Source: Bacteroidota bacterium (lineage in GTDB: Bacteria; Bacteroidota; Bacteroidia; Chitinophagales; Saprospiraceae). Taken from it: a stretch of DNA of 32,561 bases. Location: assembly GCA_029561355.1 (NCBI GenBank), contig JAKQJD010000135.1:1-32561 (forward strand), given 5' to 3'. Of this stretch, positions 1 to 32,561 are shown in pieces. The notes beneath the pieces were generated by a model, which was given only the letters and a program-made list of their open reading frames with translations, did not search any database and was not told where the DNA came from. Both the position numbers and the translations under genes were made by a program. Every line of letters starts with the position of its first letter. The first letter of the stretch is position 1.

Positions 1-1883
1 CCGTTTTCATTATCATCCGAGAAAACGTGCCCCTGAACGACATTGTAGTTATCTACCTGAGAGACAGGTCGCCGCCAAATACCGCCGCACACCATGCCGG
101 CGTAAAGATACCCTCCATCGATGTGGAGCAAATTTACCCGGGGGTTGGCAAGACCATCGTTGAAAGGGAGCCACGACATTCCATTGTCGTAGGAAGCATA
201 TACGCCAAGTCCTCTTACAGCGGCCAGCAGTACATCGTTGTAACTTGCAAAGTCTTCTACTTTTGGCAAATTATAACTCGGTGAACAGCATTCCGTTACG
301 TAGGGCGAAAGCGCCCAGGTATTACCCAGCAAATCCTGTCGATACATTTTATAATCAAACAGGAGAAAAGTGCTGTCGGCATAGTAGATGCCATATACCC
401 CGTCGTTTGGTTCGAGTTGAAACAGATTGCCCGTTATTGGCACCCAGTTGATTGCATTGTCAGAGGCATAAATTCTGGCCTGCTGTAAGTGGCAGATAAA
501 CTTGCCATCGTTGTATTCTACTGCACCACGCACGGCGCCGGACATATAAACTGTTGGATTCCAGGTGTAACCACCGTCATCACTACTGATTAGTGCACTC
601 GCCTGGCCGGGATAATAAAGGATAAACTTTCCTCCGAGATACGATACCTTGGCGACATTGCTCGTACCTGCAAAACTCAGCGTTGTAATCAATTGCCAGG
701 TAAGGCCGTAATCTTCTGAAATATAGATCGTTTTATGCGAAACGCCGACCATGTGCCCGTTTCCCGAACTGGCCACGGTCTGTATCGAATTGGTAGAAAA
801 ATCAGACCACGTTTGTCCGCCATCTGTTGATTTAATGATGTAACCAAAGGATTTCGCCCAGATATCGCCATTGCCGGGAAAACACATTTCAGTTATACTG
901 CCTTCACGCGGCCCCACGGTAGCGGCATTCCAAGAAGCACCGCCGGTCGTACTGGTTTGGATGTTTGGAAACTCTAATGCAAACAACGTGTTTCCATTCC
1001 AGTAGCATTGTTGGAAATCGTTTATCTCTACTGCTGTTTCCGACCAGGTATCGCCACCGTCTGTTGTGTGCATTATTTTATCACCAAGCGTCCACATGAC
1101 GTATAATTCGTCACCAATTCCAGTGACATTAATGGTAGGGAGGTAAATACTGGGAAGATCCAGTTTGTATTCAAAAGTTTGACCGGCATCTTCGGATTTG
1201 GAAAGCCTGACCACACCCACGCCCAATTCCTTCCTCCAAAGCACATCGCCGAGTTGTATAAAGTTAAAATCGGCAGGAAGCGTTTCCGTCGACCAGGAAG
1301 CCCCAAAATCGGTGGAGCGCAGCATGTTAGTGCCCTGCCAGGACCTGGCCACCAGAGCATTTCCAACCCAATACATATTGTAAATATTGCCAAGAGAATC
1401 CGGGAGTGTTTTCACCAGGCCCACCGTCATACCGCCGTCGTAGGAGGTGATCACCCAGTTGGTTTGTGCCACCACTACCGTGTCGCCCCTTACAACCCAA
1501 TCCGATACAAAAGTTCCGTAACCGTTTATCATTTGCAGCATCTGCCAGGTGGCGCCGCCATCCTCCGAGACAAAAATCTGGTCGTAGCGATTGAGCGAGT
1601 TGGCCATTACATACAACTTGTTTTCTATCACCTTAAACATTCTTATGCTGATAAATGGCGTGTTGTTGGGAATTGGATTCCAGGTATTTCCCTGATCATT
1701 GGTATAATAAATAGCGGTCGCAGTGGCCACATAAGTAAAGTTGTTATCGCTGCCATAGCCGATTATACTTGCTTGTACCGGACTACCTACATATTCCCAT
1801 TGGGCCTGTAGGCTATGAAAAGAAAAGCAGAGAATTACCAGTGGAAGGAGGATACGGGAGAAAAGGGTGTATAGTTTTTTCAT
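1..1883 (-). CDS. Secreted Asp-box beta-propeller protein, SdrD-like domain at the cut end (partial)
   Basis: The reading frame is open from an ATG at 1883 to the window edge (627 codons, no stop), so the C-terminus is missing. It begins with a signal peptide (MKKLYTLFSR, a hydrophobic stretch, then HSLQAQ). About ten Asp-box motifs of the S-x-D-x-G-x-T-W type follow, for example SEDGGATW, STDFGASW, TTDGGDTW, STDGGQTW, SEDYGLTW and SYDNGMSW. This pattern belongs to sialidase/BNR or sortilin-like beta-propellers, which in Bacteroidota are usually surface or secreted proteins rather than true sialidases. The last visible residues, QGHVFSDDNENG, look like the start of an SdrD/CNA-B-like repeat (G-x-V-F-x-D-x-N-x-N-G). 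I infer such domains, and probably a T9SS sorting domain, beyond the edge. No catalytic function can be assigned. The gene is divergent from the DHH-like gene at 2188. Confidence 0.88.
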   Translation of the reverse strand, partial: MKKLYTLFSRILLPLVILCFSFHSLQAQWEYVGSPVQASIIGYGSDNNFTYVATATAIYYTNDQGNTWNPIPNNTPFISIRMFKVIENKLYVMANSLNRYDQIFVSEDGGATWQMLQMINGYGTFVSDWVVRGDTVVVAQTNWVITSYDGGMTVGLVKTLPDSLGNIYNMYWVGNALVARSWQGTNMLRSTDFGASWSTETLPADFNFIQLGDVLWRKELGVGVVRLSKSEDAGQTFEYKLDLPSIYLPTINVTGIGDELYVMWTLGDKIMHTTDGGDTWSETAVEINDFQQCYWNGNTLFALEFPNIQTSTTGGASWNAATVGPREGSITEMCFPGNGDIWAKSFGYIIKSTDGGQTWSDFSTNSIQTVASSGNGHMVGVSHKTIYISEDYGLTWQLITTLSFAGTSNVAKVSYLGGKFILYYPGQASALISSDDGGYTWNPTVYMSGAVRGAVEYNDGKFICHLQQARIYASDNAINWVPITGNLFQLEPNDGVYGIYYADSTFLLFDYKMYRQDLLGNTWALSPYVTECCSPSYNLPKVEDFASYNDVLLAAVRGLGVYASYDNGMSWLPFNDGLANPRVNLLHIDGGYLYAGMVCGGIWRRPVSQVDNYNVVQGHVFSDDNEN

Positions 1884-2187
1884 ATTTTTAAATTGTAAAG
1901 GAGATATCGATGACCGAAGCGTCGGTAATACGATTTTGAGACACGACTTTAATGTTAACCGCTGCTTGAGCACAACTCTTACTTGGTATTTTTTCCGCAT
2001 CTGAACGTTTTTCTTTCACCCTTACAGGAAACGGGGAAAGAATTGGGGCAGGGAAATTATCAAGGGTTGATATTCAGCCGCTCAATAAACAAAAAAATCT
2101 TCATTCAACGAGCGGCTGAATATCAACCTCATCAACCTTATCAACATTTTCCCCTACTTTTCGCCAAACTAATCGCACGCTTTCATT
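1884..2187. other. Divergent intergenic region with one palindromic element
   Basis: This 304 bp gap separates the left-edge secreted-protein gene (-) from the DHH-like gene (+), so both promoters should lie here. The right half holds the inverted repeat at 2064-2145. I found no convincing TTTG-N20-TAnnTTTG pair on either strand and no RNA gene. Confidence 0.5.
2064..2145. repeat. Palindromic element E1 (GGTTGATATTCAGCCGCTC core)
   Basis: A perfect 19 bp stem is formed by 2065-2083 (GGTTGATATTCAGCCGCTC) and its complement at 2110-2128, around a 26-nt A-rich loop. On the right it continues into tandem words (TCATCAACC, TTATCAACA). The left side has lost most of the matching GGTTGATAA words. 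The same core recurs in E3 and E4 and in part in E8. It lies between divergent genes, so it cannot simply be a shared terminator here. Confidence 0.9.
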
Positions 2188-3153
2188 ATGCCCGTCCTCT
2201 CCCACACCGGCACGGCAGACAAAGAACAAATCCGGGCGGCATTTCTGCCTTTCGCCCGCCCCGATTATATTACGGGGATGCTGATCGGCGACGATCTCGA
2301 CAGCCTGCTTTCGGCCATGTTCCTGCACCGGCATTTCGGCTGGCCTGTGAAGGCCGTTTACTGCAAATATTCTTGCATCTGGTACAATGATTCGCCGGAT
2401 GAGTTCAGGCGGCAATTGAATTCGGGGCGTTTGTTTGCCGTAGACCTCGACATTTATCACCCTGGCGTGCCGAGCCTGGGACATCATATGATCGCCTGGG
2501 ATGGAGAAGACGAATTGTTTGGGCATTCCCATAGCCTGAACCCGAATGCCCTGCGTGGATTTACGGTGGCACGTGATTACAAACGAAAATACCCGCTTGC
2601 AACCATTCATTTTTTGCGGTGGCTGCTTGAAACAACAGCCGAATCAGCCGGTGCGGGACTGCTTACCTGGCTGGCTGATTCGGCTTTTATCAATGCGCAG
2701 CGTTACCGGGAAAATGTGGAAGAATGGGTGACGAATTATCTGTCTTTCCCTTCCTTTTTAAATACCCTGCCCGCATTGCAAACCCTTGATTTCGAAAGGG
2801 AACTACAGGAAACTATCCTGTCACCTATGTCCGCAAATCCGCTGTGCCGGAGCAGTCGTTCCACATACCGGTCGAGGCATCTGGGAATAAATGGTTTTCA
2901 ATGTCAGTTTGAAAATCCGCAGGTACAAAACAGGGAAATCCAGTCGTTGCTGCATTTGCTGAGCGACCTGAGCGGATGGCTGCGTTTGCCATTTCCACAA
3001 ACATTCGAACACTACATGCAAGGACGGCGCCGGGAACTGCGGCTAACAGAAATCAGGAACTCCGGGCTCCCGCTGGACACCTGGCTGGAGCAAAACGGCG
3101 TATTTTCATACGCGTTTACGTACAGGGACCGGATGAATTACACGGTATTGTGA
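2188..3153 (+). CDS. Putative DHH-like phosphoesterase (uncharacterised)
   Basis: A 321-residue soluble protein with no signal peptide. Near the N-terminus is IGDDLDSLLSA (residues 33-43), then AVDLDIY (84-90), SLGHHMIAWD (96-105) and FGHSHSLNPN (111-120). The order of D-x-x-D, hydrophobic-D-x-D and G-HH resembles motifs I-III of the DHH phosphoesterase superfamily (RecJ, NrnA, GdpP), which use two metal ions to cut phosphodiesters. The classical DHH triplet reads GHH here and the C-terminal half has no recognisable DHHA1 domain, so this is a structural guess. An alternative is an uncharacterised metal-dependent family. The gene ends 17 bp from the convergent deacylase gene, with no obvious hairpin between them. 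Confidence 0.7.
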   Translation: MPVLSHTGTADKEQIRAAFLPFARPDYITGMLIGDDLDSLLSAMFLHRHFGWPVKAVYCKYSCIWYNDSPDEFRRQLNSGRLFAVDLDIYHPGVPSLGHHMIAWDGEDELFGHSHSLNPNALRGFTVARDYKRKYPLATIHFLRWLLETTAESAGAGLLTWLADSAFINAQRYRENVEEWVTNYLSFPSFLNTLPALQTLDFERELQETILSPMSANPLCRSSRSTYRSRHLGINGFQCQFENPQVQNREIQSLLHLLSDLSGWLRLPFPQTFEHYMQGRRRELRLTEIRNSGLPLDTWLEQNGVFSYAFTYRDRMNYTVL

Positions 3154-3170
3154 GAGGCCGGAAGGGGCGG

Positions 3171-4100
3171 TTACTGGACGATAAAAAAACCGTCGGATCC
3201 TTTGGACTGGTACAAAGGCATAAGGATCATTCCGTCGAGCGGCGACAAAACCCGTCCATGTGCGTCGTCGGCCAGGTATTCGCCTTTTTTGATGGATTGA
3301 AAATTCAGGTATCCAGGGCGCATTTTAAACGCATCTCCAGGCTGGATGTGGTGTACGTGCCGCAGGATTACGACCGGCGGAAACTGTGTGGAGGCTGTAC
3401 GAAGTAATTTTTCTTCGGGCAATCTCAACGCGCCGGGACTGCAACAGCCGGCTGCCCGGAGACAACTGATGATGGCGATGACGGATCGTTGTACGGACTG
3501 CGGATCAGTGTGCTGCCCGGCTTCGAAAGCGATAGCGGATACTTTGGACGGGGCGGTATGAAAATGCCCTGCCGCGGCAAATTTGAGCAGGGGGCCTTCG
3601 ATGCTATCCTGGAGCCGCAGTATAGCCGGAACGTGCAGTTCGCGCGCCAGAGCCAGGCTGCCCGTTTCATCGGTAGGAATACTGAAAATGCCGCCGTCGG
3701 CAGACGTGGTATGCAGATCGAGCAATACGATTTCCCGGGTCGGGAATGCTTCGATTTCGGCGCGGATCGCCTGATATATTTCGACCACTTCGCGGGATTC
3801 TGCCGTTAAATTCCCTGGATCTTCTTCCAGCAGGCTGAACACGAAATCCCGGTCCCAGATACGGTTCAGGTCTCTCTCCAGGAAACGTATTCCTTTTTGA
3901 TAAGCCTGCAGGTTTCCTATGAATGCCACCAGTTTTCCCTGAAAAACAAACGAAGGCTGGTTTTTCGCTTCATTTTCGAGTATCCCGATCACCTCCCGAA
4001 GCGCTTCCACGCCGGCCGGTTCATTTCCATGCAGCGCTCCGAATGCCAGCACTAAAGGACCTGGCAATGTGCCGCCGAACTGACCGATTTTTCTATTCAT
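3171..4100 (-). CDS. AstE/AspA-family zinc deacylase (succinylglutamate desuccinylase/aspartoacylase-like)
   Basis: The 309-residue product has the M14-related signature of this family: a zinc site from H24-x-x-E27 (ALHGNEPAG) and H130 (LLDLHTT), the substrate-binding RDLNR at 76-80, and a candidate catalytic Glu at 193 in AFEAGQH. A C-terminal beta domain (about 240-309) is present. Family members hydrolyse N-acyl amino acids such as N-succinylglutamate or N-acetylaspartate; the substrate here cannot be read from sequence. The other arginine-catabolism (ast) genes are absent, so I do not call it AstE. A GCS2-type amide ligase and two acetyltransferases lie a few kb away, which may point to N-acyl or amide chemistry on amino acids, but that is inference. 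The start at 4100 gives a family-like N-terminus. Confidence 0.85.
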   Translation of the reverse strand: MNRKIGQFGGTLPGPLVLAFGALHGNEPAGVEALREVIGILENEAKNQPSFVFQGKLVAFIGNLQAYQKGIRFLERDLNRIWDRDFVFSLLEEDPGNLTAESREVVEIYQAIRAEIEAFPTREIVLLDLHTTSADGGIFSIPTDETGSLALARELHVPAILRLQDSIEGPLLKFAAAGHFHTAPSKVSAIAFEAGQHTDPQSVQRSVIAIISCLRAAGCCSPGALRLPEEKLLRTASTQFPPVVILRHVHHIQPGDAFKMRPGYLNFQSIKKGEYLADDAHGRVLSPLDGMILMPLYQSKGSDGFFIVQ

Positions 4101-4108
4101 GATGATGG

Positions 4109-4319
4109 CAGTTGATGGTTGATGGGGTTATACGTTTATGAGTTGGTGGGTTTATGAGTTGATGGTTTATAGGTTTATGAGTTTATCGGTTTATGGAGTT
4201 ACCTCCAGGCGCCAATTGTTGTTTGGCAAAAATAAACCTATAAACCATAAACTCATAAACCATCAACTCATAAACCCATCAACTCATAAACGTATAAACT
4301 CATAAACCATCAACTGCCC
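4109..4319. repeat. Palindromic element E2, GTTTATGAG/GTTGATGG word family
   Basis: The left arm (4112-4198) consists of words such as GTTTATGAG, GTTGATGG and GTTTATAGG. The right arm (4231-4316) is their reverse complement in matching order (CTCATAAAC, CCATCAAC, CCTATAAAC), giving an imperfect stem of about 85 bp. The short central segment (about 4196-4230) is unlike that of E1, E3 and E4. The element fills the gap between two minus-strand genes, 5 bp from the stop of the DinB-like gene and 9 bp from the start of the deacylase gene. Confidence 0.9.
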
Positions 4320-4323
4320 CCAA

Positions 4324-5790
4324 CTATTCCTTCTTCTTCCCTTTCATGGCACGGATTTCGGCCATTCTTTCCGCGCTCAGGCCACGGCGTTTCGGCGCTT
4401 CGCCATCTACTGGAGCAGCCGTTTTAGCGACTTTCGCGGCTTTCGGTTTGGCGGTTTTGGCGGTCGCGGTTTTGGCAGGTGCCGTTTCAGCAGGTTCGGC
4501 GGCTTTCTTGGTACCACGCAGGGCGCGGATCTCCGCCATTCTTTCTGCGCTCAGGCCGCGGCGTTTCGGCGCTGCGCCATCTACAGGAGCAGACGGCGCT
4601 TTGGCTACTTTCGCCACTTTCGCAGGCTTCGCCGTTTTGGCGGGCTCGGCAGGCGTTTCAGCGGCTTTTTTTACGCCGCGCAGGGCGCGGATCTCGGCCA
4701 TTCTTTCCGCGCTCAGGCCGCGGCGTTTCGGCGCTGCGTCGGCAGCGGGTGCGGCCTTTTTCGTTTTAGCGGTTTTGGCAGCGGGAGCATTTGCCTGGAC
4801 GCCGTTGGTAGCAACAGCGCCTTCATTTCCGGCCTGCATCTCGGCTTTAGTGCGGCGCTTTCTTTTTGCAGGTGCTTCGGCAGTCGCCTGAACGGCTTTA
4901 ATGCCCGGCTTGCGGCCACGTTTGGGTGCTTCAGCGGGAGCAACAGGTGTAGTTGCAACGGCTTTCACGCCCGGTTTGCGGCCACGTTTGGGTGCTTCTG
5001 CGGAGGCAACAGGTGCGGTTGCAGCGGCTTTCACGCCCGGCTTGCGGCCACGTTTCGCTACCGGAGCGGCCGGCTTGACGTCAGTTTCGGACGTAGTACT
5101 TTTAGAGTGCCTTGCTACCTGAGCGGCCCTTATTTTTTCCCGGTGTTCGGCGGTAATAGTGCGCTTTTTAGGCGCCTGAACAGGCGCAACACTTTTGGGA
5201 TTGCTGTCGGTATCCGCTTTGGCCTCTTCTTCGGCTTTTTTACCCGACGTACTTTTGGATTTCCCGTCGATCACCAGGTAAATGTGTGCCAGGTGGTGCT
5301 GGCTGTGCCAGACGTACAGGGCGATGGCTTCCTGCAACTGCACGGTACGTTTGGAGGCAGGATGGTAGTATCCTTTTTCCAGATCGTCTTCCTCCAGGGA
5401 TTTCAGGAAATTTGCCCAGCGTTTATGCAGGGCAGTAATGAGTTTAACGGAAGTTTTGATGGATCCATGTTTTCCATCTTCCAGTTCGGCCCACAGTTGT
5501 TCTTCGTAGGGTTTAATGATGGGCGTATTTTCCGTAACAGCCAGTTTTACACGAATATATGCATTGATGTGGCTGTCTGCGATGTGGTTTACTACCTGTC
5601 TGACAGTCCAGCCGTCGGGGCGGTAGGTTTTTTCCAGTTCGCCGCTTTTCAGTTTTTTCAGGGCGTTTTTGAGATCCTTGGGAAACTTAGACAGAATCTT
5701 TATGTGCTTGCGCGTATCGTCCAATGTATACGGCTTTCCGTATTCAAACTGGCCAATGGGATATCTGAGTTTATCCTGTTGTTCTTTCAT
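4324..5790 (-). CDS. DinB/YfiT-like metalloprotein fused to an AT-hook/H1-like basic tail
   Basis: Residues 1-175 form a DinB/YfiT-type four-helix domain. NHIADSH (68-74) and WHSQHHLAHI (161-170) supply the three-His metal site expected of YfiT-like enzymes (H69 plus two of H162-H169). YfiT is a nickel-binding putative hydrolase, and relatives are thiol transferases. About 310 more residues follow, very rich in Ala, Lys, Pro and Arg. Within them are three KRGRKPG AT-hook-like motifs (246-252, 268-274, 290-296), a related KRTITAEHREKIRAAQ segment (209-224), and three near-identical KRRGLSAERMAEIRA blocks (about 354-372, 408-426, 466-484). Such tails resemble histone-H1-like DNA-binding extensions. 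A tail this long is not part of the normal family, which has about 170 residues. I infer that the enzyme domain is tethered to DNA. The next gene upstream (5938-6546) encodes a DNA glycosylase on the same strand. Confidence 0.88.
   Translation of the reverse strand: MKEQQDKLRYPIGQFEYGKPYTLDDTRKHIKILSKFPKDLKNALKKLKSGELEKTYRPDGWTVRQVVNHIADSHINAYIRVKLAVTENTPIIKPYEEQLWAELEDGKHGSIKTSVKLITALHKRWANFLKSLEEDDLEKGYYHPASKRTVQLQEAIALYVWHSQHHLAHIYLVIDGKSKSTSGKKAEEEAKADTDSNPKSVAPVQAPKKRTITAEHREKIRAAQVARHSKSTTSETDVKPAAPVAKRGRKPGVKAAATAPVASAEAPKRGRKPGVKAVATTPVAPAEAPKRGRKPGIKAVQATAEAPAKRKRRTKAEMQAGNEGAVATNGVQANAPAAKTAKTKKAAPAADAAPKRRGLSAERMAEIRALRGVKKAAETPAEPAKTAKPAKVAKVAKAPSAPVDGAAPKRRGLSAERMAEIRALRGTKKAAEPAETAPAKTATAKTAKPKAAKVAKTAAPVDGEAPKRRGLSAERMAEIRAMKGKKKE
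4339..4731 (-). repeat. Three in-gene repeats encoding KRRGLSAERMAEIRA blocks
   Basis: Three copies of a roughly 57 bp coding unit lie at 4675-4731, 4513-4569 and 4339-4395. Ala/Lys-rich linkers of about 100 bp separate them. The units are almost identical at protein level (PKRRGLSAERMAEIRALRG, the last ending AMKG), and the linkers also share VDGxAPKRRG, which suggests duplication inside the gene. Confidence 0.9.
4903..5055 (-). repeat. Three AT-hook-like KRGRKPG coding repeats
   Basis: Three roughly 66 bp units (22 residues each) encode EAPKRGRKPGVKA-type blocks with TAPVA spacers. The RGRKP core is close to the minor-groove AT-hook RGRP core, but has an extra Lys before Pro. Confidence 0.85.
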
Positions 5791-5937
5791 TCTAGTGTTG
5801 TTTAAAAATGTTGATTATGATTAATGATGTGGTCAAAGGGTTTAGGAAAACTCGATTTGAAGTCTATTTTTGTTTCCATTAAACTTTTATCGGGGAGAGA
5901 TATTTTATATTTATTCTTTCATTTTCAGGTCGGGAAA

Positions 5938-6546
5938 TTACCGGACCGAATCTTTCCACCGCCACAAATAGCGGCAGGCAACCGTGCGCCACGGTTGCCA
6001 GGGTTCTGATATTTCCAGCATTTTTTTCTTTAAATCCTTACCTGTTTCATTGATTTTGTAAAGATTTACCATCGCCTGCTGGATGCCCAGGTCGTCCGTT
6101 GGGAACACATCGGGTCGCCCGAGTGTAAACATCAGCAGCATTTGTACGGTCCATTTTCCTACACCTTTAATTTGCGACAGAAATTCAATAATTTCTTCGT
6201 CGCTCATTAGATCCCAACGGTGTTTTTCCAGGTCGTTTTTTAAAGAAAAATGTGCGACGTTTTGAAGATAGCCCGCTTTTTGTGCGGAAAGGCCCACCTC
6301 ACGGAGGCGAAGCGGCTCTACTTCGATTAATAATTCCGGGTGAGGATAATTATCGGGGAATAAGGTACAGAAACGATTAAAGATCGTTGTGGCGGCTTTT
6401 ACACTCAGTTGCTGGGAGACTATAGATTCCAGCAAATCGTAATATATTTTACCCGAAGGAGTGAAATCGGGCATTTCTATAGCATCAAGGAGCATGGCAA
6501 TGCTAGCATCTTTTTTAAGATGTTGATGACTAATCTGTACGTTCAT
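5938..6546 (-). CDS. AlkA-type DNA-3-methyladenine glycosylase (HhH-GPD family)
   Basis: A 202-residue base-excision repair enzyme. The helix-hairpin-helix reads LSQIKGVGKWTVQMLL (about 128-143), and the catalytic Asp lies in the following VFPTDDLGIQQA stretch, the usual HhH-GPD arrangement. The N-terminal YYDLLESIVSQQLSVKAA is typical of AlkA/MAG proteins. There is no Cys cluster, so this is not an Fe-S Nth/MutY type, and it lacks the N-terminal domain of E. coli AlkA, as many short bacterial and yeast MAG1-like members do. The expected reaction is removal of alkylated bases such as 3-methyladenine. The gene lies 147 bp upstream of the DinB-like gene on the same strand, so co-transcription is possible but not shown. 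The start at 6546 is the only in-frame ATG giving a complete N-terminus. Confidence 0.92.
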   Translation of the reverse strand: MNVQISHQHLKKDASIAMLLDAIEMPDFTPSGKIYYDLLESIVSQQLSVKAATTIFNRFCTLFPDNYPHPELLIEVEPLRLREVGLSAQKAGYLQNVAHFSLKNDLEKHRWDLMSDEEIIEFLSQIKGVGKWTVQMLLMFTLGRPDVFPTDDLGIQQAMVNLYKINETGKDLKKKMLEISEPWQPWRTVACRYLWRWKDSVR

Positions 6547-6988
6547 GCCGCAAATTAACGGGATTTTGTACTATAAATACAAAAAAATAATTTAAAACCT
6601 TTTTATATACTTGGTTGATTATAATAAAACCGGGTTTATACCTGCCTTAATTAAAGTGTTTCGTTTGAGTTTATTTTTTTATTTTTTAATTTTAAAAAAC
6701 TGATAATAAGCACTTTATGCAAAATAAAATATTATTTAACGCTACTGATTTATACAAGCGAGGTATGTACTTAAAAAGGAAGAAGTAATGATAACAATAA
6801 TTTACTCCCCTTTGATTACCATCATATTTTTTCCTTTTTCTTAATCAAAAATCGAAAATCATATTCGAAAATCGAAAATCAGGTACTCGCAAATCATAAA
6901 TAAAAAACGTCCGTATCATCAGATTTCGATGCATTTGCCGGGAGAGACCAACCCGTTCCACACCTTTTCTTCGAAGCCGTATTTCCCG

Positions 6989-7029
6989 ATTTGCGAGCGG
7001 CCGCTGCAAATGAGCGATATTTCATTTGC
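6989..7029 (+). promoter_or_regulatory. Two mutually exclusive hairpins upstream of the GCS2-CBS gene
   Basis: ATTTGC (6989-6994) can pair with GCAAAT (7006-7011) around the self-complementary centre AGCGGCCGCT. GCAAATGA (7006-7013) can instead pair with TCATTTGC (7022-7029). The shared segment cannot be in both stems. The site lies just upstream of the predicted promoter, so it is more likely a DNA-level operator than a transcribed attenuator. No function is known. Confidence 0.45.
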
Positions 7030-7036
7030 AACATGT

Positions 7037-7068
7037 TTTGAATCTTTTGTCCGAAAGAAATAATATTG
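7037..7068 (+). promoter_or_regulatory. Candidate Bacteroidota promoter for the GCS2-CBS gene
   Basis: TTTG at 7037-7040, a 20 bp spacer, then TAATATTG at 7061-7068. This matches the TTTG-N19-21-TAnnTTTG consensus with one mismatch in the -7 box. Transcription would start near 7075, about 40 nt before the ATG at 7115. Confidence 0.6.
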
Positions 7069-7114
7069 CAGTGCCGGATTCTTACGACCAACCGACTCGC
7101 GGCCAACTGAAGAT

Positions 7115-9040
7115 ATGGGATTTCAAAAAGTAAACACGTTAGACAACAAAAATGAAATGCAGCATTTCGTGCGCAGTCTGCTCGACGACGTGCAGGCATT
7201 CGAGTACATGCTGGAACACGACTGGTTCGAAAGTGACATTATCCGCATCGGGGCCGAGCAGGAAATGTGTCTGGTACACAACAAAACTTTTAAGCCGGCA
7301 ACCATCAACATGGAGGTACTGGAACACCTCAAAGGGCACGACTGGTGTGTGACCGAACTGGCTAAATTCAACCTGGAAACGAATCTGAGCCCGCGCGAAT
7401 TCACCGGCGACTGCCTGAGCCAACTGGAAGCCGAAAACCTCAAGTACCTGGCCATTATCCAGAAGGTACTCGACGGTTTCGATGCCAGTATTATCCTCTG
7501 CGGCATTCTGCCTACCCTGCGCAAGCACGACCTGGAAATGCACAACCTCACGCCGAAGGACCGGTATTTTGCGCTCATGGCGGCTATCCAGAAACACCTC
7601 CTGGGCACTTCTTTCGAATTGCGCGTGGAAGGTGTCGACGAATTGCTGGTGAAGCACGACTCGCCGCTGCTGGAAGCCTGCAACACGAGTTTCCAGGTGC
7701 ACCTACAGGTGACGCCCAACGACTTCGTGAAAATGTACAACATCTCGCAGGTGCTGGCAGCGCCCATCATCGCGATTTCCGCCAACTCGCCGCTCGTTTT
7801 CGGGCGCCGGCTCTGGCATGAAACGCGCATCGCACTGTTCCAGCAGAGCCTCGACACGCGCACCACGGCCGATCACATGCGTGAACGGCTGCCGAGGGTC
7901 AATTTCGGGTCGGGCTGGCTTCGCGGCGACATCACGCAGATTTACAAGGAAGATATCAGCCGCTTCCGCGTATTGCTGGCAGGCGCTATCGAGGAAGATT
8001 CGCTGGATATGGTGCGCCAGGGCATCACGCCCAAACTGCGCGCCCTGCAAATCCACAATTCCACGGTGTACCGCTGGAATCGCCCCTGCTACGGCATTTC
8101 TCCGAACGGAAAGCCGCACCTCCGCATCGAGAACCGTGTGATGCCTTCCGGGCCTACTACCGTCGACGAAGTGGCCAATGCCGCTTTCTGGCTCGGCTGT
8201 ATGGTCGCCATGGGGGATAAATACGACGACATTACCAAACACATCGACTTCGTCGATACGCGCGACAACTTCCTGAAATCGGCCAAATTTGGCATCGATA
8301 CTACTTTCTCGTGGTTGAAGGACAAAAAAGTGCCGGTTACAGACCTGATCCTTCAGGAACTGTTGCCTATGGCGCGCGAAGGTCTTAAAATGAGAAAAGT
8401 AAAAACAGCGGACATCACCAAATATCTGGATATCATCGAAGCACGTGCCCGGGAACACAAAACCGGCGCACGCTGGGCACTGCGCACCTTTACCGCGCTG
8501 AAAAAGGAAGTGACCAACGATGAAGCCGTCACCGCCATCACTGCCGCTATTGTGAAAAATCAAAAGCAAAACAAACCGGTACACACCTGGGAGGAAGGCA
8601 CCGCCGCCGACCTCGAAAACTGGCAACCAACTAAGATCAAGGTGGAAGAGTTCATGTCGACCGACCTGTTTACGGTGCAGAAAGACGACCTGATCGAACT
8701 GGTAGCCGAGATCCTCGACTGGCGCCGCATCCGCTATATGCCCGTGGAAGACCGCAAAGGAGAACTGACCGGCCTTATTTCCAGCCGCATGCTCCTGCGC
8801 CATTTTTCACGCCGCAACCAACTGGACGACAATGTTCCCGTTCAGGTAAAGGATATCATGATCGTAAAACCGGTCACGGTTACGCCTGATACCAACATCA
8901 TGGAAGCCATGAATAAAATGCGTACGCACAACATCGGCTGTTTGCCTGTTGTGAAAGACAAGGAACTTGTCGGTATCATTACGGAAATGGATTTTCTGCG
9001 GATCACCAGCCGCCTGATGGAAAGGCTTGAAAAACAGTAA
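7115..9040 (+). CDS. GCS2-family carboxylate-amine ligase with C-terminal CBS pair
   Basis: A 641-residue cytoplasmic protein. Residues about 15-440 form a glutamate-cysteine-ligase type 2 (COG2170, glutamine-synthetase-like) domain, with IGAEQEMCLV (45-54) and ELAKFNLETN (81-90) supplying the acidic metal/ATP residues. Family members join an amine to a carboxylate with ATP. Two CBS domains follow (about 510-570 and 578-635; EEFMSTDLFTV and VKDIMIVKPVTVTPD mark their starts). They commonly bind adenine nucleotides and suggest energy-state control. Two features argue against routine glutathione synthesis: no gshB-like gene is present, and the CBS pair is not part of the classic enzyme. The substrate is unknown. 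The neighbouring GNAT starts 2 bp after the stop, so the two are almost certainly one transcript. The ATG at 7115 follows a promoter-like sequence. Confidence 0.9.
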   Translation: MGFQKVNTLDNKNEMQHFVRSLLDDVQAFEYMLEHDWFESDIIRIGAEQEMCLVHNKTFKPATINMEVLEHLKGHDWCVTELAKFNLETNLSPREFTGDCLSQLEAENLKYLAIIQKVLDGFDASIILCGILPTLRKHDLEMHNLTPKDRYFALMAAIQKHLLGTSFELRVEGVDELLVKHDSPLLEACNTSFQVHLQVTPNDFVKMYNISQVLAAPIIAISANSPLVFGRRLWHETRIALFQQSLDTRTTADHMRERLPRVNFGSGWLRGDITQIYKEDISRFRVLLAGAIEEDSLDMVRQGITPKLRALQIHNSTVYRWNRPCYGISPNGKPHLRIENRVMPSGPTTVDEVANAAFWLGCMVAMGDKYDDITKHIDFVDTRDNFLKSAKFGIDTTFSWLKDKKVPVTDLILQELLPMAREGLKMRKVKTADITKYLDIIEARAREHKTGARWALRTFTALKKEVTNDEAVTAITAAIVKNQKQNKPVHTWEEGTAADLENWQPTKIKVEEFMSTDLFTVQKDDLIELVAEILDWRRIRYMPVEDRKGELTGLISSRMLLRHFSRRNQLDDNVPVQVKDIMIVKPVTVTPDTNIMEAMNKMRTHNIGCLPVVKDKELVGIITEMDFLRITSRLMERLEKQ

Positions 9041-9042
9041 GT

Positions 9043-9468
9043 ATGCTTGAAATTCGTGTGCTGACCCAGAAACCGGACATGGAACCGCTTTATCCATTGA
9101 TCCGCCAACTCAGCCCGGGCGTACCGGAAGAACGTTATGTGCACTTTCTGGACGATATGCTCGCCCATGGGTACCGTATGGCCGCCGTATTTGAAGACGG
9201 CGCGTGTATCGGATTATCCGGCTTTTGGGTCAGCACCAAAATTTACAGCGGCCGCTATATGGAACTCGACAACGTCGTGATCGATGCAGCGCACCGTTCG
9301 CGCGGCATTGGCAAAATGCTGTACGATTTCCTGCTCGATATCGCCCTTCAGGAAGGTTGCGAAATCATTATGCTGGATGCTTACCTGGAAAATGAAAAAG
9401 CCCACGCTTTTTATGAACGCGAAGGCTTTGTGAAACGGGGATACCACTTTCTTAATAGGATTAAGTGA
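9043..9468 (+). CDS. GNAT family N-acetyltransferase
   Basis: A 141-residue protein with the GNAT fold. The acetyl-CoA pyrophosphate loop is RSRGIGKML (about 86-94), preceded by the beta4 strand MELDNVVID, and the C-terminal AHAFYEREGFVKRGYHF is the typical beta6-7 end of the family. The acceptor substrate cannot be predicted. The start codon lies 2 bp after the stop of the GCS2-CBS gene, so translational coupling is likely, and the enzyme probably acts on the same metabolite or on the ligase product (inference). A palindromic element begins about ten bases after its stop. Confidence 0.9.
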   Translation: MLEIRVLTQKPDMEPLYPLIRQLSPGVPEERYVHFLDDMLAHGYRMAAVFEDGACIGLSGFWVSTKIYSGRYMELDNVVIDAAHRSRGIGKMLYDFLLDIALQEGCEIIMLDAYLENEKAHAFYEREGFVKRGYHFLNRIK

Positions 9469-9478
9469 GTTGTGAGTG

Positions 9479-9746
9479 TATAGGTTTATGAGTTTATGGG
9501 TTTATAGGTTTATAGGTTTATAGGTTTATAAGGTTTATAGGTTTATAAGGTTTATAAGGGTTGATAAGGTTGATAAGATTGATAAGGGTTGATAAGGGTT
9601 GATATTCAACCGCTAGAAAAAAGAAGAATATATTCACTTATCGAGCCGCTGAATATCAACCTCATCAACCCTTATCAACCTTATCAACCTTATCAACCTA
9701 TAAACCTATAAACCTATAAACCTATAAACTCATAAACCCATAACCC
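9479..9746. repeat. Palindromic element E3, composite of two word families
   Basis: The element fills the gap between two convergent genes and ends at the stop codon of the right-hand one. The outer arms are tandem GGTTTATAG words (9479-9560) and CCTATAAA words (about 9697-9740). The inner arms are GGTTGATAA words (about 9558-9600) and TTATCAACC words (about 9661-9697). The core is GGTTGATATTCAACCGCT (9597-9614) facing AGCCGCTGAATATCAACC (9644-9661). The CCGCT part is in direct rather than inverted orientation, unlike in E1 and E4. Confidence 0.92.
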
Positions 9747-10052
9747 TCAAAGGCTTATCCCCTGCACCAGCAGCCGCTTCCATTCCGGGTGCTTTTTAAC
9801 GTAGGCAGCCACAAACGGGCACAACGGCACCAGTTTCAGGTTGTTTTCTTCCATGTATCGCAGGGTTTTCTCCACAATGGCATTTCCGACGCCCTTGCCC
9901 TCCAGCGCAGGCGGCACTTCCGTGTGGGTGAGAAACATGCGGTCTTTTTGTAAATCGTATTCGATTTTGGCTTTTATGTTGTCGACCACCAGTTCGAACT
10001 GGCGCGACACCTCATTGTTTGTCAAGGGGATATCTTCGAATATGGCTTCCAT
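9747..10052 (-). CDS. Small GNAT-like acetyltransferase (COG2388/NATD1 type)
   Basis: A 101-residue minimal GNAT. VPPALEGKGVGNAIVEKTLRYM (about 47-68) has the acetyl-CoA loop in the EGKGVG form of the COG2388 family, and the C-terminal LKLVPLCPFVAAYVKKHPEW is the hallmark ending of that family (P-x-C-P/S-F-x-x-x-Y-x-x-x-H-P-E). These proteins are widespread, with unknown acceptors. The stop codon touches element E3 and the start lies about 60 bp from element E4, so the gene is bracketed by two elements with the same core. The function beyond the fold is not assignable. Confidence 0.88.
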   Translation of the reverse strand: MEAIFEDIPLTNNEVSRQFELVVDNIKAKIEYDLQKDRMFLTHTEVPPALEGKGVGNAIVEKTLRYMEENNLKLVPLCPFVAAYVKKHPEWKRLLVQGISL

Positions 10053-10110
10053 ATGCTGTTTTTTTAGACTTGAAAGGTAAGTAAACAGGGAATGAGGGGT
10101 GAGGGTTTAT

Positions 10111-10278
10111 GAGGTTGATAAGGTTGATAAGGTTGATGAGGGTTGATGAGGGTTGATGAGGGTTGATATTTAGCCGCTCGATAGAGAATAGATTACTCTT
10201 TTTTTCGAGCGGCTAAATATCAACCCTTATCAACCCTTATCAACCCTTATCAACCCTTATCAACCTTATCAACCTTAT
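10111..10278. repeat. Palindromic element E4 (GGTTGATAA words, GCCGCTCGA core)
   Basis: The left arm (10112-10160) has several GGTTGATAA or GGTTGATGA words. The core 10161-10181 pairs perfectly over 21 bp with 10205-10225. The right arm (10226-10278) has TTATCAACC words. The loop is about 23 nt and T-rich near its end. The core differs from E1 only by ATTTAG for ATTCAG, changed in both arms, which is a compensatory pair. Confidence 0.93.
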
Positions 10279-10282
10279 CAAT

Positions 10283-10318
10283 AAAAAAAAATGCCGGACG
10301 CATGGGGCGCCCGGCATT
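10283..10318 (-). terminator. Rho-independent terminator of the PA2169-like gene
   Basis: On the minus strand AATGCCGG pairs with CCGGCATT around a GC-rich loop and is followed by a run of eight or more T residues. It lies about 65 bp downstream of the stop at 10381 and abuts element E4. That a normal terminator is present next to E4 argues against E4 being needed for termination here. Confidence 0.85.
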
Positions 10319-10380
10319 CAAATAAAGATATGTTTATGGGATTATATGGGAAATGGGAGCGTATGTAATAACCGGCCTGC

Positions 10381-10851
10381 TTAACCGATTTTTTCGTGTG
10401 CGCTGGCGTACATTTCCATGGTTTTGTGCGCGGCTTGCAATTTGGCTTTCTGGTTGGTAATTTCCAGACGATGGTCATCGGGAAGGTGTGAGTTCGTTGC
10501 AAGTGCATCTTCATATGCATCGATGGCGGCTTTTTCGCCAAAAACGCAGGAATTGATGATGCTTTCGCGGTCGTGAGCGGTTACGGCGGATTTTACGTCC
10601 ATCCATACCCGGTACACTTTACCTCTCACGGTGGAGTCTTCTGCGGGCTCCTGGCCCAGGGCGCGCACCTGCTGTTGCCAGTGGGTGATATAACCCCGGC
10701 TTACATCGGCATATTCCCGGAAAATTGCTTTCAGGTCGATATCGATGTTTTCAGCCTCCGATGCTGCCTTTTCATATCCGTAAACGCGGTCGAAATTAAT
10801 GCGGATAAGTTCGTTGAGAGTATCCGCAAGCGCTTCATTATTGTTCTGCAT
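10381..10851 (-). CDS. PA2169-family four-helix-bundle protein (DUF2383)
   Basis: A 156-residue, all-helical, ferritin-like protein. The N-terminal ALADTLNELIRINFDRVYGYEKAA and central VWMDVKSAVTAHDRESIINSCVFGEKAAIDAYEDAL match the PA2169/DUF2383 pattern, in which E/D-x-x-Y helices resemble a degenerate rubrerythrin-like bundle. The family is often found with stress genes; its biochemical role is not known. The sigma factor gene lies 61 bp upstream on the same strand with no terminator between, so the sigma factor and this protein are probably co-transcribed and it may belong to that regulon (inference). Confidence 0.88.
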   Translation of the reverse strand: MQNNNEALADTLNELIRINFDRVYGYEKAASEAENIDIDLKAIFREYADVSRGYITHWQQQVRALGQEPAEDSTVRGKVYRVWMDVKSAVTAHDRESIINSCVFGEKAAIDAYEDALATNSHLPDDHRLEITNQKAKLQAAHKTMEMYASAHEKIG

Positions 10852-10912
10852 GTCAAAAAAATTTAAAATTAATTAAGGTTTAAGAGCGAGTTCGGGATTT
10901 TTTGCCGGCGTT

Positions 10913-11500
10913 TCAGCACGTCTGGTGAATGTGTAAATCATGCGGAAGAATGCGCCTCAATTCCTGGATAGCATTACGCAGTCTGGTTTTGATGGTGCCC
11001 AGCGGTATGCCGAGTTCTTCCACAATTTCCGAGTGCGTGTAGCCCTGGAAATAATATTTTTGCAGGAGGGTCAGGTGTTTTTCGTTCATTCTTTTGAGCA
11101 GGTCCGGTACGCCGATACCGTCATATGTATTGGACTCATTTACCGTTTTATGCGCAGCACTTTCCAGGCTGAGCATATTGGCAGCGCTTTTAAAGTGCTG
11201 GTTCCGGGTGGCATCGATGGCAGTGTTACGGGCGATGCTGGTAATCCAGGTAAAAAGCCCGCTTTTTGAGGAATCATAATTGGCCCGGTACTTCCAAACC
11301 TTGCAGAAAGTGTCCTGCAATACGGTAGAAGCCACATCCGAAGATTTCACGATCCGGATTGCGATGCTGTACACTACCCCTCCGTATAAATCGTAGAGGT
11401 CGGCAATAACCGTTTGGTCCTCGTTTTTAAGTTTTTCTGTCAGGGAGAATTTTTGGGATTCGGACAGCGTCGTGGATACGGAAGATGCTATTTTCGGCAT
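10913..11500 (-). CDS. ECF-type RNA polymerase sigma factor
   Basis: A 195-residue sigma-70 family protein with only regions 2 and 4. Region 2 covers LYDLYGGVVYSIAIRIV through LFTWITSIARNTAIDATR (core and -10 binding), and region 4 covers LLQKYYFQGYTHSEIVEELGIPLGTIKTRLRNA (helix-turn-helix for the -35-like element). The anti-sigma factor that often follows such genes is missing: the downstream gene encodes the PA2169 protein. Regulation is therefore either by an unlinked anti-sigma or by transcription. A region-4 linker longer than usual (SLESAAHKTVNESNTYDGIGV) separates the domains. The likely role is a stress regulon that could include the nearby YtxH, DUF1328 and PA2169 genes, inferred from context only. 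Confidence 0.93.
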   Translation of the reverse strand: MPKIASSVSTTLSESQKFSLTEKLKNEDQTVIADLYDLYGGVVYSIAIRIVKSSDVASTVLQDTFCKVWKYRANYDSSKSGLFTWITSIARNTAIDATRNQHFKSAANMLSLESAAHKTVNESNTYDGIGVPDLLKRMNEKHLTLLQKYYFQGYTHSEIVEELGIPLGTIKTRLRNAIQELRRILPHDLHIHQTC

Positions 11501-11810
11501 GATTGGTTGCTATTTTGGTGTTCTTCAGACCACCTTTCGGATGCACTGAAATAAGATAAGAATATCAACTTATCAAAAAACGGATGCCAGCCCGGCAAGC
11601 CCGGCAAAACACTCAAAATGAGGAATTATTTCCACGCATACAACGGGCTAATTCGCCTCACCCCACAGCAGAACCTGCCCTGCGGCACTTCTATTCAGAG
11701 ATCCGGCCCGTTTCGAACCGGCAAATAAGAGGCATGTCTTTTTATAAAATATGTTGTTACAACGCTGCATTGTAACAGCAATTCTCCTATTTTTTAAAAA
11801 TGATAAGACG
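11501..11810. other. Divergent intergenic region upstream of the sigma factor
   Basis: This 310 bp gap lies between the ECF sigma gene (-) and the small hydrophilic gene (+). It contains AATATCAACTTATCA near 11560, which looks like a single decayed arm of the GGTTGATAA family, and the operator-like inverted repeat at 11756-11776. No convincing protein is encoded. Confidence 0.5.
11756..11776. promoter_or_regulatory. Operator-like inverted repeat GTTACAA-N7-TTGTAAC
   Basis: A perfect 7 bp inverted repeat with a 7 bp spacer, 35 bp before the start codon at 11811. The size and position suit a dimeric regulator binding site. No regulator can be named. Confidence 0.5.
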
Positions 11811-12026
11811 ATGAAAAACAATCAATTGGATAAGAATAAAAAAGAAGACCATCCGGAAACGACCGGCAAACTGCCCGTACTTACACCCGACGGTAAAAAA
11901 GAGAACCGGGATGTAAAAGAAGAGGAAACACCGGATGCCGATCAGCATGCCGTTACCCCGAAACAACCGCTGTACGAAGACAAAACAGAAGCCTACTACA
12001 GAAAAAAACAGCAGCCGAAACGCTGA
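11811..12026 (+). CDS. Small hydrophilic protein of unknown function
   Basis: The 71-residue product (MKNNQLDKNKKEDHPE start) is almost entirely charged and polar, with no membrane segment and a basic end (YYRKKQQPKR). It is probably disordered. The ATG at 11811 is preferred over upstream in-frame starts, which would add a hydrophobic stretch overlapping the inverted repeat at 11756. It lies 23 bp before the FAD oxidoreductase gene and is probably co-transcribed with it. Small, hydrophilic, disordered proteins of this kind are common in Bacteroidota stress loci; no named family is recognised. Confidence 0.65.
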   Translation: MKNNQLDKNKKEDHPETTGKLPVLTPDGKKENRDVKEEETPDADQHAVTPKQPLYEDKTEAYYRKKQQPKR

Positions 12027-12049
12027 CCACCTGCCTTTCCCACCAACTT

Positions 12050-13282
12050 ATGGATTTACATTCCGCTTACCCCTTCTGGATGATTAAGGAAGGTATACTC
12101 GGCTCTTTTCCCAAACTGCACGATTGCACAAAGGCCGAAGTGGTCGTAGTGGGCGCCGGCATAACAGGCGCACTGATTGCCCACCGGCTCTGCGAAGCGG
12201 GCATCGACGTCGTGGTATTGGAAAAAAGGCATGTCGCTCACGGCAGCACGTCGGCCAGCACGGCCATGCTCCAGTACGAGATCGATATTCCGCTGTTCGA
12301 CCTCTCCCAAAAAATAGGGAAAAAGAAAGCCGTTCGGGCCTACCGGATTTGTTCGGACGCGATCGATGAAATCGGGCGCATTTCCAAACCTTTCGGCGAT
12401 CAGGCCGATTTTCAGAAACTTCCCAGTCTGTATTACGCCAGTTATGCGCACCACGACCGCGACATTATTCAGCCGGAATTTAAAGCGCGCAAGTCGGCAG
12501 GTTTCGAGGTCAGCCTGCTGTCCGAATCCGATATCCGGAAAGAATACGGGTTTTCGGCCGCGTCCGCCATCCGTTCGGCGCAGGGAGGCCATGTGAATCC
12601 GTATAAACTGTGCCATCACCTGCTGGCGGATGCGCAAAAAAAAGGCGCCCGGATTTACGATTCCATAGAAATCACCCGCATCGAACAAAATGGAGATGAA
12701 GTACAGTTATGGTCCGGCGAAGGACTCGAAATCAAAGCGCGTCACGTGATCGTGGCCTGCGGATACGAATCGCAGCGCTACCTGCCTGTTCCGGTGACGC
12801 TTTTTAATGCCAGTTACGCTATAGTCAGCACGCCACTGGACGAAAAGCACGTATGGAAAGACAATGCGTTGGTGTGGGAAACCAAAACGCCTTACCTGTA
12901 CATGCGAACGACGGCAGACCGGCGGATTATTGTAGGGGGACGGGATGAACGCACCGCAGATCCTGCACGGCGCGACAGCCTGCTTCCTTTCAAAAAACTG
13001 CAACTGGAAAACGATTTCAGGCGCTTGTTCCCCGGCATTCCTTTCGATACGGATTTTGCCTGGGCAGGCGTATTTGGCGAAACGGAGGACGGATTGCCAT
13101 ACATCGGCAGTTACGACCAGGATCGTATTCATTACGCCATGAATTACGGCGGCAACGGCATTACTTTCAGCGTGGCTGCCGCCCATATCCTGACCGATGC
13201 CGTGCGAGGTAAAAAGAACGCGGATGCCGCTCTTTTTTCATTCGACAGGTTAAAAAAAGTGCGAAAACCGGGCGGCTGGTAA
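12050..13282 (+). CDS. FAD-dependent amine oxidoreductase (DAO/DadA-like family)
   Basis: A 410-residue flavoprotein. The Rossmann dinucleotide loop VVVVGAGITGALIAHRL (31-47; G35, G37, G40) is followed by the ribose-binding acidic end VVVLEKR. The RHVIVACGYE and C-terminal GLPYIGSYDQ...NYGGNGITFS regions fit the DAO superfamily (D-amino-acid oxidase, glycine oxidase, DadA). Such enzymes oxidise a C-N bond of an amino acid or amine. The substrate is unknown. There is no signal peptide, so it acts in the cytoplasm. It overlaps no gene and ends 4 bp before the long palindrome E5. Confidence 0.88.
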   Translation: MDLHSAYPFWMIKEGILGSFPKLHDCTKAEVVVVGAGITGALIAHRLCEAGIDVVVLEKRHVAHGSTSASTAMLQYEIDIPLFDLSQKIGKKKAVRAYRICSDAIDEIGRISKPFGDQADFQKLPSLYYASYAHHDRDIIQPEFKARKSAGFEVSLLSESDIRKEYGFSAASAIRSAQGGHVNPYKLCHHLLADAQKKGARIYDSIEITRIEQNGDEVQLWSGEGLEIKARHVIVACGYESQRYLPVPVTLFNASYAIVSTPLDEKHVWKDNALVWETKTPYLYMRTTADRRIIVGGRDERTADPARRDSLLPFKKLQLENDFRRLFPGIPFDTDFAWAGVFGETEDGLPYIGSYDQDRIHYAMNYGGNGITFSVAAAHILTDAVRGKKNADAALFSFDRLKKVRKPGGW

Positions 13283-13286
13283 GTAT

Positions 13287-13483
13287 AAACGGCTTGTAAG
13301 CGAAACCCGGAATATGTAACTCATCCGAGGGTGCATTTCAAATTGTCGCACCGGAATAGTCATCCGATGACTCCAAGTCATCGGATGACTATTCCGGTGC
13401 GACAATTTGAAATGTACCCCTCATCCGATGACTTGAAGTCATCGGATGAGTTACATATTCCGGGTTTCGCTTACAAGCCGTTT
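13287..13483. repeat. Nested long palindrome E5, about 197 bp
   Basis: The outer arms are 13287-13328 and 13442-13483, near-perfect over about 42 bp. An inner palindrome (about 13329-13423) is nearly perfect over 44 bp around a 2-nt centre, next to AAGTCATCGGATGACT. An extra copy of the central CTCATCCGATGACTT hairpin is inserted in the right arm (about 13424-13442). It lies between convergent genes, 4 bp after the stop of the FAD oxidoreductase. It has no GGTTGATAA words and is much longer than a terminator stem needs to be. Confidence 0.93.
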
Positions 13484-13488
13484 AGCAT

Positions 13489-13523
13489 AAAAAAGCCGTT
13501 ACCGAATTACTTCGGTAACGGCC
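13489..13523 (-). terminator. Rho-independent terminator of the two-TM protein gene
   Basis: On the minus strand GCCGTTACCGAA pairs with TTCGGTAACGGC around a short loop and is followed by a T run. It lies about 60 bp after the stop at 13585. Confidence 0.85.
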
Positions 13524-13584
13524 GCCAAATTTCACTTTGCACTTTATCTGTAACTATTCTATCACTAACTAAATATATGGTTCA

Positions 13585-13806
13585 TTATTTGCGATTTTTG
13601 GAAGCGAGCATAGCGCCCCCTCCAATAATTCCGATCGCTGCAATGACATAATATATTGTAGTGTTTTGTCCGGGTTTTTTGTTGTCATTTTTAATTTCCA
13701 CATCGCCTATTTCGAGAAGTGTTTTTTCTTCATCGTGGCGAGTGAGCGCATACGCTCCGGAAATTATACCTACTACAACGAGAATGATTCCTACTATTCG
13801 GTTCAT
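13585..13806 (-). CDS. Small two-TM membrane protein (DUF3185-like)
   Basis: The 73-residue product has one hydrophobic helix at residues 3-21 (RIVGIILVVVGIISGAYAL), a charged loop (TRHDEEKTLLEIGDVEIKND), and a second helix at about 50-67 (TIYYVIAAIGIIGGGAML), ending KNRK. The MNRIVGIILVVVGI start resembles DUF3185 proteins, which have unknown roles and often sit beside YtxH, CsbD or DUF1328 stress genes. The gene precedes a terminator (13489-13523) and follows the DUF1328 gene by about 80 bp on the same strand, so the two may be one transcript. Confidence 0.8.
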   Translation of the reverse strand: MNRIVGIILVVVGIISGAYALTRHDEEKTLLEIGDVEIKNDNKKPGQNTTIYYVIAAIGIIGGGAMLASKNRK

Positions 13807-13887
13807 GGTAAAAGTTGGTTGATTTCGTGCGCTATCATGTGAAAGCGCAAAATTGTGTGTGTTCGTTTTCGGGGCGATTTACACTTT

Positions 13888-14061
13888 TCAACGATTGCCT
13901 CCCAATATGCGCTTGCCTACCAGAAGGGTAACCACGAACAGAATCAGGAACAGTACGAAAAGGAATTTTGCAATGGATGCGGAACCGGCAGCAATACCGC
14001 CAAATCCGAGGACTCCTGCAATAATGGCTATGATGAAAAACGTGACAGACCAGCGTAGCAT
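13888..14061 (-). CDS. DUF1328 (YtjA-family) small membrane protein
   Basis: A 57-residue protein read directly from the minus strand: ATG at 14061, TGA at 13888-13890. It begins [20 protein letters not shown], continues [20 protein letters not shown] and ends [11 protein letters not shown]. The pattern of RW start, GFGGIA-A motif between two membrane helices and basic end is that of the YtjA/DUF1328 family, whose members are typically just over 50 residues. Function is unknown; members are often stress-induced. Together with the next gene downstream it belongs to the group of small membrane stress proteins around the sigma factor. Confidence 0.92.
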
Positions 14062-14305
14062 AACGAGAGAGTTTAGAGTTCGAAAGAAATAGGGTTGCTT
14101 AACGTGTTATGCTATGTTCAAAAAAATCCGATGCCAGTCTTTTTTCTCATTTTATTGTGGATTTTTGGGGAAAACCAGCCACCGGTGGGGCGAAACACTC
14201 CTTATACGTTGCTACAGTAAGGGGGTACATAAATTTATCCGGTTCTTGTAGTAATCTCGATAACTGCAAGCGTTGCTATTCATCGCTGCCCAAATGCCAT
14301 TTCTT

Positions 14306-14491
14306 ATGCGTATCCTCATTCATTTTTTCATTGTTATCATATTCGGTCTTCTTTTGCGCGAAGACCCCAAACCGGTCTCTTCCACAGCCATGGACACTGT
14401 TCCATCCGATTCCTTACAAATGCCGCAAGTACGGGATTCCACACGCCTTCAGAACTCGATGCCTTCCGGTCAGGAATGGGCGAGGCGTTAA
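14306..14491 (+). CDS. Possible small membrane-anchored protein
   Basis: A 61-residue reading frame begins MRILIHFFIVIIFGLLLRED and then becomes polar (SSTAMDTVPSDSLQMPQVRD). An N-terminal hydrophobic segment followed by a disordered tail is plausible for a real small protein, but no family is recognised and the frame is short. The 652 bp around it (14062-14713) contains no other credible gene apart from the terminator at its right end. Confidence 0.35.
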   Translation: MRILIHFFIVIIFGLLLREDPKPVSSTAMDTVPSDSLQMPQVRDSTRLQNSMPSGQEWARR

Positions 14492-14650
14492 ATCGTGTTC
14501 GGGATTTTTTTACCGGGCATCAAAGTGGCTTTTTCAGATTTTTTCATTTAAAAAGTCACCGCTATGCGTATGAAAATATGCGTAAGACAGACAAAAAATC
14601 CATCTTTTCAAGCGCCGACACAAATGCCGGACACGCTCTAACGGGCATAA

Positions 14651-14690
14651 AAAAAATGGATCGTGCCGAAAACCGGCCGATCCATTTTTA
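14651..14690 (-). terminator. Rho-independent terminator of the YtxH gene
   Basis: On the minus strand AAATGGATCGG pairs with a matching CGATCCATTT around a GC-rich loop, followed by a run of about eight T residues. It lies 25-60 bp after the stop at 14714. Confidence 0.85.
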
Positions 14691-14713
14691 TCAATACATT
14701 GGTGTTTTTCTGG

Positions 14714-15004
14714 CTATACAGCTCTGCTCAATTCCTTTTTGGCGTCTTCCACCTCAGATTTAGCCTGTCCTTTCACTTGGTTGTAAGCGTTTTTGGCATG
14801 GTCCACCACATCGCCTGCTTTTTCTTTCAGGGCCTGTCCATTGGTGTTCACCATATCGAGCAATTTATTCGCGATGTCGTTGGTACCTTTACGCAGTTTA
14901 TCGCGCGATTCCGTGCCGGAATAAGGCGCCATCAACAATCCGATTCCAATACCTGCGAGGGCTGCGGCCGCAAAGCCTACGATGATCTTACTTTCTGTGC
15001 TCAT
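14714..15004 (-). CDS. YtxH-domain protein
   Basis: A 96-residue protein with a glycine-rich N-terminal membrane helix (IIVGFAAAALAGIGIGLLMAPYSG, residues 7-30) followed by the GTESRDKLRKG motif typical of YtxH. A long amphipathic helix, rich in Ala, Lys and Asp, extends to the end. YtxH proteins are small, often general-stress-induced envelope proteins of unknown mechanism. It has its own terminator. A 300 bp gap (15005-15304) separates it from the receiver-domain gene. Confidence 0.92.
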   Translation of the reverse strand: MSTESKIIVGFAAAALAGIGIGLLMAPYSGTESRDKLRKGTNDIANKLLDMVNTNGQALKEKAGDVVDHAKNAYNQVKGQAKSEVEDAKKELSRAV

Positions 15005-15304
15005 GATTTAGGTTGTTTGTGTGAATATGAATTTGTTACATCACTCTCATAAAAAGTTGTTCCAGTCAGGGGTTTTGAAAACACTGCGCATTCAACTACA
15101 CTATTTGGGCAAATATTTCAACAAAACAGGGGTCTCCATACCTGAAAGGGATGAGGCGCGGCGTTTTGTTATGAACGCCGGATGTATTATACGTCTATTC
15201 GCATGGCTATAACTATATGTTTGGAGTAATCGGCGGCATACAACATTTAACAAACCCCTGTCGCCCCCAAAAAGCATTATGCGAAGCCTTTTAAAACAAG
15301 CATC
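15005..15304. other. Divergent intergenic region, no gene seen
   Basis: A 300 bp gap between the YtxH gene (-) and the receiver-domain gene (+). I see no ORF with coding character, no strong promoter match and no long hairpin. A short ACAGGGG near 15127 and CCCCTGT near 15257 are complementary but 120 bp apart. Confidence 0.5.
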
Positions 15305-15685
15305 ATGAAAAAAGAGAACGTTGCAAATGTTCCAAGGGTGTTAATTGTAGATGATGAAGTAGAAATCGGTCTTTTACTGAAACGCGTACTGAGAAAAAAA
15401 TTTTCTGTCATTGAACATGCGCTTACCATCGAGGAGGGGCTTTCTTTTGCTAATACCCTGAAGCCGAATGTAATTTTGCTGGATAATAACCTTCCTGACG
15501 GCAGTGGCATTGAAAGACTTGGCGACTTCAGAAGTGTATACCCCGACACCTGTATTATTGTCTTCAGTGCCATGACGCACCTGGGTAAACTCGCCCTCGA
15601 AAAGGGGGCTTTCGCTTTTATTGAAAAGCCGCTTTCCTTTACCGTCATCATGCAAACAATCGACGATGCCTGCAACAATTGTTAA
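15305..15685 (+). CDS. Stand-alone response-regulator receiver domain
   Basis: A 126-residue CheY-like protein with the acidic pair D16-D17, phosphoacceptor D60 (ILLDNNLPDGSG), Ser88 (VFSAM) and Lys108 (IEKPL), that is, the full set needed for phosphorylation. There is no output domain. No histidine kinase is near, so the partner is unlinked. It could be a phosphorelay shuttle or act by protein contact. A 156 bp gap leads to the AsmA-like gene on the same strand; co-transcription is possible. Confidence 0.93.
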   Translation: MKKENVANVPRVLIVDDEVEIGLLLKRVLRKKFSVIEHALTIEEGLSFANTLKPNVILLDNNLPDGSGIERLGDFRSVYPDTCIIVFSAMTHLGKLALEKGAFAFIEKPLSFTVIMQTIDDACNNC

Positions 15686-15841
15686 TTGACAGGCTTGAAT
15701 ATCTTATCCCTGCTATGTGTAATATTTTCCCCAATACATTCCACATCTGTCTTTTACCACCGCCTTGCCGCCTGGAATAACAATTGTCATAGTACCCGTA
15801 GCCAATTACCAATCAAGGTAATTGAAAACGGATTTGAAATT

Positions 15842-17494
15842 ATGAAAAATGGCCGGCTTGTATGGCAAATTCTGACCACTGTGGTAGTGGTATTTATTCT
15901 CGCGCTTGCCTCGGTCAATTACTGGGCAAAATGGCGCGCCCGGCATGAAATCGAAAAACTGTCCGGCCGGAAATTGAACGATATGTACGTCCTGCAGGTC
16001 GGCAAATCCTACCTCAATCTCTGGAACGGCGAACTGGTCGCGGCCGATATCACACTCGAGACCGACACCATCGCCTGGAAGGCACTTCACGCCCAGTATC
16101 CTGATTTTTTTCCTCCTCTTATTTCCGTATCGCTCAAAGCCGTACAGATCAACAATTTTAACTGGATCTATTACTTTACCAGCCACCATGCCAATCTTCG
16201 CAATCTGGTGATCGAATCGCCGGTTATCAAAATGGTGAGCTCCCGCGACACCCTCGGCAAAGAATCGCTGAAGGATCAATTGGCAGGCCTGCCCGACCTG
16301 ATCGCGCCGTTTGCCGACGTACTCAAAATCAAAAAAGTCAGTGTCAACAACGCGGATATTACGCTTCAAACGATTAAGGAAAAGGGAGATACGGTAACTC
16401 AAATCATCCGGCAGGCCGACCTGTTTTTTAAGGGTATAGACATCGGTCCCGAATCCGATGAAATCACTTTTTGTGCTGAAATGGAGGTGTCGGCACAGCA
16501 CTTCGAAACGGTGTTCAATTCCGCCACCCAAATGATCTCATTCGATGAATTCAAGTTTTCAAAAAAAGGTCAGCAGGTCAGTCTGCAAAATTTCGCGGTT
16601 ACGCCCCAACGCACCGAGCAACAGTTTTTTAAGGATATAGGCGTGCGAAGAGCATATGTCCGCATCAAAAGCGTCGAAATAGTGGCCCAGGGTTTTGATC
16701 TGGACCGGTTTATCGGTTACAATTACATGCACATCGATTCCCTGCGCATACAGGAGCCGGTTGCCAACTTCACCGTCAATCAGTTATTGCCGCTTCCATA
16801 CCGGAAATTATTGCCGCACGAACTCATACAGACTATAAGAAGTAGGTTCAATATAGAGAAGGTGATTGTCAAGAATGCAGACATCATAGTTACCACGCGG
16901 GTACCGGGGCGCGATTTTGCCATCACTTTCAACCGGTCATACATTACCGCTATCAATTGCAGCAACGATACACTGCTGATGAATGCGGCTCATCCCATGG
17001 AAATCTGGGCCGAATCGCAATTACTGAACCAGTCGCCGGTCAAACTAAAACTGAACGTGCCCTTGTTGTCCCGTACGTTCGATGCCGATTACACTGCCTC
17101 CGTACATGCTTTACCGCTGGAAGCGCTGAATCCCGTGATCAACCATAAGCGGGTGAGTATCAAATCAGGATATATGCGTTCAGTCGATATAAATTCGGTC
17201 ATCCGCAACGGCGTCGCCACCGGCAAGGTCGTCATGCAATACAATGACCTCCAACTGGAAATCATGAAAAAAGATACCGGCAAAACCCGAAAATTCGCCT
17301 CGAAAATTGCCAATATGCTGCTCAATGAAGACAATGAAAAAGCAGATCCTTCCAGTTTTATTACCGGCGAGATCAGCCTCACCAGGAACAGGCAGGAAGA
17401 GTTTTTCGCTTTCATGTGGCATTCCATACAGACGGGTTTGCTGCCGACGCTGATGCCGGCGATAGACAAGTTCAAGGTCAAACCGACGTCCTGA
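15842..17494 (+). CDS. Membrane-anchored AsmA/DUF748-like protein
   Basis: A 550-residue protein starting at ATG 15842 (MKNGRLVWQILTT), which puts the membrane helix (VVVVFILALASVNYW) at residues 12-27. An upstream in-frame start exists but would add an unlikely leader. The rest is a periplasmic beta-rich region with repeated strands such as ITLETDTIAWK, VSLKAVQINNFNWI and NLVIESPVIKM, and ends in GVATGKVVMQYNDLQLEIMKK...TGEISLTRNRQEEFF. This resembles AsmA/TamB/DUF748 bridge-type proteins, thought to carry lipids or help outer-membrane assembly. Identity to a named family is weaker than for the 18809 gene. The palindrome E6 starts 2 bp after its stop. Confidence 0.8.
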   Translation: MKNGRLVWQILTTVVVVFILALASVNYWAKWRARHEIEKLSGRKLNDMYVLQVGKSYLNLWNGELVAADITLETDTIAWKALHAQYPDFFPPLISVSLKAVQINNFNWIYYFTSHHANLRNLVIESPVIKMVSSRDTLGKESLKDQLAGLPDLIAPFADVLKIKKVSVNNADITLQTIKEKGDTVTQIIRQADLFFKGIDIGPESDEITFCAEMEVSAQHFETVFNSATQMISFDEFKFSKKGQQVSLQNFAVTPQRTEQQFFKDIGVRRAYVRIKSVEIVAQGFDLDRFIGYNYMHIDSLRIQEPVANFTVNQLLPLPYRKLLPHELIQTIRSRFNIEKVIVKNADIIVTTRVPGRDFAITFNRSYITAINCSNDTLLMNAAHPMEIWAESQLLNQSPVKLKLNVPLLSRTFDADYTASVHALPLEALNPVINHKRVSIKSGYMRSVDINSVIRNGVATGKVVMQYNDLQLEIMKKDTGKTRKFASKIANMLLNEDNEKADPSSFITGEISLTRNRQEEFFAFMWHSIQTGLLPTLMPAIDKFKVKPTS

Positions 17495-17495
17495 A

Positions 17496-17591
17496 GATTT
17501 AAGATTTCCGATTACATGACGTATGATTTAAGATTGGGGGCATCCCGGATAAATCTTAAATCGTACGTCATGTAATCGGAAATCGCAAATC
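17496..17591. repeat. Palindromic element E6 (GATTTAAGATT words)
   Basis: A 40 bp left arm (17496-17535) pairs with 17552-17591 with about four mismatches; the shared run GATTTCCGATTACATGACG is perfect. The loop is about 16 nt (GGGGGCATCCCGG-like). It sits between convergent genes, 2 bp after one stop codon, and it overlaps the stop codon of the YihY gene (17590-17592). Confidence 0.93.
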
Positions 17592-18537
17592 AAGCCTTCT
17601 GCTTCGCTTCCTGCATTTTCTGCACGTCGCTGCCGGCAGACAATTCCTTTTCCTTCGGCACCACAAAATTGGCGTAGTCATTGGCCACTATTTTATAACC
17701 GTTGGCAATGCTGTAATTTTTGGTGAACTCGGCTCCGAAAAACAAAATAGCCGAAGAATAATACACCCATGCCAGCAGGATAGCCAATGAGCCCGCCGCA
17801 CCGAAAGAAGTGGCGATAGAAGACGTGCTCAGGTAAAATCCGATAGCGAATTTGCCCAGCAAAAACAGCCCGGAGGTAAACATGGCGCCTACCCATACGT
17901 GTTTCCATTTAATTTTGGCATCGGGCAGAAATTTGAACATGAATGCGAACAGCGTCGTTACGATCGCAATGATAAACGTCACGTTCAGGGTTTGCGCTAT
18001 CCACGCCCATTCTTCATACACGCTGAAAATACGCTCGCTGAGCAGGTTGATCACGGTATTGACCAGCAGCGATACGATGAGCATAAAGCCCAGCGTGAGC
18101 ACCATGGAAAAAGAAATCACGCGGTTCAGCAGGAATTTCACGATGCCTTTGCGCGGTTTTGCTTTCAGCGACCAGATCAGGTTGAGTGAATCCTGTAATT
18201 CCGTAAAAACGCCCGTAGCACCCAGTAAAAGGGTAACGAAGCCGATAATAGTAGCCAGCCAACTTCTTCCCGAAATCTCCATATTACCGATCGCCGTCTG
18301 AAGAAAATCCGCAGCATTGGAACCAATAAGGCCTGAAAACTGCCGGTACACTTCCCCCTGTACGGCATCGCGGCCAAAAAAAATGCCTGCGAGACCAATG
18401 ATAATAATCAGCATGGGCGCAATGGAAAAGGTGGTGTAATACGACAGCGATGCACTGAATTTCAAAGCATTGTCATTCGAAAAATCCTTGAGGGATTGTA
18501 CGAACACCTGAGCCAGGCTTTTTACATACTTCATCAT
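17590..18537 (-). CDS. YihY/BrkB-family inner-membrane protein
   Basis: A 315-residue polytopic protein with about six membrane helices (for example FSIAPMLIIIIGLAGIFF, WLATIIGFVTLLLGATGVF, VISFSMVLTLGFMLIVSLL, FIIAIVTTLFAFMF). ASLSYYTTFSIAPMLI and LLGATGVFTELQDSLNLIW are family signatures. The old RNase BN name for this family is a misannotation. The transport role is unproven; eukaryotic and bacterial members have been suggested to move small solutes or lipids. It is flanked on both sides by AsmA/DUF748-like genes. The C-terminal tail is soluble and charged (VPKEKELSAGSDVQKMQEAKQ). Confidence 0.93.
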   Translation of the reverse strand: MMKYVKSLAQVFVQSLKDFSNDNALKFSASLSYYTTFSIAPMLIIIIGLAGIFFGRDAVQGEVYRQFSGLIGSNAADFLQTAIGNMEISGRSWLATIIGFVTLLLGATGVFTELQDSLNLIWSLKAKPRKGIVKFLLNRVISFSMVLTLGFMLIVSLLVNTVINLLSERIFSVYEEWAWIAQTLNVTFIIAIVTTLFAFMFKFLPDAKIKWKHVWVGAMFTSGLFLLGKFAIGFYLSTSSIATSFGAAGSLAILLAWVYYSSAILFFGAEFTKNYSIANGYKIVANDYANFVVPKEKELSAGSDVQKMQEAKQKA

Positions 18538-18808
18538 AATAACAGAGTTAAGTGGAATAAATACGGGAGAAAGGTGTGATGTACTTCATTGATGCTGTTG
18601 CGATATCCGTTCCTGAAAACCATGCATGAAATCGGGAAAAATCGGGGAACAAATTCAACACATCCCATTCTTTTAGCAGCGCCTTCCGCTGGCACAAACT
18701 TGTGACAGGGCATGGGGTACGGTTCCCGAAAACACCTCGGAGAGCGTACAAGGATATTTTCCAAAACTACTTTCATCCGTTGCAAACACGGAATACGATA
18801 GAACCGAC
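18538..18808. other. Divergent region between YihY and DUF748 genes
   Basis: A 271 bp gap that must contain both promoters. I see no perfect TAnnTTTG box, no palindromic element of the kind filling many other gaps, and no RNA gene. Confidence 0.45.
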
Positions 18809-19954
18809 ATGAAAAATAACTTGAAAAAATGGATGGCCACCCGCACCGGAAAGGTGGTCCTGTCCCTGCTTATACTTCTGATCATAGCCAGGATCGCGCT
18901 GCCGTACGTCATGCTGCATTACGCCAATAAAAAACTGGCGGCGATGGACGGTTATTACGGCAAAATCGAAGACATCGACGTGGCGCTGTACCGCGGCGCT
19001 TACACGGTAGACAGCATTTACATCAATAAAATAAACGAGGCCACGGGCAAGCAGGACCCGTTCTTCAGTTCGCACGGAATAGACCTGTCGCTGGAATGGA
19101 AATCGTTGTTCAAGGGCAAAATTGCCGGCGAACTGGTGTTCGACCGGCCGTTCATTAAATTCACCCAGGACAAGGTGGAACTGGACGACGTGGCCAGGGA
19201 TACCAGCGATTTTCGCGATTTGTTAAAGGACTTTATGCCTATACAGGTCAATCGCTGCGAGATCAGTGAAGGGCACGTGATGTATGCCGATTATTCTACC
19301 GATCCGGTGGTGGAACTGGAAGCCAACCATATCAATGCGCTCGCGCAAAACCTCAAAAATACCTACAAAAAATCAGAGGTATTACCCGCCACCCTCCAGG
19401 CCGATGCCAATGTATACGGCGGTGTGGTGCAGTTGAATATGAAGATGAACCCGCTGGCGGAAAACACCACTTTTGATATGGATTTCAAGGTCATAGACGC
19501 TCAATTGCCGCGACTGAACACTTTTTTCCAGGCCTATGCCAATGCCGACATAAAAAAAGGCCTCTTCAGTATGTACATGGAAGCGGCAGCCAAGGAGGGG
19601 AAATTTGTGGGTTACGTGAAGCCGTTTATCCGCGACCTGGACGTGCTCGACTGGAAAGGACAGGATAAAGAGGACAACTTTCTGCGGAAAGTATGGGAAG
19701 GCGTGGTCGGACTGGGCGGCAAGATATTCGAAAATCAGAAAGACGACGATGTGGCCACCAAAATTCCGCTGTCGGGCTCCTTCGGCGACGGTATCAAACC
19801 GAACGTGATTTCCGCACTTGTAACGGTCGTTCAGAACGCCTTTTTCAACTCCCTGAAACCCGCCATCGATAACGAGATCAATCTCCGGAAAGTGGACGAA
19901 AAGGAAAAAGACAAGAAAAAAGGTTTTTTCAAAAGGATATTCGACCGAACCTGA
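18809..19954 (+). CDS. DUF748-family protein, AsmA-like
   Basis: A 381-residue protein: one N-terminal membrane helix (KVVLSLLILLIIARIALPYV, about 14-33), then the DUF748 region. It includes the typical YGKIEDIDVALYRGAYTVDS (about 49-68) and FDRPFIKFTQDK segments, a long beta region, and a basic C-terminus (EKEKDKKKGFFKRIFDRT). DUF748 proteins belong to the AsmA/TamB-like group and face the periplasm; bridge-like lipid transport is proposed for the group, not shown for this member. Its stop is 108 bp before the preferred start of the ion-channel gene, with no terminator between, so a two-gene operon is likely. Confidence 0.9.
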   Translation: MKNNLKKWMATRTGKVVLSLLILLIIARIALPYVMLHYANKKLAAMDGYYGKIEDIDVALYRGAYTVDSIYINKINEATGKQDPFFSSHGIDLSLEWKSLFKGKIAGELVFDRPFIKFTQDKVELDDVARDTSDFRDLLKDFMPIQVNRCEISEGHVMYADYSTDPVVELEANHINALAQNLKNTYKKSEVLPATLQADANVYGGVVQLNMKMNPLAENTTFDMDFKVIDAQLPRLNTFFQAYANADIKKGLFSMYMEAAAKEGKFVGYVKPFIRDLDVLDWKGQDKEDNFLRKVWEGVVGLGGKIFENQKDDDVATKIPLSGSFGDGIKPNVISALVTVVQNAFFNSLKPAIDNEINLRKVDEKEKDKKKGFFKRIFDRT

Positions 19955-20062
19955 TGCCGCAGGCGGGGAAACGAATGAAAGATTTGCAAAATGTATCGTC
20001 GCAACGAGTTGCTGTTTTTACAGTACTTTTCGCCGCAAAACAATCCATTCGAATTCCCCGCC

Positions 20063-22222
20063 ATGAAATACATGATCCTTGCATGTTCCCTGCTGCTGTT
20101 TGTCGCCCAGATGGCCTGCAAGCGGACACCTTTCTCCCGGCCGGTCAAATACGTTGCATATGTAGGGTTTAATTTTCTGGACGCGGAAAAAAACAGCGCC
20201 AATAACTACCTCGATTCGCTGTATATCGTTTCTCTGGAAACCTACCTGCAACGCATCAACGCGCACGAAGACCCGAGCCCGTACCCGGTGGAATACCAGT
20301 TAAAAACCTATCAGTGCGATTTTAATGCCGACACGATCCCGGCCATTTATAAAAGTATCATAGCAGATACGAGTATTGCCCTGGTAATCGATAACACCTG
20401 GGGACGGTATATTCGAAATGCAGCGCCGCTGATCCGCAATCAGGTTCCGGTGATGTCGATGAGCGCCGACCAGAACAGGCTCGATTTTGGAAAAAACGCT
20501 ATTTTTTTGCAGCCCAACGACCCGCAGCCCAATTATTTCGTACAGTTTATTAACAAGGTGCTGAAAAAGAAATCGGTCGGTTTTGTTACCGAATGTGATT
20601 ACCTGCTGCACAATCTTTTTATAGAAAGCCTGAAAAACAACGCGTTTCAGTTCGACTCGGTTTGCCTCTGGCAGCGCAGTTATATTCAAAACCGGGAAGT
20701 GCCGAAAGACTCCGTGATCGTCATGGAGCGCTCGCTGCGCAAAATGCTGGAAAAGCCCCAGCCCGAAATTATTCTGCTGAATACGCACACGGGATATGGC
20801 GATTCCATTATGCGTTTCCTTGAGCGCAGCAAACTCCCGCCCAAAACCTTCGTCGGCATTTCCACCGACCTGAACGACCAGGAACTGGAAAAAATCTCCC
20901 GCGAAAAAGGACATACGTTTATACGATATGCCGCTGCCGACGAAGCGCTGCCGGAAGAAGTATACCGCGATAAAAAAGAGATTGAAAAACGATTCCCTAA
21001 CCCCTTCCGCAACCGCGACCCGAAAAAGGTGCGGCAGGCCGAAAATAACCTGCGGCGTTGCTACGACGCCATGAATATTTTTGAAATCGCCCTGCAGGAA
21101 AAATGCACCGGCCGCGCCTCGCTGCTGACCTATTTTAAAAGACTGGAAAACCGGAAAATTTCCAGCAACGACAACCTGTACGAATTCGACAGCCTGCTGA
21201 TTCAGCGAAAAGACCCGAGTTTCGACCAGGTGCACGGCGGCAAAACGCGCAGTTGCGCCACCCAGATCAATACTTACGGCGAACCCATCGCCAACCTGCG
21301 CGTGGGACTCGACGTGATCGACATCAACGATATCGACGTGCGCAAGAACACTTTCGACTGCAACCTGCTGTACTGGGTGATCGCCGATTCGCAGTACATC
21401 AACAAGGAAGGCTACATCGATTTCAGCAACATCAGTTCGGAAGAAGCCAACCGATACCTCATTGCCGAGGAGCGGGACAGCAATTATGTGGTGCGGATTT
21501 ACCGGATCAGCGGAAAATTCCTCGGCAATTTCAAGTCGTTCAAGTTCCCGTTCGACCGCCACGAACTGAAAATCCCGATTGCCGCGCTGAGTTCGAGCAA
21601 CAAGATCCGGATCAGTTTCGACCACAGCCGCCTCCAGATTAACGACAAAATCAAGGATTTTCAGTTCAATGACTGGGATACGGACGAGTATTTCGTGACG
21701 CTCGACAACCAGTTGTCCAATGCGCTCGGCTCGCTCGACAAGGTCACCTACGACCCGACCGACAAAGCCCGTTACCTGGAAAATTACAAAAGCCTCAACG
21801 TGCACCTCGGCGTCAGCCGGCAGCCCTGGGGCGCTATTATTTTGATCATCATGCCATTCCTGATGTTCAGCGCGCTGCCGGTTTTTATGCTGTTTTTCCA
21901 CAAAGCCAGTTTCGAAGAAGTGGGCGAACTTATCATCACTTCCTTCCTCGCCACGGTAGCCTACTCGATCAACCTCGTGCAGATCTCTCCGGCCACCGAT
22001 TCCATGAACCTGGCCTATATTTTCCTGATGATGACGCTGGGGATCAACTTCTTCTGTTTCATTTACGTGACCATCATCGACCGGCAGAAAAAACCTGTCG
22101 TGGCGCCGGAAGAAGCAGCCGAAATATCCGAACCCAGGCGCAAGTTCAGCATGTTGAAAGTGTGGATGCCGGTGCTGTTGCTGCTGGTATTTTTGATGTT
22201 GTTGTACTGGATGTTCGGATAG
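20063..22222 (+). CDS. PBP-I domain fused to a pentameric ligand-gated ion channel
   Basis: A 719-residue receptor. The start at 20063 gives a signal peptide (MKYMILACSLLLFVAQMAC); an earlier ATG at 19991 would add 24 residues. Residues about 26-361 form a type I periplasmic-binding-protein domain (PVMSMSADQNRL, KSVGFVTECDY, and the closing helix CYDAMNIFEIALQE). Residues about 408-584 are a Cys-loop-type extracellular domain without cysteines: LRVGLDVIDINDIDVRKNTF, then FKFPFDRHELKI as the Pro-loop, then DWDTDEYFV. Four helices follow: M1 about 589-612, M2 about 616-639 (EEVGELIITSFLATVAYSIN), M3 about 648-672, M4 about 695-718. From memory, M2 aligns with GLIC without gaps. It carries Glu at -2', -1' and 2', Thr at 6' and Leu at 9', which suggests cation selectivity. 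It probably assembles as a pentamer in the inner membrane with the sensor modules in the periplasm. It ends 60 bp before the first hairpin of E7. Confidence 0.9.
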   Translation: MKYMILACSLLLFVAQMACKRTPFSRPVKYVAYVGFNFLDAEKNSANNYLDSLYIVSLETYLQRINAHEDPSPYPVEYQLKTYQCDFNADTIPAIYKSIIADTSIALVIDNTWGRYIRNAAPLIRNQVPVMSMSADQNRLDFGKNAIFLQPNDPQPNYFVQFINKVLKKKSVGFVTECDYLLHNLFIESLKNNAFQFDSVCLWQRSYIQNREVPKDSVIVMERSLRKMLEKPQPEIILLNTHTGYGDSIMRFLERSKLPPKTFVGISTDLNDQELEKISREKGHTFIRYAAADEALPEEVYRDKKEIEKRFPNPFRNRDPKKVRQAENNLRRCYDAMNIFEIALQEKCTGRASLLTYFKRLENRKISSNDNLYEFDSLLIQRKDPSFDQVHGGKTRSCATQINTYGEPIANLRVGLDVIDINDIDVRKNTFDCNLLYWVIADSQYINKEGYIDFSNISSEEANRYLIAEERDSNYVVRIYRISGKFLGNFKSFKFPFDRHELKIPIAALSSSNKIRISFDHSRLQINDKIKDFQFNDWDTDEYFVTLDNQLSNALGSLDKVTYDPTDKARYLENYKSLNVHLGVSRQPWGAIILIIMPFLMFSALPVFMLFFHKASFEEVGELIITSFLATVAYSINLVQISPATDSMNLAYIFLMMTLGINFFCFIYVTIIDRQKKPVVAPEEAAEISEPRRKFSMLKVWMPVLLLLVFLMLLYWMFG

Positions 22223-22282
22223 GGGGAGTTACAGATACGTTTACCAGGCTTAAAAAATTGAACCCTGGCGAAGATTCAGTAT

Positions 22283-22416
22283 GCTACGTTTACTAAATTT
22301 TAAAGTTTAGTAAACGTAGCGAAAGCACAAAACCTGACGGCGCGATAAATATGCTCCCGTCTATTGTCGGTCGGACGCCTATTACGTTTACTAAACTTTA
22401 GAAGTTTAGTAAACGT
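22283..22416. repeat. Element E7: two copies of a GTTTACTAAA hairpin
   Basis: Copy 1 (22283-22320) and copy 2 (22384-22416) are each near-perfect palindromes built from ACGTTTACTAAA and its complement. Both are followed by the GAAAGCACAAAA motif. They lie between convergent genes, the ion channel and the beta-helix protein, and may stop transcription from both sides, although neither has a clear T run. Confidence 0.88.
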
Positions 22417-22447
22417 AGCCAAAGCGAAAGCACAAAATCCGTCGGAC

Positions 22448-23875
22448 TTAGTTTTTAATAATACTGCAAGTATGCGTCGTTTTATCCGTCCGTACTACAA
22501 CCATATACATTCCGGCGGCCAGATGGGCGATGGAGAAATCAGCCGTAGCATGGGCACGCAACAACCTTCCGTTTAAGTCACAGATTTCAATGCGCTGTAA
22601 ATTTTCTCCGTTCACATCCACGTGTACCATATCCGATGCCGGATTGGGAAAAACGATCAGTCTGGCTGCATTTACATCCGCCACTGCCAGCGGCTGGTTG
22701 TATTCAAAAGCGCCGATATCGATCGCATTTTCGTTGTTGCGCATTTCCACGTCGCAGGTGTCTTTATAAATGCGGTCCGGCAGCAGGGCATATCCGCGAA
22801 TATTTTTACTGATCGCAATACCCGCATCGATTGCAGGAGAACCTGCCTCCAAATGATAATCATACAGTGCCGCATCGGCAAACCCCAAGGGCGCGATGTT
22901 GTTGTTGACGATATTGTGCGAAGAATCGAGTACGGTTGCGGTCCCGATAATGAGTCCGCCCGTTTTGGCGCCGGCCAGGATATTGTTTTTCAGAAACAGC
23001 GTATCGGTGCCTGCCGCGATATTGATAAAACTACCGGTCGTTTTTTTGTTGATAAACGTGTTATTACAAATCCAGAGGTTGTGCGGTACGGCGTTGGACA
23101 GCCCTTCCAGTCCATAACCCAGCAGGTTGCTGTTGGCGGAATTGGGGCCTTGTTCTATGATATTTCCTACAAGGACCGAGGTGCCGCCGTTGGGCAGATC
23201 GATGGTCCTGCTGTCCTCGCTTTGTTCGTTTGAAATGCGGTTGTACAGGATGAAATTGTAATTCGCCCTGCTTTTTAATTCATGCCCTTCGGCGATGGCG
23301 TCGTGCGTGTAATTGTACCTGAACACGAGCGTGTCGATGTGGTTGATGTAGATATTGTGCTGATAACCAGGGTTTAAGGCGCTGCCACCGTTGATAAACT
23401 CGGAGTACTCCACCACCGTTTTGCAGTTGGCGATGTTGCCGCACAGGATGCCCATTTCGTTGCTGGTGAATTTGCAATACCGCACCAACAGATTCGGCCC
23501 CTCCTGCCGGATACCAGCACCGTTGTTGTCGATCACGACGGCATTGGCAAATTCAATATTTTCGACGGTAACGTTCGCGCCGCTGATGACGAAAATGCCT
23601 TTCCCGTTGACCGCATCATTGGCAATAATGCTGCCGGCCTGCAACCTGGGCCGGCCGCCCACACCTTTTATGAGGAGGTTGTTTTTAGTCCATTTTACCT
23701 GCGGGTCGTTCACATAAATGGCGTAATCGATCAGAACGGTATCGCCGTTTTGTACCAGCGGGGCTACCTGGCTACAGAATAAGTAGGTTCGGGTGGGACC
23801 GACGCGCCAGGTGGCAGCGTGGGCGGACTGGAAACAGAACAGGGAAACAAGAAGGCTTAAAAAATGGATTTTCAT
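22448..23875 (-). CDS. Secreted parallel beta-helix protein with T9SS sorting domain
   Basis: A 475-residue protein from ATG 23875 (MKIHFLSLLVSLFCF signal peptide, cleaved near SAHA-A). The middle, about residues 60-370, has repeated right-handed beta-helix rungs (VTVENIEFANA, LLVRYCKFTSN, TVVEYSEFING, LVFRYNYTHD, LWICNNTFIN, LFLKNNILAG) like pectate-lyase/NosD proteins. AGSPAIDAG...NAIDIGAFEYN is the closing motif common in these proteins. The last 80 residues (RLIVFPNPASDMVHV, IEICDLNGRLLR, LAAGMYMVVV) are a type A T9SS C-terminal sorting domain, so the protein is sent across the outer membrane. A polysaccharide or surface target is likely, but catalytic residues were not identified. An earlier in-frame start would place 18 residues before the signal peptide and is rejected. 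Confidence 0.93.
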   Translation of the reverse strand: MKIHFLSLLVSLFCFQSAHAATWRVGPTRTYLFCSQVAPLVQNGDTVLIDYAIYVNDPQVKWTKNNLLIKGVGGRPRLQAGSIIANDAVNGKGIFVISGANVTVENIEFANAVVIDNNGAGIRQEGPNLLVRYCKFTSNEMGILCGNIANCKTVVEYSEFINGGSALNPGYQHNIYINHIDTLVFRYNYTHDAIAEGHELKSRANYNFILYNRISNEQSEDSRTIDLPNGGTSVLVGNIIEQGPNSANSNLLGYGLEGLSNAVPHNLWICNNTFINKKTTGSFINIAAGTDTLFLKNNILAGAKTGGLIIGTATVLDSSHNIVNNNIAPLGFADAALYDYHLEAGSPAIDAGIAISKNIRGYALLPDRIYKDTCDVEMRNNENAIDIGAFEYNQPLAVADVNAARLIVFPNPASDMVHVDVNGENLQRIEICDLNGRLLRAHATADFSIAHLAAGMYMVVVRTDKTTHTCSIIKN

Positions 23876-24050
23876 GCTGGATTCATTGTTTTGAATGTGC
23901 CACGCAGCAGGCGCACAAATGTTTGTCACATCTGGCGCCGATTTGCGAAACCGGTGAAATTATTCGGTTTTCCTATGGCTGTCGGTGGCTTTCGCTCCTG
24001 TAATACCTGATGGTCGGAGTGGAAACTTTCCTTTTCATGGCAATAAAAAA

Positions 24051-24908
24051 TTAAGGCTCCCAGTCCGTCCAAGCCGGCTTTTGATACGCATGGGTAAAGA
24101 AGTGCAGCACTTTGGCGTTGAACTCCTTTTTGTACCGGTGCGGCGTACCATGGCCCGATTCTGGCAGTATCCAGAGATAGGCTTGCGGTATATTCTGGAA
24201 AATTTCGAGCGTGTGCGCCGGATTGATCACATCGAAATCGCCGCCCATCACCAGCACGGGGCATTTGATCTTGTGCAGGTCCGTCAGTGGGATGTTGGGT
24301 TCCACTTCCATCATATGCAGCAGTTTGATGGTGTTTTTAGTGGCAGCGTCCTGTGGAGCGGCGTGCAGTTGTGTCAGCGCTTCGGACACCATGTTCATGC
24401 CGTCCTGGGAAATGGCCGGAGCGCCGGGGCGCAGGTTGGCGCCGGTGACCGCCAGTTTTTTCACTTTGCCGGGGTGCCGGATAGCCAGCAGGAGACCGTT
24501 GATGCCGCCGTCGCTCCAGCCCACGACGTATGCGGAATCAATGTTCAGGTGGGTGAGCAAGGCGTCGAAATCGTCGGCCATCATTTCGTAATTGAGTACG
24601 CCGGTGGTGTCCACAGATTTGCCTTGCGAGCGGCTGTCGACGGCAATGACCTGGTATTGTTTGGAGAAAAAGGGAATCTGGAAACGCCAGTCGCGGATAG
24701 AGCCGCCGTTGCCGTGAATCAGGAGCAGCGGCTTGCCTTTTCCATAAATTTCGTAGTAGAGTTTGATGCCTCCTGTAGCGAAGTACCGGCCTTTGGCGGC
24801 GTTGTTTCCGTAAGGAATTTCGGGGGGGGATTTTTTGGTTTGGGTGTAGCCGGATGCGGGAAGGAGCAAGGCGAGAAGGAGGAGGAGCAGATGGAGTGGG
24901 TGTTTCAT
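24051..24908 (-). CDS. Exported alpha/beta hydrolase
   Basis: A 285-residue protein with a signal peptide (MKHPLHLLLLLLALLLPASGYTQ). The fold is shown by LLLIHGNGGS (61-70, oxyanion loop), GWSDGG (130-135, nucleophile Ser132), the acid in GGDFDVI (about D226) and SGHGTP (H253). The catalytic triad is therefore complete. Substrate is unknown; relatives act on esters, epoxides or haloalkanes. Being exported, it probably works in the periplasm. It is encoded next to the beta-helix gene on the same strand, with 175 bp between, so a shared transcript is not certain. Confidence 0.9.
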   Translation of the reverse strand: MKHPLHLLLLLLALLLPASGYTQTKKSPPEIPYGNNAAKGRYFATGGIKLYYEIYGKGKPLLLIHGNGGSIRDWRFQIPFFSKQYQVIAVDSRSQGKSVDTTGVLNYEMMADDFDALLTHLNIDSAYVVGWSDGGINGLLLAIRHPGKVKKLAVTGANLRPGAPAISQDGMNMVSEALTQLHAAPQDAATKNTIKLLHMMEVEPNIPLTDLHKIKCPVLVMGGDFDVINPAHTLEIFQNIPQAYLWILPESGHGTPHRYKKEFNAKVLHFFTHAYQKPAWTDWEP

Positions 24909-25021
24909 TTGAGTGATTTTTTATTGTTAGCGTCCCCGCTTACAACAACTTATATGCTAATTCATTTTTTACATTGATCCTGCGGTTTGTTGGCGGTCGG
25001 GGTCCAGCAACGGCAGAAAAT

Positions 25022-25399
25022 CTATCTTGAAATTCCAAGCCGCTCTTCAACATATTTAACCCGGTCTTCCAAACTTTTTACCCGATCCACTAATTGCATC
25101 TTCGAAGTATATCCTATGTAAAGCGTTGCGGTACAAACAAGGAAATAAAGAAAAAACGCAACTTTCCACACCCCTAAAAAAGAAACGATCCTGTCCCGGG
25201 TAATCTTTAAGTTAGAATCTAACGAACTAATGTCCTCATTATATTTTTTCCCTAATACATAGTCGTCACTATCTTTTTGGCGGTAAGAACCACCCGTTTC
25301 TGCATTTCGTAAAACCCAGTTTGCATGCCAGAAGAAAGTAAGAACCAATATAAACGTAAGCACGATGATAAAGCCGGAATAAAAATCAATTGTAACCAT
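25022..25399 (-). CDS. Small membrane protein with C-terminal coiled coil
   Basis: The 125-residue product has an N-terminal membrane helix (FIIVLTFILVLTFFW, about 10-24), a polar loop with RQKDSDDYVLGKKYNEDISSLDS, a second helix (VAFFLYFLVCTATLYIGY, about 80-97), and a heptad-like tail (MQLVDRVKSLEDRVKYVEERL). It is more AT-rich than its neighbours and is surrounded by AT-rich intergenic DNA, which may indicate transfer. No family is recognised. The ATG at 25399 is the natural start. Confidence 0.75.
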   Translation of the reverse strand: MVTIDFYSGFIIVLTFILVLTFFWHANWVLRNAETGGSYRQKDSDDYVLGKKYNEDISSLDSNLKITRDRIVSFLGVWKVAFFLYFLVCTATLYIGYTSKMQLVDRVKSLEDRVKYVEERLGISR

Positions 25400-25584
25400 G
25401 TTTCATATAAATTTAAGAAATACTAATATTATTTAAACGTCTTCAAAATATAAAAAAGGAAAAAAGCCTGTCATCTAATTACCCAAAATCTGATTACCCA
25501 CCGATACATAACATATTTCTATACAATACAAAAGTAGCCCGATTTTTATCAATCCACTTTTCTTCAAAAAAAATCACCACTTTT

Positions 25585-25616
25585 TTTGCCCATTTTAACG
25601 GCTCGCCTTATCTTTG
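25585..25616 (+). promoter_or_regulatory. Bacteroidota promoter of the TetR gene
   Basis: TTTG at 25585-25588, a 20 bp spacer and TATCTTTG at 25609-25616 match the TTTG-N19-21-TAnnTTTG consensus exactly. Transcription should begin at about 25623, inside the palindrome at 25622. Confidence 0.8.
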
Positions 25617-25621
25617 CCGTA

Positions 25622-25631
25622 CGAACGTTCG
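25622..25631. promoter_or_regulatory. Candidate TetR operator CGAACGTTCG
   Basis: A perfect 10 bp palindrome six bases after the -7 box, covering the predicted transcription start and 14 bp before the ATG at 25645. A dimer bound here would block its own promoter, as TetR-family repressors usually do. CGAACGTTCG-like centres occur in known operators of the family. Confidence 0.65.
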
Positions 25632-25644
25632 GTATAATCAACCC

Positions 25645-26244
25645 ATGCCAGTCAAAAAAATAGAAAAACAAGACCTTCTCCGCCTCTGCTGGGAAGTATT
25701 CAACCGCCACGGTTACCACGGCACTTCGGTAAGTATGCTGGCCGAGGCCACGGGCCTGGGCAAATCGGGGCTCATGCACCACCATTTGTCCAAAGAAAGC
25801 CTGATGCGCGCCGTGGTGGAGTATGCCCAGGAAACCATGCGCAGTATGGTATTCTCCGTGGCACAGGAAGATTTGCCGCCGGAGCAGCGCCTCGAAAAAC
25901 TGCTGCGCCGCCAGAACCGCATCGTAAAAATGGAGCGCCGCGGCTGCTTTTTCGCCAATACTGCCCTGGAAACCGGCCGTGACGGATGGTTCAACGAACC
26001 CATTCAGGCCATTTGGGACGAGTGGAAAGCAGCAGTCGCGGGTATACTGAGCGCCATCATGCCGCCGGAAGAAGCGGCAAATACTGCCTACCGGCTGCTG
26101 TGCGAATACGAAGGCACAATAATTATGTACAAAGTGAGCAACGACGAGCAGCACCTGGAACGGTTTGTGGAAAGGGCAGTGGGGCTGTTTGGGAAAAAAA
26201 TGTATAAAGGGTTGATGAGGGTTGATAAGGTTGATAAGGGTTGA
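25645..26244 (+). CDS. TetR/AcrR-family transcriptional repressor
   Basis: A 199-residue one-component regulator. The N-terminal helix-turn-helix is SVSMLAEATGLGKSGLMHHH (about 28-47), preceded by FNRHGYHGT, and the rest is a helical ligand-binding domain with ERRGCFFANTALE, a motif common in the AcrR group. The ligand is unknown. The gene has its own promoter and an operator-like palindrome, so it is probably autoregulated. The last roughly 11 residues (GLMRVDKVDKG) are encoded by the left arm of element E8, whose GGTTGA word supplies the stop codon; the original C-terminus was probably replaced. The alpha/beta hydrolase gene that follows on the same strand is the likeliest target. Confidence 0.93.
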   Translation: MPVKKIEKQDLLRLCWEVFNRHGYHGTSVSMLAEATGLGKSGLMHHHLSKESLMRAVVEYAQETMRSMVFSVAQEDLPPEQRLEKLLRRQNRIVKMERRGCFFANTALETGRDGWFNEPIQAIWDEWKAAVAGILSAIMPPEEAANTAYRLLCEYEGTIIMYKVSNDEQHLERFVERAVGLFGKKMYKGLMRVDKVDKG

Positions 26245-26333
26245 TATTCATCTGCCCGGGGTAAGGAGAGATCTGCTACTTTATAGAGTGGATGAATATC
26301 AACCCTCATCAACCTTATCAACTCTCATCAACC
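26209..26333. repeat. Palindromic element E8, overlapping the TetR gene end
   Basis: The left arm (26209-26240) consists of GGTTGATGA/GGTTGATAA words. GGTTGATATTCATC (26239-26252) pairs with GATGAATATCAACC (26291-26304), and the right arm (26305-26333) has CATCAACC/TTATCAACC words. The stem begins with the same GGTTGATATTCA as E1, E3 and E4, but the GCCGCTC part is replaced. It separates the regulator from the hydrolase gene on one strand. Confidence 0.92.
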
Positions 26334-26351
26334 TCAACCCCCCCCCTCGCT

Positions 26352-27272
26352 ATGCAAAGATTCATCATCAAAACCATCGGCCTCGGCCTCAATCTCTGGT
26401 CGCTGGTAGCCCCCAAACAGGCTGCTGCCAAAGCGGTGCAGGTCTTTTCGCAGCCGCCCAAACCACATGTGCGGGAGAAAGAACGGCAGTTTCTGGAAAC
26501 TGCCCGGCAACTGCGCCGCACGGTAGCCGACCAGGCTATTGTGGAATACCACTGGGGCGCCGCCGAGGCCCCGCTGATCGTGCTGAGTTACGGTTGGGGA
26601 TACAATTCGGGGCGCTGGCGCTACTTCGTGCCCGCACTGCTCGAGGCGGGTTATCGTGTGCTGGCGTACGACCCGCCGGGGCATGGTATGGCGCCGAAAG
26701 GTGTGCTGAATATCCCGGCCAATGCTGCCATCCTGCGTGTTTTGCTGGAAGAATACGGTCCGGCAGAAGCCGTAGTAGGTCATTCTTTCGGCGGCAGCAG
26801 CCTCGTGTACGCGTTGCACCAGTTGCCCCGCGCGTTGCACCCGAAACGTATGGCCGTGATGGCCTCCTTCAGTTATGCGCCGCGCGTATTTCTCGAATAC
26901 AGAAAAACGCTGGGCCTGTGGTCGCCGCTGTACTGGAGCATGGTGCGCGGGTTCGAACAGCGTGTCGGCAAAACGCTGGATCACTACGATTTCGCCATTA
27001 TGACCTCGGCTTTTTCACACGTCCAAGGCTTGCTGGTGCACGACCCTGCCGATGCCGTTACGCCTTATGCAGAAGCGCAGCGCTACCATGATTTCTGGCC
27101 GGACAGCCATTTGCACAGCCCCAAAGAAGGCGGGCACCACCTCGGCACGGCGGACGTAACGGATGCCGTGTTGCAATTTATTTTGAACGGAAAAATTCCT
27201 GTGCTTGCGGTGCGGCAGGAGCGACCGGTGTATGCGGAACATGAGTTGGTGCGGCACTTCGCGGGACTATGA
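26352..27272 (+). CDS. Alpha/beta hydrolase
   Basis: A 306-residue protein from ATG 26352 (MQRFIIKTIGLGLNLWSLVA). An upstream in-frame start at 26292 lies inside the right arm of E8 and is rejected. The fold is shown by APLIVLSYGWGYNSGRW (72-88, oxyanion region), YDPPGHG, GHSFGG (143-148, nucleophile Ser145), VHDPADAVTP (acid) and GGHHLG (His). The N-terminal hydrophobic stretch may be a membrane anchor. Substrate is unknown. The gene is directly behind the TetR gene and probably regulated by it. Its stop codon abuts element E9. Confidence 0.88.
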   Translation: MQRFIIKTIGLGLNLWSLVAPKQAAAKAVQVFSQPPKPHVREKERQFLETARQLRRTVADQAIVEYHWGAAEAPLIVLSYGWGYNSGRWRYFVPALLEAGYRVLAYDPPGHGMAPKGVLNIPANAAILRVLLEEYGPAEAVVGHSFGGSSLVYALHQLPRALHPKRMAVMASFSYAPRVFLEYRKTLGLWSPLYWSMVRGFEQRVGKTLDHYDFAIMTSAFSHVQGLLVHDPADAVTPYAEAQRYHDFWPDSHLHSPKEGGHHLGTADVTDAVLQFILNGKIPVLAVRQERPVYAEHELVRHFAGL

Positions 27273-27561
27273 AACGCGGATCACGCGGATTGGAAGCGGA
27301 TTTACGCGGATTTCCCTCGTAGAGTCCATTGCAACGCAGATTTTTGACTCTACGACGGGCATCTACGAGGGAAATCCGCGTAAATCCGCTCTAAAATCCG
27401 CGAAATCCGCGTTGCAATAATTCCTACGGTGTCCGCTACGAGGGAAATCCGCGTAAATCCGCTTCCCATCCGCGAAATCCGCGTTGCAATAATTCCTACG
27501 GTGTACGCTACGAAGGAAATCCGCGTAAATCCGCTCTAAAATCCGTGTGATCCGCGTTGCA
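27271..27561. repeat. Element E9: one left arm against three tandem right arms (GCGGATTTAC words)
   Basis: The left arm (about 27273-27325) has ACGCGGATTTACGCGGATTT-type words. The right side has three copies of the complementary arm starting at 27363, 27436 and 27508, spaced 73 and 72 bp (the last shortened), each beginning CTACGAGGGAAATCC or CTACGAAGGAAATCC and containing CCGCGTAAATCCGC. The 290 bp gap between convergent genes is essentially filled by it, from one stop codon to the other. Confidence 0.92.
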
Positions 27562-27562
27562 G

Positions 27563-30043
27563 TTAGAGCGCCACCCCGATCACCACGCCCGTCTTGTCAT
27601 ATTTCCCGCCATAAAATCCCGCTACCACATCGACCCGGAACATACGTATCACCCCGATGCCGATATTTTCCAGCCCGAAATTCAGTTCCCAGTAAGGCAA
27701 AGACTTCGTATACGCCGGATCCGACGAAGGCCGCTCGGTGTGGTAAACGTTGGCGCCGACCACCTCTTTCAGGTTGAGTTTTCGGATACCGGGAATCTTG
27801 TCTAACAGCCAGCCCTGCAGGTGGTGTTGCCAGTGCCCTTCCACGTAGGGTTTGTCGGTAGAGTACGCATAGTACGGCAGCATGAAAAAACTGCTGTTGT
27901 ATTTCTCCGGGTTGGAAAAAAGGATCTGGTTGCCGCGCGGGTGGTACAAATCCATGAATCCCATGTTGGATTTCCGTAAAAATGCACCGGCGGTGACACG
28001 AAAATCGGAATAACCGACCAGTCCCCAGGAAATATCGTTTTCGCTGATTTGCACCTGTACAAAATCAAAATCAGCCGTACTGCCCGCTACACCCGGGATG
28101 GCTTTGCGGTAACGCAGGTAAATGCTGGGCCATTTGGACGGTCCGTATGAGCGGAAAGTAGGGTAACTGCTATACGTTTGCCCGAACCGGAAACGGAACT
28201 CCGCATTGAGCACAAACAGATCGGGGAAAGTTTTGTCGGCAGGTTCAGGTTGTACCGGGTAATTGGGCGTGTATACGCGGTCCTTGTTTCTCCAACTGTA
28301 GTCGGTGTGGTTGTCCAGCCAGTTGCGCCGCGCCCATTCGGCCGATGCACGGATTTGCACCCAGGGCGCCAGAAACTGCCGCCATTCGGCCCGCACGAAG
28401 GCTTTTTCGTACAGTTTCATGTAGTTTTTCTTTCGCAACAGCGTGTACGAAGAGTTCATGAACGTGCCGATGGGGTTCTGGTCGCTGAATTGCACCGGGT
28501 TCACGCCACCGCTGACGTTGAGGGTAGAATAGCGGATACTCTCGAATTTTCGCTCCAGTTCCAGCGCCCCGCGCAGCCGCGTTTCGGAAAAACCGTAGTT
28601 GACGTTGCCTCCGACGCGCCAGTATTTTTCCGAGCGTTCGGTGTAATGGGTATAACTCGGGTTGACATCGAATACAAACCCCTGCACGGAATTGAATTGC
28701 AGCCACTGCATGGCGCCCGGGAAGGTCAGGTTCGTGCGTTTGTACGAATTCTGCCACGTGTAGCCGGTGATCAGGTCGAAAGGTTTGAAGCGGTTGCTTT
28801 TCCGGTCGATACTGTCGAGGAACTCCTTGCTTTTCCAGATCTTTTGCAGGCTGTCTTTTTTAACGTAGTCGCTCGATTCTTCTAAAGTCAGGGGCACCGG
28901 CCGCACGGACTTCCAGTAACTGGAATCCTGTTCGTTGGCGCCTTTTTCTATTTTAAAAACCTCGCGGTCGAAAAAGCCTTTTTCAAAATTGGGGTGCAGG
29001 TTGTAATTGGAAAAAACGCTGTTGAAAAACCCGTCGAACTTGAAGCCGAACACCCCGAATTTGAAACTGGTGATCTGCGACAACAGCACCCAGGTATCTG
29101 GTTTTTCCACCGGCACGAACTCCTGCTGAATGCGCATGGTATCGAGCGCGGGTTGTTTGATGGTTTTTCCGGTGATAAAAAGATCGGCGCCGGCGATATT
29201 CCACAAGTCGTCGACGATGTATAAAAAACCGCTGAACGTCGGGTCGGCGCTGCGTTTGGGCATTAACCTGATCTTCTCCAGGGCGTATCCGTTTTCATCC
29301 TGAATGGTGCCCATCCATTTGAAATTGTAGTAATTGAATGCGTTGTCGGCTAGCGGCGACAGGATCTCGCGGTCAATTTCCAGGCGCTCATCATACAGGT
29401 TGAATTCGGTCAGCGTAGCGCGGTTGAGGCTGTATCCGTTTTCGGAGCCGCTGGTCTTGCTGGAAATCATGATCTCTTTTTTGCGCTGTGGCGACGCCTG
29501 TGTATACACTTTCGACACCGATTCCGACAAATACACCACGCCGGTGCGGTTGGTGTCGAGCATACCGCCCATGTTTCCGACTTCCTGTCCGAGTATTTTT
29601 TCAGGCGCATCGACAAGTTTGTAAAAGCCCTTGATGTAGGTGTCGTAGGAAGAAGAATTCACCTTGCTTTTGTAATACTTGCGTTTGGCGATGGCTTCGC
29701 GCATGATGCGGTAAGCGGGGTCTTCGGTGGTGATGACCACTTCGCCGATTTCGAGATTGGCCGGTTGCATGCGCACGTTGAGGCGAACGGGTTTGTCGCC
29801 AACGTTCACTTTTTCAACCTGCTGTTTGTATCCAATATATTGAAAAACAATCTCTTGTGCGCCGCGGTCGACGCTCAGTTTATAATGACCTTCCGCGTTG
29901 GCCACGGTTCCGTTGGTGCTGTTGCGCACGTACACGGAAGCGAATGGAAGCGGTTCGCCACGCTCGTCGAGCACGGTTCCGCTCACCTGGGAAAAAGCAA
30001 TAAAAGGAAAAAGTAAAAGGGCAAACAGTTGAATTAATTTCAT
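27563..30043 (-). CDS. DUF5686 outer-membrane protein with carboxypeptidase-regulatory-like domain
   Basis: An 826-residue protein with a signal peptide (MKLIQLFALLLFPFIAFSQ). A CarboxypepD_reg-like beta-sandwich follows (about 20-110; VSGTVLDERGEPLPFASVYV, EGHYKLSV, VFQYIGYKQQ), then the DUF5686 region: YRIMREAIAKRKYYKS and about 500 residues of alternating beta strands ending in DVVAGFYGGKYDKTGVVIGVAL, typical of a C-terminal outer-membrane barrel strand. Such proteins resemble TonB-dependent receptors without a plug and are common in Bacteroidota; their cargo is unknown. No partner SusD-like gene is present. The stop codon abuts element E9 and the gene begins about 100 bp from element E10. 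Confidence 0.92.
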   Translation of the reverse strand: MKLIQLFALLLFPFIAFSQVSGTVLDERGEPLPFASVYVRNSTNGTVANAEGHYKLSVDRGAQEIVFQYIGYKQQVEKVNVGDKPVRLNVRMQPANLEIGEVVITTEDPAYRIMREAIAKRKYYKSKVNSSSYDTYIKGFYKLVDAPEKILGQEVGNMGGMLDTNRTGVVYLSESVSKVYTQASPQRKKEIMISSKTSGSENGYSLNRATLTEFNLYDERLEIDREILSPLADNAFNYYNFKWMGTIQDENGYALEKIRLMPKRSADPTFSGFLYIVDDLWNIAGADLFITGKTIKQPALDTMRIQQEFVPVEKPDTWVLLSQITSFKFGVFGFKFDGFFNSVFSNYNLHPNFEKGFFDREVFKIEKGANEQDSSYWKSVRPVPLTLEESSDYVKKDSLQKIWKSKEFLDSIDRKSNRFKPFDLITGYTWQNSYKRTNLTFPGAMQWLQFNSVQGFVFDVNPSYTHYTERSEKYWRVGGNVNYGFSETRLRGALELERKFESIRYSTLNVSGGVNPVQFSDQNPIGTFMNSSYTLLRKKNYMKLYEKAFVRAEWRQFLAPWVQIRASAEWARRNWLDNHTDYSWRNKDRVYTPNYPVQPEPADKTFPDLFVLNAEFRFRFGQTYSSYPTFRSYGPSKWPSIYLRYRKAIPGVAGSTADFDFVQVQISENDISWGLVGYSDFRVTAGAFLRKSNMGFMDLYHPRGNQILFSNPEKYNSSFFMLPYYAYSTDKPYVEGHWQHHLQGWLLDKIPGIRKLNLKEVVGANVYHTERPSSDPAYTKSLPYWELNFGLENIGIGVIRMFRVDVVAGFYGGKYDKTGVVIGVAL

Positions 30044-30145
30044 AGAGGGCTTGAATAACAGGATATGTGGAAGGCCAAAAGTGTGGGTAAATTTTTGAAC
30101 GGGGAAATAATTGTGGTCTGCTTTAACGGCACTTTAACCGGAAGG

Positions 30146-30325
30146 GGTTATTAGTTATCAGTTATTGGTTATTAGTGGTGTTTCAGGCTGAAAGGAAAAG
30201 ATAAGGAGTAATTTGTTTTCCTTCGTATGTTGTAACCTATTTTGACTAAAGGGAAAAAGGATCTCACACAACTTCCAATTCCAGCCTGAAACACCACTAA
30301 TAACCAATAACGAATAACCTATAAC
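30146..30325. repeat. Palindromic element E10 (GGTTATTA words)
   Basis: Left arm 30146-30191 and right arm 30282-30325 pair over about 44 bp, with about 30 bp perfect around GTTATTGGTTATTAG and TGGTGTTTCAGGCTG. The loop is about 90 nt and AT-rich, with a partial inner hairpin. It lies between divergent genes, ending 10 bp before the start codon of the aminotransferase gene, so it lies in its leader. Confidence 0.92.
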
Positions 30326-30334
30326 AAAAAGCGC

Positions 30335-31603
30335 ATGCGCACTAATCGCCGCAGTTTCATCCGCCAAACCGCCACCCTCCTGGGCTCCCTGGCTTTACAC
30401 CAACAGGTAGCCGCCGCATTTCCCATCGCCGATCTGCCGGCCGGAACGCCGGAAGAGGATTTTTGGCGGCAGGTGCGGCAGGCGTACAGTGCCAGCCCGA
30501 CGCTTATCAACCTCAACAACGGCGGCGTATGCCCTACCCCACGCGCCACGCTGGACGCGCTGGATCACTACAACCGCATGTGTGCCGAAGCGCCGTCGTA
30601 TTACATGTGGCGTATACTCGACCAGGACCGCGAGCCCCTGCGCGAAAACCTGGCAGCCCTCGCGGGCGTGTCGCCCGACGAATTGGCCATCAACCGCAAT
30701 ACGACGGAAGCGCTGAACACCATCATTTTCGGGCTTCCCCTGAAAGCGGGCGATGAAGTGGTGCTCTCCCGTTACGATTACCCGAATATGATGAACGCCT
30801 GGAAACAACGCGAAGCCCGCGACGGCATCCGGCTGGTGTGGGTCGACCTCGACCTGCCTTCCGATAACGAAGCATACCTGGTGAATGCGTTCGTATCGAA
30901 ATTTACCGAAAAAACCCGCCTCGTGCACCTCACGCACGTGATCAACTGGAGCGGCCAGATCCTGCCCGTCCGGAAAATTGCCGACCGCGCCCACGCACAG
31001 GGCGCCGAAGTGCTGGTGGACGCCGCGCACTCTTTCGCCGTGCTCGACTACAAAATCCCCGATCTCGGCTGCGATTACTGGGGTACCAGCCTGCACAAAT
31101 TCCTGTGCGCGCCGTTCGGCACAGGTTTGATGTGGATCCGTAAGGAAAAAATTCCCGGAATCTGGCCCCTGTTGTCCAACGACAAACCAGACAGCGATAA
31201 TATCCGGAAATTCGAATCGTTGGGTACCCGCAGTTTTCCGACGGAAATGGCCACCGGCTATTCGCTTGATTTACACAACTTTATAGGCCCGAAACGCAAA
31301 CAAGAGCGCCTTCATTTCCTCAAAAACTACTGGATGGAACGCGTGCGCGACGTGCCCGGCATTCGTTTTTACACCGATCCGAAACCGGAATGGAGTTGCG
31401 CCATCGGCAATTTCGGTCTGGAAGGCTGGAAATGCACTGACATCGCCGGACAGTTGTTCGACAAGTGGAAAATTCACACCACCACCATCGACTGGCAAAA
31501 GATCAACGGCGTGCGCGTCACCCCGAATGTGTACACCACGACCGAAGAACTGGACAAACTGGTGCGGGCAATCGGGGTGATTGCGGCGGGGAAGAAAGGA
31601 TGA
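30335..31603 (+). CDS. Tat-exported class V aminotransferase-fold PLP enzyme
   Basis: A 422-residue protein. The N-terminus RRSFIRQTATLLGSLAL is a twin-arginine signal, so the enzyme is folded with its cofactor and then exported. The PLP lysine is K255 in GTSLHKFLCAPFGTG, with D229 (VLVDAAHSF) contacting the pyridine nitrogen. The overall layout resembles isopenicillin-N-epimerase-like/cysteine-desulfurase-type class V enzymes, a family used for transamination, epimerisation or desulfuration; which applies is unknown. The start at 30335 is the ATG giving the RR motif near the N-terminus. It is flanked by elements E10 and E11, which leaves it a single-gene unit. Confidence 0.92.
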   Translation: MRTNRRSFIRQTATLLGSLALHQQVAAAFPIADLPAGTPEEDFWRQVRQAYSASPTLINLNNGGVCPTPRATLDALDHYNRMCAEAPSYYMWRILDQDREPLRENLAALAGVSPDELAINRNTTEALNTIIFGLPLKAGDEVVLSRYDYPNMMNAWKQREARDGIRLVWVDLDLPSDNEAYLVNAFVSKFTEKTRLVHLTHVINWSGQILPVRKIADRAHAQGAEVLVDAAHSFAVLDYKIPDLGCDYWGTSLHKFLCAPFGTGLMWIRKEKIPGIWPLLSNDKPDSDNIRKFESLGTRSFPTEMATGYSLDLHNFIGPKRKQERLHFLKNYWMERVRDVPGIRFYTDPKPEWSCAIGNFGLEGWKCTDIAGQLFDKWKIHTTTIDWQKINGVRVTPNVYTTTEELDKLVRAIGVIAAGKKG

Positions 31604-31607
31604 ATTT

Positions 31608-31756
31608 AGTTATTGGTTATGGGTTATGGGTTAATGGTTACTAGGGAGGTAGGGCGCCATCTGTACCAATACTTCGTTTCCCGGAAAGAGTGGAAGAAGC
31701 GTCGGTACAGATGGCGCCCTACCACCCTAATAACCAATAACCGATAACCAATAACT
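31608..31756. repeat. Palindromic element E11 (GGTTATTA words, 20 bp core)
   Basis: The outer arms are AGTTATTGGTTATGGGTT-type words (31608-31640) and their complements CCAATAACCGATAACC (about 31730-31756). The core GGTAGGGCGCCATCTGTACC (31648-31667) pairs perfectly over 20 bp with 31704-31723. It uses the same words as E10 but a different core. Confidence 0.93.
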
Positions 31757-31760
31757 AACT

Positions 31761-31768
31761 TATCTTTG
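31761..31768 (+). promoter_or_regulatory. -7 box TATCTTTG upstream of the PaaG-like gene
   Basis: An exact TAnnTTTG box 28 bp before the ATG at 31797. The -33 TTTG is absent, because that position lies in the right arm of E11 (AACC/AATAAC words). The element may therefore have displaced or replaced the upstream box. Confidence 0.6.
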
Positions 31769-31796
31769 CCCGCCTTTTCATCACCACAACCCAATT

Positions 31797-32561
31797 ATGG
31801 AATATATCATCCTATCCATCGAAAACAGCGTTGCCCGTATCACCTTCAACCGCCCGCAGGTGTTCAACTCCATGCACCAGGCCATGCGTGCCGAATTGCT
31901 GGAAGCGCTGGATATTTGCGCCGAAGATCCCGGTGTACGCGCCATACTCATCACCGGAAACGGGCGGGCCTTTTGCGCGGGTGAAGACCTGCAGGAAGTG
32001 ACCGACCCGAACGGTCCGTCGCTGACCACGATCATTTCCACCGGGTACAATCCTATTGTACAAAAAATTCGGAACCTGGAAAAACCCGTCGTTATGGCCG
32101 TCAACGGCGTAGCGGCCGGCGCCGGCGCCAATATCGCGCTGGCCGGCGATGTGGTAGTGGCCAGTATGTCGGCCAGTTTCACGCAGGCATTTTCCAAAAT
32201 CGGCCTCATCCCCGACTCCGGCGGCACCTGGACACTCCCCCGGCTGGTGGGCTTTCAGCGCGCTTCGGCCCTCATGATGCTGTCCGACAAGATCAATGCG
32301 GAAGACGCGCAAACCATGGGAATGGTGTACAAGGTTTTTCACGATGAAACGTTTCTGGCAGAAAGCATCGAGCTGGCCGAAACGCTGGCTCAAATGCCGA
32401 CACGCGGCCTGGCACTTACCAAAAAAGCGCTGAACGCTTCTTTCGATAACAGTTTTTCCGAACAACTGACCCTGGAAGATACCCTGCAAAGTGAAGCCGG
32501 CAGCACGGCCGATTACCGGGAAGGCGTGGCAGCGTTTCTGGAGAAAAGGAAGCCTGTGTTT
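31797..32561 (+). CDS. paaG: PaaG-like enoyl-CoA hydratase/isomerase (partial, C-terminus cut)
   Basis: The frame is open to the window edge (255 codons, probably only a few residues short of the end). It has the crotonase fold: oxyanion residues in AFCAGEDL (58-65) and VAAGAGANIA (105-114), and the isomerase Asp140 in LIPDSGGTW. FYN-like YNPIV, DPNGP, GLIPDSGGTW and TADYREGVAAFLEKR match PaaG (1,2-epoxyphenylacetyl-CoA isomerase) closely, more so than fatty-acid crotonases. PaaG isomerises the ring-epoxide to the oxepin in aerobic phenylacetate degradation. No other paa gene is visible here; any may follow beyond the edge. If none follow, a general enoyl-CoA isomerase is the alternative. Confidence 0.85.
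   Translation, partial: MEYIILSIENSVARITFNRPQVFNSMHQAMRAELLEALDICAEDPGVRAILITGNGRAFCAGEDLQEVTDPNGPSLTTIISTGYNPIVQKIRNLEKPVVMAVNGVAAGAGANIALAGDVVVASMSASFTQAFSKIGLIPDSGGTWTLPRLVGFQRASALMMLSDKINAEDAQTMGMVYKVFHDETFLAESIELAETLAQMPTRGLALTKKALNASFDNSFSEQLTLEDTLQSEAGSTADYREGVAAFLEKRKPVF

Follow-up and report, generated by a model that had tools for sequence, protein, structure and literature searches.

A predicted periplasmic-binding-protein clamshell and a Pro-loop receptor channel in one polypeptide chain of uncultured Saprospiraceae

The stretch of DNA analysed here (the window) is 32,561 nucleotides long, belongs to a 6.8-Mb draft genome (where it is contig C324) and contains a frame whose translation appears to join a type I periplasmic-binding-protein (PBP-I) domain to a Pro-loop receptor (pLGIC) channel. 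Is this truly one gene, are its two halves what they seem to be, and could the first of them set the opening of the second? The original prediction that a clamshell and a pLGIC share a single polypeptide is borne out by one intact frame of 719 residues, whose parts are listed in Table 1, and the signal peptide that it named is present, short and hydrophobic. The frame could also start at ATG 19991, which would give 743 residues, and ATG 20063 is preferred because the signals of the orthologs begin at or near its equivalent. A long antisense frame at 20300-21901 was rejected as a gene, since its phase over residues 80-613 is interrupted by stops (3 to 8 in five of six orthologs, none in L021 and one in the window). 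In its own draft genome the fusion protein has a single match, itself.

Table 1. Features of the fusion gene in the window
Feature	Position	Strand	Basis
Whole CDS, PBP-I/pLGIC fusion, 719 aa	20063..22222	+	Uninterrupted translation; orthologs; pN/pS
Signal peptide, residues 1-19, ending in invariant Cys19; probable lipoprotein (signal peptidase II) signal	20063..20119	+	A7 rows
Type I periplasmic-binding-protein (Venus-flytrap) domain (predicted fold), residues 27-400	20141..21262	+	AF2, VIA-align, Foldseek
pLGIC outer (extracellular) domain, residues 411-587	21293..21823	+	hhalign to stand-alone pLGICs starts at A4 column 11 = residue 411
Pro loop FPFD, residues 495-498	21545..21556	+	F495, P496, D498 invariant 17/17; [F/Y]PxD signature
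M1 helix, residues 588-611, Pro598 at M1 kink position	21824..21895	+	Low-confidence model; alignment
M2 pore helix, residues 617-641: E -1', G 1', E 2', T 6', L 9', A 13', I 16'	21911..21985	+	Gap-free GLIC alignment; invariant 17/17
M3 helix, residues 645-675	21995..22087	+	Low-confidence model
M4 helix, residues 697-718	22151..22216	+	Low-confidence model

Two other features of the window were recorded. Two similar hairpins at 22283-22320 and 22383-22417 (TACGTTTACTAAA...TTTAGTAAACGTA; arms 95% and 100% complementary) lie just downstream of the gene. The same genome has their pattern 7 times, spread over 6 contigs (reversed control pattern, 0), and they may be either a dispersed palindromic element or a terminator. 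Positions 7115-9040 encode a protein of 641 residues that has CBS domains and belongs by domain to the glutamate-cysteine-ligase family.

That two unrelated genes were joined here through faulty assembly or some recent accident is exceedingly improbable. A frameshift or assembly error had been named from the outset as the way in which the fusion could be spurious, and it is excluded because the full-length frame recurs independently in other genomes: among species-representative genome contigs 18 loci were found, of which 14 are full-length and the other four partial, with frames that run off the contig end. All loci apart from L025 are in MAGs titled Saprospiraceae, Bacteroidetes/Bacteroidota or Chitinophagales; L025, titled Thermoanaerobaculia, is treated as a probable mis-binning because its contig is only 3.7 kb long. 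When 42 genomes of the GTDB genus were searched with a profile of the N-terminal domain (N-domain), 24 matched; the frames are 714-778 residues long in 21 of these and the remaining three gave only fragments, so the same architecture, which had been suggested as something to look for in Bacteroidota, was found. Both halves of the protein, moreover, are under purifying selection as judged from the aligned codons: pN/pS for the N-domain, the channel half and M1-M3 is 0.137, 0.079 and 0.033 against L011, 0.127, 0.087 and 0.016 against L013 (these two being among the closest relatives) and 0.444, 0.295 and 0.072 against L021, values that grow with distance as synonymous sites approach saturation. 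The orthologs are 48-88% identical to the window protein.

When 298 genomes of the order were searched at the protein level, eight matched, of which five, all of the window's genus, have full-length fusion frames (identity 100, 85, 63, 58 and 58%) and three (G111, G212 and G237) match only in stand-alone channel-like proteins. In a sample of 248 genomes from 112 genera of the family only two matched, both from the window's genus (1/112 genera), and among 395 genomes of the phylum the family profile matched in full in the window's own genome alone; a 41-residue match there (E 6.6e-4) contains a stop and was dismissed. No relative of the window protein was found among viral contigs (17 pattern matches, none confirmed) and no fused relative among plasmids, where a single Streptomyces match had an E of 0.6. 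A stand-alone pLGIC used as query matched 11 plasmid records, three of which were inspected; a gene of 1041 nt in Azospirillum sp. B510 and one of 1137 nt in Streptomyces are stand-alone by annotation, and an A. brasilense match lies in a 527-aa frame whose pLGIC part seems to start at an internal Met and in which no clamshell was seen by eye.

Is the C-terminal part a pLGIC? Pfam's pLGIC models have no match to the window protein at E up to 1, and the direct match to GLIC is weak (E 0.0082 with the window protein and 0.012 with the family profile). The relationship was instead seen through stand-alone Bacteroidota pLGICs, which form two groups, A5 (L006, L007, L031-L033 and L035, six pLGICs of the same order) and A6 (L008-L010 and L036, four). 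In hhalign the channel module matches A5 and A6 with probabilities of 94.4 and 94.1, scores of 59.6 and 58.1 and E of 8.7e-8 and 1.3e-7, respectively, far above the controls, for which the scores were at most 25.0 and 22.7 (40 column shuffles), 18.8 and 17.6 (reversed profile) and 16.4 and 13.1 (N-domain profile). The full-length alignment A7 as query gave lower probabilities, 78 (A5) and 92 (A6). These two groups in turn match known structures: A5 matches GLIC with E about 1e-16 and a GLIC chimera with 1.5e-19, and A6 matches ELIC with 2.7e-16 and a receptor chimera with 2.7e-20. The seven positions that Table 1 of PMC4795631 lists as most conserved across 561 pLGICs are all invariant in our 17 sequences (F495, P496, D498, W538, R586, P598 and P643); they are the [F/Y]PxD Pro loop, the beta-9 Trp, the pre-M1 Arg, the M1 Pro and the M2-M3 Pro, and include the salt-bridge pair of Pro-loop Asp and pre-M1 Arg at the interface between outer domain and pore. 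From the pre-M1 Arg to the M1 Pro the spacing is 12, as in GLIC. Because of the matches to stand-alone pLGIC profiles and the seven diagnostic residues, the direct GLIC match being weak, we regard the homology, and with it membership of the channel module in the Pro-loop receptors, as settled at the level of sequence. The Pro loop FKFPFDRHELKI is present as predicted, and the expected four membrane helices correspond to four hydrophobic stretches in the translation and to helices in a low-confidence model, the full-protein model having block means of pLDDT of 21-63 beyond residue 360, a region that includes the outer domain with its expected beta-sandwich.

GLIC and ELIC have the Pro loop, pre-M1 Arg, M1 Pro and M2-M3 Pro in common with the fusion protein, and are not known to have an N-terminal sensor domain. 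Of the stand-alone pLGICs tested with Pfam's Neur_chan_LBD, all five from A5 exceed its cut-off and both from A6 fall short of it. The model has matches in seven of the 298 order genomes and two of the 395 phylum genomes, in frames of 319-372 residues that are not fusions (the exception is a 58-residue frame with two stops), and these counts are no census of fusions because the model misses the window protein. In two genomes with fused channels (G272 and G286) there is in addition a stand-alone pLGIC, of another type (L009 and L010).

The pore helix can be read residue by residue. M2 aligns with GLIC gap-free, beginning at SFE/SYE and reaching the Pro that follows the helix, with the 9' Leu in place, just as the original prediction had it. 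With GLIC Glu222 taken by us to be -2', the positions invariant in all 17 sequences are -1' Glu, 1' Gly, 2' Glu, 6' Thr, 9' Leu, 13' Ala, 16' Ile and 20' Gln, and -2' is Glu in 15, Asp in one and Gly in one. Glu at -1' goes with cation channels. Position 2' is Thr in GLIC and an invariant Glu in the Saprospiraceae fusion family, and a Glu there is probably unusual. The pore residues are cation-channel-like, in support of the cation channel of the original prediction, and from the invariant Glu at -1' and 2' we infer that it would be cation-selective.

For the N-domain the evidence comes mainly from structure prediction. The AF2 model of residues 22-400 alone (17 sequences) has a pLDDT of 82.8 and a pTM of 0.80, and the fold that it predicts is clearly the two-lobed PBP-I or Venus-flytrap one. 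VIA-align superimposes 341 residues on the mGluR3 clamshell 3sm9 (Z 24.8, 3.5 Å), and its top rows, tied in Z, are clamshells of mGluR, AMPA-receptor ATD, taste and natriuretic-peptide receptors; the best Foldseek matches are leucine-type solute-binding proteins (E 1.2e-11 to 4q6b). No PBP-I subfamily was assigned because VIA-align rows within 1 Z are tied. In sequence the PBP-I domain of the original prediction is seen only weakly: Peripla_BP_6 gives E 0.31 and 11.1 bits with the window protein and 22.0, 25.3 and 28.0 bits (E 1.5e-4, 1.5e-5 and 2.3e-6) with the N-domains of three orthologs, all under the curated cut-off of 31.7 bits, and in a scan of the genus it matches four fused proteins with E of 2.2e-5 to 1.5e-4, likewise under the cut-off. 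A family-profile sequence search of the PDB returned one irrelevant chain. Two further Cys of the clamshell, C85 and C333, are invariant in all 17 sequences and may form a disulfide.

The N-domains of ionotropic glutamate receptors (ATD) and the mGluR clamshells have in common with the fusion protein a PBP-I fold carried on a membrane receptor, and Z is 24.8 for both GluA3 and mGluR3. The membrane part of the glutamate receptors is unlike that of the fusion protein, and the whole receptors are not homologous; the suggested parallel to glutamate-receptor design is supported as a structural likeness by the top rows of VIA-align, the Foldseek list being led by solute-binding proteins. DeCLIC is, like the fusion protein, a bacterial pLGIC with a large extra periplasmic N-terminal domain. 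In PMC9897478 and PMC12664993 that domain is described as made of jelly-roll lobes (two, NTD1 and NTD2), whereas the N-domain of the fusion protein is predicted to be a PBP-I fold instead.

Does the clamshell bind anything? Across the 17 sequences 106 of 262 positions are invariant at 411-672 (the channel half) and 52 of 374 at 27-400 (the clamshell). Within the clamshell, loops were picked by hand from the predicted secondary structure of the residues 22-400 model, and one inter-helix loop (model residues 26-28) was removed from the cleft list before counting. Invariant positions make up 13 of 57 in the loops at strand ends presumed to face the cleft and 3 of 42 in those of the far side (Fisher p 0.052), and the presumed cleft-side loops have the higher conservation (Mann-Whitney p 0.0013, 17 sequences); the conserved cleft-side positions include N111, T112, W113, D136, D153, D179, Y180 and H242. 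This pattern is consistent with a working pocket in the modelled clamshell and, because the cleft side is more conserved than the far side, suggests that the clamshell binds something. It speaks against a channel that opens in response to protons, to divalent ions or to a ligand at the classical subunit interface of its own outer domain, with the clamshell acting only as a modulator, the role that the N-terminal domain has in DeCLIC. Such gating, for which the better conservation of the channel half and the naming of GLIC as a proton-gated channel in the PDB can be adduced, is in our judgement possible though not probable.

The nature of the ligand was approached by comparison with E. coli LivJ/LivK and the PBP-I paralogs of the genus, to which hhalign aligned the N-domain with a probability under 1%; a MAFFT alignment made in this work was visibly out of register and was discarded. 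In LivJ the amino acid is held by Ser and Thr. By eye, in an ungapped register and without a reliable alignment, these positions correspond to Gly114 and Gln137, which would speak mildly against an amino-acid ligand. The amino-acid-like ligand of the original prediction is thus unsupported, no comparison having placed the LivJ/LivK binding residues, and the failure of the comparison does not favour a recent origin of the N-domain by copying of the resident PBP-I paralog. Apart from the fusion gene and frames overlapping it, no window frame matches in the 18 loci, several of which have little or no flank. A co-directional gene for a GWxTD-domain protein follows in L019, L020 and L021 (in L021 by Pfam, in L020 with a Pfam match slightly short of the cut-off and in L019 by homology), an MFS-transporter homologue precedes in L019, L020 and L028 (Pfam was run on L020 only), and among the loci there is no conserved neighbour that points to a ligand. 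On the Azospirillum sp. B510 plasmid (L039) a stand-alone pLGIC gene directly precedes the one for alanine racemase, with annotated substrate-binding-protein genes on both sides, and these neighbours may be a hint that the ligand there is a D-amino acid or is linked to the cell wall.

The N-terminus bears on where the clamshell would sit. Cys19 is invariant in all 17 sequences, is preceded by Ala in 11, Ser in two, Thr in two and Arg in two, and is likely lipidated. Arg or Thr before a lipobox Cys is less usual in lipoproteins, and their presence (2/17 each) counts somewhat against reading the protein as a lipid-tethered clamshell-channel. The linkers are short, about 8 residues from Cys to clamshell in the window protein (longer in some orthologs) and about 10 between the clamshell and the first strand of the outer domain; with both so short, an anchor in the inner membrane would by its geometry place the clamshell against the side of the outer domain. 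The probable lipobox also fits a clamshell that no longer binds a small molecule and serves in assembly, in anchoring or in contact with a protein partner, as a tether between the channel and a lipid anchor or an envelope protein. AMPA-receptor ATDs, which are among the best fold matches, are held to be assembly domains, and clamshells can be purely that; no profile match to amino-acid-binding PBPs was obtained, which agrees with such a role. The conservation of the cleft loops stands against it, and we consider it quite unlikely.

We think it slightly better than an even chance that the protein forms a cation channel and that the binding of a ligand in its periplasmic clamshell controls the gating. 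It would be a homopentameric, cation-selective Pro-loop receptor channel in the cytoplasmic membrane, each subunit with a probably lipidated N-terminal Cys and a periplasmic type I PBP clamshell whose ligand-dependent closure would alter how the channel opens and so convert a small molecule of the periplasm into an ion flux or a membrane-potential signal. The predicted clamshell fold, the seven invariant pLGIC positions, the profile match to stand-alone pLGICs, the conservation of the cleft loops and the presence of the N-domain in full-length frames in 21 of 24 carrier genomes of the genus speak for this explanation. Against it count the low pLDDT of the channel part, which leaves domain packing and pentamer as predictions, the hand-picking of the loops together with the Fisher p of 0.052, and the neighbourhood, in which no conserved gene points to a ligand. 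A more specific picture is put forward tentatively and with considerable doubt: the fusions, so far of one Saprospiraceae genus, may be separately evolved lipid-tethered clamshell-gated cation channels with Glu at -1' and 2', the clamshell lying beside the outer domain (or spanning part of the periplasm if the lipid is in the outer membrane), and so a bacterial analogue of the glutamate-receptor design on a pLGIC pore.

That pLGICs with extra N-terminal domains had been reported before was stated in the original prediction and is correct, as the papers on DeCLIC (PMC9897478, PMC12664993) and PMC549065 attest. In the latter, Tasneem and colleagues described in 2004, for Magnetospirillum magnetotacticum and Bradyrhizobium japonicum, fusion proteins in which, as here, an N-terminal type I PBP and a ligand-binding/four-helix channel module are in one chain. 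The architecture is therefore not new. Those fusions are from alphaproteobacteria and the present family is from Bacteroidota; with the alphaproteobacterial fusions known by description only, the Saprospiraceae family, of uncultured members, appears to be a separate and strongly diverged one. In a 2016 pLGIC inventory (PMC4795631), terminal domains were removed ahead of the alignment and their study was suggested, and PMC9897478 (2022) described DeCLIC as the only pLGIC with an additional N-domain of known structure. Among the matches listed for the open-licence literature, a PBP-fused pLGIC is mentioned only as the 2004 prediction and the Saprospiraceae family is absent. The fusion family represents pLGIC genes that have been overlooked by Pfam's pLGIC models, and its orthologs, at 48-88% identity, make the gating of a pentameric channel by a clamshell directly testable.
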